Part shown: piece by piece, positions 1-64,000 of the stretch
Numbering within the stretch: the stretch's first letter is position 1
How the letters are laid out: the number at the start of each line of letters is the position of its first letter
NCBI GenBank assembly: GCA_022821145.1
Contig: JAJEEE010000064.1
Coordinates: 1-64,000 of the forward strand
From: Acidobacteriota bacterium
GTDB taxonomy: Bacteria; Acidobacteriota; Terriglobia; 20CM-2-55-15
DNA: 64,000 bases
Reading direction: 5' to 3'
Translations under genes and position numbers: made by a program
Notes under the pieces: model-generated
The model's input: the letters and a program-made list of their open reading frames with translations, nothing else
What the model was told of the DNA's origin: nothing
Database searches by the model: none

Positions 1-820
1 CCCCGCGGCCGCCACGGCCGCCCTCGGCCGGCGGCGGCGGGGTCACCAGCTCGGCCACGTTCTCGGGATTCGGAGTCGCTTCCGCGACGTCCACGCCGAA
101 GAGACCGCCGCCGGCCCGCTGCTGCTCGATCGTCATGGGCACCATCACGCCGTCGACGTCCTGATAGTCGCTGTAGAGGTTCTCGACGAGCAGGTCACCG
201 GCCAGGTTGTGTTCGATGCGGGTCTGGACGCGTGAGACCATGCCGTCCCCGTCGATGTAGCCCGTCAACGTGTAGGGCGGGCCTCCCGGCGACGTCATCG
301 GCGACGTCCACGTCACGACCGAATACTCGTTCCCGTCCATCATCTGCGACACCGCCTCGGCGCCGTTCGCGGCCGCACCGCTCAGGAATCCCCACGGCGA
401 CAGCCAGATCTCCATCTGCTGACCCCAGCCGGATTCGGCGTTCGCGTTCAGCTCGTACGTGCCGGCCACGGGCGCATGGAAGAATATGTCCGAGGCGAAC
501 GTGTCGCCCGTCGCCCGCAGCGCCGGCTGCGTCAGATCGATGGTCTTGACGTAGTTCGTGATTTCGTCCCGCAGTTCCCAGGGCGGGCTCGCGCTCGGCG
601 TCTGCATGAAGCCGTTCCGGGCTCTCCACGCCGTGCCCGACAAGGTGATGGACTCCAGGCCGTCGGCGCCCATCGCGGCCGAAGCGTCGGTCACCGCCGC
701 CACGGCGTCGATCGGCTCGGGCGGTGGAGGTGCGGCGTCGCCGCCGGCCTGTTCGTCAGTTGCCGTGCAACTGACCAGAAATGCCGCTGCCAACGCGGCC
801 AACATTGCCTTCCGGACCAT
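1..820 (-). CDS. Secreted lipoprotein, probable N-terminal part of an MBL-fold hydrolase (partial)
   Basis: The gene starts at 820 after a GGAGG ribosome site and runs off the left edge, leaving about 273 residues. The N-terminus is a lipoprotein signal ending in LVSC, so the protein should be lipid-anchored outside the inner membrane. The remainder resembles the beta-rich domain that precedes the metallo-beta-lactamase fold in a family of secreted Acidobacteriota hydrolases: it has an MEIWLSPWGFL segment, a later VENLYSDYQDVDGVMVP segment, and a Pro/Gly/Arg-rich linker (PPPPAEGGRGGRG) at the edge. The catalytic domain would lie outside the window, so the MBL assignment is inferred from this layout and from memory of the family. 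Confidence 0.6.
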   Translation of the reverse strand, partial: MVRKAMLAALAAAFLVSCTATDEQAGGDAAPPPPEPIDAVAAVTDASAAMGADGLESITLSGTAWRARNGFMQTPSASPPWELRDEITNYVKTIDLTQPALRATGDTFASDIFFHAPVAGTYELNANAESGWGQQMEIWLSPWGFLSGAAANGAEAVSQMMDGNEYSVVTWTSPMTSPGGPPYTLTGYIDGDGMVSRVQTRIEHNLAGDLLVENLYSDYQDVDGVMVPMTIEQQRAGGGLFGVDVAEATPNPENVAELVTPPPPAEGGRGGRG

Positions 821-952
821 AGGTGCCTCCAAATCGAAAGAGCTGTTTACGGGGCTCGACAAACTGGTGGCAGGATTATATCGCGCGAATTCCGGGAGGG
901 AGACGGAATTCCGGACGGTTGGCGGCGTGTCGCCTGCTTTCGCCTCCCATGT

Positions 953-3373
953 TCAGTAGAAGGGCGGGAAACGCACGGGGTCGTGCTCGCGCATCATGTC
1001 ATAAACCATGGCGACCACCTGTTCCCGGTTGGGTTTCGAGAAGTAGTCTCCGTCGGAACCGTACGCGGGACGGTGCGCGGGCGAGGAAAGCGTTCGCGGC
1101 GCCGCATCGAGCCACGCGTAGCCGCCCTGCCGCTCGATGACCTGCTGCATCATGTAGGCGGTCCCGCCGCCGGGACAGTCCTCGTCCATGAACACGATGC
1201 GGTTGGTCTTTCGGAGCGATTCCAGGATCACGCCGCCGACGTCGAACGGAAGCAGCGTCCGGACGTCCACGATCTCCAGATCCACGCCGACAGTCTCCAG
1301 CAACGACGCAGCCTCCTCCGCGACGCTGCAACAGGCGCCATAGGTTACGAGCGTGACGTCCCGCCCGCTTCGAATCACTTCGGGCACCCCCAGCGGCAGC
1401 GTGTACTCCCCGATGTTCTCGGGCATGCGCTCCTTCTTCCGGTAACCGTTCAGGACCTCCACGACGAGCGCCGCGTCATCGGATTGGAAGATCGTGTTGT
1501 AGAACCCGGCCGCCTGAACCGAGTTTCGAGGCACGCAGACGTAGATGCCGTGGAGCAGGTTGATGATCCCGGCCATCGGGGAACCGGCGTGCCAGATGCC
1601 CTCGAGCCGGTGCCCGCGCGTCCGGATGACGACGGGCGCCTTCTGGCCGCCGCGCGTGCGCCACCGCAGCGTGGCCAGGTCGTCGGAAAGGATCTGCAAC
1701 GCGTACAGTATGTAGTCCAGGTACTGGATCTCGGCGATAGGCCGCAAGCCTCGAAGAGCCATGCCGATGGCCTGACCGATGATGGTGGCTTCCCGGATCC
1801 CGGTATCCGATACACGGTCGGCGCCGTATTTTTCCTGAAGATGGGCCCACCCCTGGTTGACGCCCCCAAGCAGCCCCACGTCCTCCCCGATGGCGATCAG
1901 GTTGCGAATGCGCGCGAACGCCGCGTCGAAACAGTGATTGATGATCTCGAAACCCTTGAGCTCGGCGGGCGGGTCGGCATAACGGATCGGCGCCACGGGA
2001 ACGGCCAGCGCGGACTCCTTCGACTCGCTGTAGAGATCGGAACCGTAGCGCCGGCGGTGGATGTCCTCCTGCGCCGCCCGCCACCGGCGAAGCGCCGCGG
2101 TCCGCTCCGCCGGCGCATCCCTGGCCGCGACGAGCGCCTCGGCGGCTGCCGCCATGATGTCGCGGCGAAACGGCGCGGGGTTCCGTTCGAGACGCTGCCG
2201 CAACTCGGCGATCGCCTCTCCTTCGAGCGTCTCGTCCTCGAGCGCCCGCATCAATGACGATACGGTCCGGCGTTCTTCCTCGATGGGCTCTCGACAGGCT
2301 CGCCAGGCTTCCTCCCGGGCCCGGACCACGTGCTTGCGCTCCGAGGCCTCGATTTCGTCGAGCTCGGCCTCGCCCGCGAGACCGGTTTCGAGAATCCAGT
2401 CGCGCATCTTGACCATGCAGTCGTACGTCTTCTCCCACTCCAACCGTTCCGGCAACTTGTAGCGTTCGTGATTTCCCGAGGTCGAATGCCCCTGGGGCTG
2501 CGTCAGCTCGGTCACGTGGATCATGGCGGGCGCGTGAGTCCGTCGTACGAGCTCGGCGGCCTCCAGATAGGTGGAACAGAGCTCCGGATAGTTCCAGCCC
2601 CGCGCGACGTAGATGTCCAATCCCGGGCGGCCTCCCTCGCGGTGGCGAAAACCCTCGAGGATCCTGGAAATATCGCCCTTGGCCATCTGGAACACGTTCG
2701 GAACGGAAATCCCGAAGCCGTCGTCCCAAATCGACAACAGCATCGGGGCCTGCAGCACGGCCACGGCGTTCACGGATTCCCAGAAGAGCCCCTCCGCGCA
2801 ACCGGCGTTTCCAATCGTGCCGAACGCGATCTCGTTTCCGCCGTCGGAGAACCTCTTCGCGAACTCCGTCGAGACGCCCACGCGGCGATAGAGCTTCGAC
2901 GCATAGGCCAACCCGACCAGCCGGGGCATCTGCGCGGCCGTGGGCGACAGGTCCGCGGACGAGTTGTACTGGTCGACTTGCGTCTTGAAGCCGCCCGTTT
3001 CGTCCAGAAGCCGGGTGGCGAAGTGACTCGTCATGGAGCGGCCGGACGACGACGGCTCGGCTGCCGGGTCGGCGTGCGCGTAGAGCTGGGCGAAGAACTG
3101 CTCGACCGTCAGCAGGTCGAGCGCGAACATCACGGTCTGGTCGCGGTAGTAGCCCGAACGGAAATCGCCCTTCCGGAAGGCGTAGGCCATCGCAAGCTGG
3201 GCGGCTTCCTTGCCGGCGCCGAAGATGCCGAACTTGGCCCGTCCGAGTAGGACTTCGCCCTGGGCCAGGATGCTCGCCCGGCGGCTTCGGATCCCGATGC
3301 GATAGTCCCGCAGCACCGCCTCGACATTCCAACCGGGCCGTGCGTCTTCGAGAAACGGGTTGTTCAATGACAT
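953..3373 (-). CDS. Fused alpha/beta E1 component of a 2-oxoacid dehydrogenase (thiamine diphosphate)
   Basis: This 806-residue protein joins an alpha-type (about residues 1-440) and a beta-type (about 480-800) E1 subunit of the branched-chain 2-oxoacid, pyruvate or acetoin dehydrogenase family. These subunits decarboxylate a 2-oxoacid on thiamine diphosphate. The alpha half has the cofactor-loop context GNAGCAEGLFWE followed by SIWDDGFGISVP, where common homologues read GDG and NN. The beta half ends with the expected DVRTLLPFD, DEDCPGGG and GSDGDYF segments. No E2 or E3 gene lies nearby, so the acyl acceptor and true substrate are unknown. The gene stands alone and diverges from the coiled-coil gene at 3415. 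Confidence 0.85.
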   Translation of the reverse strand: MSLNNPFLEDARPGWNVEAVLRDYRIGIRSRRASILAQGEVLLGRAKFGIFGAGKEAAQLAMAYAFRKGDFRSGYYRDQTVMFALDLLTVEQFFAQLYAHADPAAEPSSSGRSMTSHFATRLLDETGGFKTQVDQYNSSADLSPTAAQMPRLVGLAYASKLYRRVGVSTEFAKRFSDGGNEIAFGTIGNAGCAEGLFWESVNAVAVLQAPMLLSIWDDGFGISVPNVFQMAKGDISRILEGFRHREGGRPGLDIYVARGWNYPELCSTYLEAAELVRRTHAPAMIHVTELTQPQGHSTSGNHERYKLPERLEWEKTYDCMVKMRDWILETGLAGEAELDEIEASERKHVVRAREEAWRACREPIEEERRTVSSLMRALEDETLEGEAIAELRQRLERNPAPFRRDIMAAAAEALVAARDAPAERTAALRRWRAAQEDIHRRRYGSDLYSESKESALAVPVAPIRYADPPAELKGFEIINHCFDAAFARIRNLIAIGEDVGLLGGVNQGWAHLQEKYGADRVSDTGIREATIIGQAIGMALRGLRPIAEIQYLDYILYALQILSDDLATLRWRTRGGQKAPVVIRTRGHRLEGIWHAGSPMAGIINLLHGIYVCVPRNSVQAAGFYNTIFQSDDAALVVEVLNGYRKKERMPENIGEYTLPLGVPEVIRSGRDVTLVTYGACCSVAEEAASLLETVGVDLEIVDVRTLLPFDVGGVILESLRKTNRIVFMDEDCPGGGTAYMMQQVIERQGGYAWLDAAPRTLSSPAHRPAYGSDGDYFSKPNREQVVAMVYDMMREHDPVRFPPFY

Positions 3374-3414
3374 CGCGATACGCCCTCTGCCGACGTTGCC
3401 GGAGCGCCTCCATT

Positions 3415-4059
3415 ATGACCATCGGTGCTATGATCGACGCGCCCTTTCTCCGCCACGCGGAGTCACACGTGATTCAAGCGATTCGCAAGTTCCTCCAGGA
3501 CACGCTCGCGCCTCAAATCGAGGGCATCCGCGGAGATATTCGGGCGCTCGACGCCCGGATCGACGCGCTCGACGCGAAGTTCACCGCCCGGATCGACGAC
3601 CAGGACGCGAAGTTCACCGCCCGAATCGACGCGCTCGACGAGAAGTTCACCGCCCGGATCGACGCACTCGACGAGAAATTCACCACCCGAATCGACGCAC
3701 TCGACGAGAAGTTCACCACCCGAATCGACGCACTCGACGAGAAATTCACCGCCCGGATCGACGACCAGGACGCGAAGTTCACCGCCCGAGTCGGGGCCCA
3801 GGACGAAAAGTCCGAATCGAGGTTCGATGCGTTCGACGCCCGTCTGCAGGCGATGGACTTGAAAATGGATGGTTTCCGGGCGGAGACCCTCGCCGAGATC
3901 CGGCGCACCGAAGCCGTGCTGTCGGCCGATTTCGTCCGGTTGGAAGAAAAGGTCGATCTCCGCCTCGAGAACATGGACACGAGGCTCGAGGCCATGAACG
4001 ACAAGATCGACGTCCACCGGCGGGAGTTGCTGGCCGAGATTCGGGCCGCGCTTCATTGA
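3415..4059 (+). CDS. Coiled-coil protein made of 11-residue repeats
   Basis: This is a hypothetical protein of about 214 residues. After a short N-terminus (DTLAPQIEGIRGDIRALD) it carries seven near-identical 11-residue units of the type ARIDALDEKFT, then two degenerate units, then more amphipathic helix with spaced acidic, Leu and Met residues. An 11-residue period is typical of hendecad, right-handed coiled coils, so a parallel helical bundle or filament-like stalk is likely. No catalytic motif, membrane segment or signal peptide is seen. ATG at 3415 or 3430 are both possible starts, and an upstream in-frame ATG at 3340 would overlap the divergent E1 gene. Function is unknown. Confidence 0.6.
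   Translation: MTIGAMIDAPFLRHAESHVIQAIRKFLQDTLAPQIEGIRGDIRALDARIDALDAKFTARIDDQDAKFTARIDALDEKFTARIDALDEKFTTRIDALDEKFTTRIDALDEKFTARIDDQDAKFTARVGAQDEKSESRFDAFDARLQAMDLKMDGFRAETLAEIRRTEAVLSADFVRLEEKVDLRLENMDTRLEAMNDKIDVHRRELLAEIRAALH
3553..3783 (+). repeat. Seven tandem 33-bp units within the coiled-coil gene
   Basis: Seven consecutive 33-base units each encode 11 residues (ARIDALDAKFT, ARIDDQDAKFT, ARIDALDEKFT twice, TRIDALDEKFT twice, ARIDDQDAKFT). The DNA is nearly as conserved as the protein, which points to recent unit duplication. Two decayed units follow to about 3849. There are no spacers, so this is not a CRISPR array. Copy number could vary between strains. Confidence 0.9.
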
Positions 4060-4095
4060 CAGCCGACTCGAACGGCCGCGCCCGTTCCAGGGCCT

Positions 4096-4767
4096 CTATT
4101 GGTGCGTGCGCGCTTCTTCGATGAGCCGCAGGGCGCGAGAGGGGTTGTAGACCCCGCAGGGGCAGAACCGCGACAGCGTCGCCGCCGCCTGCTCGGGAGT
4201 GCGGCGTCCCTCGCGCACCATGTCGAGCATCTTCTGAGCCAGGCTGAACGCGACCATGCCATGGCCGCACATCGTGGCCAGCTCGAGCAGTTGTCCGCGC
4301 GGCAGCCGGTCGTGCGGATCGGTGAACCCCAACGAGTACTCGACGCTGTGCCGCTCGATTCCGCACTCGCGGCCGACGTCCCGGGCCCCTTCGACCGAGG
4401 TGCTGATGTTGACCGAAAGGCCCAGGTCCTCGGCAATGACGTCGCGCAGACACGCCGCCGCTTTCCGGCGCGAATCGAACACCGCCCCGGCCGTGCCCGC
4501 CTTCGACACGCCGTCGATCACGTGGTCGAAGTCCGGGTCCAGATCCCGTCGCCAGTGCACGCGGGGATTGAGCGCTCGTGAGGGCCGGTAACCGCCCTGA
4601 CCCGACGCTCCGATATTGGAAGCGCCATGCCGGACGCAGATCCGCAGAAAGGTCTTGAGCTTCTCGATCGCGCCGACGTCGTTCCTGCCCTTCGAGGGCA
4701 TGGCGAAAACGATGTAGTCGTCGGAGAACCCGGCGGCGCTACCGTACCGATGCAGGGTGTTGGTCAC
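4096..4767 (-). CDS. Unrecognised Cys-rich protein downstream of an Fe-S protein
   Basis: This 223-residue soluble protein is not recognised. It starts with GTG at 4767 and overlaps the end of the preceding Fe-S gene by 29 bases, so the two are probably translationally coupled. Visible features are MPSKGRNDVGAIEKLK near the N-terminus, GASNIGASGQGGYRP around residue 50, and a Cys-bearing C-terminal third (RECGIERH, TMCGHGM, RFCPCGVYNPSRA). The last cluster could bind a metal or an Fe-S centre. No signal or membrane segment is present. By position it belongs to the TRAP transporter and Fe-S operon. Confidence 0.7.
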   Translation of the reverse strand: MTNTLHRYGSAAGFSDDYIVFAMPSKGRNDVGAIEKLKTFLRICVRHGASNIGASGQGGYRPSRALNPRVHWRRDLDPDFDHVIDGVSKAGTAGAVFDSRRKAAACLRDVIAEDLGLSVNISTSVEGARDVGRECGIERHSVEYSLGFTDPHDRLPRGQLLELATMCGHGMVAFSLAQKMLDMVREGRRTPEQAAATLSRFCPCGVYNPSRALRLIEEARTHQ

Positions 4768-5587
4768 CCGCGTCCTCCTTGCGGACGTTCGTGATCCGTC
4801 CGAGCCCCATGTTCGTCTTGGCCCGCTCGAACGTGTACCCGAGCTCCTCGAGCCGCGGCGCCAGCAACGGATCCTCGCCCTGATCGTCGCACCGCGTGGA
4901 CACGCCGACGGCGACGACGGTATCGATTCGGCGGGAAACCTCCATGGCGGTCGAAAGCACCCGGTCGAGGTCCGAAAGATCGGTCTTGATCTCGACGATC
5001 GCCGACAGGATCTTCTCGCCGAGCAGATCCTCGGGCAACGCGCCCGCGGACGTGTCGGTCATCAGGTGCGTGATCGGGTTCTTCGGCTCGAAGGTGACGC
5101 CGCATGCCGCCAGCGCCGTGGTCATGGCCTGGATCTCATGGAACCGCACGCCGGTTCCCGGCCGTCCGAACTCGATGACGTAGCCGACTTCTCCGACGCT
5201 CACCCGATGGGCCACGTCGTTGGTCTTGACTTCCTCGGTGCCGCGCCCCGCGATGCCGGTCGAGTCGTGCTCGACGAGGGGGTCGCTGAACACGCGCCGC
5301 ACGACGCGCGGCCACTCGAGGTCGTCCATCACGAAGGCGCCCGTGGGACACACGTCCGGTTCGGGTTCGAAGCGGAAACGAAACATCCGCGCCAGGCGGC
5401 GCACGATGCGCACCATCGTCGGGTTCAGGTGCTCCTGGCTCATGCCGCGGAAACACGTGCCGCATTCCACGCATTCGTCGCTGTGGATCGTGGCCCGATG
5501 GACATCGGTGTCCACGTAGATCGCGCCCATCGGACACACGGGAACGCAGTTGCCGCAGGCGACGCACTTCCTGGGATCGATCTGCAT
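4739..5587 (-). CDS. Two-cluster 4Fe-4S protein with a novel C-terminal domain
   Basis: The first 80 residues form a bacterial-ferredoxin-like domain. Cluster one has Cys8, 11, 14 and 18 in the normal CxxCxxCxxxCP pattern. The second cluster has Cys39, 42 and 45, but its fourth ligand, in a CPTGAF motif, is Cys80, so 34 residues are inserted where two or three are usual. The remaining 200 residues (VIEFGRPGTGVRFHEIQAM, then PKNPITHLMTD) form a mixed alpha/beta domain I do not recognise. It is probably a cytoplasmic electron-transfer or redox-sensing protein. It lies 50 bases after dctM and overlaps the next gene. Confidence 0.75.
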   Translation of the reverse strand: MQIDPRKCVACGNCVPVCPMGAIYVDTDVHRATIHSDECVECGTCFRGMSQEHLNPTMVRIVRRLARMFRFRFEPEPDVCPTGAFVMDDLEWPRVVRRVFSDPLVEHDSTGIAGRGTEEVKTNDVAHRVSVGEVGYVIEFGRPGTGVRFHEIQAMTTALAACGVTFEPKNPITHLMTDTSAGALPEDLLGEKILSAIVEIKTDLSDLDRVLSTAMEVSRRIDTVVAVGVSTRCDDQGEDPLLAPRLEELGYTFERAKTNMGLGRITNVRKEDAGDQHPASVR

Positions 5588-5637
5588 GGAGCCGTGTCCT
5601 GGCGCGGCTCAGTATATCAGCCTGTCCGGATGTCGGA

Positions 5638-6921
5638 CTATCGGTAGAAGAGGTTCACCAGCGCCATCGGGACCGCGGGGACATAGGTGACCAGCAGCAG
5701 AACGGCCGCGAGCACGCCGATGAACCGGACGTTGACCTTCGTCACGTCCCAGACATCCGCGCGGGCGATCGAGCAGGCCGTCATCAGGACGCTGGCGACG
5801 GGCGGGGTCTGTTGTCCGATCCCCAGGTTCAGCGTCACGATCAGGCCGAAGTGGACGGGATCGATCCCCGCCGCCTCGACGAGCGGCATCACGATGGGAA
5901 CCACGAGGATGATGGCCGCCGCGGAGTGGAGGAACAATCCCACACCCAGGAAAAACACGTTCAGCAGCGCGAGGATCGCCAACGGATTCTCGGTCATTCC
6001 GAGAATTCCCAGCGCGATGCGTTGCGGCACCTGCATCGACGTCAGGACTTCCCCGAGCAGCGCCGAGGTCGCGACCAGCAGCATCACCACGGCGGTCTGG
6101 CGGGCGCCCTGAACCATCGATTCCCGCAGGCGCGCCAGGTTCAACTCCCGGTAGATCACGGCGCCGATGAAGATCGCGGCCGCAACCGCCAGGCCCGCGC
6201 CTTCGGTGGCCGTGACCCAACCGGTGAAAATACCGCCCAGTATGATGAGCGGAAGCGACAGCGCCCAAGCGGCCGCCTTGAACGTTTCCGCGACGCGCCG
6301 GAGCTGGAAAACCTCCTCGATCGGGAAGTCGTGCCGGACCGAGATCCAATAGGCCATCCCCATCAGTCCCAGGCCGCCGATGATCCCGGGGACGATGCCC
6401 GCGACGAAGAGCTCGACGACGGAACTGCCCGACATGACCGCGTAGAGGATCATCGGAACGGACGGGGGAATGATGATCGCCAGGGTGGACGCCGATGAAG
6501 TGACGGCCGCCGCGAACGGGGTCGTGTAGCCCTTCCGCTTCATGGCCGGAATCAGGATCGAGCCCAGCGCCGCGACGTCGGCGACAGCCGAACCGGAAAT
6601 CTCGGCGAAGAACAGCCCCGCGCCGATCGTCACCATGGACAATCCGCCGCGGATGAAGCCCAGAAGCGCCGAGGCGAACGCGATCAGACGCCTCGATATG
6701 CCCGACGCGTTCATGACGGCGCCGGCCAGAATGAACAGCGGGATGGCGGTCAGCGAGAAATTCCTCGCGCCGTCGAACAGGACGAGCGCCACGTTCGGCA
6801 AGGCGTTGACACCGTCGATCCACACGATCGCGGCCGCGGCCACCACGCCCAGCGCGATGGCTATGGGAACGTTGATCAGGACCAGGGCGACCAAGGCCAG
6901 GAACATGCCGAGCAGGATCAT
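5638..6921 (-). CDS. dctM: TRAP transporter large permease DctM
   Basis: This 427-residue, highly hydrophobic protein has the usual DctM length and landmarks: an N-terminal LINVPIAIALG helix, the IPLFILAGAVM segment, SGSAVADVAALGSILIPAMKRKGY, and SSASTLAIIIPPSVPMILYA. It is the channel subunit of a tripartite ATP-independent periplasmic transporter, which imports organic acids or similar solutes using a Na+ or H+ gradient. Its ATG (6921-6919) overlaps the TGA of dctQ, giving tight coupling. Longer readings upstream only run into the dctQ gene. The substrate cannot be told from the sequence. Confidence 0.93.
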   Translation of the reverse strand: MILLGMFLALVALVLINVPIAIALGVVAAAAIVWIDGVNALPNVALVLFDGARNFSLTAIPLFILAGAVMNASGISRRLIAFASALLGFIRGGLSMVTIGAGLFFAEISGSAVADVAALGSILIPAMKRKGYTTPFAAAVTSSASTLAIIIPPSVPMILYAVMSGSSVVELFVAGIVPGIIGGLGLMGMAYWISVRHDFPIEEVFQLRRVAETFKAAAWALSLPLIILGGIFTGWVTATEGAGLAVAAAIFIGAVIYRELNLARLRESMVQGARQTAVVMLLVATSALLGEVLTSMQVPQRIALGILGMTENPLAILALLNVFFLGVGLFLHSAAAIILVVPIVMPLVEAAGIDPVHFGLIVTLNLGIGQQTPPVASVLMTACSIARADVWDVTKVNVRFIGVLAAVLLLVTYVPAVPMALVNLFYR

Positions 6922-7427
6922 GACGGCCGCGCCTCGCGCGCCGGAGGATCGGGGGCTTCGGCCGGCTGTTCGAGCAGGCTCAACAATTCCGCCGCGATGA
7001 ACAGCACGGCGCCGAGGGGAATGACCGACTGCGTGACCCGCTGCGGCAGCCACGGCAGGCTCACCAGGTACGTGCCCCCCAGGACCCTGAAGACGAGCCA
7101 TCCCGCCCACGCGACCGCGGCGAAGAAGCCAATGGCGACGGCTTCGCCCAGGACGGACAACCACAGTCGCAGCCGTCCACGCGTCGAGGCGAGCAGGCGC
7201 GGGAACCCGATATGGGAACGGTCGAGCGCGGCCAGTGAAGCGCCGTAGTAGGTGAGCCAGACCAGCAGGATCGAGGCGACCTCGTCGTACCACACCAGCG
7301 ACGCGCCGGCCTTTCGGAAGACGACGCCCGCGACGACAAGAATCGCCAGCCCCGTCATCAGGACGAGGACGGCCGTTTCGAGAACTTTCTGAAACGGACG
7401 GCGGAGCCGTGCCAGGCGCGTCAGCAC
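6918..7427 (-). CDS. dctQ: TRAP transporter small permease DctQ
   Basis: This 169-residue membrane protein has four hydrophobic segments and the conserved DctQ features WYDEVASILLVWLTYYGAS and DRSHIGF. It is the small membrane subunit that pairs with DctM. The likely start is GTG at 7427, nine bases after the dctP stop codon. No ribosome site is evident, so translation probably depends on readthrough coupling from dctP. The gene overlaps dctM by four bases. Confidence 0.9.
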   Translation of the reverse strand: MLTRLARLRRPFQKVLETAVLVLMTGLAILVVAGVVFRKAGASLVWYDEVASILLVWLTYYGASLAALDRSHIGFPRLLASTRGRLRLWLSVLGEAVAIGFFAAVAWAGWLVFRVLGGTYLVSLPWLPQRVTQSVIPLGAVLFIAAELLSLLEQPAEAPDPPAREARPS

Positions 7428-7436
7428 GGTGGCGGG

Positions 7437-8438
7437 TTAGGGATTCGCGAGATCCGCGGCGGTCTGGATCATCTCCGCGCCGCCGTCCACCGACCGTCCG
7501 AACTCCTCGTATATCACCTGGCTGGCTTCGACGAAGCTGCCGCGGTCGGCCTCGTTGATCCGTATGCCCGACGCGCGCAGCTCGGCCATCAGCGCCTCCG
7601 TCATGCGCTCGGCCTGCTCATCGACGAACGCGTCCATCCCGCGCGCGGTCTCCTGGACCGCGTCGCGAACGTCCTCGGGCAACTGATTCCAGCGGTCGAG
7701 GCCCGCTACCAGGTACGCCGGCGTGTAGACGTGACCGGTCAGGGACAGATAGGTCTGGACTTCCTCGAAGCTGTTGCTCGTGATCTGAGGCAGCGGGTTC
7801 TCCTGGCCGTCGATCACGCCCGTCTGCAGCGCGACGAACACCTCCGACAACGGCATCGGCGTCGGGTTGGCGTCGAAGCTCTGGAAGAGGCGGACGCGCC
7901 ATTGCCCGCGCGGGGTCCGAAGCTTGATCCCCTGGAGGTCGTCCGGCGTCTCGATGGGACGGACGTTGTTCGTCACGTGGCGGAAGCCGTTTTCCCAGAC
8001 CGCGACGACGTGGTAGCCCGCGCGCTCGGCGGCCGGCGCCAGGACGGGCCAGACGACGGCGTCCTTGATCCGGCCCATGTGTTCCCGGTCGCGAACCAGG
8101 TACGGCATCTCGAACAGGCCGAACTCGTCGACGACCGACGACATGATCGTCGACGGCAGCGAGAAGTCCAGGGTCCCGAGCCTCAGCTTCTGGAGCATGA
8201 CCTCGTCGTTGCCGAGTTGACTCGACGGGAAAAACGTGGCTCGGACGCGGCCCTCGAGGCGTTGGTTGATCCTCCGGACGAACTCCTCGGCCGTGACGCC
8301 GATCAGTGAATCGGGAACGCTGACGGAACCGATCTGCAGCTCGATGACGTCCGGTTCGTCGAGACTCGACGGTGAGCAGGCGCCGAGGGCCAGAGCGCAG
8401 GCCACGAGTAACGGAATCGTCGACTTGCTTGAGAGCAC
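7437..8438 (-). CDS. dctP: TRAP transporter substrate-binding lipoprotein DctP
   Basis: This is the solute receptor of the TRAP system. GTG at 8438 gives a compact lipoprotein signal (LLVACALALGAC), so the receptor is lipid-anchored rather than free in the periplasm. A TTG at 8474 would add 12 residues and cannot be excluded. DctP hallmarks are FFPSSQLGNDEVMLQKL, FEMPYLVRDREH, GIKLRTP and the ligand-loop region ALQTGVIDGQENPLPQI. It is the first gene of the minus-strand run dctP-dctQ-dctM-FeS-unknown. Nothing in it fixes the ligand; organic acids are usual for the family. Confidence 0.9.
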   Translation of the reverse strand: MLSSKSTIPLLVACALALGACSPSSLDEPDVIELQIGSVSVPDSLIGVTAEEFVRRINQRLEGRVRATFFPSSQLGNDEVMLQKLRLGTLDFSLPSTIMSSVVDEFGLFEMPYLVRDREHMGRIKDAVVWPVLAPAAERAGYHVVAVWENGFRHVTNNVRPIETPDDLQGIKLRTPRGQWRVRLFQSFDANPTPMPLSEVFVALQTGVIDGQENPLPQITSNSFEEVQTYLSLTGHVYTPAYLVAGLDRWNQLPEDVRDAVQETARGMDAFVDEQAERMTEALMAELRASGIRINEADRGSFVEASQVIYEEFGRSVDGGAEMIQTAADLANP

Positions 8439-8540
8439 GGACGGGATTATCGGCGCATTCGACGCACTCTTCAACCGGATTCGCCCGTTGCCTCGGCAAC
8501 GTCGGCGGCGTTCGTGCCGGATGGACCTGAAGAGATCATT

Positions 8541-8846
8541 TTCTTGGGCTGACGCCTCGGCTACCGCCTCGGCAATTGCGAAGGCAATTGCCGCATTGTC
8601 CAGTCGCCGCGAGGAACGCCGCGACTAGTATCGGAGAGTCCCGCACATTCGCGGCGGAACATGCGGTGTTGGGCGTGGCGTCGGTGGATCGACGGCAATG
8701 CCAAGGTGCGGCGGACACGCAACACGTTGCCGCAAGCCATGTTGGACCCGCGGCGTTCCTCGTCGCGGGTGGACAACGAGCGGAGCGAGGGAATGGTTCG
8801 CCTCGTTGACGGAGGAGTCCAGATACGAGGCGTCAGTCCAAGAAAC
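8541..8846. repeat. Imperfect inverted-repeat element related to the MITE at 15 kb
   Basis: The 520-base gap between dctP and the M6 peptidase holds two inverted copies of one module. Arm A (8541-8626) reads TCTTGGGCTGACGCCTCGG through to GAGGAACGCCGCGAC. Arm B (8743-8846) is its reverse complement with an extra insert, from CCCGCGGCGTTCCTCG to GAGGCGTCAGTCCAAGAAA. Arm B contains a 9-bp hairpin with loop TTCCT, and arm A has the matching hairpin with loop AGGAA. The 120 bases between the arms begin CTAGTATC and resemble the left half of the element at 15002-15254. It is best read as nested or partly deleted copies of a small non-coding mobile element. Confidence 0.7.
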
Positions 8847-8961
8847 AATCTCTTCCACGCCCCAACAGCTTCATAACGCCCCGCCCCCACGCCGCTTCGG
8901 GTTGCGTTCGCCTCCGCGCGCTGACTATGCTTGATGGCACACTTCGCGCGGGAGAACACTC

Positions 8962-11745
8962 ATGAAGTTGATGTCACTCCGAGTACGGCGCCTCGCGGTG
9001 TCGGCAGTCTTCGCCGCCGGCGTTTCCAGCGCCTCGGCCCAGACGCCCGAGGGCCTGGAGATGATCGAGAAACTGCGGAACCTCCAACTGGATCAACTGG
9101 GGAACCCGCAGATCAAGTCCGACGCCATTCCGCCGGTTCTGAGCACGCAGGAACGGCCGCACAGGATGCTGATCATCCCGGTCCAATACTCGAATCTCAC
9201 CTTCGACCGGTTTCGAGGCGAGGACGACGCCGACGAGCGGAACAGGCGGTATCTGCAGGACCTGCTGTTTTCCGACAACCTGCGTTTCCCGCGGGAAGCG
9301 ACGCTGACCCACTACTACAACCACCAGTCCAAAGGCCGCTTCCACGTCACCGGCGAGGTGTTCCCCATCGTCACGGTGGCCGAGACATCGGAGCATTACG
9401 GCAAGCCCATCCAGAACCTGGACGGCCAGTGGCGCAACGACGTCGGTCCCGAACTCCTGGTCGAAGACGCCCTGGCCCTCGCCTACGATCAGAATCCGGA
9501 GTTCCCGTGGGAAGACTTCGACGTCTGGGACCCCCAGGACTACGACGGCGACGGCGTTTTCGACGAGGCCGACGGTTACATCGATCACTTCGTGCTGGTG
9601 TTCGCCGGCAAGGGTCAGTCCTCGTGCCAGGGGCTGTACAGCCTCGATCAGAAGTTCACGTTCAACGCGCCCGCCGACCTGTACGACCAGTTGCAGCCGC
9701 AGGAGCAGGAGTGCGCCCAGCGAATCTGGCCGCACCGTTTCGGCCTGACCAAGAACAACGGTCATGGACCGGTGGTCGAGGGTTTCGTGAACCGGCGGGG
9801 CGGCGTGCCCGTCAAGGACGGCCTCTGGGTGTACGACTACAACATGCAGTCGGAGTACACCGCCCTGTCGACGTTCATCCACGAGTTCGGCCACTCGATC
9901 GGCCTGCCGGACATTTACGCCCGCCAAACCAACAACTCGACGGCGTCCTGGGAAGCCATGAGCTCGACCCGAGGCCCGGTTCCGCAGGAGCTGAGCGCGT
10001 GGTCCCGGCTGGTTCTCGGCTGGCTCGAACCCTGCCCGATCGTCCCGCGAAGCGCCGGCGGGAGCCGCGTGCAGTCGGTCTACCTCAAGACGATGAACGA
10101 CTGGACCGAGGTGCCCGGCGAAGCGAACGCTTCCGGCCTGTGCGACGCGGCCATGGTGATTCTCCCGCCGAAGATTCGAGAGCTACGCATGGGGCCCCTG
10201 GAAGAGCGGCACGGGAGTCAGGCGGCCTACACCGGTCAGGGCAACGATCTGAACCACTACCTGTCGCGCACGTTCGACCTCCGCGAAGCCGGCGACGGGC
10301 CGGTGATCCTGGAGTTCGACGCCTGGTTCACGATCGAGGCGGACTGGGACTACCTGTACGTGGAAGCTTCCACGGACGGCGAAAACTACGAACGCCTGCT
10401 GCCCACCGACAAGGAGAGCCCCGAAGACACCGACAGCGTGATGCCGTCCTCGCGCGGGCACGACGGGCTCGGCACGATTCCCGGTTTCACGGGCCGCAGC
10501 GGAGATCTGGACGGCGACGGCCAGGTCGAAACGGCCGAGGGGTGCGACCCGGACGCGGAGCGCCTGCTGGCCGAGGACCGGGTTGGGGTGAACGCGGTGA
10601 ACCCGTGCGAGCGGTCCCAGTGGATTCACGCCGAATTCGACATCAGCCGGTACCGCGGTTCCGAGGTGGAAATCCGGTTCCACTACTTCGCGGACATGGC
10701 CGCCGTCGAGGACGGCGCCATGATCGACAACGTCGAGATTTCCGCCCTCGGTTTCGGCGACGACTTCGAGGCGCCCGGCTTCCAGGGTTGGCGGGTCGAG
10801 GGGTTCTCGTTGAGCGGCGGCAGCCACGACATCCCGGTGCCCCACTTCTACCTGCTCGAGTATCGGGATCCGTACGCGGAGTTCGACCGGGCGTTCAACT
10901 ACGACCGCGTCCTGACCGAACCCGGCTTCGTCTTCTACAAGAACGGGGACACCGGCGGCATGGAAGCCGTGGACGTCCGGTACCGGCCGGGCGTACTGGC
11001 CTGGTACTACAACGGCGAATACCTCTGGAGCCAGAACGAGCCGGCCCAGTTCGGCCCCGGCAACGGGTTCCTGCTATTGGTGGACGCCAACCCGCAGGAA
11101 TTCGAGTACCCGTCGGTCCCGTCCGAATACTTCATGGACGACGACGGCTGGCGCTACTACGAGTTCGACGAGGACGCGCAAGCCTGGCTGGGAGAGAACT
11201 ACCTGGACGTGATGTGCTTCCAGCGGCGGCCGGAGTACTACCCGGTCGATCTGGGCGAGTCCGAACGTGCGCGCTGCGAGGCAGGGCCTCCGCCCGGAGA
11301 AAGCGTTCGCTTCGGGGACCGGCAGATGATCTTCGGGTACACGCTCTCCAACGAGCTGCTTCCGGGACTGGACAGAGAGCCCTACAAGTCCATGTCGACG
11401 CTGTTCGACATCCGGATCCGCGACGGCGTGATCTCCTACCGGCTCTACGACCGACTGCTGAGGAACGGACACTCGGCCGACGCGCCGTTCTCGCTGGAGG
11501 ATTTCCCGAACGGCGTGCAGTTCTACCAGGTCAACCATGACAACACGCTGGCGCCCGAAAACGGCGTGGACTTCAACGCGGTCAGCGCGTTCAGCGACCG
11601 CGATCCGTCCCGGCACATGAACCCGCACCTCCCGTTCGGAAGCGCCAACGTGCCCAACGAAGGCATGAGCTTCGAACTGGCCGAGCCCGGGCCCGATGCG
11701 CCGGAGGGCGCCCGGGTCAAGGTCTACTTCGTGTGGGATCGATAA
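8962..11745 (+). CDS. Secreted M6-family (immune inhibitor A type) metallopeptidase
   Basis: This 927-residue exported protein has a Sec signal ending SSASAQ. The zinc-binding motif HEFGHSIGLPD is at residues 307-317: His307 and His311 are ligands and Glu308 is the catalytic base, in the HExxHxxGLPD form of peptidase family M6. Upstream is a FPREATLTHYYNHQSKGRFHV segment typical of the family. The C-terminal half has beta-sandwich domains (FDAWFTIEADWDYLYVEAS, then EIRFHYFADMAAVEDGAMIDNVEI) like the InhA VEG region. It should digest extracellular proteins. The stop overlaps the start of the DUF5916 gene, so the two are probably co-expressed. Confidence 0.9.
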   Translation: MKLMSLRVRRLAVSAVFAAGVSSASAQTPEGLEMIEKLRNLQLDQLGNPQIKSDAIPPVLSTQERPHRMLIIPVQYSNLTFDRFRGEDDADERNRRYLQDLLFSDNLRFPREATLTHYYNHQSKGRFHVTGEVFPIVTVAETSEHYGKPIQNLDGQWRNDVGPELLVEDALALAYDQNPEFPWEDFDVWDPQDYDGDGVFDEADGYIDHFVLVFAGKGQSSCQGLYSLDQKFTFNAPADLYDQLQPQEQECAQRIWPHRFGLTKNNGHGPVVEGFVNRRGGVPVKDGLWVYDYNMQSEYTALSTFIHEFGHSIGLPDIYARQTNNSTASWEAMSSTRGPVPQELSAWSRLVLGWLEPCPIVPRSAGGSRVQSVYLKTMNDWTEVPGEANASGLCDAAMVILPPKIRELRMGPLEERHGSQAAYTGQGNDLNHYLSRTFDLREAGDGPVILEFDAWFTIEADWDYLYVEASTDGENYERLLPTDKESPEDTDSVMPSSRGHDGLGTIPGFTGRSGDLDGDGQVETAEGCDPDAERLLAEDRVGVNAVNPCERSQWIHAEFDISRYRGSEVEIRFHYFADMAAVEDGAMIDNVEISALGFGDDFEAPGFQGWRVEGFSLSGGSHDIPVPHFYLLEYRDPYAEFDRAFNYDRVLTEPGFVFYKNGDTGGMEAVDVRYRPGVLAWYYNGEYLWSQNEPAQFGPGNGFLLLVDANPQEFEYPSVPSEYFMDDDGWRYYEFDEDAQAWLGENYLDVMCFQRRPEYYPVDLGESERARCEAGPPPGESVRFGDRQMIFGYTLSNELLPGLDREPYKSMSTLFDIRIRDGVISYRLYDRLLRNGHSADAPFSLEDFPNGVQFYQVNHDNTLAPENGVDFNAVSAFSDRDPSRHMNPHLPFGSANVPNEGMSFELAEPGPDAPEGARVKVYFVWDR

Positions 11746-13997
11746 CTGCGCGCGACGGACGCGCGTCAGGCGCCCGGGCGCGAGTATCCGCGGCCCTCGT
11801 GCCGCTGATTCTCATGGCGGCCGCTCCGGCCGTCCCGCAGTCCACCGATTCCGGAGCGGCCCGCGAGGCAATCGACTACGAGACGGCCCGGTTGAGCCGT
11901 GTGGTCCGCGCCGTCCGGATCGACCAACCCATCGCGATCGACGGGCGGCTGGACGAGCCGGAGTGGGATCTGGCCGTTCCCGCCGAGAACTTCACGCAGC
12001 GAGTGCCCGACACCGAACAGCCGGAGTCGGAAACGACGCGGGCGTGGTTCCTGTACGACGACGAGAACCTTTACGTGGGCGTCCTCAGCCTGGACTCCGA
12101 CGCCGGCAACCTCGTCGTCAACGACCTGACCGAGGACTACAACTTCCGGAGCTCCGACGCCGTCTCAATAGTCATCGACAGCCTGCGCGACTTCCGGTCC
12201 GGTTTCCTGTTCACGACGAACCCGGCCGGCGCCCGCGCCGACTATCAACTCAACGACGGGTCGTTCAACATCGACTGGGACGGCGTCTGGGACGTCAACG
12301 CCTTGCGGAACGACGACGGATGGGTCGCCGAGTTCCGGATTCCATTCAAGACGCTCCGCTTCTCGAGGGCGGAGTCTCAAGTCTGGGGCGTGAACGTCAG
12401 CCGCCGTATCCTGCGCCGAAGCGAGGAGAGCTACTGGGCGCCCATCCCGTTTCGCTACAACATCAGCCGGGTCCAACTGAACGGCACGCTGGAGGGTCTG
12501 GAAGGCATCCGCCCGGGACGCAACCTGAAGATCAAGCCGTTCGTCACGGGCGGCTTCACCCAATCGGGAACCGGCGACGCCGACTTCGACGGCGGCGTGG
12601 ACGCCAAGTACAGCCTCACGCCGTCCCTGACGCTGGACGCCACCTACCGCACCGACTTCGCGCAGGTCGAGGTCGACCAGCAACAGGTCAACCTGACGCG
12701 CTTCAACCTGTTCTTCCCGGAGAAGCGCGAGTTCTTCCTGGAGAACCAGGGCATATTCGCGTTCGGCCAGGGCACGAACAACTTCGGGCAGGGCGGGAAC
12801 CTGGTGCCCTTCTTCAGCCGCAGGATCGGGCTCAGCGACGACGGAACGCCGATCCCCATCGTCGGCGGCGCGCGCGTGACCGGGAAGGTGGGCCGGTGGG
12901 ACGTCGGCGCCCTGGATATGAAGACCGAATCGCACGGCCCGACGCCCTCCAACAACTACGTCGTCGGCCGCGTCCGGCGCAACCTGTTGACGAACTCGTG
13001 GATCGGGGCCCTGATCACGAACCGGGACTCGACCGTTGCAGGCGACTACAACCGGGTCTACGGGCCCGACGCCCACTTCCAGTTCTTCGAACGGCTGGAG
13101 TTCGACTCGTTTCTTCTGATCAGCGAAACGCCCGGCCTGGAGGGCCGGAACCAGGCGCGGCAATTCCAGACCGCGTGGCGCGACGACGAGCTGACCATCG
13201 TGGGCGCCTACAACGCGATCGAGACGAATTTCAACCCGGAGATGGGTTTCGTCCGGCGCGACGACAATACCCACTACAACGGCGAGCTCGCCTGGCATCC
13301 CATCCTGGAAAACCACCCGACCTTGCAGCGGCTGAATTTCGGAGCGCGCCTCGACTACTACAAGAATGGCACGACCGAGCAGATCGAAACGCGCACCGCG
13401 GCCTTCACGACCGGCGTCGTCTTCCGCAACACCAGTACCCTGGACTTCAGGGTCATGAACACGTTCGACCGGCTGCTGGAACCGTTCGCGATCCGAAGAG
13501 CACGACGGGCGGCGGACGGATCCGTCGCGCGGGAAGCCGTCTCGCTGGATCGGGGGGATTACCGTTACCTGGAATACGGGATCAGCTACTCCACCGACCC
13601 CAGCCGGAAGCTCAGCAGCAGCGGATCCCTCGACTGGGGCGAGTTCTGGGACGGCACGCGCACCTCGGTGGGCGGCTCGATCGTTTGGAAGCCCAACTTC
13701 CACATGAACATCGACGTCGGATACGAGCACAACCGCGTCCGTTTGCCTGAGGCGGAATTCACGACGGACCTGCTGGCGACTCGCTTCACCTACGCCTTCA
13801 CGAGCCGGGCGTTCCTGAACGCGTTCGTGCAGTACAACGCCGACACGCACCAGGTGAGCTCGAACATCCGCTTCCACCTGATCCACCGGCCGCTCAGCGA
13901 CCTGTACATCGTCTACAACGACCTGCGGGACACGCGGGGAACCGGGCTCGTGGAGCGCGCGCTGATCGTCAAGTTCACGAACCTGTTCGACTTCTGA
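11733..13997 (+). CDS. DUF5916 outer-membrane protein with N-terminal CBM9-like domain
   Basis: This 754-residue exported protein starts with GTG at 11733, inside the last codons of the M6 gene. An Arg-rich leader and hydrophobic stretch (ALVPLILMAAAPAVPQ) act as the signal. Residues 60-240 form a CBM9-like beta-sandwich (IDGRLDEPEWDLA, AWFLYDDENLYVGV, SDAVSIVIDS). The remaining 500 residues have alternating amphipathic strands and the FNLFFPEKREFFLENQGIFAFG segment typical of the DUF5916 barrel. It is probably an outer-membrane channel or binding protein. Coupling to the M6 peptidase suggests uptake or handling of peptide or glycan products, which is inferred from position only. Confidence 0.85.
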   Translation: MGSITARDGRASGARARVSAALVPLILMAAAPAVPQSTDSGAAREAIDYETARLSRVVRAVRIDQPIAIDGRLDEPEWDLAVPAENFTQRVPDTEQPESETTRAWFLYDDENLYVGVLSLDSDAGNLVVNDLTEDYNFRSSDAVSIVIDSLRDFRSGFLFTTNPAGARADYQLNDGSFNIDWDGVWDVNALRNDDGWVAEFRIPFKTLRFSRAESQVWGVNVSRRILRRSEESYWAPIPFRYNISRVQLNGTLEGLEGIRPGRNLKIKPFVTGGFTQSGTGDADFDGGVDAKYSLTPSLTLDATYRTDFAQVEVDQQQVNLTRFNLFFPEKREFFLENQGIFAFGQGTNNFGQGGNLVPFFSRRIGLSDDGTPIPIVGGARVTGKVGRWDVGALDMKTESHGPTPSNNYVVGRVRRNLLTNSWIGALITNRDSTVAGDYNRVYGPDAHFQFFERLEFDSFLLISETPGLEGRNQARQFQTAWRDDELTIVGAYNAIETNFNPEMGFVRRDDNTHYNGELAWHPILENHPTLQRLNFGARLDYYKNGTTEQIETRTAAFTTGVVFRNTSTLDFRVMNTFDRLLEPFAIRRARRAADGSVAREAVSLDRGDYRYLEYGISYSTDPSRKLSSSGSLDWGEFWDGTRTSVGGSIVWKPNFHMNIDVGYEHNRVRLPEAEFTTDLLATRFTYAFTSRAFLNAFVQYNADTHQVSSNIRFHLIHRPLSDLYIVYNDLRDTRGTGLVERALIVKFTNLFDF

Positions 13998-14050
13998 AGG
14001 TCGAAGCGGCCAGCGGAGTTCGGATGCGGGCGGTATCGCGTATGACGACG

Positions 14051-14932
14051 TCAACCCACTGCCTTCAACAAGGCGATTAGTTCAGCGACGATCGTGGGCG
14101 CGGCCACGACGACATCGGCGCCGCACAGGTCCGGCGTCGTATCCCCTGGGACCGGGTCGAGGTGCCCGAAAGCTGCGCCGGCTTCGCGCGCGATCAATGA
14201 GGCGGCAGCCACGTCCCATGGAAACACGGTCTCGTAATACCCGTCGAGGCGGCCCTCCGCAACCATGCAGATGTCCAGTGCCGGGGAGCCCATGCGGCGC
14301 ACACCACGGCATTCTGTCAGCACGGCTTCAAGTTTCCGCAACAGTTGTCCAAGCTCCCTGCGGTCGTGTGGAAACCCTGTACCGATCAGGGCCTCTTTCA
14401 GCTCGCGCCGATTGCTCACCCGAATCCGTGAACCGTTGCGCCACGCACCGTCTCCCAGGAGGGCGCAGTACGTGTCGTTGAGAAACGGTGCGTGCACGAC
14501 ACCCGCCCTGACGATGCCCTGTTCGGCATAGGCGATCGAGACCGCCACCGCGTCGAGCCCGTGAACGAAGTTGACGGTCCCATCGATCGGATCCACGATC
14601 CACAACCGATCACATGTGAACTCGACGTCCCGGGCGTCCGCAGTCTCCTCGGACAGGATGGCGTCGGTTGGAAACAGCCTGCCGATCGCTCCGCGAATGA
14701 GGGCGTCGGCACTCTCGTCCACAGTGCTCACAAGCTCATGCCCGCTCTTGTAACGGTAGGAGACCGGCTGACTTCCACGGCCGGCGACAATCGACCGGCC
14801 CGTCGCCATGGCCGTCGCGATGGCGAAGTCCAGACGCTCGGCCACAGGCCCCTTCAACTCTGCCTGTCCGCCCGTGGCGGGCCCCGCGAACCGCCAGCGG
14901 CCGCTCGATGGCTCGGACTGCCCGTTAGTCAT
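14051..14932 (-). CDS. Inositol-phosphate phosphatase family protein
   Basis: This 293-residue cytoplasmic member of the lithium-sensitive FIG superfamily (inositol monophosphatase, CysQ, SuhB) hydrolyses a small phosphate ester with Mg2+. Metal ligands are visible: Glu95 and Glu96 in SEETAD, then WIVDPIDGTVNFVHG with Asp114 and Asp117, and a late FPWDVAAASLIAREAGA segment carrying the third Asp. The N-terminal 25 residues are extra compared with SuhB. It is convergent with the DUF5916 gene, and a MITE-like element begins about 70 bases upstream of its start. The physiological substrate (inositol phosphate, PAP or other) cannot be decided. Confidence 0.85.
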   Translation of the reverse strand: MTNGQSEPSSGRWRFAGPATGGQAELKGPVAERLDFAIATAMATGRSIVAGRGSQPVSYRYKSGHELVSTVDESADALIRGAIGRLFPTDAILSEETADARDVEFTCDRLWIVDPIDGTVNFVHGLDAVAVSIAYAEQGIVRAGVVHAPFLNDTYCALLGDGAWRNGSRIRVSNRRELKEALIGTGFPHDRRELGQLLRKLEAVLTECRGVRRMGSPALDICMVAEGRLDGYYETVFPWDVAAASLIAREAGAAFGHLDPVPGDTTPDLCGADVVVAAPTIVAELIALLKAVG

Positions 14933-15001
14933 GGAGATACTCGTTCATCCGGCCTTCGCATCGATCGTGGTCGATGAACCGCCCATGGTTTCGATGGTCC
15001 C

Positions 15002-15254
15002 CTAGTGTCATGTCCCGTGAGTTCGCGGCAACACAGCCAACCGTCGTTGGCTCTGACGATCGACGGGAGGTCGCGGCGACTCGGGTGACCGGCCGGTATG
15101 CCGAGATCTGTACGGCACAGAAGACACTGGCGTGTACTTTATTGGATCCGCGGCGTTCCTCGCCGCAGATGGACAACGAGGCTCCAGCCGAGGCGTCAGC
15201 CAAGAGAACGAATCCACTGAATCAAGCGCACGAAATCGTGCGACTGGACACTAG
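15002..15254. mobile_element. MITE-like element with CTAGTGTC/GACACTAG ends
   Basis: A roughly 250-bp non-coding block is bounded by an 8-bp perfect inverted repeat, CTAGTGTC at 15002-15009 and GACACTAG at 15247-15254. The similarity extends imperfectly inward (atGTC against caGTC). The ends sit on TA dinucleotides, as expected for IS630/Tc1-mariner-type elements that duplicate TA. The interior carries the hairpin GCGGCG-TTCCT-CGCCGC (near 15150-15166) and the same module as arm B at 8743-8846. It fills the gap between the phosphatase gene and the MBL gene. Its right end overlaps the MBL stop codon (15251-15253), so insertion may have set that C-terminus. There is no transposase. Confidence 0.65.
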
Positions 15255-16168
15255 TCCACCGCCCGTACCGGAAGGCCGGCCGGGCTGTTGGGCTCGCGGT
15301 AGCGGTAGAGGTAGTCGTACATCGAGTCGATGTTGTTGCGGAGACTGTTGTCGCTGATGTTGTACTCGCCGCGGAACTCTTCCATCGTGACCAGGCCGTG
15401 GATCTCGTCGAGCGTGCGGCCCGCGACCATGTGGGCGAGCACCTGCTCCCTTATGGACACCAGGTAGCGGCGGTACACCAGAAAGTTTTCCTGGGTCTTC
15501 AGGTTGCCGTGGCCCGGAATCACCATTTCGACGTCGGGCATGTGGCCGGCCGTCAACAGTGCGTCCAGCATGTTGTCCACGTCCATGTCCCGAAAATCCG
15601 GGAAGATGTTGGTCCCGCGGGCGAAGTCCGGCGCATAAAGGACGCCTTCCTCGGGCACGTGCACCTGGATGAGGTTGTCGCTGTGGAGCGGGCCGAGATA
15701 GAGCAGGGTGACCTTCACGCCTCCCAGTTCGATGTCGAGCGATTCCTCGAACGTTACCTGCGGGATCAACGCGCGTCGGCCTTCTCTCACCAGGTGCGGC
15801 AGCAGGTTCCTGTGGCCGATGGCGACGGCCGTGTCGGCGAAGACTTCCGTCTCGCAGATGTGACTCTGGTGGTCGTGGCTGAGGGTGACGAAACGGACGG
15901 GCACGCCGAAACGGCTCTCGATCTCGGACTTGAGCCACGGCACGTGACCGCGGCCGCAGTAGTGGCCGTCGGAAACGATGGCCCCTTCGGGCGTCACGAC
16001 CAGCATCCCGTTCTGGCCGTCCGCGCCCCATCGATACACGTGTTCCGTCAATTGGTCGATCGAACGTTCGGAACCCCACTCCTGGGCCGAGGCCGCGCCC
16101 GCAAGCGATACGACGGCCATGAGGCACAGGAGGCGGCGCGCCGGCAGTTGTCCCTTAACGCGCTTCAT
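15251..16168 (-). CDS. Secreted MBL-fold metallo-hydrolase
   Basis: This 305-residue protein has a Sec signal (LMAVVSLAGAASAQ) and a metallo-beta-lactamase fold. The first metal motif reads His98-Asp-His100-Gln-Ser102-His103, so the usual Asp of HxHxDH is Ser. Later ligands look present: GPLHSDN, a YAPDFA segment, and PGHG near residue 200. It is probably a periplasmic hydrolase of the large secreted MBL group. It overlaps the end of the ankyrin gene by 14 bases, and the two form a minus-strand operon. The Ser substitution may mean a mono-zinc or altered site. Its stop codon lies in the end of the adjacent MITE. Confidence 0.8.
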   Translation of the reverse strand: MKRVKGQLPARRLLCLMAVVSLAGAASAQEWGSERSIDQLTEHVYRWGADGQNGMLVVTPEGAIVSDGHYCGRGHVPWLKSEIESRFGVPVRFVTLSHDHQSHICETEVFADTAVAIGHRNLLPHLVREGRRALIPQVTFEESLDIELGGVKVTLLYLGPLHSDNLIQVHVPEEGVLYAPDFARGTNIFPDFRDMDVDNMLDALLTAGHMPDVEMVIPGHGNLKTQENFLVYRRYLVSIREQVLAHMVAGRTLDEIHGLVTMEEFRGEYNISDNSLRNNIDSMYDYLYRYREPNSPAGLPVRAVD

Positions 16169-17759
16169 CGAAGAGTCCCTGCGCGATCAGCGCTTCCGTG
16201 ATCACGGCCTCGACCGCCGGGTACACCTTCTCCGCGTTCGCCAGGAAGAAACCGCGCGACAGCATCAACGGCGTCCAGCCCGAGTCGTTCACCGCGTCCA
16301 CGTCCGCGCCCTGCTCGATCAGGTATCGCGCGATGGACGGCTGTCCCGACACCACCGCTCCGTGAAGCGCCGTGCTGCCGTCCCATCGGGGGTCGCCCAC
16401 GCCGAGGCCGGCGAGATCGTCGATGTTGGTCGGATAGTAGATGATCGTGTACTCGGGATCGCCCAGGATCGGGTAGTCGCCGAAGTCGGCGCGGGCGTCG
16501 ATGGCGTTGCCGGATTCGTGGGCGAGCCGGACGGCTTCGAGCCGTTCGGCCTCGGGCGTCCCCGTGAAGGGACCCGGCGTCTCGCCCTCGTAGTAGTTCA
16601 GGCCCGCGGCGACCATCAGCGGCGTGACTCCGAAACGGTTCGGGATCATCGGGTCCGCACCGTATTCCAGCAGCACGCGCATCAGGGCGACGTCGCCGTT
16701 GTTGGCCGCCAGCCAGTACGGCGTCGCGCCCACGTAGCTCAGGATGTGCCGTCCCAATTGAATGTTCGGCGGATTCGTCACGGCCGCGCCGAGCTTGTCG
16801 AACGGGCGTTCCTCCCAGTCGACGCGGATGTCGGGATCCGCTCCGTGCTGCAGCAGCTTCTCGGCGAGCTCCAGCGCCGTCGTGCGGCCGCGCGGCATCG
16901 GGGGACCGGTCAAATCGCCGCCCACCGCGGCGGATCCGGTCGCGCCCGGCTTGTTCAGCCATGCCAGCGTGTGGAGCGTGGAACCCCGGGCATCCGGGGC
17001 GTTCGGGTCGGCGCCGTGGTCCACGAGCACCGAGGCCAAGTCGTAGTATGCGTTGACGGCCGCCATGTTCAACGCGCTGGTCCCGTCCGGCGCGGCATCG
17101 TTGACGTCGGCGCCAAGGTCCAGGAGCACGCGGGACGTTTCGATGCGGTCGTTCAACACCGCGAACAGGAGCGGCGTGTAGCCGCGTTCCGACCGGGCGT
17201 GGATGCCGGCGCCCGCGCGGATGAGCCGGGCGACGGCGTCGGAGTTGCCTTCGCCGGCGGCCCACATCAGCGCGGTCTGGCCCCTGAACGGTTCGACCGC
17301 ATGAACGTCCGCCCCGTGATCGAGCAGGACCTCGATCGCTTCCACGCGCCCGTTGCGGGCCGCCGTCATCAACGCCGTCTGACCTTCGTGCGAGGCAGCG
17401 TCCGCGTCGACGCCGGCGTCGAGAAGCTTTCGGATCATCGGCGCGCGGCCGTTCGCGGCGGCCAGCGCAAGCGGGGTGACGTTGTAGCGCGTCGCCGCGT
17501 GGGGATCGGCGCCGGCGCCGAGCAACAGATCGACGATGACCGGGTTGTCGCCTTGCACGGCCCAATGCAGCGCCGTCGACGTGTCGGCCGCGGCGGCGTT
17601 CACGTCGAGTGAGCCCGCCAGCAGCGACCGTACGGCGTCAACGTCGCCGGCCCGCACGGCGGCGATCACGACCTGCGCCTGTCCGTCGCCGACCTGGGCG
17701 CGCGCTGCGCCGGCGAGAAACAGAGTCGCGATGATCGACAGGATGCTTGCGTGTTTCAT
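16155..17759 (-). CDS. Secreted ankyrin-repeat protein
   Basis: This 534-residue protein has a clear signal peptide (SIIATLFLAGAARAQ) and then about nine ankyrin repeats, for example DTSTALHWAVQGDNPVIVDLL, GQTALMTAARNGRVEAIEVLL and GWTPLMLSRG. A region around residues 290-340 breaks the repeats with EKLLQHGADPDIRVDWEERPF. Ankyrin stacks bind proteins; the export signal places this one in the periplasm or outside. Start ATG at 17759 is favoured because it is the only one followed by a signal. It is co-transcribed with the MBL gene and diverges over an 87-base gap from the DUF1592 and DUF1552 genes, so it probably works with that set. Confidence 0.9.
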   Translation of the reverse strand: MKHASILSIIATLFLAGAARAQVGDGQAQVVIAAVRAGDVDAVRSLLAGSLDVNAAAADTSTALHWAVQGDNPVIVDLLLGAGADPHAATRYNVTPLALAAANGRAPMIRKLLDAGVDADAASHEGQTALMTAARNGRVEAIEVLLDHGADVHAVEPFRGQTALMWAAGEGNSDAVARLIRAGAGIHARSERGYTPLLFAVLNDRIETSRVLLDLGADVNDAAPDGTSALNMAAVNAYYDLASVLVDHGADPNAPDARGSTLHTLAWLNKPGATGSAAVGGDLTGPPMPRGRTTALELAEKLLQHGADPDIRVDWEERPFDKLGAAVTNPPNIQLGRHILSYVGATPYWLAANNGDVALMRVLLEYGADPMIPNRFGVTPLMVAAGLNYYEGETPGPFTGTPEAERLEAVRLAHESGNAIDARADFGDYPILGDPEYTIIYYPTNIDDLAGLGVGDPRWDGSTALHGAVVSGQPSIARYLIEQGADVDAVNDSGWTPLMLSRGFFLANAEKVYPAVEAVITEALIAQGLFDEAR

Positions 17760-17846
17760 GGAAGCCTCCGCGTCTCGGGCAGTATACCGTTGTTGTCGGG
17801 GCCGAGTCCCGTGGAGGATAATGGCTCCGGATTCGTCCCCACGGCG

Positions 17847-20180
17847 ATGCGATACGTCAGGCAAACGCGGACGGCAACGCTGGTTGCCGTACTTTTCGCA
17901 ACGACGGCCGCGGCCGCCGCGCCGCAGGACCGCGCGGACACCGAGGCCTTCGTCAACCGGTACTGTACCGCCTGTCACAACGAGCGGGCGCGAACGGCCG
18001 GGCTCGTGCTCGAACCGGACTCGTTGGGCGACGTGGCGGGTGACGCGGAAGTCTGGGAGAAGGTTATCCGGAAACTGCGCGCCGGGGCCATGCCGCCGTT
18101 GAACGCGCCGCGGCCCGAGCCCGAAGAATACGACGCGGCCGCGTCGTTCCTGGAATCGGAATTGGACCGCGCCAGCGCCGCCCGCGTCAATCCCGGGGAG
18201 ATCGGCCTGCTGCGCCGGCTGACACGCACCGAGTACCGGAACGCGATCCGCGACCTGCTGGCCCTGGAGGACCTGCCGCGGGAAATGGACTACGATCTGC
18301 TTCTTCCGGCGGACAACGCCAGCAGCGGATTCGACAACATCGCCGATCTGCTGTTCGTCTCCCCGACCACAATGGAGCGCTACCTGGAGGCGGCGCGAAA
18401 GATCAGCCGGCTCGCGGTCGGCGATCCGTCGGCGCCGGAAGCCGTCAACATCCATCGCATCCATCCCGAGTCGGTGCAGAACGCGCGCGTCGAAGCGCTG
18501 CCGTTCGGAACCCGCGGCGGCCTGGCCATCCGCAGCCACTTCCCCATGGACGCCGACTACGTCGTCGACGTCGAGTTGGCGGGACGTGCGCGCGAGCCGC
18601 ATGCGCTGGAGGTCTCCGTCGACGGCGAGCGGGTCGCGCTGGTGACGATCGGCGTACCCGAGGCGCCCGCCACGGAGTTCCGTATTCCGATCGACGCGGG
18701 ACCGCGGCTCGTCGGCGTGACGTTCGTCGAGCGCAACGCGGCCCTGGACGAGGCCGTGCTCCGACCCCGCATGCGCAGCCGCGGCACGCAGCCCGCGATC
18801 GCCAACGTGACCATCCGCGGCCCCTTCGACGTCCGCGGGCCGGGCGACACGCCGTCGCGGCGGCGGATATTCTCCTGCCGCCCCGAGGATCTCTCCGAGG
18901 AACGCGCGTGCGCCGAGGAAATCCTCTCGTCCCTGGCGCGGCGCGCCTACCGGCGCCCGGCGAGCGCCGGCGATCTGGAGGAGTTGTGGCCCTTCTTCGA
19001 AACGGGGCGTGACGAGGCCGACTTCGACCGCGGGATCCAGCGGGCCGTCGAACGGCTGTTGGTCAGCCCCCAGTTCCTGTTCCGCATCGAGCGCGAACCG
19101 GCCGACGCCGCCCCCGGCGAAGCATACAGGATCAGCGACCTGGAGCTGGCGTCCCGGCTCTCGTTTTTCCTGTGGAGCAGCCTTCCCGACGACGCGCTGC
19201 TCGAGGACGCCGTCGCGGGACGCCTCGGCGACACGGCCGTTCTCGAGCGACACGTTCGCCGGATGCTCCAGGACCCCCGGGCCGACGCCCTTGTGACGAA
19301 CTTCGCCTGGCAGTGGCTGTTCCTGGGCGACGTGGCGTTGAAGGAACCCGACCCCCTGGTGTTCCGCCACTTCGACGAGACGCTGCGCCATGCTTTCGAG
19401 CGCGAAACCGCGTTGTTTCTGGGCAGCGTGTTCGGCGAAGACCGCAGCGTGCTGGATCTGCTCGACGCGGACTACACGTTCCTGAACGAGCGCCTGGCCG
19501 GCCACTACGGAATTCCCAACATCTCGGGCAGCGACTTCCGCCGCGTGACGCTGCCGCCCGGCAGCCGGCGCGGCGGACTCCTGGGCCAGGGCAGCATCCT
19601 GACGTTGACGTCCTATTCGACGCGCACCTCGCCGGTGCTCCGCGGCAAGTTCGTGCTGGACAACCTGCTGGCGTCGCCGCCGCCGCTCCCGCCCCCCGAC
19701 GTGCCGGCGTTAACGACCCGCAACCCGGAGTCGGGCGCGGCCCTGTCGATCCGCGAAGCCATGGTCCAGCACCGCGCCAGCCCGGCCTGCGCCGGATGCC
19801 ACGCGACCATGGACCCGATCGGGTTCGCGCTGGAGAACTTCGACGCCGTGGGCCGCTGGCGCGACACCGACGCGGGCGATGCGGTCGACGCCTCGGGCAC
19901 GTTTCCCGGAGGCCGGTCCTTCGACGGCGTGGACGGTCTCAAGCAGGTCCTGCTCCAGCAGCCGGACCAGTTCGTGGGCGCCCTCACCGAGAGACTGCTG
20001 ATGTTCGCCATCGGCCGCAACGTCCAGTACTTCGACGCGCCCGCGGTTCGGGCGATCGTCCAGGACGCGGCCGAAGACGACTACCGGTTCGCGTCGCTGG
20101 TGTCGGGCGTGGTGCGGAGCGTTCCGTTCCAGATGCGAATCAAGAGCGGCGAGGAACCGGAGCCCGCCGGCGCGCCGTGA
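17847..20180 (+). CDS. DUF1592/DUF1588-type exported multi-domain cytochrome-like protein
   Basis: This 777-residue exported protein has the planctomycete-type domain series DUF1587-DUF1595-DUF1592-DUF1588-DUF1585. After the signal (TLVAVLFATTAAAAAPQ) it has a haem c motif, Cys40-Thr-Ala-Cys43-His44, and a second, Cys648-Ala-Gly-Cys651-His652, near the C-terminus. Other family landmarks are LTRTEYRNAIRDLL, SRLSFFLWSSLPDDAL and GKFVLDNLL. ATG at 17847 is chosen because it directly precedes the signal; earlier ATGs lack one. The family is common in Planctomycetota and Acidobacteriota and lacks a proven reaction; a periplasmic haem-dependent oxidation is plausible. It sits 81 bases before the DUF1552 gene. 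Confidence 0.9.
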   Translation: MRYVRQTRTATLVAVLFATTAAAAAPQDRADTEAFVNRYCTACHNERARTAGLVLEPDSLGDVAGDAEVWEKVIRKLRAGAMPPLNAPRPEPEEYDAAASFLESELDRASAARVNPGEIGLLRRLTRTEYRNAIRDLLALEDLPREMDYDLLLPADNASSGFDNIADLLFVSPTTMERYLEAARKISRLAVGDPSAPEAVNIHRIHPESVQNARVEALPFGTRGGLAIRSHFPMDADYVVDVELAGRAREPHALEVSVDGERVALVTIGVPEAPATEFRIPIDAGPRLVGVTFVERNAALDEAVLRPRMRSRGTQPAIANVTIRGPFDVRGPGDTPSRRRIFSCRPEDLSEERACAEEILSSLARRAYRRPASAGDLEELWPFFETGRDEADFDRGIQRAVERLLVSPQFLFRIEREPADAAPGEAYRISDLELASRLSFFLWSSLPDDALLEDAVAGRLGDTAVLERHVRRMLQDPRADALVTNFAWQWLFLGDVALKEPDPLVFRHFDETLRHAFERETALFLGSVFGEDRSVLDLLDADYTFLNERLAGHYGIPNISGSDFRRVTLPPGSRRGGLLGQGSILTLTSYSTRTSPVLRGKFVLDNLLASPPPLPPPDVPALTTRNPESGAALSIREAMVQHRASPACAGCHATMDPIGFALENFDAVGRWRDTDAGDAVDASGTFPGGRSFDGVDGLKQVLLQQPDQFVGALTERLLMFAIGRNVQYFDAPAVRAIVQDAAEDDYRFASLVSGVVRSVPFQMRIKSGEEPEPAGAP

Positions 20181-20261
20181 CCGCAGCTTCGGCCATGGCA
20201 TTTGTTTTGCCCCGTTCGCCGTCTACGGTTTAAGATTCCTCGTTACGGGAAGGGGAAGCCC

Positions 20262-21605
20262 ATGTTCATCACGCAACGGTCGCTGTCGCGCAGGACGTTC
20301 CTTCGAGGTCTGGGAGGCGCCGCCGTCGGACTGCCGATGCTCGACGCCATGACGCCGGCGCTGGCCGCGCAGTCGGCGGCGCGCACGCCGCGGCTGGGAT
20401 TCGTCTACATCCCGAACGGCGTGATCCTGGAGCAGTGGAAACCGCAGATCATAGGCGCCGGCTACGATCTGCCTTCGATCCTGCAGCCGCTCTCCCCGAT
20501 CGCGCGCCAAGTCAACGTCCTGACCGGTCTGGCGCACCGCGAAGCCGACAGCAAGGGCGACGGCACGGGCGACCACCCGCGCGCGTCCGCGGTGTGGCTC
20601 ACGGGTGTCCATGCCTACGACCGGACGCAGCCGGGCGTCGAGGTCCGATTGGCCAAGACAGCCGACCAATACGCGGCCGATCGGCTCGGACGCGAAACCC
20701 GGCTGCCGTCGTTGGAGATGACGCTGGAAGAGCCGCGCGCCGGCGCGTGCGACTCGGGCGACTGCTTCTACGTCAACACGGTCTCGTGGAGGAACGAGAC
20801 GACGCCGAACCTGACCGAGGTGCATCCGCGCATCGTCTTCGAGCGGCTGTTCGGCGACGGCGGCAGCGCCGAGGAACGGCAGGCGCGCCTCGCGTCCCGG
20901 GGCAGCATCCTGGATTCGGTCCTCGAGGAAACCGGACGTCTCGCCTCGACGCTGGGGCCGGGCGACGGCCGCAAGCTGGCCGAGTACCTGGACTCGGTCC
21001 GCGAGATCGAGCAACGCATCCAGAACGCGGAATCCCGGGGCGCACAGTCGGTCGAGCTGCCCGACCGCCCGACGGACATCCCCGACTCGTGGGACGAGCA
21101 CGCGCGAATGATGTTCGATCTGCAGGTGCTGGCCTACCAGGCCGACGTCACACGCGTCGCCAGCATGGTCGTCGGCCGCGAGCTCAGCTCGCTGACGTAT
21201 CCGCAGATCGGCGTCCCCGAGGGTCACCACGCCATCTCGCATCACCGCGGCGAGATCGACCTGATCACGAAGAAGGCCAAGATCGACACCTACCACATGG
21301 AGCTCTTCAGCTACTTCCTCCGGAAGATGGAGTCGATCCCCGACGGCGACGGAACGTTGCTGGACAACAGCCTCATCCTCTGCGGCGGCGGCATGGGCGA
21401 CGGCAACCTGCACGGGCACACCGACCTTCCGTGCCTGATGGCCGGCACGCTCGGCGGCCGTTTCCGCACCGGACGCCACGTGGCGTACCCGGCCGACACG
21501 CCGATGTCGAACCTGCTCCTGACGATCCTGGACGCGGTGGACGTGCGCCTGGATCGCCTGGGAGACAGCACCGGACGCCTGCAGCCGGACCCGCTGTCGG
21601 TCTGA
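20262..21605 (+). CDS. DUF1552 protein with Tat signal
   Basis: This 447-residue protein begins with a twin-arginine export signal (SRRTFLRGLGG followed by a hydrophobic stretch). It is therefore exported folded, possibly with a cofactor. The body matches DUF1552: RLGFVYIPNGV, a DHPRASAVWLTG segment, EGHHAISHHRGE with several His, and LILCGGGMGDGNLHGHTDLPCLMAG, reminiscent of sulfatase/alkaline-phosphatase-like DUF1501 proteins. DUF1552 almost always sits next to DUF1592, as here, so the two probably act as a pair. ATG at 20262 follows the purine-rich AAGGGGAAG. The reaction is unknown. Confidence 0.9.
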   Translation: MFITQRSLSRRTFLRGLGGAAVGLPMLDAMTPALAAQSAARTPRLGFVYIPNGVILEQWKPQIIGAGYDLPSILQPLSPIARQVNVLTGLAHREADSKGDGTGDHPRASAVWLTGVHAYDRTQPGVEVRLAKTADQYAADRLGRETRLPSLEMTLEEPRAGACDSGDCFYVNTVSWRNETTPNLTEVHPRIVFERLFGDGGSAEERQARLASRGSILDSVLEETGRLASTLGPGDGRKLAEYLDSVREIEQRIQNAESRGAQSVELPDRPTDIPDSWDEHARMMFDLQVLAYQADVTRVASMVVGRELSSLTYPQIGVPEGHHAISHHRGEIDLITKKAKIDTYHMELFSYFLRKMESIPDGDGTLLDNSLILCGGGMGDGNLHGHTDLPCLMAGTLGGRFRTGRHVAYPADTPMSNLLLTILDAVDVRLDRLGDSTGRLQPDPLSV

Positions 21606-21635
21606 AGCGCCCGGCCCGCAACCGCGTCCTGGCCG

Positions 21636-21878
21636 TTACGTACGCCGGCTCACACCTCGTTTGCCGCGTCGCTCGCGCCGGATGAGCGTGACGAGATCCT
21701 GCGTCGTGATGTTGGCGTTGACGGAGGGAACATCCAGGGGCGATATGGGCGTTCGCTCCGGCGCCAGCGCATACGTCCGGCCGTCTCTTCGACGTATGAA
21801 CACTTTCCCGCTGGATTCGGCCTCGTCGAGCACGCTGGAGAGTTTCTGTCTGGCTTCCGAGTACGAGTAGACTTCCAC
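21636..21878 (-). CDS. Phd/YefM-type antitoxin, second gene of a toxin-first pair
   Basis: This 80-residue protein starts with GTG at 21878, one base after the PIN toxin stop. The N-terminus EVYSYSEARQKLSSVLDEAESSGKVFIRRRDG is the Phd/YefM DNA-binding fold, and the Arg-rich C-terminal tail probably masks the toxin. It neutralises the ribonuclease encoded immediately upstream and should repress the shared promoter. Having the toxin first is the reverse of the common order and makes antitoxin translation depend on toxin translation. Confidence 0.85.
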   Translation of the reverse strand: MEVYSYSEARQKLSSVLDEAESSGKVFIRRRDGRTYALAPERTPISPLDVPSVNANITTQDLVTLIRRERRGKRGVSRRT

Positions 21879-21879
21879 G

Positions 21880-22281
21880 TCACACCTCTGGATTCACTAT
21901 CTGGATGCCCAGTCGTTGCGCGGCGCGTCTCATCGACCGATCCAGTGTCAGCAAGGGCGCGCGGCGCCGCGCGGCGCAATCCAAGAAGTACGCGTCGTAC
22001 GCATACGTGTTCAATTCCGCCGCCATGGACACGGCGTTCGCCATGTCGACATCCACGTATCGCAATGGGATGCTGTCGAAGATCTCCAGGCCTCTTCGGG
22101 CGTCTGCAACTTCGATTCGGTCCTGCTTCAGCATTGCCGTGAAAGCATTCCCGACCTCCCAGGGGATGGAACCGGGACCGATAAGCGTCCGGCCCGATGT
22201 CACCGAGACAATCGCATCCCGCTCAGGCTCGCCCACGAGCACGGCGACAAGCGCCGACGTGTCAATCACAATGTCCGACAC
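21880..22281 (-). CDS. PIN-domain toxin (VapC-like ribonuclease)
   Basis: This 133-residue PIN-domain protein carries the expected acidic residues: Asp7 in DIVIDTSAL, Glu42 in PWEVGNAF, Asp96 in YAYDAYFLD, and a late LLTLDRSM Asp. Such toxins cut tRNA or rRNA in a Mg2+-dependent way. GTG at 22281 is preferred over longer readings because GGAG lies six bases upstream and the fold begins at once. It is the first gene of the pair and is followed by its antitoxin after one base. A strong promoter and a palindrome lie just upstream. Confidence 0.88.
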   Translation of the reverse strand: MSDIVIDTSALVAVLVGEPERDAIVSVTSGRTLIGPGSIPWEVGNAFTAMLKQDRIEVADARRGLEIFDSIPLRYVDVDMANAVSMAAELNTYAYDAYFLDCAARRRAPLLTLDRSMRRAAQRLGIQIVNPEV

Positions 22282-22300
22282 AACCGCTCCAGACGTTTTG

Positions 22301-22329
22301 AATTGTACAATTGTCAAGAATAATGTCAA
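22301..22329 (-). promoter_or_regulatory. Promoter and palindromic operator of the PIN/Phd pair
   Basis: On the minus strand TTGACA (22329-22324) and TACAAT (22307-22302) are separated by 16 bases, a good sigma-70-like pair in an otherwise GC-rich region. The -10 box lies inside the perfect 12-bp palindrome AATTGTACAATT (22301-22312), a natural site for autorepression by the Phd-type antitoxin. The toxin start is about 20 bases downstream. Confidence 0.65.
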
Positions 22330-22426
22330 ACGATGGTGTAGGTCCGCTTGAGCCGCGCCTCGCCTGGGCCTCCGACGTGGTCCCCGTTGTCTCGAGGAGC
22401 AGTTCAAGCGACGGCGCGTTTGGCCG

Positions 22427-22510
22427 CTACCGTCCCGAGCCCGGCTTCCAGCCGTAGCGCAGCCCGTAGGGCAGCGTCACGAACGGTAATTCTTCGACGT
22501 GGCGGATCCG
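22427..22510 (-). other. Possible decayed C-terminus in a 337-base gap
   Basis: Between the PIN promoter and the flavodoxin-like gene the minus strand has an open stretch reading VEELPFVTLPYGLRYGWKPG and then a stop at 22427. It looks like the tail of a protein, but no start or upstream body is present. I cannot assign it. The rest of the gap (22511-22618) holds nothing I can support. Confidence 0.25.
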
Positions 22511-22618
22511 CCCGCCGCATACGGAACATCCGATTCCTCCGCCCCACTACTTCTTTTCCACGAAACGTTCGCGGCGAAATCTGTGGACGAGACAATCATG
22601 GTGACACGTCCAACGGCG

Positions 22619-23164
22619 TCAGGCGACATCGTGACTGCCGGGCAGGAGGCCTTCCGCCTCGCTCCATCTCGGACCGCCGGGAACCGGGCTCTTGACGGCA
22701 AGGGCGGCCCGGCGTCCCTGGATCAAGGCGTTTCGACGGGCGTTGCCCCCTTCTCCGCCGGCCGGAGAAAGGACGGTCAGTTCGAAACCGCGAATCGACT
22801 CCGGCGGCGCGACGGACCGGCCGTTGTCGTCGATGACGACGGCGACCTTGCCGGACAATCCACCAGTGTCGTTCAGTTGACGCAGCAGGATCCGCCAAGC
22901 CGACCAGTCGCCCTGCTCGACGCCAACCAGAACCAGCGCATCGGCCCACTCGATGTCGCCCCGCGCCGGACGCGCGTACTCTTTGCGCATGCGCGCGATC
23001 GCCTCGCGGTTGGGCGCATTGTCGATGGGCGGACCGGCATCGGGAACACGGCGCAACCGCACCAGCGCCCGGGCCTGGACGGCCCCGAGCGCCGCCGCCC
23101 CGGCCAGCTTTTCGGTCTCCCCCGTTCGGGAATGGAACGTGATGAGAACGCGGCTCGGCGCCAT
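22619..23164 (-). CDS. Flavodoxin-like / WrbA-type reductase
   Basis: This protein of about 181 residues has a flavodoxin-like N-terminus (RVLITFHSRTGETEKLAGAAALGA), where the Ser-Arg-Thr-Gly-Glu-Thr loop would bind FMN phosphate. A DIEWADALVLVGVEQGDWSAW segment follows, where WrbA-like quinone reductases have the aromatic loop. The C-terminus is short and of low complexity. It starts five bases after the pirin stop, so it is co-transcribed with pirin. Pirin with a small flavin reductase suggests quinone or flavonoid redox, which is inferred from the pairing. Confidence 0.65.
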   Translation of the reverse strand: MAPSRVLITFHSRTGETEKLAGAAALGAVQARALVRLRRVPDAGPPIDNAPNREAIARMRKEYARPARGDIEWADALVLVGVEQGDWSAWRILLRQLNDTGGLSGKVAVVIDDNGRSVAPPESIRGFELTVLSPAGGEGGNARRNALIQGRRAALAVKSPVPGGPRWSEAEGLLPGSHDVA

Positions 23165-23169
23165 GCCGT

Positions 23170-23880
23170 TCAGGCCAGGTCGAACAGGAGGAACTCGGCG
23201 TCGTCGGCCCCGGCACCGGTGATGGACAACCCGGGCTCGCCGCTGATGGCCGCGCCGTCGCCCTTCGCCAAAGCCTGTCCGTTGAGCGTCACCGCGCCGC
23301 GCACGACCTGCACCCAGGCGTGACGCCCGGCCGCGATCGGAGCCGGAATCGTCCGGGAGTCGGCCAACTGTCCGACGTACAGGCGGGCGTCCTGGCGGAT
23401 CACCGTCTGGGGAGCGGGATCGTCGGTCTCGGGTCCGGCCAGCAGAAGCAACCGCCCGCGTTTCCGTTCCGGATCGAATTCGACCTGCTGGTAGGACGGA
23501 ACAAGATCCTCCTCGGCGGGCTCGATCCAGATCTGCATCAGGTGCACGCGTTCGGCCGACGACGCGTTGTACTCGCTGTGAACGACGCCGCTTCCGGCCG
23601 ACATCGTCTGGATCTCGTTCGGCCCGAGGACGCGTTCCTCGCCCGTGCTGTCCCGGTGCTCCAGCGCCCCTTCCAGCACGTAGGTCATGATCTCCATGTC
23701 GCGGTGGGCGTGCGGGCCGAACCCCTCGGCGGGCTCGATCGTGTCTTCGTTCATGACGCGCAGCGCGCGGAACCCCATGAAGTCGGGGTCGTGATAGTCG
23801 GCGAACGAGAACGTGAAGTAGGAGTCCAGCCAGCCCCGGTTCGCGTGGTGACGCTCGCCGCTCTTGCGGACGCGGATCAT
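23170..23880 (-). CDS. Pirin-family bicupin
   Basis: This 236-residue protein is a pirin. The metal ligands are intact: His57 and His59 (GPHAHRDME), His101 and Glu103 (GVVHSEYN), nearly the same numbering as human pirin. It has two cupin barrels, and the C-terminal one (HAWVQVVRGAVTLNGQAL) lacks metal ligands. Bacterial pirins act as quercetin dioxygenases or redox regulators. ATG at 23880 is used because the pirin fold starts there. It lies 38 bases after a DUF6152 gene and just before a flavodoxin-like gene in one minus-strand run. Confidence 0.92.
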   Translation of the reverse strand: MIRVRKSGERHHANRGWLDSYFTFSFADYHDPDFMGFRALRVMNEDTIEPAEGFGPHAHRDMEIMTYVLEGALEHRDSTGEERVLGPNEIQTMSAGSGVVHSEYNASSAERVHLMQIWIEPAEEDLVPSYQQVEFDPERKRGRLLLLAGPETDDPAPQTVIRQDARLYVGQLADSRTIPAPIAAGRHAWVQVVRGAVTLNGQALAKGDGAAISGEPGLSITGAGADDAEFLLFDLA

Positions 23881-23918
23881 CCGTGGGGAACCCGATTCCG
23901 GCGCCTGCTCGCCGGCGG

Positions 23919-24326
23919 CTACTGCGGCTGCTCGATGGCCGACGTGCCGCCGAGGAAAATCTTGCGCCCGTCCGGGAACGTCATGTCGCGGCCGTTGGCC
24001 TTGTTGGACCCGTCCAGCGCGCGATACCCGTCCACCAGGATCTCGGAGCCGATCGGCAGGGAGTCCTGTGTCACGCCGCGCCGGAAGAGCGTGTTGGGCG
24101 TACCGCCCTCGATCATCCAGCGCGTGACGGTGCCGTCGTCGTCCGTCACGTCGATGTGGAACCACGAGTGCGGATTGATCAACTCGACACGAGCGACCGT
24201 GCCGCGCAACTGGATGGGCTCATCGGCGTCGAACTCGGCCGTGAAGGCATGATGCGCCGACACCGGAATGCCGGCCCCGGCGGCCATTGCCAGGACCACG
24301 GCCATCGCCGTTAGCTGCGTTTGCAT
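23919..24326 (-). CDS. DUF6152 exported protein, copy 1
   Basis: This 135-residue protein has a strong signal peptide ending VSA, after which the mature chain would start His-His-Ala-Phe. Conserved DUF6152 features are RGTVARVELINPHSWFHIDV, WMIEGGTPNTLFRRGV and a late IFLGGTSAI. A short OB-like beta-barrel seems likely. AAGGAG lies upstream of ATG 24326. It is 26 bases after the secreted partner gene and is followed by pirin. Function is unknown; the N-terminal His pair and the internal Asn-Pro-His suggest metal binding. Confidence 0.85.
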   Translation of the reverse strand: MQTQLTAMAVVLAMAAGAGIPVSAHHAFTAEFDADEPIQLRGTVARVELINPHSWFHIDVTDDDGTVTRWMIEGGTPNTLFRRGVTQDSLPIGSEILVDGYRALDGSNKANGRDMTFPDGRKIFLGGTSAIEQPQ

Positions 24327-24352
24327 CTCAAGATCTCCTTGCTTCCGCGAGC

Positions 24353-25150
24353 TCAATCGTCGGGTTGCCGGCGAAGGTGGCCGTAGAGCACCTCTTCGGC
24401 GAACTCCGGGCACTTGAATTCCATGAGCTGGGCGTTTTCCTCGACACGGCGATAGAGCGGCATTCGGATCGTCCACGGCCGGGAGAACGTATTGGGATCC
24501 TCGATCGTCGCCTCGTACATCAAGACGTTCGGGCTGCTCAGCGTGTACCTTTCCACGACGTGAGTCGCGTTGGAATGGTGGTTGCCGGCCCGGTCGAGCC
24601 ACGTCTGGCCGTTCTGCGAGGCGACGTCGATGACCAGCGTGTCGCCGTCCCAGCGCCCGTTGGACCATCCCATCCAACTGTCGGCCGGCGCCCGCGTCGG
24701 CGCGCCCATGTTGACGACCCTCACGGCGCCGGCGAACTCGTAGGCGAGCATGATCACGTCCTGGCTCTGGATGATCTGGAACGGATACGGCATGTACGTT
24801 GCGCGCGGAACGCCCGGCATGTAACACTTGACCTCGGGATCGAGTTCCAGCCGGTTCGCGAAGTTGTCGTCCCGCGTGGCCAACGCTTCCGGCAGGTACG
24901 GTATTTCCCCCCCGACGACGACGCCGATGCCGGGCGGCACCGCATACTGGGCGCCGAGCTCCGCCAGAACCGCCGGCGAGGCGGCGTGTGGTTCCAGGTT
25001 CCAGTGCGCTTCGTTCAGGGCCTGCCAGATGCCGTTCATATCCGGGCGGCCGTCGGCGAGCCGCTCGACGTCGTCATCCTGCCCGAAAGCCGCCGGAACG
25101 AGCGCGAGGGCGGACACGAACACCGCGACCGCCGCAAAACGGTGCGTCAT
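24353..25150 (-). CDS. Secreted GRWxGDTLV-family protein beside DUF6152, copy 1
   Basis: This 265-residue exported protein has a Sec signal (VFVSALALVPAAFGQ). It begins with RPDMNGIWQALNEAHWNL and includes a Cys-bearing VKCYMPGVPRATYMPYPFQI. It then has the family signature SNGRWDGDTLVIDV, followed by antiparallel-strand segments (VVERYTLSSPNVLMYEATIEDP) and a second Cys (EFKCPEFAEEV). Proteins of this type occur in many copies in Acidobacteriota genomes; no reaction is known to me. ATG at 25150 is chosen for the signal peptide. It heads the minus-strand run with DUF6152, pirin and the flavodoxin-like gene. Confidence 0.8.
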   Translation of the reverse strand: MTHRFAAVAVFVSALALVPAAFGQDDDVERLADGRPDMNGIWQALNEAHWNLEPHAASPAVLAELGAQYAVPPGIGVVVGGEIPYLPEALATRDDNFANRLELDPEVKCYMPGVPRATYMPYPFQIIQSQDVIMLAYEFAGAVRVVNMGAPTRAPADSWMGWSNGRWDGDTLVIDVASQNGQTWLDRAGNHHSNATHVVERYTLSSPNVLMYEATIEDPNTFSRPWTIRMPLYRRVEENAQLMEFKCPEFAEEVLYGHLRRQPDD

Positions 25151-25271
25151 CGGAACTCTCCCCCTCTCGCCCCGCAAGGCGTTCGTTCTAACATGCATGC
25201 ATCGGATCCGGCACGTGGGCCAGCCTATCCGAGCGACGACGGCTGGAGCAATCAAAAACAGGAGACACACG

Positions 25272-25655
25272 ATGGACCATCCCGTTCACCTCAACGCGAT
25301 CGGACAAATCCACATTAGCGTCGACGACGTCCCGCGAGCCGTGTCATTTTACCGCGACACGCTCGGTATGACGCTGCTGTTCGAAGTCCCCGGACAACCG
25401 ATGGCGTTCTTCGACTGCGGCGGCATCCGCCTGTACCTGGGGAAACCCGAAAAGCCGGAATACCGGTCGAACCCTCTCATCTACTATCGCGTGGATTCGA
25501 TTCACGAGGCCTACGACGCGCTCCGGGAAAGCAGCGTGGAGTTCGCCGGACCGCCGGTCGTCGCGCACAAGACCGAAACGTCGGAACTCTGGCTCGCCGG
25601 ATTCAAGGACCCCGACGGCAACAATCTGGTGCTGATGAGCGAGGTCCCGGCCTGA
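25272..25655 (+). CDS. Glyoxalase/bleomycin-resistance (VOC) protein
   Basis: This 127-residue single-module VOC protein starts at 25272 with GGAG seven bases upstream. It shows the paired beta-alpha-beta-beta-beta units: IGQIHISVDDVPRAVSFYRDTLGM, FFDCGGIRLYLG, then WLAGFKDPDGNNLVLMSE. His in QIHISV and Glu in MSEV are at usual metal positions. It could act as an isomerase, dioxygenase or small-molecule-binding protein. It diverges from the DUF6152 operon and converges with the DUF2272 gene. Confidence 0.85.
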   Translation: MDHPVHLNAIGQIHISVDDVPRAVSFYRDTLGMTLLFEVPGQPMAFFDCGGIRLYLGKPEKPEYRSNPLIYYRVDSIHEAYDALRESSVEFAGPPVVAHKTETSELWLAGFKDPDGNNLVLMSEVPA

Positions 25656-25656
25656 C

Positions 25657-26745
25657 TCATTCCCGGAGGAATTCCCGGCACTCATCGGGCGGCAACAGCG
25701 CAATCGTCAGACTCGCCGCGGCGGCGAGCTGAAAGGGCCCGGCCAATCCGGAACCGCAGCCGATGGCCCGCACCGTCGGGCTGGCGTCCATGGCGTCGAG
25801 CGCGATCGGATCCGCATCGAGCTTGAGGTGGGCGAATACCGGACGTCCGCCCCGGGCGATCGGCCTGGCGCGTTCGTCGATCGGCAGTATCTTCAAGCTC
25901 ACTCGACCACGCACGTTGCCGCCGATCGCAAGGATCTGCTCCGCGGCGGGATCCACCTTGACGACGATGTCGCAGTGGGATCGGGCGCCGACACCAAGCT
26001 GCCGGCGGCGTTGGGCCAGGTTTTGGTACCGCGGACGCGAACCCGTGCACAGCATGTCGCCGGGCACGACGTCGGCTTCGCCGGCGTCGTAGGCCGTGAA
26101 CGCCGCCTGCGGCGCATTCCCGTCGCGCGCCCGGATCGCCTGATCGATATACGTCACGTGCGCGATCGCGCGCTGGAACCGGCGCCTCTCGCCGAGGCCG
26201 CCCTCGCACATCACCCACGATATGAAAGCGGCCGACCACGGATCGCGCCACCGGGTGCTCGTACCGGCCGACCCGTTCCATCGATCGTTCTGCCGGTCGA
26301 CGATCCATTGCCCCTCGGGTGTGGCCGACCAGTAACCGGCGATGGAATCGGACACCCGGACCGATTCCGCGTTTCCCAGCCACGAACGGCGGCGCCGCGT
26401 CCGAGGCGCTCCCGGCCCGGCGTCGATCTCCTCGGTCTGGTCGACCGTGGAGAATCCGAAGAAGGCCCATTCCTGGACGGCCACGTCCACGACCCGCCGG
26501 CGAACCTCGGACAGGGGCAGGTCCCGGCAATCGGCCGACCCGACCCGCATCGCGCCCGGCGCGCCCGTCACGCTCGCCGTCGGCGGCCGGACGTCGAACT
26601 GCTCCATCGACAACCGGTCGAACGGAGTCCGTTGGGCGTAGGCGACGGGCAGCACCGCCGCCCCGAACAGCCCGGCGAGCGCGACACGGAAGAACGTCCG
26701 GGCGGCGCGAAATGTTTGCGGAGAATCGTGCGTGTGCATAAACAT
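25657..26745 (-). CDS. Exported DUF2272 protein (NlpC/P60-like fold)
   Basis: The protein has about 362 residues, with a signal peptide (TFFRVALAGLFGAAVLPVAYAQ). The body matches DUF2272: EWAFFGF, DPWSAAFISWVMCEGG with a candidate nucleophilic Cys, DVVPGDMLCTGS, and a HCDIVVKVD segment carrying a His. This layout resembles NlpC/P60 cysteine peptidases that cut peptidoglycan stems. ATG at 26745 or 26739 is possible. It diverges from the DDAH-like gene. The enzymatic role is inferred, not shown. Confidence 0.8.
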   Translation of the reverse strand: MFMHTHDSPQTFRAARTFFRVALAGLFGAAVLPVAYAQRTPFDRLSMEQFDVRPPTASVTGAPGAMRVGSADCRDLPLSEVRRRVVDVAVQEWAFFGFSTVDQTEEIDAGPGAPRTRRRRSWLGNAESVRVSDSIAGYWSATPEGQWIVDRQNDRWNGSAGTSTRWRDPWSAAFISWVMCEGGLGERRRFQRAIAHVTYIDQAIRARDGNAPQAAFTAYDAGEADVVPGDMLCTGSRPRYQNLAQRRRQLGVGARSHCDIVVKVDPAAEQILAIGGNVRGRVSLKILPIDERARPIARGGRPVFAHLKLDADPIALDAMDASPTVRAIGCGSGLAGPFQLAAAASLTIALLPPDECREFLRE

Positions 26746-26829
26746 GAAAATAATAGCGCACACACCAGCGCATCGACTCCACGTTTTGTGGATCGGATCG
26801 TCAGGGATCGACTATCCGCGTAACCGGAC

Positions 26830-27705
26830 ATGAAGACCCAGTGCCAAGGCATGGTCGCCCCGCTGAAGTCGGTCGTCGTGAAGCGCCCGGAAGCCGCGTT
26901 TCGATCTCGAGACTCGATCGCGGGGCAATGGAAGGCTCTGGGTTACGCGCGGCCGCCCGATCTGGCGCGGGCCGCGGCGCAACATCGACGGTTCGTCTCG
27001 ATCCTCGAAGACGCAGGGGCGGAGGTCCGGTCGTTGCCGGGCGATGACCGGGGGAGCCTGGACTCGGTATACGTGCGCGATCCCGTTCTGATCGCCGACG
27101 CGGGCGCCGTCATTCTCAGGATGGGCAAGGAAGCGCGGCGCGGCGAGCCGGCGGCCATGGCCCGGACGCTCGAGGACTGGGGCGTTCCGATCCTCGGCCG
27201 GCTTCAGGACCCCGCCTCGGCCGAGGCCGGCGACATGGTCTGGCTGGATTCGACGACGCTCGTCGTCGGCCGCGGCTTCCGCACCAACGACGCGGGCATC
27301 GAGCAGGTCGCGCGCATCCTCGCGCCGTACGGCGTCAACGTCATGCCCGTGCATCTGCCCTACGGGAACGGTCCCGGGGAAGTCCTGCACCTGATGTCGT
27401 TGATCAGCCCGCTGGACACCGACCTGGCGCTCGTGTACCGCCGTTGGCTGCCCGTGCCCCTGTTCGAGCTCCTGGATCGAAGCGGCTACGCGCTCGTGGA
27501 CGTTGCCGACGACGAATATGACTCGCTCGGTCCGAACGTCCTGGCGCTGGCCCCGCGCGACGTCGTCATGGTGGCGGGCAACCCCGTCACCCGTTCCCGT
27601 CTGGAATACGCCGGCTGCCGCGTCACCGAATTCGACGGCAGCGACATCTGCGTGCCCGGCGCCGGCGGGCCGACATGCCTGACGCGGCCGCTCCGGCGCG
27701 GATAG
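26830..27705 (+). CDS. DDAH/arginine-deiminase superfamily hydrolase
   Basis: This 291-residue pentein-fold enzyme has all catalytic positions: Asp79 region (SVYVRDP), His187 in VLHLMS, and nucleophile Cys283 in GPTCLTRPL at the C-terminus. The family hydrolyses methylated arginine or arginine itself to citrulline, or transfers amidino groups. The length and the C-terminal Cys context fit dimethylargininase-like hydrolases best. The start at 26830 is the first ATG, with no strong ribosome site. It stands between divergent and convergent neighbours, so it is probably transcribed alone. Confidence 0.87.
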   Translation: MKTQCQGMVAPLKSVVVKRPEAAFRSRDSIAGQWKALGYARPPDLARAAAQHRRFVSILEDAGAEVRSLPGDDRGSLDSVYVRDPVLIADAGAVILRMGKEARRGEPAAMARTLEDWGVPILGRLQDPASAEAGDMVWLDSTTLVVGRGFRTNDAGIEQVARILAPYGVNVMPVHLPYGNGPGEVLHLMSLISPLDTDLALVYRRWLPVPLFELLDRSGYALVDVADDEYDSLGPNVLALAPRDVVMVAGNPVTRSRLEYAGCRVTEFDGSDICVPGAGGPTCLTRPLRRG

Positions 27706-27727
27706 GCCGCGGCGTTTCGCACGCTTT

Positions 27728-28849
27728 CTACTCGGTCCAGGCGCCCGCTGCGCGGAGCACGCGCTCGATCTCGGCGGTCACGTCCAGCTTCCGGGCGTCC
27801 GACTGCACCCACACCTGAAACGACTGCATCGTGCCCTTGGGGCCCGGGTCGTACAGCTTCCCGTCGATGACGTACCGCGTCTTGGACGCGTGGACCGAAG
27901 CCTGACATTGCTGACGCCGACCCTTGTGTCCGAACTTGCCCAGCATGATTCTCGTTATGCCGGGAACCGACGCGATTCTCCGAAAGACACTCCGCGCCGC
28001 AGGCGACGGAATGTCCTCGAGCCGCTTGACGGTCTTGCCCCAGATCGTCGCATGCGACTTGGGTCCGCACGAGACCGGAACCTGGTTTTCGAGCGGCGGC
28101 GCCCCGGCGCCAGGGTCTCCGGGGCGCCCAGGGGACGGCGCCGAGACACGTCCACGCCGCTGCCACGCGTCCAACACGCCCGCGACGGAATGGGCGTGAA
28201 CGGCGTCGCCCTGGAGCCGGTCCAGCGCGTCCGCCACCGCGCGGTCGATGTCCGTGGTCGTCACGGTCTTCTTCACTCCCCGGTCGGCGCCGCGCAACTG
28301 CTCGATAACCCGAGGGAGGACGAGCTTGGGTATGACGATGTCGTCGCGGTTGGCGGCCCGGCAGGCCATGCGGACGGCCTCCATGATCTTTTCCCGCCGG
28401 AACGGTTCGTCCGACCGCCTACGGGCCTTGACGACACGCCAACTCCGTTCCGCGCGCAACAGGTTCCAGAGCGCCTTGGCGCCCTTCAAGGGGTTGTCTT
28501 CCACCGCGTCGGCGAAGAACGCGAGCATCTTGTTGTCGAGGTGATTCGGGTCGCAGACGACGATCACCCGATCGTGCCGATGCGCGTGGACCACGCCCAT
28601 GGCCGTGCCGATCGACTCGCGCCACATGTTGACCAGCAGGCCGTCCGCATCCTTGATGTGCTGAAGGTCCGCCTCGACGAACGCGTACGGGCTCGCCCCG
28701 GGATCCACGAGGTGATCGACCGGGTCGAGAAACGTCATCTTCTTGCCGTAACGACCCTTGACCTCGTCGCGCCAGTGGCTCATCTGCGCGTCGTTACAGA
28801 GCGAAATGGGGCCGGCGAGGTAGACGCGGAACGCTGGGCTTGGGGACAT
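27728..28849 (-). CDS. Fusion: nucleoside 2-deoxyribosyltransferase-like, ATP-cone-like, novel C-terminal domain
   Basis: The 373-residue protein starts at 28849 with AGGAGG five bases upstream. Residues 1-140 match nucleoside 2-deoxyribosyltransferase-like proteins (FRVYLAGPIS, MTFLDPVDHL, ADGLLVNMWRESIGTAMGV, HRHDRVIVV). Residues about 150-230 look like an ATP-cone (RRSDEPFRREKIMEAVRMA, then VTTTDIDRAVADALDRL), the nucleotide-sensing module of NrdR and class I ribonucleotide reductase. A Pro-rich linker leads to a basic C-terminal domain (SHATIWGKTVKRLEDI, GKFGHKGRRQQCQASV) I do not recognise. It diverges from a Fic gene. A nucleotide-sensing or effector role, perhaps in defence, is speculation. 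Confidence 0.7.
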   Translation of the reverse strand: MSPSPAFRVYLAGPISLCNDAQMSHWRDEVKGRYGKKMTFLDPVDHLVDPGASPYAFVEADLQHIKDADGLLVNMWRESIGTAMGVVHAHRHDRVIVVCDPNHLDNKMLAFFADAVEDNPLKGAKALWNLLRAERSWRVVKARRRSDEPFRREKIMEAVRMACRAANRDDIVIPKLVLPRVIEQLRGADRGVKKTVTTTDIDRAVADALDRLQGDAVHAHSVAGVLDAWQRRGRVSAPSPGRPGDPGAGAPPLENQVPVSCGPKSHATIWGKTVKRLEDIPSPAARSVFRRIASVPGITRIMLGKFGHKGRRQQCQASVHASKTRYVIDGKLYDPGPKGTMQSFQVWVQSDARKLDVTAEIERVLRAAGAWTE

Positions 28850-29039
28850 CCTTGCCTCCTGACCGTCATGACGGCCGCACATGGTTCTTCGAAAACATCG
28901 ACCCATGCGTCCACCGAGTCGACATCGCGTGGACACGCTGTCCAAAACGATGAGGGTACGCGAACCGGCGTCCCGGTACACGTGAGACGACGACCGGGGT
29001 ACGGCCGGACCGATCGTGCGCGGACCGATTCTCCCTACC

Positions 29040-29086
29040 GTCCATCGTATATAAATTGATTCCGATATAATTATTATTTATATATT
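29040..29086 (+). promoter_or_regulatory. AT-rich promoter of the fic gene
   Basis: A sharply AT-rich island (29048-29089) lies in the GC-rich window directly upstream of fic. TTGATT (29056-29061) and TATATA (29079-29084) are 17 bases apart, giving a good promoter 12-20 bases before the start codon. The short leader leaves little room for other control. Farther upstream, the palindrome CCGTCATGACGG (28863-28874) precedes the divergent fusion gene and may be an operator. Confidence 0.6.
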
Positions 29087-29097
29087 TTCAGCAGGTG

Positions 29098-30246
29098 ATG
29101 GCCATGCTGTTCCAAAGCTCCAGGCTCGACTCGCACGAAAGCCGTGTCGTCGACGCCATTTCGGATATCTACCGCCAAATGAAGTACGCGCTCTCCACTC
29201 CGCCGCGGTGGTACGGCGTCATGCGCCGCAACACGTTGGCGCGGGCGATCCGCGGCTCGAACAGCATCGAAGGTTACCTGGTGACCGACGACGACGCCGT
29301 GGCGGCCGTCGAAGGCGAAGACCCCATCGACGCGGGCGAAGCGACGTGGCGCGAGATCACGGGATACCGGAACGCCATGACCTTCGTGCTGCAGCTCGTC
29401 CAGGATCCGTCATTCACGTTCGACGGCAACGTCCTGCGGAGCCTCCATTTCATGATGCTCCAGCACGACCTGGCCAAGCATCCGGGCCGCTGGCGGCCCG
29501 GGCCCATCTACGTTCGCGACGAACAGCGAGACCGCACAGTCTACGAAGGTCCACCCGCCGAAGATCTTCCCAAGCGGATCGACGAACTCGTCGCCTACAT
29601 CCGAGGAGACACCGACGGCAATCACATCCTCGTCAAGGGCGCCATGGCGCACCTGAATCTCACCATGATTCACCCGTTCTCGGACGGAAACGGGCGGATG
29701 GCCCGCTGTTTGCAGACCATGATCCTGGCGATGCACGTTCCGTATCCGGTCTTCTGTTCGATCGAGGAGTACCTCGGACGCGACACGCAAGCCTATTACC
29801 GTGTCCTGGCCGACGTCGGGCACGGATCCTGGAACCCCGGCCGGGACACGCGGCCCTGGATTCGATTCAACCTGACGGCCCACTACGTGCAAGCCGCCAC
29901 CGCGATGGGACGAATGCGAACGATCGCCAGGCTGTCCGACGAAATCGAGCGTCTCGTCAAGGACAGGAAGCTGCCCGATCGATCGTATGTGGCCATGGTC
30001 GATGCGGCCATGGGGTACCGGATCCGGAGCCTGCACTACAGAAACGCCACGGGCGTCAGCGCGGTCGTCGCCAGTCGAGACCTGAAGGCCTTGGTCGAGG
30101 CCGGACTGTTGGAGCCCATGGGCGAGAAACGCGGCCGCATCTACCGCGCCTCGCCGGGGCTCCGCAGGATCTACGAGAACGTACGGAGAGGCGAAACTCG
30201 GAACATCGAGGATCCGTTCGAAGCAGGCGTTGCGCCTAAGGCATGA
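29098..30246 (+). CDS. Fic-family AMP-transferase with own inhibitory helix
   Basis: This Fic protein of about 382 residues has the full active-site loop HPFSDGNGRMAR starting at His192, as needed to transfer AMP or another nucleotide moiety to a protein hydroxyl. The self-inhibitory SNSIEG motif with Glu58 lies N-terminal, so it is a class II Fic protein that should be autoinhibited. The C-terminal 100 residues look like a winged helix (ATGVSAVVASRDLKALVEAGLLEPMG), as in Fic/DOC proteins that bind DNA. GTG 29095, ATG 29098 and ATG 29104 are all possible starts. No separate antitoxin is needed. Confidence 0.92.
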   Translation: MAMLFQSSRLDSHESRVVDAISDIYRQMKYALSTPPRWYGVMRRNTLARAIRGSNSIEGYLVTDDDAVAAVEGEDPIDAGEATWREITGYRNAMTFVLQLVQDPSFTFDGNVLRSLHFMMLQHDLAKHPGRWRPGPIYVRDEQRDRTVYEGPPAEDLPKRIDELVAYIRGDTDGNHILVKGAMAHLNLTMIHPFSDGNGRMARCLQTMILAMHVPYPVFCSIEEYLGRDTQAYYRVLADVGHGSWNPGRDTRPWIRFNLTAHYVQAATAMGRMRTIARLSDEIERLVKDRKLPDRSYVAMVDAAMGYRIRSLHYRNATGVSAVVASRDLKALVEAGLLEPMGEKRGRIYRASPGLRRIYENVRRGETRNIEDPFEAGVAPKA

Positions 30247-30320
30247 TTCGATGGCTGCCCGAGGATCGACGGCACGAATTAACGATGCCTTTCGGGTCCG
30301 AACCGATACACCGCACGAAC

Positions 30321-30614
30321 TCAGCGGCCCAACTCGTCCTGGATGATCGACGGCCGCTTGTCGATCAGGGCAAGCAGCACGCGCGCCGGTCCGTCCGGAC
30401 GCCGGCGGCCCTGCTCCCAGCTCTTGAGCGTGCCGAGCGGAACACCGACGCTCCGAGCGAAGGCCGGTTGCGACAACCCGGTCTTGCCTCGGATCGCGAC
30501 GACATCGGGATCGGTCAGCGGGATTTCGTGCACGACGGACCCTGTGCGATCGCCGTTCAGGTAGGCGCGCGCGTCGTCAAGTCCCGCCATGATCTTGTCG
30601 AATGCCTGGGTCAT
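30321..30614 (-). CDS. HTH antitoxin-like regulator without visible toxin
   Basis: This 97-residue protein has an N-terminal segment ending GSVVHEIPLTDPDVVAIR and then an XRE helix-turn-helix (TGLSQPAFARSVGVPLGTLKSWEQGRRRPDGPARVLLALI). This is the layout of HigA/NadS-type antitoxins that follow a RelE-like toxin gene. The 90 bases upstream to the dienelactone hydrolase gene contain no toxin, so it looks orphaned. It converges with fic and might regulate it. ATG at 30614 is the start that gives the normal family length. Confidence 0.8.
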   Translation of the reverse strand: MTQAFDKIMAGLDDARAYLNGDRTGSVVHEIPLTDPDVVAIRGKTGLSQPAFARSVGVPLGTLKSWEQGRRRPDGPARVLLALIDKRPSIIQDELGR

Positions 30615-30704
30615 GGGCCTCTTTCGTAGTCTACCGCCAGTCAGTGCGCGGCGCGCATCATGGACGTCCGGTCCCCGCCGCGGATGTCCGGATCGACGCC
30701 GCAA

Positions 30705-31376
30705 TCACCCCACGTGCCGGCGCAGGAGCTCCAGCGTCCGCTCACGGGCCAGCTTGGCCGCCGCGGCGTTGTACGAGGCGCGCTGGTCGCAGTTGAAACC
30801 GTGGTCCGCGTCGTACAGGTAGACGGGCAGCGACGGCTGCGCCTTCTTGAACTCCTCGACATCCGCCACCGGGATGTGGGCGTCCTGCTCTCCGAAGTGC
30901 AGGATCACCGGGCATCGGGGCTGCTCGGCCGCCAGGCCGGGAATGCCGCCGCCGTAGTAGGGAACGGACGCCGCGACGCCGTCCAGACGGGTGGCGGACA
31001 GCCACGCCATGCGTCCGCCGAAACAGAAACCGACCACACCCACCTTGCCCGCGGACGACGCTTCCCGCACTGCGGCTTCCACGTCCAGCAGCGCCTGGTC
31101 GACGTCGACCTTCTGCATCACGCCGATGCCGCGTCCCATGGTCTCGTCGTTGTACTCGTCCATGATCACGCCCGGCTCCACGCGGTCGAACAGGGCCGGG
31201 GCGACCGCCGTGTAACCGTCGGCGGCGTACCCGTCGGCCACGCTGCATATGTGCGAGTTGATTCCCCAGATCTCCTGGATCACCACGACGCCGCCCCGCG
31301 GCGTCCCTTCCGGATCGGCCCGGTAACCGGCAACCACCTTCCCGTCACTCGCCGTCAACTCGATCATCCGTCCCAT
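30705..31376 (-). CDS. Dienelactone hydrolase family protein
   Basis: This 223-residue cytoplasmic alpha/beta-hydrolase has the dienelactone hydrolase triad: Cys118 in GFCFGG, Asp165 in GEQDAHIP, and His192 in DADHGF, with Glu35 in VVIQEIWG. The usual reaction opens dienelactone to maleylacetate in chloroaromatic breakdown, but many homologues act on other lactones or esters, and no aromatic pathway lies nearby. Length and motif order are normal. It appears to be a single gene. Confidence 0.9.
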   Translation of the reverse strand: MGRMIELTASDGKVVAGYRADPEGTPRGGVVVIQEIWGINSHICSVADGYAADGYTAVAPALFDRVEPGVIMDEYNDETMGRGIGVMQKVDVDQALLDVEAAVREASSAGKVGVVGFCFGGRMAWLSATRLDGVAASVPYYGGGIPGLAAEQPRCPVILHFGEQDAHIPVADVEEFKKAQPSLPVYLYDADHGFNCDQRASYNAAAAKLARERTLELLRRHVG

Positions 31377-31584
31377 GCCATGTCTCCTCCCGCCCCGGCC
31401 ACGCCCGCGCGCCGACGCAATCGTCCCACTCTAACGACCCCGCCGCGCAACTTCAACGGAGACCCTCGCGACGGGCGCGTCCCAACCCTGCCTGGATGGC
31501 TCAGAATCCGCTGGACAGCCAACGCGCGATGTCGTGCAATGTGAGGTGAAACCGACCATGACGCGTTGAATCGGAGGTATGTCC

Positions 31585-32562
31585 ATGGCCGACCGGTCCG
31601 GAATCTTCATCTGGGCGATGGCTGCCGCGCTGGCGGTCCCGGCAACGGCGCAGATCGTCACGAACCCCGACTACGTGGCGCCGCGGACGCCGTGGGGCGA
31701 TCCCGACATCTCCGGAACGTTCTCGAGCGACGACTCCAACCGCGTGCCGCTGGAACGTCCCGAGGAATTCGGCGACCGGTTGTTCTTGACCGAGGCGGAG
31801 TACCGGGAACGGATCGCTCAGAACGAGGAACGCATCGCCGGCTTGACCGAGGCGTTCGCCGGCGAGAATCCGCGCGTGACCATCAATCCGCCCGGGCACT
31901 GGGCCGAGTGGGGCGACGAGGCGTCGCGTCAGACGTCGCGCGTGATCGACCCGCCCGACGGGCGGATTCCACCCCTCCTGCCCGGGGCCGAAGACCGGCG
32001 GCCCCTGGGCACGTTCCAACCCGCCGGCCCGGCCGGGTCGTGGGAAGACTTCACCCTGTACATCCGCTGCATCACGCGCGGTATCCAGGGGTCGATGAAC
32101 CCCACCATCTACGGCAACGCCAGCCGGATCGTCCAGGGCCCCGGTTTCGTGGGCCTGCAAACGGAAATGGTCCACGAGACGCGCATCGTCCCGCTCGACG
32201 GCGGTCCGCACGTCGGCGGCGACATCCGGATGTACATGGGCAATTCCACCGGCCGGTGGGAAGGCGACACGCTCGTGGTCGAAACGCGGAACCTGACCGA
32301 TCGGACGGCCGTCGGCGGGACGCGGCACACCGGGAACCTCATCGTCACGGAGCGCTTCACCCGCATCGCCCCGGACCGCGTCTTCTACGAGGCGACGTAC
32401 GACGATCCGGAAACCTGGACCCGCCCGTGGACCGTCGGCTTTCCGCTGGTCGAGAAGCCGGGCTACGACGTGTACGAGTACGCCTGCCACGAAGGCAACG
32501 AAGGGATGTTCAACATGTTGAGCGGCGCCCGGGCGGACGACGCCGCGGCCGCGGACCGATAA
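31585..32562 (+). CDS. Secreted GRWxGDTLV-family protein, copy 2a
   Basis: This 325-residue exported protein has the signal FIWAMAAALAVPATAQ. It then shows TPWGDPDISGTFSSDD, typical of these secreted Acidobacteriota proteins, a TLYIRCITRGIQGSM segment, and the signature STGRWEGDTLVVETRN. It ends with FYEATYDDPETWTRPWTVGFPL and a Cys (YACHEGNEGMFNML). The ribosome site GGAGGT at 31573-31578 abuts one ATG (31579) but is ideally spaced for ATG 31585, which is chosen. It starts a four-gene plus-strand run: this gene, FmdB, DUF6152 and copy 2b. Confidence 0.8.
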   Translation: MADRSGIFIWAMAAALAVPATAQIVTNPDYVAPRTPWGDPDISGTFSSDDSNRVPLERPEEFGDRLFLTEAEYRERIAQNEERIAGLTEAFAGENPRVTINPPGHWAEWGDEASRQTSRVIDPPDGRIPPLLPGAEDRRPLGTFQPAGPAGSWEDFTLYIRCITRGIQGSMNPTIYGNASRIVQGPGFVGLQTEMVHETRIVPLDGGPHVGGDIRMYMGNSTGRWEGDTLVVETRNLTDRTAVGGTRHTGNLIVTERFTRIAPDRVFYEATYDDPETWTRPWTVGFPLVEKPGYDVYEYACHEGNEGMFNMLSGARADDAAAADR

Positions 32563-32564
32563 CC

Positions 32565-32828
32565 ATGCCGATATACGAATACCAGTGCGGCGCCTGCGGC
32601 CACCAGTTCGAGGCGTTGATCCTTCCCAAGACCACCGGAACCGCGTGTCCCGAATGTCAGGGTACGGAGCTGGAGCGGCTGGTGTCGAGCTTCGCCGTCG
32701 ATTCGGAGACCACGCGCAAGTCCAACCTGGAAGCGGGACGCCGCCAGTACGCGCCGATCCGGAAAGAGAAGCAGTGGGAGCAGATGAAATACGAGCAGCG
32801 CGAATTGAAGGAGCACAGTGAGGGATAA
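32565..32828 (+). CDS. FmdB-family zinc-ribbon protein
   Basis: This 87-residue protein begins MPIYEYQCGACG and has a second pair CPECQ about 20 residues on, forming the four-Cys zinc ribbon of FmdB/CxxC-type regulatory proteins. The rest is charged helix (RKEKQWEQMKYEQRELKEHSEG). The family is often called a putative regulatory protein, with no firm function. It begins two bases after the previous stop and overlaps the DUF6152 start by 11 bases, so it is firmly in the operon. Confidence 0.88.
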   Translation: MPIYEYQCGACGHQFEALILPKTTGTACPECQGTELERLVSSFAVDSETTRKSNLEAGRRQYAPIRKEKQWEQMKYEQRELKEHSEG

Positions 32829-33255
32829 CACGCCGCCGAAACCGGCCGCTCGACGGAGGAACGCCGTCCTTCCACCGGCCGTGTTGCTGATGACGATCCT
32901 CCCGGGGGCTTGGGCGCACCACTCCTTCGCGATCTTCGACCACACGCGCACTCACACGCTGAAGGGGACGGTGGCCGAGTGGAGCTGGACGAACCCCCAC
33001 GGCTACATCGAGCTGGATGTCACCGAGGGCCTGGAAGGCGTGGAGCACTTCACGCTGGAGTTGACCAGCGTCAACATGCTGCGGCGCGCCGGCTGGAGAT
33101 CGTCGGACATCGCCGTCGGCGACGCCGTGACGGTCATCACCGCGCCCCTGATCAACGGCGATCCCGGCGGACTGCTCCTGGAAATCCAGCTTCCGGACGG
33201 ACGGATTCTGACGCCGCCCGTACCCGCCATCGACACGTTCCGGAGGACGCCCTAG
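32818..33255 (+). CDS. DUF6152 exported protein, copy 2
   Basis: This 145-residue protein starts with GTG inside the FmdB gene. A basic leader and hydrophobic stretch end in AWA, after which the mature protein would start His-His-Ser-Phe-Ala. It shares with copies 1 and 3 the block GTVAEWSWTNPHGYIELDV and a middle LTSVNMLRRAGW. The stop codon is followed with no gap by the start of the next secreted gene. Role unknown; N-terminal His pair and Asn-Pro-His retained. Confidence 0.83.
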   Translation: MRDNTPPKPAARRRNAVLPPAVLLMTILPGAWAHHSFAIFDHTRTHTLKGTVAEWSWTNPHGYIELDVTEGLEGVEHFTLELTSVNMLRRAGWRSSDIAVGDAVTVITAPLINGDPGGLLLEIQLPDGRILTPPVPAIDTFRRTP

Positions 33256-34020
33256 ATGCGGCCGGATCCCGGCGCGGCCCGAATCTTGCCGGCGCTCTGC
33301 GCGGTCCTGCTGATAGCGGTGGGCTCGGGGGCTCAAGACCACGGGGACCCCCGCATCGGCGGAACATGGACGATCTCCTTCGCGGCCGGCGGCAACCCGG
33401 ACGCCACACCGGACGAACGGACCGTGGACGATGCGCCTCCGCTGAAGCCGGAATACCTTGGCGCCTGGCGGGAACGGCAGCGCCTGGCCCAAGAAGCCAG
33501 CGCGCGCGGCGAGCCGCTGGCCACGGCCGCCACGTTCTGCCTGCCGCAGGGAATGCCCGCCATGATGGGCACCGGGGGGCCGTTCCCGATGGAGATACTG
33601 TTGAGCCCCGGCCAGGTCACGATCGTTCAGGAGGCCTACACACAGGTCCGCCGGATCTACCTGGACACGCCCCAGTCGACCCTGGACGATATCGAGCCCG
33701 GCTTCTACGGCCGGTCGGTCGGCCGTTGGGAAGGCGACACGCTCGTCGTGGACACGATCGGCGTCAAGGAATCGGTCCGGTACCGCGACGTGCCCCACAC
33801 GCTCGACATGCGCATCACCGAGCGCATCCGTCGCGTCGAGCCCGATACGCTGTGGGACGAGGTGACGATCGAGGATCCCGAAATCCTCGAAGAGCCCTGG
33901 GAAGTGACGTTCGTGTTCAACCGGTTGCCGGGTTACGAAATGATGGAATACGTCTGCGAGGACAACCGCGAGTACGCCGACGAAAACGGCGTGATGCGGC
34001 TGCGTATCGACCCCCGTTAG
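33256..34020 (+). CDS. Secreted GRWxGDTLV-family protein, copy 2b
   Basis: This 254-residue exported protein has its ATG directly after the DUF6152 stop. A signal (LCAVLLIAVGSGAQ) precedes RIGGTWTISFAAGGNP, then ATFCLPQGMPAMMGTGG, a VRRIYLD segment and the signature SVGRWEGDTLVVDTIG. It ends DPEILEEPWEVTFVFNRLPG and a Cys (EYVCEDNREY). It shares the signature and the C-terminal layout with copy 2a, but it is shorter. It is the last gene of the operon and is followed by a strong hairpin. Confidence 0.8.
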   Translation: MRPDPGAARILPALCAVLLIAVGSGAQDHGDPRIGGTWTISFAAGGNPDATPDERTVDDAPPLKPEYLGAWRERQRLAQEASARGEPLATAATFCLPQGMPAMMGTGGPFPMEILLSPGQVTIVQEAYTQVRRIYLDTPQSTLDDIEPGFYGRSVGRWEGDTLVVDTIGVKESVRYRDVPHTLDMRITERIRRVEPDTLWDEVTIEDPEILEEPWEVTFVFNRLPGYEMMEYVCEDNREYADENGVMRLRIDPR

Positions 34021-34039
34021 CGCGCCGGGAACGGCGCGC
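34020..34039 (+). terminator. Hairpin after the second DUF6152 operon
   Basis: GCGCGCCG and CGGCGCGC pair into an 8-bp GC stem around a GGAA tetraloop, beginning at the last base of the stop codon. No T-run follows, so it may act as an RNA-stabilising 3' end or a GC-type terminator. Confidence 0.5.
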
Positions 34040-34094
34040 GAGCGACCTCTTGGCAGGGCTCGTCCGGATGACGCACCCCGTTATGTGCGTCAGT

Positions 34095-34355
34095 ATGCAA
34101 GACATGCGAAACGCTACGGTTCGTCAGGTTCAGCACAACCCCGCCAGCGTCCTGCGTTGGGTGGAGGACGGTGAGGAAGTGACCGTGTCCAGACGGGGGG
34201 GATCGTCGCCAAGATCGTGCCTGTGAGCCCGGACGCCGCTCGGCCGGACGGGCCCGACTTCACGGCGCGCGCGCGTGAAGTCTGGGGGGGGCCATCCGCG
34301 CGGAAAACCGTTGAGCCGAATCATCGTGGAAGACCGCGAAGACCGGCTGCAGTGA
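34095..34355 (+). pseudogene. Phd-type antitoxin broken at two G-runs
   Basis: The reading MRNATVRQVQHNPASVLRWV continues as EDGEEVTVSRRG, a Phd/YefM antitoxin N-terminus. At a run of seven G (about 34195) the frame shifts. The continuation IVAKIVPVSPDAARPDGPDF is in another frame, and a run of eight G (about 34284) shifts it again to RGKPLSRIIVEDREDRLQ and a stop at 34355. Corrected, the protein has normal family length. Both lesions are in homopolymers, so sequencing or assembly error is as likely as decay, but the broken toxin next door favours decay. Confidence 0.7.
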
Positions 34356-34461
34356 CCTGATTCCGCCCTCGATCACGAGCGTCGCGTTCGACGAGCGGCA
34401 GCGCGTTGTCGCGAGGAAAGCCGGAGTCGAAACGTTCGATATGCCCGCGACTTCGAATTAG
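34354..34461 (+). pseudogene. C-terminal scrap of a PIN-domain toxin
   Basis: Just after the broken antitoxin the frame reads SITSVAFDERQRVVARKAGV and a few more residues to a stop at 34461. This matches the end of VapC-type PIN toxins, where FDERxxxxAxxxG surrounds the last acidic residue. The first 90 or so residues are absent, so a deletion removed most of the toxin. With the antitoxin it forms a dead TA locus. Confidence 0.5.
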
Positions 34462-34520
34462 CGTACCGAATCTCTCGATCTCGACAACGCAACGGAACCC
34501 GGGCCGTTAGAATACCCCCC

Positions 34521-37500
34521 ATGGACCTCCACCCGGTCGTCAAGGAGTGGTTCGCCGCGTCGTTCGCCGGCCCCACCGAGACGCAGGAGCGCGCCTGGGC
34601 GGCGCTCGCCTCCGGCCGGGACGCGCTAGTTTCCGCGCCCACGGGTTCGGGCAAGACGCTGGCCGCCTTCCTGCTCTGCCTGGACCGGCTGGTCCGGCGC
34701 GCGCTGGACGGCGCGCTCGAGGACCGGACCGAGGCCGTGTACGTTTCCCCGCTCAAGGCGCTCAGCAACGACATCCGGAAGAACCTCGAGCAGCCGCTGG
34801 CCGAAATCCAGGCCCTGGCCGAAGCGCGCGGGCTGGCGACGAGACCCATCCGGGTGGCGCTCCGGACCGGAGACACGCCGGCCCGGGACCGCCAGCTCAT
34901 GGTGCGGAAGCCGCCGCACATCCTGGTGACGACGCCCGAGTCCTTCTTCATTCTCCTGACGGCCGAGCGCAGCCGGAAGGTGCTGGCCACGACGCGCACG
35001 CTCATCCTCGACGAGATCCACGCCGTGGCCGGCGACAAGCGCGGCGCGCATTTGGCGCTCTCGGCCGCGCGCCTCGACGACCTGGTCGAGAAGGCCGGAC
35101 ACCGTCCGCCACAGCGAATCGGACTGTCGGCAACCGTACGGCCGATCGACGCCGTCTCGCGTTTCCTGCAACCGAAGGGCGGCGCCGCCGTGATCGACGC
35201 GGGGCATCGCCGCCGGCTGGACCTGGCCGTGCTGGTCCCGGAGGAAGAACTGGGCGCCGTCGCGTCCAACTCGATGTGGGCCGAGATCTACGACCGCACG
35301 GCCGAGATGATCCGGGCGCACCGGACCACGCTGGTCTTCGTCAACACGCGCCGGCTGGCGGAGCGCGTCGCGCACCATCTCGCCGAACGGCTGGGGGACG
35401 CGGCCGTGCTGGCGCACCACGGCAGCCTGTCCCGGCAGATCCGACTCGACGCCGAACAGCGGCTCAAGGACGGGAACCTCCGCGCTGTGGTCGCCACGGC
35501 ATCGCTCGAGCTCGGCATCGACGTGGGCACGGTCGACCTGGTCGTCCAGATCGGTTCCCCGCGCTCCATCGCCGTCGCGCTGCAGCGCGTCGGACGCTCC
35601 GGCCACCGGGTCGATCCGGACAGCATTCCGAAGGGCCGCCTGTTCGCGACGACGCGCGACGAGCTGATCGAGTGCGCGGCCGTGGTCCACGCCATCCGCC
35701 GCGGATCGCTCGACGCCCTCCAGGCGCCCGAATGGCCCCGCGACGTGATGGCGCAGCAGATCGTCGCCGCGGCAGCGTGCGAACCCTGGTCCGAGAACGC
35801 CCTGTACCAGCACATCCGAACGGCCTGGCCCTACCGCAACCTGCCGCGGCGCGAGTTCGACGCGGTCATCGGGATGCTGTCCGAGGGCATTGCGCACGCC
35901 CGGGGGCGCAGCGGCGCCTTCCTGCATCGGGACCGTGTCCACGGCGTCGTCCGGGGGAGGCGGGGCGCCCGGCTGGCCGCCATCACTTCGGGCGGCGCCA
36001 TACCGGAAAACGCCAACTACTTCGTCGTGGCCGAGCCCGACGAGGCCATCGTCGGAACCGTCGACGAGGACTTCGCCGTCGAGAGCCTCTCCGGCGACGT
36101 CTTTCTGCTGGGAACGACTTCGTGGCGCATCCGGCGCGTCGAATCGGGGCGCGTGCGCGTGGAAAACGCGCACGGCGCGGCGCCGTCGATTCCGTTCTGG
36201 CGGGGCGAAGCGCCGGGCCGGACCGTGGAGCTGTCCGAGGAAGTATCCATCGTGCGGGAGCGGATTCTCGACAAGCCGTCGCCCGTCGAATGGATGATCG
36301 ACGAGTGCGCGCTCAACCAGGGCGCGGCCGAGCAGGCCGTATTGTACGTCCGGGCGTCGCGGAAGGCGCTGGGCGCGATGCCCGCGCGGGACACGGTCGT
36401 GGCCGAGCGCTTCTTCGACGAGAGCGGCGGGATGCAACTGGTGATACACGCCCCGTTCGGCGCGCGGATCAACCGGGCCTGGGGCCTGTCCCTGCGCAAG
36501 CGTTTCTGCCGGACGTTCAACTTCGAGCTCCAGGCCGCCGCCACCGACAACGGCGTCGTCATCTCGCTGAGCGACCAGCACAGCTTTCCCCTCGCGACGG
36601 TCTTCGAGTACCTGGACATCGCGACCGTGGAAGACGTACTGACACAGGCCATGCTGGCCGCCCCGATGTTCACGGCCCGGTGGCGATGGAACGCGTCGCG
36701 CGCGCTCGCCGTCCTTCGCTTCGCCGGCGGACGCCGGGTGCCCCCGCCCCTGCAGCGCATGCGGTCCGACGATCTGCTGGCCGCGGTATTTCCCGACCAG
36801 GCGGCGTGCGGCGAGAACCTGGCGGGCGAGATCCGCATTCCCGGCCACCCGCTGGTCGACGAGACCGTCCGCGACTGCCTGCACGAGGCGATGGACCTGG
36901 ACGGATTGAAATCCGTGCTGGCCGGCATCGCATCGGGAGCGATCCGGACCGTGGCCATCGACACGGCCGAGCCCTCGCCGCTGTCGCACGAGATCCTGAA
37001 CGCCAACCCCTACGCGTTTCTGGATGACGCGCCGCTGGAGGAGCGGCGGACGCGCGCCGTCGAGATGCGGCGCGCGCTGGGCGCCGGAGACGACGACATC
37101 GGCGCCCTGGATCCGGCCGCGATCGAGGCGGTCGTCGAAGAATCATGGCCGCTCATCCGCGACGCCGAGGAGCTGCACGACGCCCTGCTGACACTGGTTG
37201 CGATGCCGGCCAACGAGGCGTGGCACGTGATCTTCGAGGAGCTGGCGGCCCGGCGGCGGGCGGCGCGGTTCGAGGCGGCGGGCGAGACCATGTGGGCGCC
37301 GGCGGAGCGGCTCGACAGCGTGCGCACGGCGTACGCCGTCACCCGGTTCGAACCGGCGATCGACTCGTTCGAGACCGACCCGCCGCCGGACCGGGAGACG
37401 GCCGCCACCGAGCTGGCACGGGGCTGGCTCGAATCCACCGGGCCCACGACAGCCGGGCGGCTGGCCTCGCGCCTGAACCTGCCCGAGGCTCTGGTGGAGG

Positions 37501-38663
37501 TTGCGCTGGCGCGACTCGAGGCCTCCGGCGAAGTCTTGCGGGGACGGTTCTCGGGCGAGGCGGACGACGGGCCGGAGTGGTGCAACCGGCGCATCCTGGC
37601 GCGCATCCACCGGCGGACCCTCGGGCGCCTGCGCCGCGAGATCGAGCCCGTGTCGTCGGCCGACTTCCTGCGTTTCCTCTTCTCGTGGCAACACGCCGCG
37701 CCCGGGACCCGGCTTCACGGCGTGGACGGCGCCCTGCACGTGCTCCGGCAGCTCCAGGGATACGAGATTCCCGCCGCCGCCTGGGAGGCCGACGTCCTTC
37801 CGCGCCGCGTCGCGAACTACTCGCCCGAACTGCTGGACCGGCTCTGCCTGTCGGGCGAAACGATGTGGGGCCGTCTGTCGCCGCACCCCTCGCTGGCCAC
37901 GCCGGTGGAACCCGACGCGCGCCGGCGGCGGGTCCGTCCCACGCGCGCGGCGCCCGTGGCGATCTTTCTTCGAGAGGACGCGGGCTGGCTGCTTCCCGGG
38001 GACGGTGACGACCCCGGCGCGCAGGTTACGCTGTCGCATCCGGCCCGGGACGTCGTGGACGCCCTGGGCCGCCGGGGGGCGTCGTTCATCACGGACCTGA
38101 TCGCCGCCACCGGACGCCTTCCCAGCGAGGTCGAGGACGGGCTCTGGGAGCTGGCGGCGGCGGGCCGGGTCACCGCGGACGGTTTCGAGAACCTGCGGGC
38201 CCTCATCGATCCGAAGCGGCGCCGTGGCGAGGGCCGGGAACGCAAGCGACGTCCGCGGCACGGCGCCGGGCGCTGGGCCGTGTTGGACGCGCCGGCCGCC
38301 CTGGCGCCTCCCGGAGAGCGCGCCGAGGCCTTTGCGCGTCAGCTTCTCGCCCGCTGGGGCATCGTGTTCCGGGACCTGATCCGGCGGGAAACGCTCGCTC
38401 CGGGTTGGCGCGACCTCCTGCCGGCGTTGCGCCGCATGGAGGCGCGGGGCGAGATACGGGGCGGCCGGTTCGTCAGCGGCGTCACCGGCGAACAGTTCGC
38501 CCGGCCCGAAGCCGTCGACCTGGTCCGGGCGCTGCGGCGCGGCGAAGCCGTCGACACCCTGCGGGTCGCGGCCGCGGACCCGCTCAACCTGGCGGGAATC
38601 GTGACGCCCGGGCCGCGCGTGAGTCCGTTGGCGGGCCGGCCGGTCGAGCTGTTGGCCGGCTGA
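34521..38663 (+). CDS. lhr: Large helicase-related protein Lhr
   Basis: This 1380-residue superfamily 2 helicase begins with RecA-like domains: Walker A APTGSGKT (Lys45), the DEIH box from Asp164, GLSAT (motif III), and TASLELGIDVG and QRVGRSGHR (motifs V and VI). It continues with the winged-helix and beta-barrel core of Lhr-type helicases and a long C-terminal extension with several winged helices, as in the bacterial Lhr-CTD. Lhr unwinds DNA and RNA:DNA hybrids 3' to 5' in repair. The length is close to E. coli Lhr. No nuclease partner gene is nearby. Some 50 bases separate it from the dead TA locus. Confidence 0.93.
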   Translation: MDLHPVVKEWFAASFAGPTETQERAWAALASGRDALVSAPTGSGKTLAAFLLCLDRLVRRALDGALEDRTEAVYVSPLKALSNDIRKNLEQPLAEIQALAEARGLATRPIRVALRTGDTPARDRQLMVRKPPHILVTTPESFFILLTAERSRKVLATTRTLILDEIHAVAGDKRGAHLALSAARLDDLVEKAGHRPPQRIGLSATVRPIDAVSRFLQPKGGAAVIDAGHRRRLDLAVLVPEEELGAVASNSMWAEIYDRTAEMIRAHRTTLVFVNTRRLAERVAHHLAERLGDAAVLAHHGSLSRQIRLDAEQRLKDGNLRAVVATASLELGIDVGTVDLVVQIGSPRSIAVALQRVGRSGHRVDPDSIPKGRLFATTRDELIECAAVVHAIRRGSLDALQAPEWPRDVMAQQIVAAAACEPWSENALYQHIRTAWPYRNLPRREFDAVIGMLSEGIAHARGRSGAFLHRDRVHGVVRGRRGARLAAITSGGAIPENANYFVVAEPDEAIVGTVDEDFAVESLSGDVFLLGTTSWRIRRVESGRVRVENAHGAAPSIPFWRGEAPGRTVELSEEVSIVRERILDKPSPVEWMIDECALNQGAAEQAVLYVRASRKALGAMPARDTVVAERFFDESGGMQLVIHAPFGARINRAWGLSLRKRFCRTFNFELQAAATDNGVVISLSDQHSFPLATVFEYLDIATVEDVLTQAMLAAPMFTARWRWNASRALAVLRFAGGRRVPPPLQRMRSDDLLAAVFPDQAACGENLAGEIRIPGHPLVDETVRDCLHEAMDLDGLKSVLAGIASGAIRTVAIDTAEPSPLSHEILNANPYAFLDDAPLEERRTRAVEMRRALGAGDDDIGALDPAAIEAVVEESWPLIRDAEELHDALLTLVAMPANEAWHVIFEELAARRRAARFEAAGETMWAPAERLDSVRTAYAVTRFEPAIDSFETDPPPDRETAATELARGWLESTGPTTAGRLASRLNLPEALVEVALARLEASGEVLRGRFSGEADDGPEWCNRRILARIHRRTLGRLRREIEPVSSADFLRFLFSWQHAAPGTRLHGVDGALHVLRQLQGYEIPAAAWEADVLPRRVANYSPELLDRLCLSGETMWGRLSPHPSLATPVEPDARRRRVRPTRAAPVAIFLREDAGWLLPGDGDDPGAQVTLSHPARDVVDALGRRGASFITDLIAATGRLPSEVEDGLWELAAAGRVTADGFENLRALIDPKRRRGEGRERKRRPRHGAGRWAVLDAPAALAPPGERAEAFARQLLARWGIVFRDLIRRETLAPGWRDLLPALRRMEARGEIRGGRFVSGVTGEQFARPEAVDLVRALRRGEAVDTLRVAAADPLNLAGIVTPGPRVSPLAGRPVELLAG

Positions 38664-38679
38664 CGCTCCGGGGCCGGGC

Positions 38680-40164
38680 TCACATGTCCATGACCGCCTC
38701 GACGTCCTTGTCGACCCCGGGCGGGCGCCCGGCCAGCGAGATTCCGACGAAGAGCACCAGCGACACCATCATCGACAGCGCCCCGACGTCGATACCGAGC
38801 GGCGGCGAGATCCCGGTCACCTGGCTGCCGATGTTGATGATCAGGCTGGCGACGATCGCCACGTTGGCGGCCAGGGCCGACGCGCGTTTCCAGTTCAGAC
38901 CGATCGCGACGACCGGAACCAGGGCCGCGGCGAACGTGCCCCATCCGAACGCGCCGAGAATCGCGACCAGGTCTCCCGTGTAGCGCGCCACGATCGCCGC
39001 GACCACGGCGAGCGCAACGGTGGTCACGCGCGCCCAGAACAGCCGGTTGCGAACCGGCCGGCCGCGTATCGCGAACGGGATGTCGTGCGTGATCGCCGCC
39101 GCGCCGATGTTGAGGAAGCCGTCGGCGGTCGACATGATGGCGGCCAGCAATCCGGCGAACACGACGCCCGCCAGCAGCGGATGCGCGTAGTTCAGGAGGA
39201 ATTGCGGCGCCGCCGCGTCCGGGTTGGCCAGAGCGGGATGCGCCCCGCTGACGACCAGCGCCCGCATGGCCAGGCCGATGCCGAGCCACAGCAGAACGGC
39301 CACCGCGTAGGTGACGAAGTTCAGGGGCACGATGTACTTGATGTCCCGGAGGCGGCGGACCATCATCGACTTCGTGATCACGTGAGGCTGGCCCGCGGCG
39401 CCCATCGCGAACATGAACAGCCACGACAGGCATCCCATGACGCCCAGCGTGCCCCACGGCCCCATCGCCTCCCGGTCGTCGGTCATCACGATCCGGCTGA
39501 TCTCGGCGAAGCCGCCGTCGAACGTCGCCAGCACGGTCAGGAAGATCAGGACGGAGGCGACGACCATGACGGCCCCCTGAACCACGTCGGTGTAGACCGA
39601 GGCCAGGATGCCGCCGGTCACCGTGTAGAAGACCAGGACCGAGGACGCGATGACGACGGTCATGCCCAGGCTGATCCCGCCCCCGACGCCGGCGCCCTGC
39701 AGGATGTCCTGCAATACGATCGCCATGGCCAGGATCTGCGTGGCCAGGTACCCGATGACGCCCAGCAGGATCACGACCGCAACGGCCGCCCGGACCGAAT
39801 CGCTCCCATACCGCATGGCCACGACGTCGGGCAGCGAGATGCAGTCTCCGAGCTGGGCGAAAAGGCGGATCCGCTTGGCGATCAACGCGAAGCCGACGAT
39901 CCAGCCCAGGCTGACGCCCATGGCGATCCAGATCGAGCTCATGCCCATCAGGTAGACCAGGCCGGGACCGCCGACGAAACCGAAACCGCTGAGCGTGCTC
40001 GAGAACAGGGCGAACGCCGTCACGACGACGCCCAGCCTCCGGCCGGCCATGAAGAAGTCGTCGGTCGAACGCGTCCGCCGGAGCGCCCACAACCCCATCG
40101 CCACGCAGACGACCAGGTAGATGACGATCGCCGACAGGATGATCGGCCCGCGGTAGGATTCCAT
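38680..40164 (-). CDS. Sodium:solute symporter (SSS family)
   Basis: This 494-residue membrane protein has about 13 hydrophobic helices in the SSS/LeuT-like arrangement. Landmarks are DFFMAGRRLG after the first helix, SGFGFVGGPGLVYLMG, ITKSMMVRRLRDIKY and LLAAIMSTADGFLNI, the last matching the conserved helix that carries Na2-site residues. It should drive uptake of a sugar, acid or vitamin with Na+; the substrate is not readable. The start at 40164 overlaps the stop of the small membrane gene upstream by three bases, so the two are coupled. Confidence 0.92.
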   Translation of the reverse strand: MESYRGPIILSAIVIYLVVCVAMGLWALRRTRSTDDFFMAGRRLGVVVTAFALFSSTLSGFGFVGGPGLVYLMGMSSIWIAMGVSLGWIVGFALIAKRIRLFAQLGDCISLPDVVAMRYGSDSVRAAVAVVILLGVIGYLATQILAMAIVLQDILQGAGVGGGISLGMTVVIASSVLVFYTVTGGILASVYTDVVQGAVMVVASVLIFLTVLATFDGGFAEISRIVMTDDREAMGPWGTLGVMGCLSWLFMFAMGAAGQPHVITKSMMVRRLRDIKYIVPLNFVTYAVAVLLWLGIGLAMRALVVSGAHPALANPDAAAPQFLLNYAHPLLAGVVFAGLLAAIMSTADGFLNIGAAAITHDIPFAIRGRPVRNRLFWARVTTVALAVVAAIVARYTGDLVAILGAFGWGTFAAALVPVVAIGLNWKRASALAANVAIVASLIINIGSQVTGISPPLGIDVGALSMMVSLVLFVGISLAGRPPGVDKDVEAVMDM

Positions 40165-40688
40165 CAGCCGGCATCCCTGTCCGCGCCCTGCCGCCGGGAT
40201 CGGACCAGCTCGTCGAATCTCTTCTCGTCGTCCTCGGACAGATACGCGTCGAAGTGGACCATGCCCGCGATGATCATCAACAGAGGGAAGACCCACGCGC
40301 CGTAGAGCATCCACGCGGTCGGCGGCGGCAGGCTCAGGAAGAGTTCCTCGCCCGCGCCCTCGGCGTAACGCGCGTAACTGAGGACCAACACGGTGTAGAT
40401 CACCGCGAGGCCGGCGAACCCGACCGCCAGCCACCGGCCGAGACGGCCGCTTCGCCCGCGACGGCGGACACCGAGGACGACCGAAGCGCCCGTCGTGGCC
40501 AGAATCCCGAGGGCCATCAGGTAGCCGGGAACCAGCGTGCCCCGGGAACCGCGAATCGTCGTGTCGACCGATGGATACTCGCCGTGAGTTTCGGCGGCCG
40601 GACGCGAGCCGGCCGGGAGAAGGAAGCTCCCGACGACGACGGCCAACAGAAACACGGAGGCGAGAAGCAGGACGTAGGGCGCGCGCAT
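40164..40688 (-). CDS. Small membrane protein paired with the SSS symporter
   Basis: This 174-residue protein has four hydrophobic segments (LLLASVFLLAVVVGSFLL, GYLMALGILATTGASVVLG, WLAVGFAGLAVIYTVLVL, WMLYGAWVFPLLMIIAGMV) and a charged C-terminus (FDAYLSEDDEKRFDELV). I do not recognise a named family. The overlapping stop/start with the symporter suggests a partner or accessory subunit, as small subunits accompany some SSS transporters. It begins 11 bases after the M1 peptidase stop, so all three genes may share a transcript. Confidence 0.75.
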   Translation of the reverse strand: MRAPYVLLLASVFLLAVVVGSFLLPAGSRPAAETHGEYPSVDTTIRGSRGTLVPGYLMALGILATTGASVVLGVRRRGRSGRLGRWLAVGFAGLAVIYTVLVLSYARYAEGAGEELFLSLPPPTAWMLYGAWVFPLLMIIAGMVHFDAYLSEDDEKRFDELVRSRRQGADRDAG

Positions 40689-40699
40689 GCCGGTGACCC

Positions 40700-43297
40700 T
40701 CAGTTGTTGGCTGACCCTTCCAGGATCTCGACGGCCCGGAACAACGGGTCGGCCGCCTGGAGGATGACGCGCCGGAGCCGCGGCGGGTAGTCCGGGTCCT
40801 GCTCGGCCAGGAATGCGCGTACGATGTCGGCCGCCTCGGGCGTGGCGTGACCGGCCAACAGCGAGGCCATCCAGTTCCGCGGAAAGAAGATGTCGCCCGT
40901 GTCGCGGACCTCGACCAGCATCTCCAGCCCGGCGCGAAGGTGCTCCAGACTGGCCTCGGCTCTCAAGGGATGGTTCAGGTGCGTCAGCCCGTCGAGAACC
41001 CAGAGCTCCCGCTCGCGGTTCGCGGGGTCGGCCAGGCGGTCGAAGAAACGGTTGCGCTCGTCGGCGTTGGCCGACAGGGAGGGAACGACGAAGTCGAAGC
41101 GCGCCTGCCGGTCGGCGTTCTGGATGCGTTCCCGCTGCTCTTCCAGGATGCCGGCCGCGCGCGGGTGCGAACGCAGGGCGAGTTCCTCGGCCACGGCGGT
41201 CTCGTCGGTCTCGGTGAGCGGCAGACCGTCGATCGATTCCTCGCCCCGCCATACGCGCTCGAGAAAGGCGACGCCGCCGGTCGTCGTGACGACGGATCGG
41301 AAGGTCGAGAAGTACGCGGCCTTCATGCTGGAGGCCGCGGACCGCTCGATCCCGGCTCGAAGCGTCCGCTCGAGCCGCGGCGCGATCTCTTCACGCGACG
41401 CCGCGGTCGAATAGCGCCAGAACAGCCCGCGCACGCCGTCCAGCAACAATTGCGCCACCTGCTCGGTGTCCTCCACGGCCAAGTCTCGGAGGCCGGCGTC
41501 CATCAGTTCGCCGACCGGGACGCGCCCGCCCAGCATCTCTTCCCAGAGCGTGATCCAGATCGCGCCGCGCGTCAGCGGCTCGGTGAAGTCCGTGAACCGC
41601 TCGAGCAGGTATCGCCGGCTGGCGGCGTCCAGGACGACGTCGCCGTACGCCAGTCCGCTTCCGTTCGGAAGAACGAAGTCCGGCGGCGGCGCAGCGGGCG
41701 CGTCCACCTCGGTGCGGGGTCCGGCAAGCTGGACCGGGACCGCGCGGTGGTCGTCGACCGACCCGACAAGCGCTTCGATCCGCTGCGTCCAGTCCAGACC
41801 GCGGCCTTGGACGGGATCCGACTGCAGGAGCGCGAGGCCGGCGCCGTCACCGCCCCGCTCCGTCTCGATCCGGGGACGGCCGGGCTGCTCCACCCACGCG
41901 CGGCTCCACTCGGCCAGGTCGATCGCGGTCCGCTCGTCGAGGCGCTCGATCAGGTCCGGCCACTCCGCGTTCCCGAACCGGAAGTCCGTCAGATAGTCGC
42001 GAACGCCGGCCCGGAACGCGTCTTCGCCCAGTATCGACTCGAGCTGGCGCATCACGATGGGCGCCTTCTGATAGATGATCGCGCCGTAGAGGCCGCCGGC
42101 CTCGTCCAGGTTGTCCAGCTCCTGGCGGATCGGGTGCGTGCCCGCCGTCCGATCGACGCCGTAGGCCGCGGGGTAGTGTGCGGTCAGGAACCGCAGGTCG
42201 TGATCGACGCCGGGAAACGACGGGTTGACGATCTTCGCCGCCATGAAGTTGGCGAACACCTCCTTCATCCAGACGTCGTCGAACCATCGCATCGTGACCA
42301 GGTCGCCGAACCACATGTGCGCGGTCTCGTGGGCGATGAGGCTGGCGCGCCGGAGCCGCTGCCCCTGCGTGGCCGATTGCTCGAGCAGGATGCTCGAGTC
42401 GCGGTAGTAGACCGCGCCCGGATGTTCCATCCCGTTGAACTGGAACGCGGGGACGAGAACGAAGTCGAACTTGTCGAAGGGATACGGGATCCCGGTGTAC
42501 GCCTCCAGCTCGGCCAGGGCCGTGGCATGCAGGTCGAACACCCGGTCGCGATTGCGCAGGACCTTGTCGGCGTCCGTCTCGCGGTGGAACATCCGGAACG
42601 CGCGCCCATTCCGCTCGGCCCGCTCGACCTGGAAGCGTCCCGCCGCGAACGCGAACAGGTAGGTCGGAATCGGCGGCGTCTCGGCATACTCAACGTGGAC
42701 GCGGCCGTCGTCGACCGATTCGGACACGGCCGCGCCGTTCGAAACGGCCGTCCACCCCTCGGGCGCCGTCAGCCGCAGCGAGTAACGCGCCTTCAGGTCG
42801 GGCTGGTCGAAGACGGGAAACACCGTGTGGGCGAGGGCGGGTACGAAGAGCGTATAGACGAAATCGGGGCCGCGGTTCAGAGCGCGGTCTCCGGCCGTGA
42901 AGTCGATCGCGACGGCCATCTCCCCACCCTCCAGCTCGCTCGGTGGGATCACGATGTGGCCGTTGACGGTCGTGAACTCGGCCGGGCGGCCGTTCACGGC
43001 CAGGGCATGGACGGCGTTTTCCGTGCCCGACTCCGGCGCGAAATCGATGACCAGCGGGCGGGACGCGTCCGCCAGCGTCATTCGGCTGACGATGCGGCCG
43101 GAAACAGGTTCGTCGACGGAGCCCGGGACGACGAATTCCAGTTCATGGCTCAGGTCGCCGATGGCCGCGGCGCGCTCGGCGGCCAGTGTGATCGGTATGC
43201 CGGAGTCCGGGACCATCACCTCGCGTTCCGGGGGCGCGCACGCGGCGAGGGCGAGAACCAGGCACGCCGCGGCGCCTCGAGTGCGGCGGCCAGGCAT
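40700..43297 (-). CDS. M1-family aminopeptidase, lipoprotein
   Basis: This 865-residue peptidase is related to PepN. ATG at 43297 gives a lipoprotein signal (CLVLALAAC, lipidated Cys20), so it is anchored on the envelope rather than cytoplasmic like E. coli PepN. Zinc site: His323-Glu324-x-x-His327 in HETAHMWFGD, with the third ligand Glu346 in MKEVFANF at the canonical spacing. The exopeptidase GAMEN motif reads NGMEHPG. The C-terminal helical domain is full length. It trims N-terminal residues from peptides and is probably co-transcribed with the symporter genes downstream, perhaps for amino acid uptake. Confidence 0.92.
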   Translation of the reverse strand: MPGRRTRGAAACLVLALAACAPPEREVMVPDSGIPITLAAERAAAIGDLSHELEFVVPGSVDEPVSGRIVSRMTLADASRPLVIDFAPESGTENAVHALAVNGRPAEFTTVNGHIVIPPSELEGGEMAVAIDFTAGDRALNRGPDFVYTLFVPALAHTVFPVFDQPDLKARYSLRLTAPEGWTAVSNGAAVSESVDDGRVHVEYAETPPIPTYLFAFAAGRFQVERAERNGRAFRMFHRETDADKVLRNRDRVFDLHATALAELEAYTGIPYPFDKFDFVLVPAFQFNGMEHPGAVYYRDSSILLEQSATQGQRLRRASLIAHETAHMWFGDLVTMRWFDDVWMKEVFANFMAAKIVNPSFPGVDHDLRFLTAHYPAAYGVDRTAGTHPIRQELDNLDEAGGLYGAIIYQKAPIVMRQLESILGEDAFRAGVRDYLTDFRFGNAEWPDLIERLDERTAIDLAEWSRAWVEQPGRPRIETERGGDGAGLALLQSDPVQGRGLDWTQRIEALVGSVDDHRAVPVQLAGPRTEVDAPAAPPPDFVLPNGSGLAYGDVVLDAASRRYLLERFTDFTEPLTRGAIWITLWEEMLGGRVPVGELMDAGLRDLAVEDTEQVAQLLLDGVRGLFWRYSTAASREEIAPRLERTLRAGIERSAASSMKAAYFSTFRSVVTTTGGVAFLERVWRGEESIDGLPLTETDETAVAEELALRSHPRAAGILEEQRERIQNADRQARFDFVVPSLSANADERNRFFDRLADPANRERELWVLDGLTHLNHPLRAEASLEHLRAGLEMLVEVRDTGDIFFPRNWMASLLAGHATPEAADIVRAFLAEQDPDYPPRLRRVILQAADPLFRAVEILEGSANN

Positions 43298-43316
43298 CGC
43301 GCGGCTGTTCCCTGCG

Positions 43317-44051
43317 CTAGCGCGCGGAACAGGGCGTCGGATTCCACCCCGCGTCATCGGGGAGTTGCTTCAAGTCGGTCGTGTTGTGGAGCGGACGGCT
43401 GAAGTAGACCGGGTCGTCCACGGTGGTGGTGATGCTCAGCCATCGGTCCCCGTTGGGCATGGCGAGCAGGTCGTAGTACTCGGTCACGACCGTCTCGCCG
43501 CTGAACGGGGCCCCGTTCTTGCGGATGTAGCCTTCACTCAGGTTGTCGGTCACGACTTTCAGACCGCCGCCGCCGCCGGGCCCGGGTTGCCACTCGGCGA
43601 CGGAGCGCCCCTGCCAGTCGGGTTCGGCCACCGGGGCGTCTCCGAAGTGGAAACGCCGCGTCTGCATGCCGTAGTCCGTGTCGATGCGAAGCGTGTCGGC
43701 GTCCTCCCACGTGATGCGGAACCGGCCGGGCAGCCGCATGATTGCCGGCGCCGCGTATCCCTTGCAGGCCACGCCGGCGGCCTCGTCGGCCTCCGGATCC
43801 CACGTATCGCCCACTCGGCGCCCGTCCGCGTTCAGCGTCAACGCGTCGTAGACGCCGGGGTTGGGCGTCACCATGCGGAACTTCCAGTCCTCGGTCACGA
43901 CCGACACCCAGTAGCCGGTGATGTCGATCGGCGCCGCGTCCCGCGCCGGCGTCGGCGGACCGCCCCGCTGGGCCAACGCCGGCGTCGCAGAGGCCCATGC
44001 CAGAATCAACGGGATCGCAACGCCGCGCGCCCAGCTCTTCGCGTCACGCAT
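43317..44051 (-). CDS. Secreted protein of the third DUF6152 locus
   Basis: This 244-residue exported protein has the signal AIPLILAWASATPALAQ. It shows DITGYWVSVVTEDWKFRMVTP, a Cys-bearing VACKGYAAPAIMRLPGRF, and DADTLRIDTDYGMQTRRFHFG, where ADTLRIDT echoes the GDTLV signature of the other partners. It ends DDPVYFSRPLHNTTDLKQLPD and a Cys. The family is unknown to me. It starts three bases after the DUF6152 stop, so both are expressed together, and ends close to the M1 peptidase start. Confidence 0.72.
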   Translation of the reverse strand: MRDAKSWARGVAIPLILAWASATPALAQRGGPPTPARDAAPIDITGYWVSVVTEDWKFRMVTPNPGVYDALTLNADGRRVGDTWDPEADEAAGVACKGYAAPAIMRLPGRFRITWEDADTLRIDTDYGMQTRRFHFGDAPVAEPDWQGRSVAEWQPGPGGGGGLKVVTDNLSEGYIRKNGAPFSGETVVTEYYDLLAMPNGDRWLSITTTVDDPVYFSRPLHNTTDLKQLPDDAGWNPTPCSAR

Positions 44052-44054
44052 GAA

Positions 44055-44453
44055 TCAGTCCACGACCTCGCCGGGACGGGTTCCCCAGGTCAGCCCGTCG
44101 GCCGGACGCTCCAGCGTCACCATCAGCGCGCGGAATTCGCCGCGCACCCGGGACGGGTTGGCCGTGATCACGATCTCGTCGCCGCTGCGCAGCGTGTCGC
44201 GCGACACGCCCTGCCGGCTCAACGCTCCGGCGCCGCTCCATTCCACGGCCCAACGCTGGACGTTGCCTTCCGCGTCGGGCGCCGAGATGTGCAGGTACGA
44301 ATGCGGGTTGCGCAGGGCGAACTGCACCAGTTGGCCTTCGAGCCTGAGGGACTGCTCGACGTCGTAGGTGGCGGCATAGGAATGATGCGCGTACGCGGCC
44401 GTGCCCGTCATCAGCGCGGCGAACGCCATCGCCAGAAGTACATTGCGCTTCAT
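44055..44453 (-). CDS. DUF6152 exported protein, copy 3
   Basis: This 132-residue protein has the signal peptide AFAALMTGTAAYA, with cleavage giving a mature His-His-Ser-Tyr start. Shared family blocks are LEGQLVQFALRNPHSYLHIS and WAVEWSGAGALSRQGV, followed by GDEIVITANPSR. AGGAG lies before ATG 44453. It sits between the fused GxWxGxTLV/MBL gene and another secreted gene on the minus strand. It is the third member of this family in 64 kb. Confidence 0.85.
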   Translation of the reverse strand: MKRNVLLAMAFAALMTGTAAYAHHSYAATYDVEQSLRLEGQLVQFALRNPHSYLHISAPDAEGNVQRWAVEWSGAGALSRQGVSRDTLRSGDEIVITANPSRVRGEFRALMVTLERPADGLTWGTRPGEVVD

Positions 44454-44513
44454 CGTTTTCTCCTCGCATCCGCCGGACGCGCGTCAGGCCTGCATCCGGC
44501 GGGCTGTTCCGTG

Positions 44514-46430
44514 CTATTCCGTCAGGCTGTCGTAGACGGCCTCGACGAACATCTCCGTCGTCCAGTCGCCGGTGTCGGCGCCGTACCGGGGATCGAAATC
44601 CAGCGTGGGCCGGGCGGCCTGGACTTGCTCCAGCGACAGGCCCTCGTCGATCAGCGCCTGGACGCGGTCGCTGACCATCTGCACCATGTTTCGATAATAC
44701 GCCACGTCGGCCGTGTCCGACAGCCGTCCCCGCCCCGGGATGACCCAAGTCCCGCCCTGGGACCGGTACTCGGCCACGGCCAAGTCCAGGATCCGGTTCA
44801 AGCCGTCGATGACGCCCCCGACACTGCCGCCGCGCGCGCGGTCGATCCTCGGGTAACTCACCGTGGAGTAGATGTCCCCCGCGGCGATCACCTCCGAATG
44901 CCGGAAGTAGACGATGCTGTCGCCGTCGGTGGTGGCGGGCGTCGAATAGGCCAGCACGGCCTCGCCGTTGAAGTACGACGTCAGCTTGTAGATGTCGCTG
45001 TAGAACGATTCCGTCGGCCAGGCGTCGGCATCCGTGGACCAGGGATCGTCCAGCGGACCCGACATCGCGATCAGCGCGTTCTCGTGGGCGATGACGGCGG
45101 CGCGCCCGCCCCGGCCTTCGCCGGCGTCCGCCAGAGGGGCGTTGCCGCCGACGTTATGGGGCGCGGCGTTGGTGTTCATGATGTAACGCAAGCCCCGGGC
45201 GGGCGCCGGTGAGCTGATGACGGCGTTCGTGTAGGGGCTGGACCATCCGGGCACGCCCGGGCACTGCGCGCCTGCGCACGCGTTGGGCCGCGCCGCCGCC
45301 GCCCGATCGGCCAGCTCGGTGACGGTTCGAAGGATGTCGCCGGTCATTTCGGCCGGGCCCGTGTTGACCAGCATGATCCCTTCCGGACCGACGGACGCGG
45401 CCAGATTCCGACCGTCGGCGACCAGCATGTAGAGATTGCCCTGCACGGGTAGCACGTGGACCTGCCCGTCCCGCGGGCTCTGCGCCTGGACGCGGTCGCG
45501 CGCCGCGAGGTGCGTCGACGACGATGGCACGTCGAGGTCGGCGGCGTTCGCCGATCCGTCCAGCGTGGACCGGTACTCGGGATAGACGGTACGGACGCCG
45601 CCGCGGACCGCTTCGAACGGAATCCAGTTCTCAGACGGCAGCCATTCCTCGATGAAGAGATCCCGGCCCGGCAGGTGGTGCGGCACGAAGTGCGGGTCCG
45701 TCCCGCCCGATTCGGCGAACGTGGCCGCGTTGCAGCTTTCCATGTTCACGCGCGTCGTCGGATCGTAGTGGTAGAACGTGGACTGGACGAACGGCTCGTC
45801 CATGTAGACCGGGTCGTCGGTCACCTGCACGACCGTCAACGTGTCGTCGTGGCGCGTCAGGAACTCGGTCATCGTCAGCATGTCGCTGGTCTGGGGACCG
45901 CCCCGTCTCAGGAATCCATCTTTCAGGTGCGTGGTCTGAACGACCAGCGTGTTGCCGACCCACTCGCCGGTGGAGAACCCGGTCCACGTATGGGGCGCCC
46001 AGGCCGGGGGATGCGCCCGGCCGTCCATGTAGATCGGGCGGTCCAGGGACCGCCAGAACTGGACGCGATAGGCGCGGATGCTGCGGTCGAGCGGATCGAG
46101 CTCGCTCAGGATGCGCGCTCCCCCCAGGCCGCGCCACTGGTGCGGCGCCGAGTGCGGCCGGCACTGGTAGTACCACATGCCCCATATGGACTCGGCCGTC
46201 GTGTCCGACCGCATCCGTCCGGCGTCGTTGAACGGCACGCCCAGGTAGTCGTCGGGCGCGGGCTGAAGGCCGCCCAACTGGCCCTGGTCCTCGCTGGTCT
46301 CCAGCACCCATTCCCCGGAAATGTCGGGCGGGGCGGCCGTGCGGCCGACCAGCACCTGCGCCGCGGCCAGCGGCGACGCGATCATGAGAATACCCACGCA
46401 GCGGGCAACGGCTTGCGGGACGTTGTTCAT
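44514..46430 (-). CDS. Fusion of a GRWxGDTLV-type domain and a degenerate MBL-fold domain
   Basis: This 638-residue exported protein starts at 46430 with AGGAG upstream. The N-terminal 280 residues follow the secreted partner pattern (DISGEWVLETSEDQGQLGG, YYQCRPHSAPHQW, STGEWVGNTLVVQTT, then DDPVYMDEPFVQSTFYHYD). Residues about 330-638 have MBL-fold order: LPVQGNLYMLVADGRNLA, PEGIMLVNTGPAEM, YIMNTNAAPHNVGGN and WVIPGRGRLSD. The metal motif that normally reads THxHxDHxGG is NTNAAPHNVGG, and PGHG is PGRG, so zinc binding is probably lost. It looks like a pseudoenzyme or binding protein. Confidence 0.78.
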   Translation of the reverse strand: MNNVPQAVARCVGILMIASPLAAAQVLVGRTAAPPDISGEWVLETSEDQGQLGGLQPAPDDYLGVPFNDAGRMRSDTTAESIWGMWYYQCRPHSAPHQWRGLGGARILSELDPLDRSIRAYRVQFWRSLDRPIYMDGRAHPPAWAPHTWTGFSTGEWVGNTLVVQTTHLKDGFLRRGGPQTSDMLTMTEFLTRHDDTLTVVQVTDDPVYMDEPFVQSTFYHYDPTTRVNMESCNAATFAESGGTDPHFVPHHLPGRDLFIEEWLPSENWIPFEAVRGGVRTVYPEYRSTLDGSANAADLDVPSSSTHLAARDRVQAQSPRDGQVHVLPVQGNLYMLVADGRNLAASVGPEGIMLVNTGPAEMTGDILRTVTELADRAAAARPNACAGAQCPGVPGWSSPYTNAVISSPAPARGLRYIMNTNAAPHNVGGNAPLADAGEGRGGRAAVIAHENALIAMSGPLDDPWSTDADAWPTESFYSDIYKLTSYFNGEAVLAYSTPATTDGDSIVYFRHSEVIAAGDIYSTVSYPRIDRARGGSVGGVIDGLNRILDLAVAEYRSQGGTWVIPGRGRLSDTADVAYYRNMVQMVSDRVQALIDEGLSLEQVQAARPTLDFDPRYGADTGDWTTEMFVEAVYDSLTE

Positions 46431-46551
46431 GTACTCTCCTGAGGCCAAACGATCCACGGTAGAATATCGAAATCATACGTTACACCGCTGGCGGGCAAAT
46501 CGAAAGAGGCGACCGCAAGCCCGCCGGCCGTCGTCGAAAGGAAACGATATC

Positions 46552-47310
46552 TTGAAACCGTCATTGTCGCACTTGCATCGATCTTTCCTGGCCGGCGTCG
46601 CCGTTCTTGCCTGCACGAGCGGACTCGCCGCGCAGACGGCCGGCGCCGGCGAATTCTACGTCGATCTCGCCGGGCACGCGGCCTTCCCTTACGACCCGGC
46701 ATCGCGTACGCAAACGGAAACGGCGGCCGGGTTGAGATCCGGACCAGGCGTCACGGCGGCCTTCGGCTACGCCTTACGCGAAGGGTTCTCGACCGAACTC
46801 GAATGGGGGTGGCAACGGGTGGGTGTCGGCGAGCCGGGACGGAACCTGCTTGCGGCGATCGATCCCGGCGGGACCGTCGGAGTCTCGACCGGGAGCGATC
46901 CGGGAAGCGCCTTCCCGGATTTTCCCGAGTTCGGCTCCCTGCCATTCTCGATCGAGGTCGACGGAGACATCACGATCCAGTCCCTGATGGGCAATCTGCG
47001 TTATCGCCATCCGGCGTGGCGCATCAGCCCGTACGCCGGTTTCGGCGCGGGCGTGTTCTTCTACGACGGGGCCATCGATACCACGCTCGGCATCGACCCG
47101 GGGGGATTCGGCGCGCCCGTGCCGGAATCCCAGAATTTCGTGACGTCCCTGCGATACGAAGAGTCGCGGTTCGCCTACCAGCTCATGGCGGGGCTCTCGG
47201 TCCGCGTGCGGGCCCGCGTGGAGGTGCGCGCCGGATACCGGTTCCGTTCCGGCCGCACCGGACCCTTCGACGCGGACCACGTCGAAGGCGGCGTTCGGTT
47301 CCGGTTCTGA
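46552..47310 (+). CDS. Outer-membrane beta-barrel protein
   Basis: This 252-residue exported protein starts with TTG at 46552 after GAAAGGAAA; no ATG precedes the signal peptide (FLAGVAVLACTSGLAAQ). Alternating strands with aromatic girdle residues (GEFYVDLAGHAAFPYD, VTAAFGYALREGFSTELEW, RISPYAGFGAGVFFYDG, RVEVRAGYRFRSG) and a C-terminal Phe after VEGGVRFRF mark an 8- to 10-stranded OmpW/OmpA-like barrel. The ligand is unknown. It faces another barrel gene end to end. Confidence 0.8.
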   Translation: MKPSLSHLHRSFLAGVAVLACTSGLAAQTAGAGEFYVDLAGHAAFPYDPASRTQTETAAGLRSGPGVTAAFGYALREGFSTELEWGWQRVGVGEPGRNLLAAIDPGGTVGVSTGSDPGSAFPDFPEFGSLPFSIEVDGDITIQSLMGNLRYRHPAWRISPYAGFGAGVFFYDGAIDTTLGIDPGGFGAPVPESQNFVTSLRYEESRFAYQLMAGLSVRVRARVEVRAGYRFRSGRTGPFDADHVEGGVRFRF

Positions 47311-47341
47311 CGCCAGCGGCGGTAGCCGCCGCGGTTCGCCG

Positions 47342-48121
47342 TTACCAGTCGAAGTGATGAACCAGCCCCCAGCGGAAGAGCCCGAGGCGGGCGCGGACGT
47401 CGTAGGGGCATGGCCGATTGGCGTTGCCCGGCCCGCACCGGTTGTTGCCGGAGCGGTTGACCGTATGGGTCCTCCGGCCGAAGTCCAGGTACGCCCCTTC
47501 CAGCCGCAGCGCCCACGCCCGGCCCAGCGGAACCTCTAAACCGGCGCCGACGACCCATCCGGCGTCGGCGGCCCGGCCGATGAACGAATCGTCCGGATCG
47601 ATCCGCGGCGGCAACCCGCCGCCGTAGTCGATGTCGGTCACCGACTCGGCGACGCGGGCAACGGCCAGCCCGCCGCTTCCGAAAACGACCGCCCCGCCGA
47701 GCGGACGGTCGATCCCGCCGCGCACGGTCGCGACCCATCGCACTTCCGACAGCGCCGTCTCGTCCAGCCCGACGGGGTCCAGCCTGGACGTGGTTGCCGA
47801 CAGTCGGCCGAACGTGCCGTCCAGCTCGACGCGGAACCCCAACCCGCCTGTGTCCCACCGCCGCCCGATGAGCGCGCCCCCGACGAATCCGGCGTGGTCG
47901 TAACCGACGCTGTGGCCGGGACGGCCCCAGTTGGCGAAACCGTCGACGTCCACGATCCGGGCGGCGATGGCTCCGGCTCCGGCGAAACCGCCCGCGTAGA
48001 ACCCCTCGGGATCGGACTGCGGGGCAACGGCGGCCGAAGCCGAGGCGGCGGTCGCGACGAACAGAACGGCCGCGGCGGCTCGACGGCGCCGCGAGAACAG
48101 GGAACGTCGAAGACGCGTCAT
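47342..48121 (-). CDS. Outer-membrane beta-barrel protein
   Basis: This 259-residue exported protein begins with an Arg-rich leader and signal (AAAVLFVATAASASAAVA). Strand pairs such as HAGFVGGALIGRRWDTGGLGFRVELDGTFG, EVRWVATVRGGIDRPLGGAVVFGSGGLAVA and WALRLEGAYLDFGRR form an opacity/OmpA-like barrel ending HHFDW. Two Cys (NNRCGPGNANRPCPYD) could form an extracellular disulfide. It converges with the barrel gene at 46552, but the two are not near-identical. Confidence 0.78.
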   Translation of the reverse strand: MTRLRRSLFSRRRRAAAAVLFVATAASASAAVAPQSDPEGFYAGGFAGAGAIAARIVDVDGFANWGRPGHSVGYDHAGFVGGALIGRRWDTGGLGFRVELDGTFGRLSATTSRLDPVGLDETALSEVRWVATVRGGIDRPLGGAVVFGSGGLAVARVAESVTDIDYGGGLPPRIDPDDSFIGRAADAGWVVGAGLEVPLGRAWALRLEGAYLDFGRRTHTVNRSGNNRCGPGNANRPCPYDVRARLGLFRWGLVHHFDW

Positions 48122-48165
48122 GCGCGGATTATATGGCGGGCTCCGGTCCGCCGCCGTCTTCCATC

Positions 48166-49497
48166 CTACGGATTCAGGGGAGGCACGTTCGCATCCACCC
48201 ATTCCAGAATGACGTCGGCAACCTCCAGGTGGTTCGTGCCCGTCATCAGCATGTGGGTGGTGCCGTCGAAGGCGGGGTCGCCCGTCTCGTCGAGCTTGAT
48301 GTACTCCGCGGCGGCGCTCCCCTGACCGGCGGCACGGCGCTCCTGGATCGCATCGACCGTCGACTGGCACGACGCGCTGGTCCCCGCATAGTCGCCCTTC
48401 AACGCCATGTAGGGAATGCCGTCGAAGTCGGCCGGAACCAGCCCCGCGGCCGGCAGCGAGCACGATCCCTCCAGCGTGATCAGGCCCTTGACGAGATCCA
48501 GTTGTTCACGTTCCTTGAGGATCCGGACCATGTGGTGTCCCATGGCGCCCGACTGCGAGTGCGTCGCCACGATGGCGCCGCCCAGGCGCTCGACGAGCGC
48601 CGCAAGATTCAGCGGCGTCCAAGTGTTGGACGGGGAAACGTTCATCGGATCGCACGCGGCGCAGATCGAGCCCGGCAACGTGGCTTCCGTGTTGGGGACC
48701 AACTGCTTGTAATACTCGAGGGCCAGATAATCGTTCGGGCCGAGGGGCGCTTCCGCGATCGCTCCCTCCCGCGCCGCGACCCGCGCATCGAAGGCCTCGA
48801 TCGGAAACGCCGGAAGGTAGTCGTCCGAATGGTTGTCGTCATCGCCGTCGGGATCGCCCGGGTCTCCGTGGCGGATCAGCTCGCCGGTGAGAATGTTCGA
48901 GTCCGGCGGCACAAGATGGCCGAACCACGCGGTCCATGCCCGGTCGTTGGTGATGGTCCCGATGCGCGGCAGCATCGACATGCCGTCCTCGACGTCGCCG
49001 TCGCGAATGAGCGCGGCCGCCTCGTGTATGACGGACAGGTCGAACCCGGAGCGTCCGCGTCCCGACTGGTCGACGACATAGGTCGAAACGCCGTTCCGCA
49101 CGAAGTAGGACCGCCATCCTTCCCGCCCGTCGGGTGTCGATTCCAGCGCGGCGCCGGTGTGCGCCGAACCGTGAACCATGATGACCGGGGGCGTACCGGG
49201 CCTCCTCACGGCGGGTATCTGGAACTGAACGTACATCTGCCCGATCATGATCTGCGCCGGCCGCAAGGTCGGGTTCGGATTGCCGGGCGCCGGCAGCGTG
49301 GCGTAGTTCGTGATCTTCGGCACTCCGCCGACGAAGAAGCTGCCCTGATCTTCGATCAGGAGCGGTCCGCTCAAGAACCGGCTTCCACCTTCGTCGCTTA
49401 CCTGCTCGATGGCGGCGCAGCCCGATATCGCCAGCAACGAAACCGCGGGCGCCAGCCGACCGACGAATCTGATAACGGAACGACAGGCAAATCTCAT
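48166..49497 (-). CDS. Alpha/beta-hydrolase lipoprotein (esterase-like)
   Basis: This 443-residue protein has a lipoprotein signal (VSLLAISGC, Cys27). An alpha/beta-hydrolase core shows the oxyanion strand PPVIMVHGSAHTGAAL, a DQSGRGRSGFD segment, and the nucleophile elbow IVATHSQSGAMG. A late TNHLEVADVILEWV carries the catalytic His. An Asp-rich insertion (GDPDGDDDNHSDDY) may bind Ca2+. Several Cys pairs (CAACDP) fit an exported protein. It probably cleaves esters outside the cytoplasm; homologues include secreted arylesterase-like enzymes, but the substrate is open. Confidence 0.8.
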   Translation of the reverse strand: MRFACRSVIRFVGRLAPAVSLLAISGCAAIEQVSDEGGSRFLSGPLLIEDQGSFFVGGVPKITNYATLPAPGNPNPTLRPAQIMIGQMYVQFQIPAVRRPGTPPVIMVHGSAHTGAALESTPDGREGWRSYFVRNGVSTYVVDQSGRGRSGFDLSVIHEAAALIRDGDVEDGMSMLPRIGTITNDRAWTAWFGHLVPPDSNILTGELIRHGDPGDPDGDDDNHSDDYLPAFPIEAFDARVAAREGAIAEAPLGPNDYLALEYYKQLVPNTEATLPGSICAACDPMNVSPSNTWTPLNLAALVERLGGAIVATHSQSGAMGHHMVRILKEREQLDLVKGLITLEGSCSLPAAGLVPADFDGIPYMALKGDYAGTSASCQSTVDAIQERRAAGQGSAAAEYIKLDETGDPAFDGTTHMLMTGTNHLEVADVILEWVDANVPPLNP

Positions 49498-49665
49498 GAC
49501 GACTCCTCCTCTGTTGAAACGGCGCTCCAGTCGTGCGCACGCGCGAGTGTCCGGCGTAGTCCGTTTCGGCGCACTTCGAAGAACAGCGATGTTCCAGGAA
49601 ACTACACGGCCGCACGGCGGTCAATCAATCCGAATCGCACACGACGCCGAGCGCCCTAGGGGCTG

Positions 49666-49902
49666 TTGTCTCCGCCGGCAGTGGTCGTGCCGCCGGTGTG
49701 TCCTCCGGTACTGGCCGCGACGTGCGGGACCGCCGAAACTGATCCCCGAGCGATCAACGAGTTTCTCGACGCGGCCGTGGAGCGCGGTGCGGTTCGGTGC
49801 GTCGTTGCGATCGTGACCGATTCAACTATTCTCTGTGAGTCCCTCCGGGAAAGCCTATACAGCCCGAGTGCGAGGATGACATGGACCACCCGTTATTGTT
49901 GA
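49666..49902 (+). pseudogene. N-terminal remnant of a beta-lactamase-related serine hydrolase
   Basis: The frame reads DPRAINEFLDAAVERGAV followed by VVAIVTDSTILC and then unrelated residues. This matches the first 40 mature residues of secreted class C beta-lactamase-like serine hydrolases (usually FLDAAVERGAVPGVVAIV), preceded by what looks like a worn lipoprotein signal (VLAATCG). The SxxK region and all later domains are missing. The break point near 49830 lies just upstream of the saccharopine-dehydrogenase-like gene, so insertion of that segment may have cut the hydrolase. The rest of the gap 49498-49665 shows nothing else. Confidence 0.5.
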
Positions 49903-50930
49903 TCTATGGCGCTACAGGCTACACGGGCCGGTTGGTTGCGGCGGAGGCGATTGCGCAGGGGTTGCGTCCTGTGCTGGCCGGACGCGATGCGAGGAAGCTC
50001 GCCGCAATACCAGGTGCGTTGGGGCTTGAGCGGCGAGCCGTCGCGCTTGACGATGCAGATGAGCTGGCCTCGGCCTTGGACGACGTTACAGTAGTCACGC
50101 ATTGCGCGGGGCCGTTTTCGCACACGGCCGAGCGCATGCTTGAGGCATGCTTGGCGTCTTCAACGCACTATGTGGACATTACAGGAGAGGCCGCGGTCCT
50201 TGAGGCGCTGGCATCCCGGGACACGGAAGCCAAGCAAACGGGGATCATGGTCTTGCCGGGCGCAGGTTTCGACGTCGTCCCAAGCGATTGCCTGATTGCC
50301 GATCTGGCTGCGCGCCACCCTGGCGGTAAACGTTTACGGCTTGCCCTGGCGCCGCGGAGCAGCCTTTCGCATGGCACGTTGCGCACGATACTCGAAGATC
50401 TTGGAACGTTTCCCATTCGCCGCGACGGCGAAATCGTTCAGGTCGCGCCCGGCAGCCTTTGCCATGAATTCGATTTTGAGGACGGGACGAATGCCGCCCT
50501 TGTCAGCGGTTGGGGCGATGTAGCGACTGCATACCGGTCAACGGGAATTGCCGATATCGAGACCTATAGCCAGGCCAGCCGCCAGTTCCGGTCCCTGACG
50601 TGGATGAGCCCTTGGTTGGGTTCGGGGTTCGTTCGAGGGTTGTTGCACGCCGCCCTGAAACTCGGACGGGCTGGCCCGAGCGCACGCGACCGGCAAGCGA
50701 GTTACGTCACGGTCGTTGCGGAAATCGAGGACGCTGACGGCAGACGCGTAGCCGCACGGTTGCGCATACCCGATCCGTACGGGTTCACGGCGAAGGCCGT
50801 GACCAAGGTGGCAACACGGGTGCTTCGAGGTGACCTCAAGGTCGGTTATCAAACCCCGTCCTCGGCCTACGGCGCCGATTTCGTGCGGCAGTTCGAGGGC
50901 GTGGAATGGACCCAACTGGACACTGACTAA
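49881..50930 (+). CDS. Saccharopine dehydrogenase-like NAD(P)-binding protein
   Basis: This 349-residue protein has an N-terminal Rossmann motif (LLIYGATGYTGRLVAAEA) and VVTHCAGPFSHTAERMLEAC, as in saccharopine-dehydrogenase-like enoyl reductases. A second block is MVLPGAGFDVVPSDCLIAD. Such proteins act as trans-acting enoyl reductases or as unassigned oxidoreductases; the lysine pathway role is not supported because the C-terminal catalytic part differs. Codon third positions are visibly less GC-rich than in neighbours. It lies between a truncated hydrolase gene and an IS21-like end, which together suggest horizontal arrival. Confidence 0.82.
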   Translation: MDHPLLLIYGATGYTGRLVAAEAIAQGLRPVLAGRDARKLAAIPGALGLERRAVALDDADELASALDDVTVVTHCAGPFSHTAERMLEACLASSTHYVDITGEAAVLEALASRDTEAKQTGIMVLPGAGFDVVPSDCLIADLAARHPGGKRLRLALAPRSSLSHGTLRTILEDLGTFPIRRDGEIVQVAPGSLCHEFDFEDGTNAALVSGWGDVATAYRSTGIADIETYSQASRQFRSLTWMSPWLGSGFVRGLLHAALKLGRAGPSARDRQASYVTVVAEIEDADGRRVAARLRIPDPYGFTAKAVTKVATRVLRGDLKVGYQTPSSAYGADFVRQFEGVEWTQLDTD

Positions 50931-50951
50931 CGGCAATTCGGTCGTTTCGGG

Positions 50952-51007
50952 TGTCAATGACAAACGAAAACTGCACAGTTTTGACAACTGAAAACTGCAC
51001 ACTTTCG
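50952..51007. repeat. Tandem 24-bp repeats resembling an IS21-family end
   Basis: Two abutting 24-bp units, TGACAAACGAAAACTGCACA plus GTTT (50958-50981) and TGACAACTGAAAACTGCACA plus CTTT (50982-51005), differ at only three positions and follow TGTCAA. Repeated TGACAA-x-x-GAAAACTG blocks are typical terminal transposase-binding sites of IS21-family elements. No istA or istB lies nearby, so this is a lone end. The remaining sequence to 51223 has no gene I can support. Confidence 0.55.
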
Positions 51008-51223
51008 TGACGATTCGGATCTACGCGGTGCTCGCATCGAAGCGGCCTTGGCGCGTTTGGCGCTGGGCGCAGGGAGCGGAGCGACCGGAGGATTACGCCC
51101 ACACAGCCTGCCGGACGGCGCACCCCGTCAATCGTTGTTTGTAAGCCCCAATCACAAGGCGCGGGACATCCGGCCGAGATCGGCGTTCACGCCATCGGCC
51201 GATATCCCGACGGGCTCCAGCGA

Positions 51224-52372
51224 TCAATTCGTGGGTCGTGGACGCATCCCCGTGAAGGTGAATTTCTGGACCCGCCGATTGACGGGATCCAGGGGCGTGA
51301 CCTCGGTCACGTAGAGGTTGCCCATCGAATCCACGTCCATGTGGTGCAGCGTGCCGAACTCGCCGGGCGCCGACCCCCAACCCCCGAACCCGTCCAGGAT
51401 CTCCAGCGTTTGGCGGTCGAGCACCATGACCCGCGCCTGACTCCGGTTCCCGACGTACAGGAAGCGCTGCTCCGCATCGGCCGAGAAAGCCGTGCTTGCG
51501 GCCGTCGTGCCGTTGCCGCACTCCGGCGCCCGGCACTCCCGGCCGATGAACACCTGCGAAACGTACTCCCCTTCGATGGTGAAGACCTGCACCCGCTTTC
51601 CGGCGCGGTCGGAGACGTAGACGAGCCCGTCGTCGGAGACCTTGGCCGCGTGCACCGGAGGCGCGAAATGCGGGGGGCCGGGGCCGGCCTGCTCCTCGGC
51701 CCACGCCGGGTCCGGCTCGCCGTCGGTCGGCTCGTCGCCGAACGCGCCCCACATCCTCCGGAACTCCCCCGTGTCGGCGTCGAAGACGATCACGCGCCGG
51801 TTGCCGTACCCGTCGGCAACGAATAGCTCGTTCGTCGGGGCATGCACCCAGACGTCCGCCGGCCGGTTCAGGTTCTCCGTGTCCCGGTTGCCCCGACTCT
51901 GGCCGGGCCGCCCGATCTGCATGACGAACTCGCCGCTCATCGTGAACTTGAGCACCTGGTCGTCGGGCCCGTTGCCGCCCACCCAGACGTAGTCGTTGTG
52001 GTCCACGTAGATGCCGTGTTCCGATTCGGGCCAATGGTATTCCGGGCTCGGGCCTCCCCACCCCTGCACGAAGTCGCCTTCGGGGTCGAACTCCAGCACC
52101 GGCGGCGCGGCCATCGGCGCCTCCTCCGGGTCGAGCGAACCCGGCCGTTGGAGCACCCACACGTGATCCCGGCCGTCCACGGCCACGCTGGCCACCACGC
52201 CCAGGACCCAGCCGTCCGGAATCGTCGGCCAGGTTGGATCGACCTCGAACGCCGGCACTTCGCCGAGCGCCGCGTCCGGGGCGGTTGCGACCTCTTCGCC
52301 GCCGCGGCTCAAGGCGACGATCACTGCGACCGTCACCGCGAGCACCGCTCCGACCCACAGCATTCGATTCAT
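51224..52372 (-). CDS. Exported NHL-repeat beta-propeller protein
   Basis: This 382-residue protein has a membrane-spanning signal (MLWVGAVLAVTVAVIVAL) and about six NHL-type blades, for example WVLGVVASVAVDGRDHVWVLQRPG, EHGIYVDHNDYVWVGG, PADVWVHAPTNELFVADGYGNRRVIVFDADTG and VDSMGNLYVTEV. It resembles the six-bladed propellers of peptidyl-glycine lyase-like proteins. A disulfide is likely (ECRAPECGNG). GGGAGG lies upstream of ATG 52372. It probably binds a ligand or cleaves a small substrate in the periplasm. No operon partner is evident. Confidence 0.85.
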   Translation of the reverse strand: MNRMLWVGAVLAVTVAVIVALSRGGEEVATAPDAALGEVPAFEVDPTWPTIPDGWVLGVVASVAVDGRDHVWVLQRPGSLDPEEAPMAAPPVLEFDPEGDFVQGWGGPSPEYHWPESEHGIYVDHNDYVWVGGNGPDDQVLKFTMSGEFVMQIGRPGQSRGNRDTENLNRPADVWVHAPTNELFVADGYGNRRVIVFDADTGEFRRMWGAFGDEPTDGEPDPAWAEEQAGPGPPHFAPPVHAAKVSDDGLVYVSDRAGKRVQVFTIEGEYVSQVFIGRECRAPECGNGTTAASTAFSADAEQRFLYVGNRSQARVMVLDRQTLEILDGFGGWGSAPGEFGTLHHMDVDSMGNLYVTEVTPLDPVNRRVQKFTFTGMRPRPTN

Positions 52373-52698
52373 ACCGACCTCCCGGAAAGTCGTTCCAAGC
52401 TTCCCGACGCTCTCCGCTGAAGCTTGTGCTCTCCGGCAGGTACTGTCAACGTGCGATCACCGGGTCGGGGCGTTGTCGGCGTTTTCGTGGACTCGGTCTC
52501 ACGGCCGCGGCCCCACGTGACCGTTCCGGATCCCGTGACCGAGGAGACCGTGACGATGCGCGGTAGCGTCCGTGCGCAGCGGCGATGGCCGGAAATCGGC
52601 CATCAAAAGACTCGCATGTCACGGCCGGCCAGGCTCTTCCATGGCCCGAACGAACGGAGACAACGGCCGGATCCGTTCGGCGCCAGCCGACTTCGGTC
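52373..52698. other. 326-base gap with no supported gene
   Basis: Between the NHL-propeller gene and mazF neither strand holds an ORF with a family resemblance or a credible ribosome site. No strong hairpin or repeat was found. It probably contains the NHL-gene promoter near 52373-52450. Confidence 0.4.
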
Positions 52699-53043
52699 CT
52701 AACGGCCGAGGACGATGTCGATGCCGGCGAGCAGCAAATCCAGCTTGGCCGAAGCGATCCGGCCGGTGCGTTCGTCGAGCAGCGACCGGTCGAGCGTGAC
52801 GATCTGTGTCGCGTTCGCGACGGAGTCTCGTGGAAGACCCGTCATTGCGGCCGTCAACAGCACGTTCCCCGGCGCGTCCGCCCACCGAAGATTGCTCGTG
52901 AGCGGGACGCAGACCGCCGTGGCCAGCCGGCTCCGGTTTAGCGCATCGCCCTGGACGACCACGACCGGCCGCCGAAATCCCGGCCCCGAACCCACGGGGT
53001 CGGGCAAGTCGGCCCAGCAGACGTCACCCTGGGAGATCACCAT
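52699..53043 (-). CDS. mazF: MazF/PemK-type toxin
   Basis: This 114-residue endoribonuclease toxin begins VISQGDVCWADLPDPVGSGPGFRRPVVVV, the classic MazF start in which the RRPVVVVQGD strand and a later VPLTSNLRW carry the active-site Arg and Thr/Ser. A GLPRDSVANATQIVTLDRSLL block and the C-terminal helix are complete. It cuts mRNA at short sites. The start codon overlaps the antitoxin end by seven bases, giving the usual antitoxin-first order. Confidence 0.92.
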   Translation of the reverse strand: MVISQGDVCWADLPDPVGSGPGFRRPVVVVQGDALNRSRLATAVCVPLTSNLRWADAPGNVLLTAAMTGLPRDSVANATQIVTLDRSLLDERTGRIASAKLDLLLAGIDIVLGR

Positions 53044-53273
53044 TCGGTGTCGGCGAGCACCCGCCTGCCGGCGGCGGCGAGGAAGGCGTCATTGTTCTGG
53101 TCGACCTCGCCGCATACCCGGTTCATCGCGTCGGTGACCTCGTCATGCACATGGCGCGCGAGATACTCGACGAGCGCGGCGGCGTACACTTCGCTTCGGG
53201 ACCGCCGTTCCTGCGAAGCCAGTCGTTCGACGCGTTGGAAAACATCGTCGGGGATCGATACGGCCGTTTTCAT
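53037..53273 (-). CDS. MazE-like ribbon-helix-helix antitoxin
   Basis: This 78-residue protein begins MKTAVSIPDDVFQRVERLAS, then RSRSEVYAAALVEYLARH, a ribbon-helix-helix DNA-binding domain, with an acidic C-terminal tail (DQNNDAFLAAAGRRVLADTEW) that would fill the MazF cleft. It lies immediately upstream of mazF with overlap. A TATACT box sits about 10-15 bases before ATG 53273 on the minus strand, but no good -35 was seen. It is probably autoregulated. Confidence 0.9.
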   Translation of the reverse strand: MKTAVSIPDDVFQRVERLASQERRSRSEVYAAALVEYLARHVHDEVTDAMNRVCGEVDQNNDAFLAAAGRRVLADTEW

Positions 53274-53310
53274 ACCCGCAGTATAACCCCTTCCCATGTT
53301 CGTTGGTGTT

Positions 53311-53560
53311 CTTCCACGGCGCCCGTTCTGCCTGGCGCGCCGGCGCGCGCTGGCCGAGAAGCACACCCGCCCCAACACCCACACCCTGTTCGGGCCGACC
53401 GACATCCCCTCGGACAGGCACTTCCGGCAACTGCTCGCCGGCACGCCGTGCGCTCAATTCGACGAGCCGTTCCGCGTCATCACGCTGGTGCCCGAAGGAA
53501 GGGACGTCGACTCCGCCGATGCGGACTGCGCGCGTGCGCTCCTCTGTGCCGACGCTCCGC
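53311..53560 (+). pseudogene. Probable transposase N-terminal remnant
   Basis: The plus strand reads EKHTRPNTHTLFGPTDIPSD and then RHFRQLLAGTPCAQFDEPFRVI. This resembles the region before the DDE domain of several transposase families, where an LFG-x-x-x-IPSD-x-x-x-R-x-LLD pattern is common. Flanking residues decay quickly and no catalytic acid is present. It lies in a 580-base stretch with no intact gene, beside strong hairpins, and fits an old insertion scar. Confidence 0.45.
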
Positions 53561-53625
53561 GGGCCGTGGCGGCGTGGGTGTTGACACGTCAGACATCGGC
53601 TTGTTACAAGGTTTCCGATAAGCCC

Positions 53626-53685
53626 CCCACCATTGCATGGCAACGGTGGGCCGATTGGCCCCGGCGGGTTGGACTCCAACCCGCC
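53626..53685. repeat. Pair of strong hairpins in a gene-free stretch
   Basis: CCCACCATTGC-ATG-GCAACGGTGGG (53626-53650) forms an 11-bp stem with one mismatch. GGCGGGTTGG-ACT-CCAACCCGCC (53663-53685) forms a perfect 10-bp stem, followed by GTAATTCTTTT. GGGCC-GATT-GGCCC lies between them. The T-rich tail makes the second hairpin a possible plus-strand terminator; the cluster could also be a REP-like element or a mobile-element end. Confidence 0.6.
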
Positions 53686-53855
53686 GTAATTCTTTTGGGC
53701 CATGCAGGACAACCGCGTTGCCGTTTCATTCGCCGACCCCGGCTGCGTAGATGACATGGTTTGAGAAGTTCCGACTTGCTCCTGGCCATGCTGGACACTC
53801 TCGGGGTCCATGTCGAGGTGTTCGGCGAGAGGACGGGAATGATAGAAACCTGAAG

Positions 53856-54677
53856 ATGATCGAGCGCCTCACGCGACGGGAGATGCTGGGTCTGCTGGGA
53901 GCCATGACCGTCGGACGGCGCGCGTTCGGACAGGGTGGAGACGCGCCGTTGCTTGGACGGACGACGGGCCTGGAACACCTGGGGTTCACCGTGCCGGACA
54001 CGCGCGCCGCGGCCGAGTTCTACGGACGAATCTTCAATCCGCAGTTGTTTCGGGAGCGGGATGACGAGAACCGGCTCTACGTGACGACAGGCACGGCCTA
54101 TCTGGCCTTCGGCGGGAACGATCCGGACGCGCCGGCATACATCGACCATTTCTGCGCCTTGGTGGACGACTACAGCGCCCAGCGGATGCGGCCGTCGATC
54201 GAGGCTGCCGGGGTCGCGATGACACCGGGCGGCTTCGGCATGCTCCTGGATCCGGACGCGTTGCGCCTCCAGCTTCTGAATGTCCCGGGCGGACTGGCCG
54301 GAACGATCATGCCCGCCGGCCGGATCTCGTTGGATCCGCCGGCGGTCCATGCCGTGGGCCTCGAAACCGTCACGCTCCGGGTATCGGATCTCGACCGGTC
54401 GGTGGAACATTACCGGAAGCTCTTCGGCACGGAAGCTTCCCGGCAGGCGGCGCGCGCGGCGTTCGATGTCGCCGAGACGCAGCTCGTGCTCGAGGAGGCG
54501 GCATCCGGCGAGGCGCCGCGCATCGACCGCTTCTGCCTATCGGTCGCGGGCGTCGACCGGGAGGAGATCACGGGCAGGCTGGAAGACCTGGGCGTCGGGT
54601 TGGCCGCCTCCGACAGCGGAGCGCTCGTCCGCTTCCGGGATCCGAACGGTTTTATCGTCGAGCTGAAGGCCACGTAG
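53856..54677 (+). CDS. Exported two-module VOC (glyoxalase-like) protein
   Basis: This 273-residue protein begins with a twin-arginine-like signal (LTRREMLGLLGAMTVG). Two VOC modules follow: GLEHLGFTVPDTRAAAEFYGRIF to about residue 130, and GLETVTLRVSDLDRSVEHYRKLFG to the end, closing with LVRFRDPNGFIVELKAT. Glu in VELK and His in LEHLGF are at metal-ligand positions. The Tat-type leader suggests export in folded form, perhaps with metal. The activity cannot be named. Confidence 0.82.
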   Translation: MIERLTRREMLGLLGAMTVGRRAFGQGGDAPLLGRTTGLEHLGFTVPDTRAAAEFYGRIFNPQLFRERDDENRLYVTTGTAYLAFGGNDPDAPAYIDHFCALVDDYSAQRMRPSIEAAGVAMTPGGFGMLLDPDALRLQLLNVPGGLAGTIMPAGRISLDPPAVHAVGLETVTLRVSDLDRSVEHYRKLFGTEASRQAARAAFDVAETQLVLEEAASGEAPRIDRFCLSVAGVDREEITGRLEDLGVGLAASDSGALVRFRDPNGFIVELKAT

Positions 54678-54725
54678 CGGCGCCGGGCGAGGGCCGAACC
54701 GCGGAAACTGGGCTAAGATCATCGG

Positions 54726-55619
54726 ATGTTCATGCGCACGCTGGCCGCCGTCACGGGCGGCGTTCTCATGCTCGGCTCCCTGGCCCCCGCACGCGCCCAG
54801 GGCACGTCCGGAACCCCGCCGCGTTCCGAGTGGTACCTGAGCGGCGCCATCGGCGCCAGTTGGGCGTCCGAGCTCGATCAGGAAGGCTGGAACCGGGAAG
54901 GGACCTGCTATCCGACGGACGCCTGCTTCGACGCCGACCCGATTCCCTCGATCTCCGGATACCGCTGGCGTTACACGGTCGACGCCTCGGTTGGACCCCG
55001 TATCGAGTTCGCGGTGGGCCGGGCGTTCAACCGGGTCCGGCTGGAGCTGTCTTTCATTCGGCGGAACCACGGTCTCGACCAGGTGTTCCGCGGCATCCGT
55101 TACCACGACGGTGCGCCCGTCGGCGAACGCTCGGGCGGAACCGTGGTCTCCAACGCCCAGGCGTTCATCGACGACCTGCGCGTTCGGGCGCTGGCCGGGC
55201 AGGTCTTCTACGACTTTCCCACCGCGCCGGGACGGCCGGTCCCGTATCTGGGAATCGGCGTCGGACCGGCGTTCGCCACCGTGCGGGGCGTGCACTTCTC
55301 CACGCGGTACGAAGACACCGGCGGCGGCGATGCGGTCTACGACCCACCGTTGTCGTTCTATGACAGCCGACAGGAGGAGGATCTGTCCGACACGGTGCTG
55401 GCCGCGCACCTGCATGCCGGCATGGACTTCGAGATCAACGAGGGCATGCAGACGGGCGCGCGGCTCAGCTACTCGAAGATGGGCGCGGTGGAAGGCGCTG
55501 GCATATACACGACGCACCCGTGGCACGCCCAGGAGCCGGGTCTGCTGAACCACAACATGTTCGCCGGCGCCGACGGCTGGTCTCTGGGGCTGACGCTTCG
55601 AGTTCGCCTGGGCGACTGA
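54726..55619 (+). CDS. Outer-membrane beta-barrel protein
   Basis: This 297-residue exported protein has the signal LAAVTGGVLMLGSLAPARAQ. Alternating barrel strands include SEWYLSGAIGASWASELD, RVRLELSFIRRNHG, RALAGQVFYDFP, PVPYLGIGVGPAFATVRG and WSLGLTLRVRLGD. One Cys pair (TCYPTDACFD) could form a loop disulfide. It is a P44/Msp2 or OmpA-like barrel type with long loops. It follows the VOC gene by 48 bases and may share its transcript. Confidence 0.8.
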   Translation: MFMRTLAAVTGGVLMLGSLAPARAQGTSGTPPRSEWYLSGAIGASWASELDQEGWNREGTCYPTDACFDADPIPSISGYRWRYTVDASVGPRIEFAVGRAFNRVRLELSFIRRNHGLDQVFRGIRYHDGAPVGERSGGTVVSNAQAFIDDLRVRALAGQVFYDFPTAPGRPVPYLGIGVGPAFATVRGVHFSTRYEDTGGGDAVYDPPLSFYDSRQEEDLSDTVLAAHLHAGMDFEINEGMQTGARLSYSKMGAVEGAGIYTTHPWHAQEPGLLNHNMFAGADGWSLGLTLRVRLGD

Positions 55620-55649
55620 AGGATAGGATTCGAGTATCCGGCGCCGCGC

Positions 55650-56588
55650 CTATCGGAGCGCCAAGCCGTCCGGGTTGCGGCCGACCGGCACCTCGTCGAC
55701 CACGTCCCACGTGGCCGTATCGATCACGTGGACGGCGTTGGAGCCGCCCGACGCCACGAACACGCGTCCGCCGTCGGGCGAGGGCAGAATTCCGCCGGCC
55801 GCCGATCCGACCTGCGCCGTGTCGATGACCTCGCGCGTGGCGGCGTCGAAAACGTACACTTCGCCGGAACCCATCGGGATCAGGACATGCCGGCCGTCGG
55901 GCGTGAACGTCACCCGGTTCGGCCGCTCCCCGACCGCCATGGTGTGGACGACCTCCCGCCGCTCGACGTCGATCACGCTGACCGAGGCGGCGTTGCGGTT
56001 GGAGACCCAGATCTCGGCGCCGTCCGGAGACAGGGCGAAACCCTCGGCCCCTTGGCCGACCGCGATGGCGGCGGCGATGCTGAAGTCGCCGAGGTCCATG
56101 AACGACACGGTGTGGGACTCGCGGTTCGTGAAGTAGGCCCATTCGCCGGCGGCGTCCATGACGGCCATGTGCGTCCCGCCCTGTTCGGAGTCGATGGCCC
56201 GGATGACCGTGTCCGACACGGCGTCGATGAGGACGATCTTCTGGTTCCGCTCACTGGTGACCAGCGCATGGCGCCCGTCGGGCGTGAACACGATCGCGTG
56301 CGGAAAGGCGAAGTCCGGCGTTTCGATTCTCTCGGTCTCCTCGAAACTCTGCAGGTCGACGACCGAGATCGAGTTGCCGCCCGCGTTGCCGACGTACAGC
56401 TTCGAGCCGTCGGGCGCGACGGCCAGTTCGTGCGGGTTCCCGCCGACGGGTATCGTATGCAGGACGTCCAGGGACGCGGCATCGACGATCGAGATCGAGT
56501 CGGCGCCCTTGTTGACGACGTACAGGTGATGACCCGACTGCGCCATCGCGCCGCCGGCCATCAGAACGAATGTCAGAAGCAATCGCAT
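55650..56588 (-). CDS. Exported YVTN-type beta-propeller protein
   Basis: This 312-residue exported protein has a short signal (LLLTFVLMAGGAMAQ) and then seven YVTN-family blades, for example HHLYVVNKGADSISIVDAAS, KLYVGNAGGNSISVVDLQSF, EIWVSNRNAASVSVIDVERR and RVFVASGGSNAVHVIDTATW. These seven-bladed propellers occur in surface-layer proteins and periplasmic quinoprotein-like or carrier proteins. No haem or quinone motif is seen. It sits directly after the small secreted gene at 56614 on the same strand. Confidence 0.88.
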   Translation of the reverse strand: MRLLLTFVLMAGGAMAQSGHHLYVVNKGADSISIVDAASLDVLHTIPVGGNPHELAVAPDGSKLYVGNAGGNSISVVDLQSFEETERIETPDFAFPHAIVFTPDGRHALVTSERNQKIVLIDAVSDTVIRAIDSEQGGTHMAVMDAAGEWAYFTNRESHTVSFMDLGDFSIAAAIAVGQGAEGFALSPDGAEIWVSNRNAASVSVIDVERREVVHTMAVGERPNRVTFTPDGRHVLIPMGSGEVYVFDAATREVIDTAQVGSAAGGILPSPDGGRVFVASGGSNAVHVIDTATWDVVDEVPVGRNPDGLALR

Positions 56589-56613
56589 GAAACCTCCCGT
56601 AGGCGCCGTGTGA

Positions 56614-57012
56614 TCAGGGCTCCGTTTCCTGCTCGCGGGTCACCTCGAAACGGGCGACGTTCGATGATACGCCGGTCGTATCGTCCACCACCCATAATTC
56701 GTGGACGCCGACCAGCAGCAGCAGAGTGTCGACCTCGTGCGTGAAACCGCCGTCGCTGTCGGTCAGCATCGGCAGGAACGGAAACTCGCGCCCATCGGGT
56801 TGGAGCAGGTGCGAGGTCACGTTGGCGCTCGGGGTGAACCCGGAGCCCGTCACGTCCACGAATCGCTTGGCCGGCACGCGGTCCATCGACAACTCGACGG
56901 TCGGAGCGACCTCGGGATCCTGGAAGGCCAACGCCTCTCCCCCGGACACCGAAGTGACGGCGAACACGCCGATCAGCGGCGCCGCGGTCATCTTGATCGA
57001 CAGGCGAAGCAT
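56614..57012 (-). CDS. Small secreted protein, IPT/TIG-like sandwich
   Basis: This 132-residue exported protein has the signal IGVFAVTSVSGGEALA. The mature part has an immunoglobulin-like or IPT/TIG pattern (TVELSMDRVPAKRFVDVTGS, then FTPSANVTSHLLQPDGREFP and a closing GVHELWVVDDTTGVSSNVARFEVT). Such domains bind ligands or other proteins at the cell surface. Only about 90 bases separate it from the IorB stop, but that gap holds two hairpins, so it probably has separate transcription. Confidence 0.65.
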   Translation of the reverse strand: MLRLSIKMTAAPLIGVFAVTSVSGGEALAFQDPEVAPTVELSMDRVPAKRFVDVTGSGFTPSANVTSHLLQPDGREFPFLPMLTDSDGGFTHEVDTLLLLVGVHELWVVDDTTGVSSNVARFEVTREQETEP

Positions 57013-57025
57013 GTTCCGTTCCGAA

Positions 57026-57098
57026 AACGAAGGGGCGGAGGTGTGCAGCCCCCCGCCCCTTCTCGTTTACAAGACGGCGCGCGCCCGAGGCGCGCGCC
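57026..57098 (-). terminator. Two hairpins after the iorB-like gene
   Basis: GGCGCGCGCC-CGA-GGCGCGCGCC (57076-57098) is a perfect 10-bp stem starting seven bases after the iorB stop. Nearer the next gene, AAGGGGCGG and CCGCCCCTT with flanking AACGA/TCGTT (57026-57067) form a second stem; on the minus strand it is followed by TTCGGAACGG rather than a T-run. Together they probably end the iorAB transcript. Confidence 0.6.
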
Positions 57099-57104
57099 TG
57101 CAAC

Positions 57105-59369
57105 TTACGTCCAGCGATAGCCGTCGTGCTTCATCGGCAGTCTCCGGATCCGTTCGCCGGTCGCGTTGAAGACGGCGTTCGTGATCGCGGGGATGGCCGG
57201 CGGCAGCGACGGCTCGCCCAGCCCCGTCGGGGAGTTGTCGGACAGGACGAACTCGACCTCGATGCTGGACGGCGCATGGGCCATGCGCGTCGGCTGGTAC
57301 TCGGGGAAATTGTTCTGGACGACGGCGCCGCCCTCGATGGTGATCTCCCAGTCCATCATGTGGCTCATGGCCTCGATGAACCCACCCTCGACCAGGTTGC
57401 GCGACCGGCTCGGGTTGATGATCTGGCGTCCGATGTCGACGGCCGACCAGACGTTGTTGACCCGGATCTGACCGTTTCCTTCGGCGGTCAAGTCCACGAC
57501 GTAGGCGACGTAGCCGGCGTGCGCGAACTGGAACGCGCAGCCGATGCCGCGCCCGTTCCCCATCGTCGGATACACCGCGTCCCAGTTGGACATGCGCCGT
57601 ACGGCCTCGAGCACGCCCGCGGCGCGCGACGCATTGAACCCTCCGCCGCCGAAGCCGCCGCCGCGTCCACCCCGGCCGCCCGCGGGCTGCGGCTCGGGAA
57701 CCGGGTTGGCCAGCAGGTCCAGGCGGAACTGCATCGGATCGGCGCCCGCCGCGACCGCCAGCTCGTCGATGAACGACTGCATGACGAACGAGACGCCGTT
57801 GGTGCTCGGCGCTCGCAACGCCCCGGTCGGAATCGAGAACGGGGTGATGGGAATGGAGTTGGCCATGAAGTTGGATACGAATCCCCGGGGGAACTCGTTG
57901 GCCGGAACCACCGACGCGACGCTCGGGACGAAGTCGCGGAACGCCGTCAACCGCCCGTCCGCGTCCAGGCCCGCCTTGAAGAAGTGGTATCCGGCCGGAC
58001 GGTACATGTCGAAGTGCATGTCGTCTTCGCGAGTCCACAGCAGCTTGACCGGCACGGTGGGCAACCCGGCCTCCATGCGCTCCTCGCTGACCTGGCGGGC
58101 GATGGCCGCAACCTCGATGTCGTACTCGCTGTAGAGCCGGCGCCCGAAGCCGCCGCCGGAACGCACCAGGTGCATGGTGGCCGCGTCGTTCTCGATGCCG
58201 GCGGACCGGGCGGGATTGGCCAGGCCCGGGATCTGACTCGGCGACCAGATCTCCAGCGTGCCGTCCTCCTTGAAATGGGCCGTGGAGTTCATGGGTTCCA
58301 GCGGCGCGTGCGAGAGGAGCGGGAAGTAGTACTCGGCCTCGAGCACCTGGTCGGCGTCGGCGAACGCCGCCTCGACGTCGCCGATGTTGGCCACGCCCCG
58401 GCCGCCGCCGGCCGGCGCCTCCGAGGCCCGGGACGACAGGCTCGCGGCCTGTTCGTTGTACCGTGTGGTGTTCTCGACGGCGGTCGGACCCTCGTCCCAA
58501 TCCACCTGCAGCTGCTGCCGCGCGTTGTTGGCGACCCACCAGTTGTCGGCGACGATCGCCACTCCGGAGGCGCGCCCGCTGCCGTCCGGGTCGGCGTCCA
58601 CGACGAACGCGTGCTGGATTCCGGGCAGCGCCCGGATCTCGTCGACGTTCGCGCTCTCGACCACACCGCCGAAGACGGGGCACTTGTGGTACGCGGCGAA
58701 CAGCATCCCCGCCGGCTCGACGTCGATGCTGTAGATCGGCTGCCCGGTCACCATCTGGAAGTTCTCCACTCCCGGTACCGGCTGGCCGACGATCTTGAAA
58801 TCGGCCGGGTCCTTCAGCGGCACGGCGGTGATGTCCGGAGGCTCGAGCCTGGACACGGCGTCCGCCAGCGAGCCGTAGGTCGCCTGCCGGCCCAGCCCGC
58901 CGTGGACCACGCCCGACGCCGTCGTCAACTGATCCACCGGAACATTCCAGAGGTCGGCGGCGGCTTCCAGGACCATGGCCCGGGCCGCGGCGCCCACCTG
59001 GCGCATCGTGGTGTAGTTGCTCGGAATCGCCGTGCTGCCGCCTTCGATCTGGCGGCCGTACTTCGGATCGAGGTCGGCCTGCTGGATGTCCACCTGGTTC
59101 CAGTCGACGTCCAACTCGTCGGCGATGATCATCGGCAACGCGGACTTGATGCCCTGGCCGGTTTCCGGGTTCTTGGCGATGATCGTGAACCGGTTGTTGG
59201 GTTTGATCGTGATGTAGACATCGGGCGTCGGGGCGGGCGGCGGCGGTCCGAACTGCGACCGCCCCTCACGGGTCCCGACGTACAGGCCCAAGGCCACTCC
59301 GCCGCCGGTGAGCGACGTCACCTTGATGAACGTTCGGCGATTCAGCGTCGTGTCGGTATTGGCTTTCAT
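57105..59369 (-). CDS. iorB: Molybdopterin-binding subunit of an isoquinoline 1-oxidoreductase-like hydroxylase
   Basis: This 754-residue protein starts with a Tat signal (LNRRTFIKVTSLTGGG) and is therefore exported folded with cofactor. It matches IorB-type aldehyde/aromatic oxidoreductases of the xanthine dehydrogenase family: KNPETGQGIKSALPMIIADE, RSGGGFGRRLYSEYDIEV and the active-site general base Glu in SPTGLGEPSLPP near the C-terminus. It hydroxylates an N-heterocycle or oxidises an aldehyde. A glycine-rich insertion (AGGRGGRGGGFGGGGF) is unusual. It forms a pair with the 2Fe-2S subunit, 10 bases downstream of it. No FAD subunit gene is present. Confidence 0.9.
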   Translation of the reverse strand: MKANTDTTLNRRTFIKVTSLTGGGVALGLYVGTREGRSQFGPPPPAPTPDVYITIKPNNRFTIIAKNPETGQGIKSALPMIIADELDVDWNQVDIQQADLDPKYGRQIEGGSTAIPSNYTTMRQVGAAARAMVLEAAADLWNVPVDQLTTASGVVHGGLGRQATYGSLADAVSRLEPPDITAVPLKDPADFKIVGQPVPGVENFQMVTGQPIYSIDVEPAGMLFAAYHKCPVFGGVVESANVDEIRALPGIQHAFVVDADPDGSGRASGVAIVADNWWVANNARQQLQVDWDEGPTAVENTTRYNEQAASLSSRASEAPAGGGRGVANIGDVEAAFADADQVLEAEYYFPLLSHAPLEPMNSTAHFKEDGTLEIWSPSQIPGLANPARSAGIENDAATMHLVRSGGGFGRRLYSEYDIEVAAIARQVSEERMEAGLPTVPVKLLWTREDDMHFDMYRPAGYHFFKAGLDADGRLTAFRDFVPSVASVVPANEFPRGFVSNFMANSIPITPFSIPTGALRAPSTNGVSFVMQSFIDELAVAAGADPMQFRLDLLANPVPEPQPAGGRGGRGGGFGGGGFNASRAAGVLEAVRRMSNWDAVYPTMGNGRGIGCAFQFAHAGYVAYVVDLTAEGNGQIRVNNVWSAVDIGRQIINPSRSRNLVEGGFIEAMSHMMDWEITIEGGAVVQNNFPEYQPTRMAHAPSSIEVEFVLSDNSPTGLGEPSLPPAIPAITNAVFNATGERIRRLPMKHDGYRWT

Positions 59370-59379
59370 GTCGCCCTCC

Positions 59380-59832
59380 TCAAACGCTGGCCGCGGCGCG
59401 GTGAATCGCTTCGCGGATTCGCATATACGTGCCGCACCGGCACACGTTGCCGTTCATGGCCGTGTTGATGTCGGCGTCGCTGGGATCGGAGTTGTTGGCC
59501 AACAAGGCCGCCGCCGACATGATCTGGCCCGCCTGGCAGTACCCGCACTGCGGGACGTCCAGCTCCATCCAGGCCTGCTGCACCGGATGCGATCCGTCCT
59601 CGGACAGGCCTTCGATGGTCGTCACGGGGGCGCTGACGTTGGCGACGGGCGTCATGCACGACCGGACGGCGCGGCCGTCGATGTGGACGGTGCACGCGCC
59701 GCAGGCGCCGACGCCGCAGCCGAACTTCGTTCCCTTCATCTTGAGAACGTCGCGAAGGACCCACAGCAGCGGCATGTCCTCCGGCGTGTCGACCGTCGTC
59801 GAGGTTCCGTTTACCGTAAATGTGTAGGGCAT
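59380..59832 (-). CDS. iorA: 2Fe-2S subunit of the same oxidoreductase
   Basis: This 150-residue small subunit has both clusters: plant-type Cys39, Cys44, Cys47 and Cys59 (CGVGACGAC then C), and the C-terminal pair Cys96/Cys99 (QCGYCQAG) and Cys131/Cys133 (CRCGTY). It passes electrons from the molybdenum site. ATG at 59832 has GGGAGAAG upstream; longer readings lack a homologous start. It has no export signal of its own, so it would be carried out with the Tat-borne IorB partner. IorAB-type enzymes often deliver electrons to a membrane cytochrome. Confidence 0.92.
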
Positions 59833-60005
59833 TGCTTCTCCCGGTCTAGGACTCGTTGCTAGCCGCGCGGCGATGTCCGAAGCACGATCGTCCACACCTG
59901 CGGCCGGACCTATCGAAACTTTCGCAAGAGACTATCACCGTAGGCGGCCGAATTCCAATCAATCGAACACATCGGCCCCGTCGGGCGATCCTGGGGGCGT
60001 TCGGT

Positions 60006-60845
60006 TTATTCGCCGGTCCCGAAAGGCGCGTAATCGCTCCATTCGCGAATGATGCGGCGGCGGATGTTGCCGAATAGAATGCGAAGATCGATCGTCACGT
60101 CGAGCCGTTCCGGAAGCCAGACCCCATCGGCGACGCGGACGTATTCCATCCGCCCGGTCGCGCCGCGCAGCGTGCCGAGAATCCCGCCCCAGAAGCGGAC
60201 CGGCTCGGTCAACTCGAACTCGGCGCGGATGAGGCCGTAGTCGTCCCGCGCGATCCACAGCCTTCCGGTGGCGTTGTTGAGCGCCGTGTCGATGCTGCGC
60301 CGGACGGGCAAGCCGCCGGAACGGGGCTCCATGTAGAGGATCCAGGACGGATGGCCGTCGACGGTATCCTCGCCCTGGAGGGTGAACCGGTACCGGTCGA
60401 CGAAGTCCCGGTCGAACTCGACACGGGTCTCGACCTCGGGCGCCGGGTCTTCGCCCCGGGCAACGCGCTCGCGGACTTCGCGGATGAACGCCTCCTTGCG
60501 GTCGGCCTCGTCGCGGACTTCGTCCTCATCGAGCGGCTCGCCGTCGCGGGCGATGAGCTCCTCGTACGGCGCGCCCACGACCGCGTACTGGCGATATGTC
60601 TGCCGCTCGGTTTCCCGGACCTGGAGATCGGCGTCCAGGTTCTCGGTGGTCGTCAGGATCAGGGACTCGAATGCCAGCTCGGCCCGGGACTCGCGCTGCG
60701 ACTCGACGCGGTCGACAGCCCGCGCGACGATCTCGTCGGGCGACAAGACCCCCGGTTGCGCACCGGCGGTCGGCGCCGAAACCAGGAATCCCGCGAGAAC
60801 CGAGAGTTTCAAGGCGGAACGTTCGGTGTGAGTCGTCCGCTTCAT
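60006..60845 (-). CDS. Exported LolA-like protein of unknown role
   Basis: This protein of about 279 residues has the signal KLSVLAGFLVSAPTAGAQ. The mature part has an acidic helix (ELIARDGEPLDEDEVRDEAD), then a curved-sheet pattern (RYRFTLQGEDTVDGHPSWILYM, GRLWIARDDYGLIRAEFEL, MEYVRVADGVWLPERLDVTI) reminiscent of LolA/LolB or outer-membrane lipoprotein-sorting proteins. It may carry a hydrophobic ligand across the periplasm. It stands alone between the iorAB pair and the ParE/Phd pair. Confidence 0.65.
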   Translation of the reverse strand: MKRTTHTERSALKLSVLAGFLVSAPTAGAQPGVLSPDEIVARAVDRVESQRESRAELAFESLILTTTENLDADLQVRETERQTYRQYAVVGAPYEELIARDGEPLDEDEVRDEADRKEAFIREVRERVARGEDPAPEVETRVEFDRDFVDRYRFTLQGEDTVDGHPSWILYMEPRSGGLPVRRSIDTALNNATGRLWIARDDYGLIRAEFELTEPVRFWGGILGTLRGATGRMEYVRVADGVWLPERLDVTIDLRILFGNIRRRIIREWSDYAPFGTGE

Positions 60846-61025
60846 CCGCGACCCATCCTTACTCCACAGGTTATCCAAAAAACAGGCTATCCGACTTCGA
60901 CTGCAGGCGGCAATCGTGACGGCGCCGATCGGCCCCATCGGGAAGTACCGGTCTGTGCCGTCCGACGAGGATTGGGAAAAGTCGCTTCGCCACGATTCGA
61001 GAGGGGCTGGCCGAGCGTCGATCCC

Positions 61026-61337
61026 TCAGGCCTCGTCGTCCTCGAGTCGCGCGAGCAGTCGTTCGCTGCGCCACACCCTCACGAGCCTCACATGTTTCGG
61101 ATCGCGACGGTAGATGATACGAAACGGGGGATGGATCAACTCGCGGAGGAACGGCTGGTCGAACTCCGGCACCGGCCGGCCCATGTCCGGATGGCGGCGA
61201 AGCATTTCGACACGAGTGACGATGTCCTGGACGAGCCGGTCGCCGATGTCGGGCGCACCTTGATCCGAATACCGACTTCTGATGGCTGCCAGGTCCGCGA
61301 TCGCCGACTCGGCGAGACGGATCGTGAGCCTTGGCAT
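61026..61337 (-). CDS. ParE/RelE-family toxin
   Basis: This 103-residue protein has the ParE fold order: LTIRLAESAIADLAAIRSRYS, IVTRVEMLRRHPDMGRPV, FLRELIHPPFRIIYRRD, VRLVRVWRSERLL. ParE toxins inhibit gyrase and RelE toxins cut ribosome-bound mRNA; the sequence alone does not separate the two. It starts four bases after the antitoxin stop, in the common antitoxin-first order. Confidence 0.9.
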   Translation of the reverse strand: MPRLTIRLAESAIADLAAIRSRYSDQGAPDIGDRLVQDIVTRVEMLRRHPDMGRPVPEFDQPFLRELIHPPFRIIYRRDPKHVRLVRVWRSERLLARLEDDEA

Positions 61338-61341
61338 TCAG

Positions 61342-61611
61342 TTACGTGAGACCGAGGCGCGCCTTGGCGTCCGCCAAGGAGACTTCCCGGCCGGCCTCCA
61401 GGTCGGCGAGTCCTGCGACCACGGCGCGCATGAAGGCGCGTTCATCCTCGGCCGACTCATATTCGTTGAGCGCCTGAACCACGGCAACCCCGCGGCCACG
61501 GTTGGTGAGAAGCACTGGCCGGCGTGCTTCCGATACATGCTTGACGACCCGCCCGGGATTGACTTTGAGGTCGGTCAGGGGAACCACATCCTCCGAGAAT
61601 CTCGTATTCAT
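61342..61611 (-). CDS. Phd/YefM-family antitoxin
   Basis: This 89-residue antitoxin begins FSEDVVPLTDLKVNPGRVVK and continues RRPVLLTNRGRGVAVVQAL, the Phd/YefM DNA-binding fold. The C-terminal half (AVVAGLADLEAGREVSLADAKARL) would bind the toxin. GAGGTG lies before ATG 61611. It heads the pair; the inverted repeat about 40 bases upstream is a likely operator. Confidence 0.9.
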   Translation of the reverse strand: MNTRFSEDVVPLTDLKVNPGRVVKHVSEARRPVLLTNRGRGVAVVQALNEYESAEDERAFMRAVVAGLADLEAGREVSLADAKARLGLT

Positions 61612-61640
61612 CGATCACACCTCAGTGCTGTCAAGTGGTC

Positions 61641-61666
61641 AAATAATAACACCTGAAAACAGGTGC
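61641..61666. promoter_or_regulatory. Inverted repeat upstream of the Phd/ParE pair
   Basis: CACCTG-AAAA-CAGGTG (61651-61666) is a perfect 6-bp inverted repeat next to an AT-rich CAAATAATAA (61641-61650). A TTGACA lies on the minus strand about 20 bases before the antitoxin start. The arrangement fits an autoregulated TA promoter, though the exact -10 is not clear. Confidence 0.5.
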
Positions 61667-61827
61667 TGCCAGTGATCGTGCGAGCGTCACCGTTCCGCGT
61701 TCTCCGTGCCGGACTCCGCACAACGCCCCGCCGTGACACGCGAGTTCAAGGGGCCTCCGGTCGCCGCGCCCGGTTTGAGTTGCTTTCTGGGCGCGGGTTG
61801 CGTAGCGTCCCATCGCAAGGAGCCGTC

Positions 61828-63789
61828 ATGCCCGAGACTCGCCGCGCCATCGTCTGCACCGTAGTCGCCGCCCTGATCGTCGGCGCGGATGCAACCGCCC
61901 GCCAAACCGGGAACCCGATGGCGCTCGGCGATGACTGGCCACGGTACACCGGAGACCTGGCGGGCACGCGCCACTCCCCGTTGAGGGAGATCCACGCCGG
62001 CAACGTCGGCGCGCTGGAACTGGCGTGGAACTACGGGACCGCGCCGGCCGGCGGCGGCCGCGGCGGCCGCGGAACGCCGACGCCCGTCGAACCGGACGCA
62101 CCGTTGTCGGTTTCCCGCCAGAACACGCCGATCGTCGTCGACGGCGCGATGTACCTGACGGCCGGAGCGCACGTCGTGGCGCTCGACGCCGACACGGGCG
62201 GCGAAGTCTGGCGGCGCGCGGTCGCCGACGGCAGCCCGTCCCCGCGCGGCGTGGCCTACTGGCCCGGGGACGGCGAAAACCCGCCACGCCTGATCTTCAC
62301 CGTCGGAAACCGCCTGATGGTGCTCGACGCGGGAACGGGACGGCCGGAGACGAGTTTCGGGACCGGCGGGACGGCCGACATGGTCGTGCCCTACGACGGG
62401 GTCCCGACAATCTTCAGGAACGTCGTCCTGGTGGGCGCCGCCAACGGCGAGATGTCGCAGGGCGGGCAACCCGGGGACACCCGCGCCTACGACGCCGTGT
62501 CCGGCGACCTGCTCTGGAGCTTCGCCACGATTGTCCGACCCGGAGATCCCAACTTCGAGGGCGCCTGGCTCGACGACGGATGGGACGGAGGGCGGGCCGG
62601 CGTGAATCACTGGGGCTGGTACATGACCGTCGACGAAGACCGCGAGATCGTCTACATGACGCTCGGTTCGCCGGCGGGCAACTACTGGGGCGGCGACCGG
62701 CCGGGGACGAACCTGTACGCCAACTCCGTCGTCGCCGTCGACGCCGCGACGGGCCGTTATCTCTGGCACTTCCAGACCGTCCATCACGACCTCTGGGACG
62801 CCGACCAGCCCAGCGCCCCCAGCCTGATCGACATTCGCCGGAACGGCGAGACGATCCCGGCGCTGGCGCTGATCGGAAAGACCGCCTACATGTTCATTCT
62901 GAACCGGGTGACCGGCGAGCCCGTCTTCGGCGTCGAGGAACGTCCCGTGCCGCAGGGCGGCGCGCCCGGAGAGTGGTACTCGCCCACGCAGCCGTTCCCC
63001 ATCGCGCCGCCGCCGCTGGCCCGCGTGGCGTTCGGACCGGATGACCTGGTGACCGGCGACGACACGACCGAGGAACACGCCGCGGCGTGCCGCGACCTCT
63101 GGGAGCGCGCGGGCGGATTCGCCAACGAGGGTCCGTTCACGCCGTTCCTGTTCCAGGAAGCCGACGCGCCCCCGCGATCCAGCATCCAGTTTCCAGGCAA
63201 CGGCGGGACGAACTGGGGCGGGCCGGCGGCCGACCCCGAGCGGGGTTACGTGTTCGCCTTCACGCAGGACGCCGCGTTCACGGGTTGGATCGAGTTGAAG
63301 CGGGAGGGCGGCGACTACGGCAGCGGCAACGGCTCGCCGCAGCCCTACGACCGGGGCAGCATCAGCGGTCCCGGACCCTATTCCGGTTTTAGCGTGATGG
63401 GCATGCCGTGCCAGAAGCCGCCCTGGGGCCGCCTGACGGCCGTGGACGCCGCCACCGGGCAATTCGCGTGGCAGGTAACGCTGGGCGTGACCGACAGCCT
63501 GCCCGAAGACCGGCAACAGACGGGCCGGGGAGGCGCGGCCGGGCCGATCGTCACCGCGGGAGGGCTGGTGTTCATCGCCGCGACGAGCGACGCCCGTTTC
63601 CGCGCGCTCGACTCCGGAACCGGCGAGGAACTCTGGGTCGCGCGGCTTCCGGCGAACGGGACGGCGAACCCGATGACCTACCGGGGGGCCGGCGGACGGC
63701 AGTTCGTCGCCGTCGCCGCGGGTGGACAGGTGCACGCGTTCGCTCTGCCCGCGGGAGGCGCGAGCGCCGACACGCCGGGCACGAACTAG
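61828..63789 (+). CDS. Exported PQQ-type quinoprotein dehydrogenase
   Basis: This 653-residue exported protein starts at 61828 with AAGGAG five bases upstream; longer readings add no conserved sequence. After the signal (VCTVVAALIVGADATA) it follows the eight-bladed quinoprotein pattern: DDWPRYTGDLAGTRHSPLRE, a series of ALDADTGGEVWR and AVDAATGRYLWHFQTVHHDLWD blades, and MGMPCQKPPWGRLTAVD. The closest type is a membrane or soluble glucose/alcohol dehydrogenase using PQQ in the periplasm. No c-type haem motif is present. Electrons probably pass to quinone or a separate cytochrome. Confidence 0.87.
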   Translation: MPETRRAIVCTVVAALIVGADATARQTGNPMALGDDWPRYTGDLAGTRHSPLREIHAGNVGALELAWNYGTAPAGGGRGGRGTPTPVEPDAPLSVSRQNTPIVVDGAMYLTAGAHVVALDADTGGEVWRRAVADGSPSPRGVAYWPGDGENPPRLIFTVGNRLMVLDAGTGRPETSFGTGGTADMVVPYDGVPTIFRNVVLVGAANGEMSQGGQPGDTRAYDAVSGDLLWSFATIVRPGDPNFEGAWLDDGWDGGRAGVNHWGWYMTVDEDREIVYMTLGSPAGNYWGGDRPGTNLYANSVVAVDAATGRYLWHFQTVHHDLWDADQPSAPSLIDIRRNGETIPALALIGKTAYMFILNRVTGEPVFGVEERPVPQGGAPGEWYSPTQPFPIAPPPLARVAFGPDDLVTGDDTTEEHAAACRDLWERAGGFANEGPFTPFLFQEADAPPRSSIQFPGNGGTNWGGPAADPERGYVFAFTQDAAFTGWIELKREGGDYGSGNGSPQPYDRGSISGPGPYSGFSVMGMPCQKPPWGRLTAVDAATGQFAWQVTLGVTDSLPEDRQQTGRGGAAGPIVTAGGLVFIAATSDARFRALDSGTGEELWVARLPANGTANPMTYRGAGGRQFVAVAAGGQVHAFALPAGGASADTPGTN

Positions 63790-63813
63790 AACAGCGCGCC
63801 CCTCCGTCCGTCT

Positions 63814-63890
63814 TCACCTGTAGCGCCGATCGATCTCGGTGGGATCGTTGCGCGTGACGCGCGACTGGTCGTTGATCCGGATGCCGTTCG
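63814..63890 (-). other. Unassigned C-terminal fragment
   Basis: A short minus-strand reading GIRINDQSRVTRNDPTEIDR and a few basic residues ends in TGA at 63814. No start or body is seen because the upstream bases belong to the BrnA frame. It may be the tail of a lost gene or chance. The bases between it and the quinoprotein stop show nothing. Confidence 0.2.
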
Positions 63891-63907
63891 GCCTTGTCGG
63901 TCGCCGC

Positions 63908-64000
63908 TCAAGTCTTGGCCCGATCCCGATGGGCTTCGTAGTACGCCCGCAGGATGGCGTTAATCCTGCTGGGGTAGCCCTTGCCCTGGTCCTGCAGCCA
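63908..64000 (-). CDS. brnA: BrnA-type antitoxin (partial, C-terminal end)
   Basis: The last 30 residues of a protein enter from the right edge: WLQDQGKGYPSRINAILRAY followed by YEAHRDRAKT and TGA. This matches the C-terminal ribbon-helix-helix of BrnA antitoxins (FRAQGKGYQTRINAVLRAY in homologues). The rest, and the usual BrnT toxin gene upstream of it, would be outside the window. The stretch is in frame to the last base. Confidence 0.7.
   Translation of the reverse strand, partial: WLQDQGKGYPSRINAILRAYYEAHRDRAKT

Follow-up and report, generated by a model that had tools for sequence, protein, structure and literature searches.

A CTAG-duplicating MITE at the stop codon of an MBL-fold gene in a genus of Acidobacteria

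Results

A mobile element at the end of the MBL gene

In the window, the stretch of 64,000 nucleotides of Acidobacteriota DNA that was analysed, the TAG stop of an MBL-fold gene lies in the edge of a non-coding block with matching ends, which raises the questions of what this block is, how it may have reached the gene end and whether the protein was changed. The block (15002-15254) is one copy of a MITE, a short mobile element that is non-coding and ends in inverted repeats, with the following parts:

15002..15005, no strand: distal CTAG of the target duplication (from the sequence; duplication seen at the empty sites of other copies)
15006..15250, minus strand: MITE body, 245 bp, non-coding (orientation from the family model)
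15006..15016, plus strand: terminal inverted repeat TGTCATGTCCC (sequence, inverted-repeat search, alignment of 13 copies)
15141..15211, minus strand: conserved internal module with a GC-rich hairpin at 15146-15170 (common to a second repeat family)
15227..15242, no strand: subterminal hairpin CGCACGA-AA-TCGTGCG (from the sequence; present in both predicted folds)
15240..15250, minus strand: terminal inverted repeat, inward reading TGTCCAGTCGC (same evidence as the first repeat)
15251..15254, no strand: gene-side CTAG of the target duplication, which contains the TAG stop of the MBL gene (sequence, family copies, stop-codon scoring)
15251..16168, minus strand: MBL-fold gene, 305 aa, TAG stop inside CTAG (Pfam; ortholog in the sister species)

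The body ends in TGTCATGTCCC and TGTCCAGTCGC, with CTAG on either side. Matching ends had been pointed out in a preliminary description of this DNA, and both 8-bp ends are found at exactly those coordinates (CTAGTGTC at 15002-15009 and GACACTAG at 15247-15254, with a spacing of 237 between them), extending into a 24-nt inverted repeat with 75% complementarity. As 355 perfect 8-bp inverted pairs spanning 200-300 bp occur in the window, such a repeat carries little weight by itself, even if only the element's pair starts with CTAG, and the real evidence is the copy number.

Copies were searched for in two draft assemblies, the window's own genome (G000, 4.18 Mb in 89 contigs) and that of a sister species (G001). 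The 253-bp query gave 66 matches in G000 at E<=0.001, most of them covering only about positions 140-210. When a family profile of 258 positions, built from 11 copies, was run over the collected loci, 13 copies spanned nearly all of it (bits >200), the matches of the seed copies being expected since the profile contains them; the window copy aligned over positions 2-257 with 211.6 bits. The copies, by contig and position, are:

Full copies in G000: C79:5925, C81:9781, C79:47743, C30:28589, C23:35556, C42:10635 and C70:15002 (the window copy)
Full copies in G001: C46:1914, C46:2327, C228:19318, C320:11378, C195:12764 and C260:7114
Two further copies with bits >140: G001:C28 and G000:C10

Two of the full copies in G001, at C46:1914-2168 and C46:2327-2586, are separated by 158 bp.

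The block thus combines a 245-bp body without a transposase gene, terminal inverted repeats that are conserved in the alignment of the 13 copies, a presence at unrelated sites (seven full copies in G000, six in G001) and a target duplication at empty sites (CTAG at C228 and C30, partly decayed at C23 and C81). It is neither single-copy in its genome nor conserved at its site in the sister species, in agreement with the non-autonomous, multicopy element proposed in the preliminary description. Among 41 genomes (its own and 40 relatives), matches to a full copy were present only in G000 and G001, and a 28-mer of the module found six stretches, all from one record set that is probably G001, in a wider contig collection that may lack records close to the window's genome. 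Within this sampling, the many copies of the MITE family belong to one genus of Acidobacteria.

The target duplication is CTAG

For 11 copies, the orthologous place in the other species was located with the concatenated flanks. A single CTAG at the empty sites corresponded to two at the filled ones (G001:C228 vs. G000:C83 and G000:C30 vs. G001:C29), the cleanest case being G001:C228, in which gcgccttgCTAGacattcgcc in G000 corresponds to gcgccttgCTAG-element-CTAGacattcgcc in G001. In G000:C23 and G000:C81, CTAG was kept on the gene or stop side and CTGG or CGAG was found on the other, as a decayed distal copy, and C46:1914 showed CTAG on the single flank that aligned. The exceptions were C195, with GTAG, and C42, with CTAC/CTTC; the comparison gave no clear empty site for C260, C28, C10 and C46:2327, the ortholog of C10 seeming to contain related remnants. 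At C228 and C30 the two CTAG copies are adjoined by different bases, and therefore the target duplication is the 4-bp CTAG and not TA. Consequently, the assignment to the IS630/Tc1 type, which relied on TA dinucleotides at the ends, fails.

The MBL protein has the same length without the element

The MBL gene was assigned by a match to Pfam Lactamase_B (22.9 bits vs. a cut-off of 22.7). Its TAG stop does lie within the CTAG at 15251-15254, as had been described, but the statement that the element supplies this stop holds by position and not by effect: the G001 ortholog also has 305 aa, is 95% identical and ends at the same last residue (...PVRAVD) with a TGA stop, and at other ortholog sites (C81, C23, C228 and C30) the stop-bearing CTAG was already present in the empty allele. 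The element would therefore hold the MBL stop without any change in protein length. As G001 lacks the whole of 14035-15254, an inositol-monophosphatase gene (14051-14932) and the MITE being missing together, its allele does not represent a clean empty site for the window copy.

The related block at 8.5-8.85 kb

A relationship with sequence at 8.5-8.85 kb had also been proposed. The likeness is real but is limited to the internal module of about 70 bp, which in the MITE is the best-conserved stretch of the 13-copy alignment (15141..15211):

8493..8890, no strand: separate element or insertion with the shared module twice, inverted (inverted pairs; BLAST pieces abut in G001; edges approximate)

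The module units lie in inverted orientation at about 8540-8626 and 8743-8845, and the block is a different element from the MITE. It is absent from the corresponding site in G001, which is contiguous across it, so that it was either inserted in G000 or lost from G001. Arrays of the module, often in alternating orientation and REP/BIME-like, were seen in G000 at C30:1-717, C31:5973-6732, C58:39496-40025 and C70:192511-193148. Elsewhere in the window, an ORF at 3340-4059 carries numerous nearly identical repeats of the DALDEKFTARI type.

REP/BIME-type interspersed palindromes are the comparison class for such arrays of hairpin modules, and the MITE resembles them in that its internal hairpin module also occurs alone and in alternating arrays. 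They differ in that each genome here holds a single Y1-type transposase gene (L113 and L114, 222 aa in both), and the module was not found near it in G000 or in G001. A RAYT/REP origin of the internal module was set aside on these grounds.

A proposed CTAG-preferring transposase acting in trans

We consider it probable, at roughly three chances in four, that the block belongs to a genus-restricted MITE family whose movement depends, in trans, on a DDE transposase that prefers CTAG, with IS481 as its most likely type. This enzyme would cut at CTAG, the 245-bp body with its TGTC...GACA ends would be inserted there, and repair would then duplicate the four bases. Because CTAG is depleted and often contains a TAG stop, surviving insertions would commonly be located at gene ends, where the duplication would leave TAG in frame and the gene would be neither lengthened nor shortened; the interrupted gene would keep its stop because the element copies CTAG at both ends. 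The window copy presumably arose by this same step, through transposition that may be past or still present.

No match over the IS481 family cut-off was obtained in G000 or G001, and the IS481-like remnants of G000 (L086 and L088) are broken. In the class, IS481-type matches at E<=1e-40 were present in 108 of 399 genomes, and 50 IS481 loci were inspected, the 30 best-scoring of this search (thus not a random draw) and 20 more. Only L193 and L200 had CTAG and matching ends on both sides, with one such end in L189-L191. The ends of L193 and L200, TGTTTAGTC(C/T)C, lie one base inside CTAG and equal the MITE end TGTCGTGTCCC at 7-8 of 11 positions, with no exact match; neither locus has a perfect 6-bp repeat, CTAG alone being common to both sides. 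The chance probability of at least five matches among the eight positions that follow TGT is 0.027 per comparison, and the resemblance is suggestive only.

A transposase element with the exact MITE ends, TGTCGTGTC, was not found among the 50 class loci or in the surroundings of the IS481- and IS630-type genes of the draft G000 and G001 assemblies. The end-pattern search in G000 gave 15 hits vs. one in the control, some of which look like coding false positives (L028 and L032-L034), and no transposase element with these ends was seen around the 15 hits when the loci were inspected by eye for partner repeats. With three mismatches allowed, the pattern gave 31 hits in G001 vs. 25 in the control, and therefore only low-mismatch and paired hits were used. 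The MITE shares the CTAG target of IS481 elements but, with 4 bp, not their published 6-bp NCTAGN duplication; from these sequence features, an IS481-type enzyme is our best guess for the transposase.

Mobilization by an IS5-type transposase seems unlikely to us. For MITEPsy1 of Pseudomonas, CTAG or YTAA is described as the sequence that precedes the insertion, and the duplication has 4 nt, so that both the length and the target word match those observed here (PMC3189936), but the ends given for it, GGAAGGTCTGAAAAAGCC, are unlike TGTCGTGTCCC, and the TGT start suits IS481 better.

CTAG is rare and often holds a stop codon

The frequency of CTAG was determined in 364 kb, composed of the window and 300 kb of chosen stretches of the same genome. 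Only 63 sites were found, whereas base composition would predict about 1,094 and a Markov estimate gives 268. A simple gene caller based on codon usage placed 22 of the 63 at predicted stops, 25 inside genes and 16 in intergenic positions, a crude classification in which some window sites counted as inside genes or intergenic may be stops; without the two CTAGs of the window element, the baseline is 21 stops in 61 sites. CTAG avoidance has also been described in Haloquadratum (PMC3119063).

Among the 15 copies with bits >140, the edge CTAG contained the TAG stop of the neighbouring gene in nine (frame codon score >50), namely C81, C46:2327, C228, C79:47743, C30, C23, C70, C28 and C10. The other six were not scored at a stop: in C260 the gene ends with TAA at the edge, in C46:1914 the frame is ambiguous, and four more make up the rest. 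Joining the flanks was a check imprecise by about one base, in which one frame, at C228, scored well on both sides. At this site, two frames of a kinase/regulator-like pair, named by eye from motifs, may overlap at AATGTCTAGC; the first frame would retain its stop and the second would lose its original start.

That the element actively recognises stop-codon contexts instead of CTAG appears very improbable. The proportion at stops is higher in the copies (9/15) than in background CTAG (21/61), but the difference has p=0.08 in Fisher's test and vanishes against non-coding CTAG (21/36, p=1.0). By contrast, none of the 15 copies was inside a gene vs. 25 of 61 background sites (p=0.0016), a zero that is a reading of the flanks and not proved copy by copy, which points to selection. 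CTAG targeting plus the loss of gene-breaking insertions explains the stop bias, with no need for a special recognition of stops.

Together, the empty sites and the 364-kb baseline provide a clear case in which a mobile element is steered by a depleted target word to gene ends, where its insertion does no harm. For annotation, they warn that such an element may carry the stop codon of a gene without having altered the protein. A tentative generalization, which we hold as possible rather than probable, is that in CTAG-poor genomes a CTAG-specific MITE makes stops its main landing sites. As the duplication repairs the stop, it could spread from one gene end to another with hardly any cost, and the distal CTAG would decay while the other is preserved by selection on the gene.

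Less probable origins

An IS630/Tc1-type MITE inserted at TA, as first proposed, has very little probability left: TA does sit within CTAG and each genome has one IS630-type gene, but the entire CTAG is duplicated at the clean empty sites, and these genes (G000:C11 and G001:C53) have no shared ends within 1.5 kb. Equally improbable is that the block is a structured RNA, conserved as such, or a 3'-end terminator instead of a mobile element. Its hairpins are strong and the predicted minus-strand fold is more stable than shuffles (z -3.89), but the window gave no match in Rfam, the covariation term is only -0.77 with compensatory change in 6 of 42 pairs, and the element is present in one sister species and absent from the other at sites with a target duplication.

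Comparison with known systems

No description of this MITE family was found in the literature searched and, as far as that literature shows, the family, its empty sites and the CTAG baseline are new. Insertion at CTAG with preservation of a stop is already known from IS481 elements: ISRe46/TnRErm46 (ends TGTTGCGGGTC...; PMC6794481) and ISLxc2 (PMC2516522) share with the MITE the CTAG target and ends starting with TGT, and some of the genes hit by TnRErm46 take their stop codon from a CTAG copy and so are left uninterrupted (PMC6794481). In contrast, these elements encode a transposase and have duplications published as 6-bp NCTAGN (PMC6794481, PMC2516522), whereas the MITE is a 245-bp non-coding element with a 4-bp CTAG. 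MITEPsy1 of Pseudomonas syringae is, like the family described here, a bacterial MITE with a 4-nt duplication of CTAG (or YTAA), but it measures 100 nt and has IS5-like GGAAGG... ends which, as given in that source, bear no resemblance to those of the present MITE (PMC3189936).

Follow-up and report, generated by a model that had tools for sequence, protein, structure and literature searches.

The window analyzed here is a stretch of 64,000 nucleotides from an Acidobacteriota bacterium (contig JAJEEE010000064.1), and it contains three genes encoding proteins of the DUF6152 family. DUF6152 gene 1 (23919..24326, (-) strand) encodes a protein of 135 aa, gene 2 (32818..33255, (+) strand, GTG start) a protein of 145 aa, and gene 3 (44055..44453, (-) strand) a protein of 132 aa. 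With scores of 101.7, 95, and 85.1 bits, respectively, against the PF19649 (DUF6152) model, whose curated cut-off is 27 bits, all three are members of the family.

A reading made from the sequence alone had placed an AxA signal-peptidase site (VSA, AWA, and AYA) directly ahead of a His-His pair in each of these proteins, and the coordinates, the PF19649 scores, and the sequences agree with it: the signal peptides end as IPVSA|HHAF in gene 1, GAWA|HHSF in gene 2, and AAYA|HHSY in gene 3. The internal Asn-Pro-His (NPH) motif that it had noticed about 25-30 residues further on was also found in all three proteins, its His being mature residue 29, 28, and 29 in genes 1, 2, and 3, respectively. In gene 1, the mature protein starts (HHAF) at 24254, and the codons of His1, His2, and the NPH His29 are located at 24252-24254, 24249-24251, and 24168-24170. 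The corresponding positions are 32917-32919, 32920-32922, and 32998-33000 in gene 2 (mature start HHSF, NPH His at residue 28), and 44385-44387, 44382-44384, and 44301-44303 in gene 3 (HHSY, residue 29). The conserved Trp46 and Glu49 are both present in genes 1 and 3, and the W..E pair was not found in the sequence of gene 2.

Each of the three genes lies next to a member of a second family, called here the partner family, with gaps of 26, 0, and 3 bp for DUF6152 genes 1, 2, and 3, respectively. Partner gene 1 (24353..25270, (-) strand; 354 bits with the partner HMM) is located 26 bp upstream of DUF6152 gene 1 on the same strand. A partner-family gene encoding 327 aa (31579..32562, (+) strand; 244.9 bits) lies upstream of DUF6152 gene 2, and another (33256..34020, (+) strand; 178.5 bits) starts at the base after the stop codon of that gene. 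The partner-family gene at 43317..44051 ((-) strand; 89.4 bits) is found 3 bp downstream of DUF6152 gene 3, and a partner barrel also forms the N-terminal part of a 647-aa protein (44514..46457, (-) strand; 113.8 bits), the HMM match spanning residues 56-249 of the 44517-46472 open frame. The C-terminal part of this last protein shows a weak likeness to a SoxH-like quinoprotein-relay metallohydrolase (TIGR04559, E 0.0075). Elsewhere in the window, the product of 21880-22407 ((-) strand) resembles, by eye, a PIN-domain (VapC-type) protein, and 17751-21605 ((+) strand) appears to encode a cytochrome protein of the DUF1592 type and, after it, a protein of the DUF1552 type; Pfam scans of neighbours showed that these DUF1592-/DUF1552-type families recur beside other DUF6152 copies.

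The three genes belong to a large set, as 88 DUF6152 genes were counted in the home genome (4.18 Mb, 89 contigs), i.e., about 2% of its genes if roughly one gene per kilobase is assumed for 88 copies in 4.2 Mb. Genomes of the same taxonomic family contain up to at least 91 copies, one of them just 2, and DUF6152 is absent from most other genomes of the class. The largest amplification seen, at least 150 copies, was in a 3.3-Mb metagenome-assembled genome (MAG) labelled Rhodospirillaceae (G192, the MAG of locus L111). Distant members were found in alpha-, beta-, and gammaproteobacteria; an order-level search for further single-copy gammaproteobacterial contexts matched the starting genomes only.

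The partner family is closely associated with these copies. It is fused to 13 and located within 300 bp of 64 of the 88 DUF6152 copies in the home genome, 58 of the 64 being on the same strand, so that 77/88 copies have a fused or nearby partner when about 6% would be expected by a rough estimate. The home-genome DUF6152 loci alone contain 101 partner-family open frames, and, among 41 relatives, the partner was present in all 15 genomes with DUF6152 and in one other. The partner proteins are secreted, about 260 residues long, and carry the motifs PDGxPDLxGxW, GxWEGDTLVVD, ERxT, and EDPxxFTRPW in this order; no Pfam or NCBIfam model matched them. C85, G137, W143, and C223 are invariant or nearly so, and the family has an invariant Cys pair. 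The AF2 model (pLDDT 94.9) has cellular retinol- and fatty-acid-binding proteins (FABP/CRBP) as its nearest structures by Foldseek, and the partner is thus predicted to be a calycin-type, lipocalin-like ligand-binding barrel.

The conservation of the DUF6152 proteins was then considered. In an alignment of the 88 home-genome paralogs, the only invariant columns were those of His1, His2, and the His of NPH, together with a single Gly column. As the contig scan had used HH and NPH patterns, this invariance might have been a search artefact. An HMM built only from the region after NPH, and thus containing neither motif, was applied to all collected loci and recovered 377 open frames, of which 350 were distinct, with a median pairwise identity of 34%. 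HH was present in 350/350 distinct sequences, as was the third His (NPH in 334, xPH in 12, and xNH/AH in 4), and these three His were the only columns conserved at 100%. Three apparent HH misfits, on inspection, also show HH immediately after an AxA-type site. The invariance stands with the motif-free HMM and with loci that were not fetched by the patterns, and the artefact was rejected. The expectation that HH would be invariant across a broad DUF6152 set was thus borne out, no member with an altered N-terminal His having been found, whereas for Asn-Pro-His it holds for the His alone, since N and P vary. Trp46 and Glu49 are conserved in 95% and 89% of the 350 sequences, respectively.

Residue -1 is Ala, Gly, or Ser in 343/350 sequences (98%), and from the -3/-1 pattern we infer that signal peptidase cleaves exactly before HH. 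Among the proteins of the SignalP 6.0 training set that undergo signal-peptide cleavage, 2.6% have His at mature position 1 (PMC12537917), and the HH pattern is far beyond chance. In one paralog, L063:2935-3366 ((+) strand), a Val separates the site from the His pair (AAWA-V-HH); if cleaved after AWA, this protein would begin with Val-His-His and have a His at position 3, as in the ATCUN motif, instead of position 1.

The same residues persist far from the Acidobacteriota. The DUF6152 proteins of Paracoccus, Sinorhizobium, Azospirillum, Comamonas, Cupriavidus, Phyllobacterium, and Indioceanicola have AHHGW plus (N/P/Q)PH; N27 and other residues change in this proteobacterial branch, but the three His stay, and the distant gammaproteobacterial members keep both HH and NPH. 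Glu49 is missing from several members of the proteobacterial branch and is therefore not an obligate ligand.

Fusion proteins provided another view of the N-terminus. DUF6152 was fused to the partner domain in 47 open frames and was the N-terminal domain in 47/47, so that the HH end stays free; HH is visibly located at the end of the signal peptide in nearly all of them. Such an order would be expected if the His N-terminus had to be free and, although no proof, argues independently for the importance of a free end.

In parallel, the fold of the family was predicted. The AF2 model of the mature DUF6152 gene 1 protein, computed with 99 natural relatives, had a pLDDT of 86.9 and a pTM of 0.80, with the order beta1 (8-26), beta2 (29-37), beta3 (43-50), helix (53-58), beta4 (71-79), and beta5 (85-92); the pLDDT of the first ten residues was just 72. 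The leading Foldseek matches in the PDB were all OB-folds (LysRS anticodon domain, SSB, PriB, Rim1, and Stn1), and coevolution, analyzed by pseudo-likelihood in the set of 350 sequences, independently recovered the pairings beta2-beta3, beta1-beta4, beta1-beta2, beta3-beta5, and beta4-beta5. DUF6152 is thus predicted to be an OB-fold by AF2, Foldseek, and coevolution-derived strand pairing.

LPMOs, CopC, PmoB, and X325/Bim1 have an Ig-like beta-sandwich fold, and the OB-fold prediction, together with coevolution, excludes DUF6152 from these sandwiches. The sequence-only reading had expected the same geometry as in LPMOs and CopC; homology offers no basis for this, since the predicted fold differs, the Pfam-A scan of the three DUF6152 proteins matched no model other than DUF6152 (no LPMO or chitin-binding family among them), and no sequence relative was found in the PDB apart from one marginal adhesin (E 0.0066).

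The position of the N-terminus relative to the third His was examined by coevolution, ignoring the scores involving H1, H2, or H29 because invariant columns carry no covariation. The beta2-beta3 register (31+47 = 78) places His29 opposite residue 49 and on the face that also carries W31 and M47. The pairs F8-W31, A3-M47, E7-W31, and F4-G51 coevolve at 2.7-3.6 sigma, and the first of them (3.6 sigma) brings the beginning of strand 1 close to W31, which is two residues away from His29. Overall, enrichment of coevolution with the His29 neighbourhood was weak for residues 3-8 (p = 0.02) and was not significant for residues 3-6 (p = 0.15). These data weakly suggest that the N-terminal segment lies over the His29 face.

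The genomic context in Proteobacteria revealed a different partner. DUF6644, annotated as DUF2214 in Sinorhizobium, is a small membrane protein in which H31 is invariant, and its gene is directly adjacent to that of DUF6152 in 5/6 annotated proteobacterial regions. It directly follows DUF6152 in Paracoccus denitrificans, P. versutus, Sinorhizobium, Azospirillum, and Comamonas, forming a tight two-gene unit in Alpha- and Betaproteobacteria (loci L293, L294, L295, L296, and L297); in Sinorhizobium and Azospirillum, the genes overlap by one base. The Novosphingobium DUF6152 gene has two DUF6644 genes at a distance of about 3 kb. The barrel partner is not annotated beside DUF6152 in the proteobacterial regions. 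Seven DUF6644 matches were found in the home genome, two pairs of which are near DUF6152 genes.

A survey of 252 neighbours in the home genome, for which the 25 commonest families of each scan were listed without a background control, showed PQQ dehydrogenases or propellers, metallo-beta-lactamases, and amidohydrolases as the commonest families, and also cytochrome c. No CopC, CopD, PCuAC, or other copper family was among the families listed, and a copper neighbourhood in the home genome was thus not found among them. DUF411 proteins are known from copper and metal resistance loci, and at L194:6891-7331 ((+) strand) one of them (92 bits) adjoins a single-copy DUF6152 gene.

Taken as a whole, we find it reasonably probable that DUF6152 is an exported OB-fold family with a transition-metal site of the His1 and His29 type, most likely for Cu(II), resembling a histidine brace on an unrelated fold. 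Signal peptidase would expose His-His as residues 1 and 2. His1 would bind the metal through its amine and its imidazole, joined by the invariant His near position 29, where strand 2 starts, and perhaps by His2; the site would lie next to Trp46, on the beta2/beta3 side of the barrel that faces outward. A free N-terminal His alone chelates transition metals. Binding of some metal is the part of this proposal that we consider likely: three unchanging His in an otherwise variable family, and the Ni or Cu binding of other such DUFs (PMC12537917), make it the most economical reason for the conservation. For a brace composed specifically of His1 and His29, the chances appear about even.

By analogy, copper is mildly favoured as the metal, because exported precedents having an N-terminal His with Trp/Glu (YcnI; PMC8424229) bind Cu(II). 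The earlier suggestion of a small secreted copper protein was thus partly retained: the N-terminal His stands as the core feature (HH and third His in 350/350, fusions 47/47), but the likeness to LPMOs and CopC was lost with the fold. Alternatively, the invariant His may bind Ni, Zn, Co, or Fe, with DUF6152 capturing metal for uptake in the manner of DUF4198 or the "anglerases". DUF4198, which has an N-terminal His, prefers Ni over Cu (PMC12537917), and DUF6152 is found near a siderophore-type FecCD ABC system in Azospirillum ramasamyi, downstream of a FecCD permease in L197, and flanked by siderophore TonB receptors in Comamonas. However, this metal context is inconsistent, the neighbours in Paracoccus and Sinorhizobium being phenylacetate and choline-sulfate genes, and the DUF411 gene beside one copy points to copper; we therefore regard a metal other than copper as unlikely, though it is the most serious of the alternatives.

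It could also be argued that the His serve a structural or a metal-free catalytic purpose, or that they contact the barrel partner, whose nearly obligate presence in Acidobacteriota makes an invariant interface conceivable. Yet the proteobacterial branch, in which no barrel is annotated beside DUF6152, shows the same invariance of the His, and three invariant His with little else fixed would be atypical of a binding interface, so that this explanation appears rather improbable. In the periplasmic OB-fold heme chaperone CcmE, the His sits in a flexible C-terminal tail, and a similar heme-binding or heme/electron transfer role of DUF6152, for which its export and predicted OB-fold, the PQQ dehydrogenases and cytochrome c among its neighbours, and the invariant H31 of DUF6644 could be invoked, is very improbable, since the DUF6152 His are at the N-terminus and where strand 2 begins, the DUF6152-DUF6644 pair was not seen to be accompanied by heme-lyase genes, and heme sites do not need the free His N-terminus to which the fusion order points.

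If the preferred reading, a putative metal site on an exported OB-fold, is correct, its use may differ between lineages. The single-copy proteobacterial form, encoded ahead of DUF6644, could capture a metal and hand it over to this membrane protein, as the CopC-CopD-like layout of the two genes suggests. In Acidobacteriota and some MAGs, amplification has raised the family to tens of copies or to more than a hundred. Each of these is paired with or fused to a secreted lipocalin-like barrel, whose ligand is probably small and hydrophobic, and the metal site probably acts on this ligand or is delivered to it. Either hand-over or a redox role is thus proposed for DUF6152. The presence of 88 copies would be odd for a plain metallochaperone and counts against our best explanation, and dozens of diverged copies among catabolic genes appear to fit substrate-specific enzymes better than a chaperone. 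A far-reaching version of the proposal, which we hold to be speculative and rather unlikely, is that of a new class of extracytoplasmic copper oxidoreductases, in which an OB-fold N-terminal histidine brace is combined with an interchangeable substrate-selecting barrel, and about 90 to more than 150 substrate-specific copies per genome provide uncultured Acidobacteriota and their relatives with their principal means of oxidation in the periplasm.

These results make a very large family without an assigned function testable as a metalloprotein, and genetics is feasible because some hosts that carry a single copy or a few are in culture (Paracoccus denitrificans, Sinorhizobium meliloti, and Steroidobacter agaridevorans). 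A real metal site would also give a function-bearing handle on the equally large partner family, and would mean that N-terminal-histidine chelation evolved on an OB-fold independently of the LPMO/CopC-type sandwiches. The literature searched contained no mention of DUF6152 or DUF6644 and no paper with both "histidine brace" and "OB-fold", and, by that literature, the N-terminal-His arrangement on an OB-fold is previously undescribed.

Among known systems, the Cu(I)/Ag(I) chaperones CusF and SilF share with DUF6152 a periplasmic OB-fold in which a His and a Trp are close together on strands 2-3. The ligands of CusF are H36, W44, M47, and M49, whereas DUF6152 has no conserved Met ligands, and CusF makes no use of its N-terminus. 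Homology to CusF, prompted by the common fold and the His/Trp pair, was rejected for want of profile support (hhalign probability 1.3%). Like the copper histidine-brace proteins (LPMOs, CopC, PmoB, and X325/Bim1), DUF6152 is exported, has a predicted His1 after cleavage, and keeps a second invariant His; unlike them, it has a predicted OB-fold and two adjacent N-terminal His, and its metal site is putative. The DUF6152-DUF6644 unit recalls the CopC-CopD pair in that the gene of an exported N-terminal-His protein directly precedes that of a multi-pass membrane protein, but the likeness is one of gene layout only, neither protein matching the Pfam CopC and CopD models.

The mono-histidine brace protein YcnI of B. 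subtilis (DUF1775) has conserved His, Glu, and Trp residues and binds Cu(II), and its gene adjoins one for a membrane protein that belongs to a system for copper uptake (PMC8424229). DUF6152 resembles it in the N-terminal His, in the Glu and Trp conserved in most members, and in the membrane-protein gene beside it. However, the fold of YcnI is that of a cupredoxin and its site lacks a second His ligand, while DUF6152 combines a predicted OB-fold with an invariant His29 and a dispensable Glu; a YcnI-type site on a cupredoxin-like fold was thus not found in DUF6152, despite the conservation of H1 (100%), W46 (95%), and E49 (89%). Finally, DUF4198, DUF6702, and the anglerases, described under the term "signal-strapping" (Nat Commun 2025) in a paper that does not mention DUF6152, are small families with a mature N-terminal His that bind Ni or Cu (PMC12537917). 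In contrast to DUF6152, these are beta-sandwiches, and their N-terminal His is kept in 79% and 65% of sequences, compared with 350/350 for the DUF6152 proteins.
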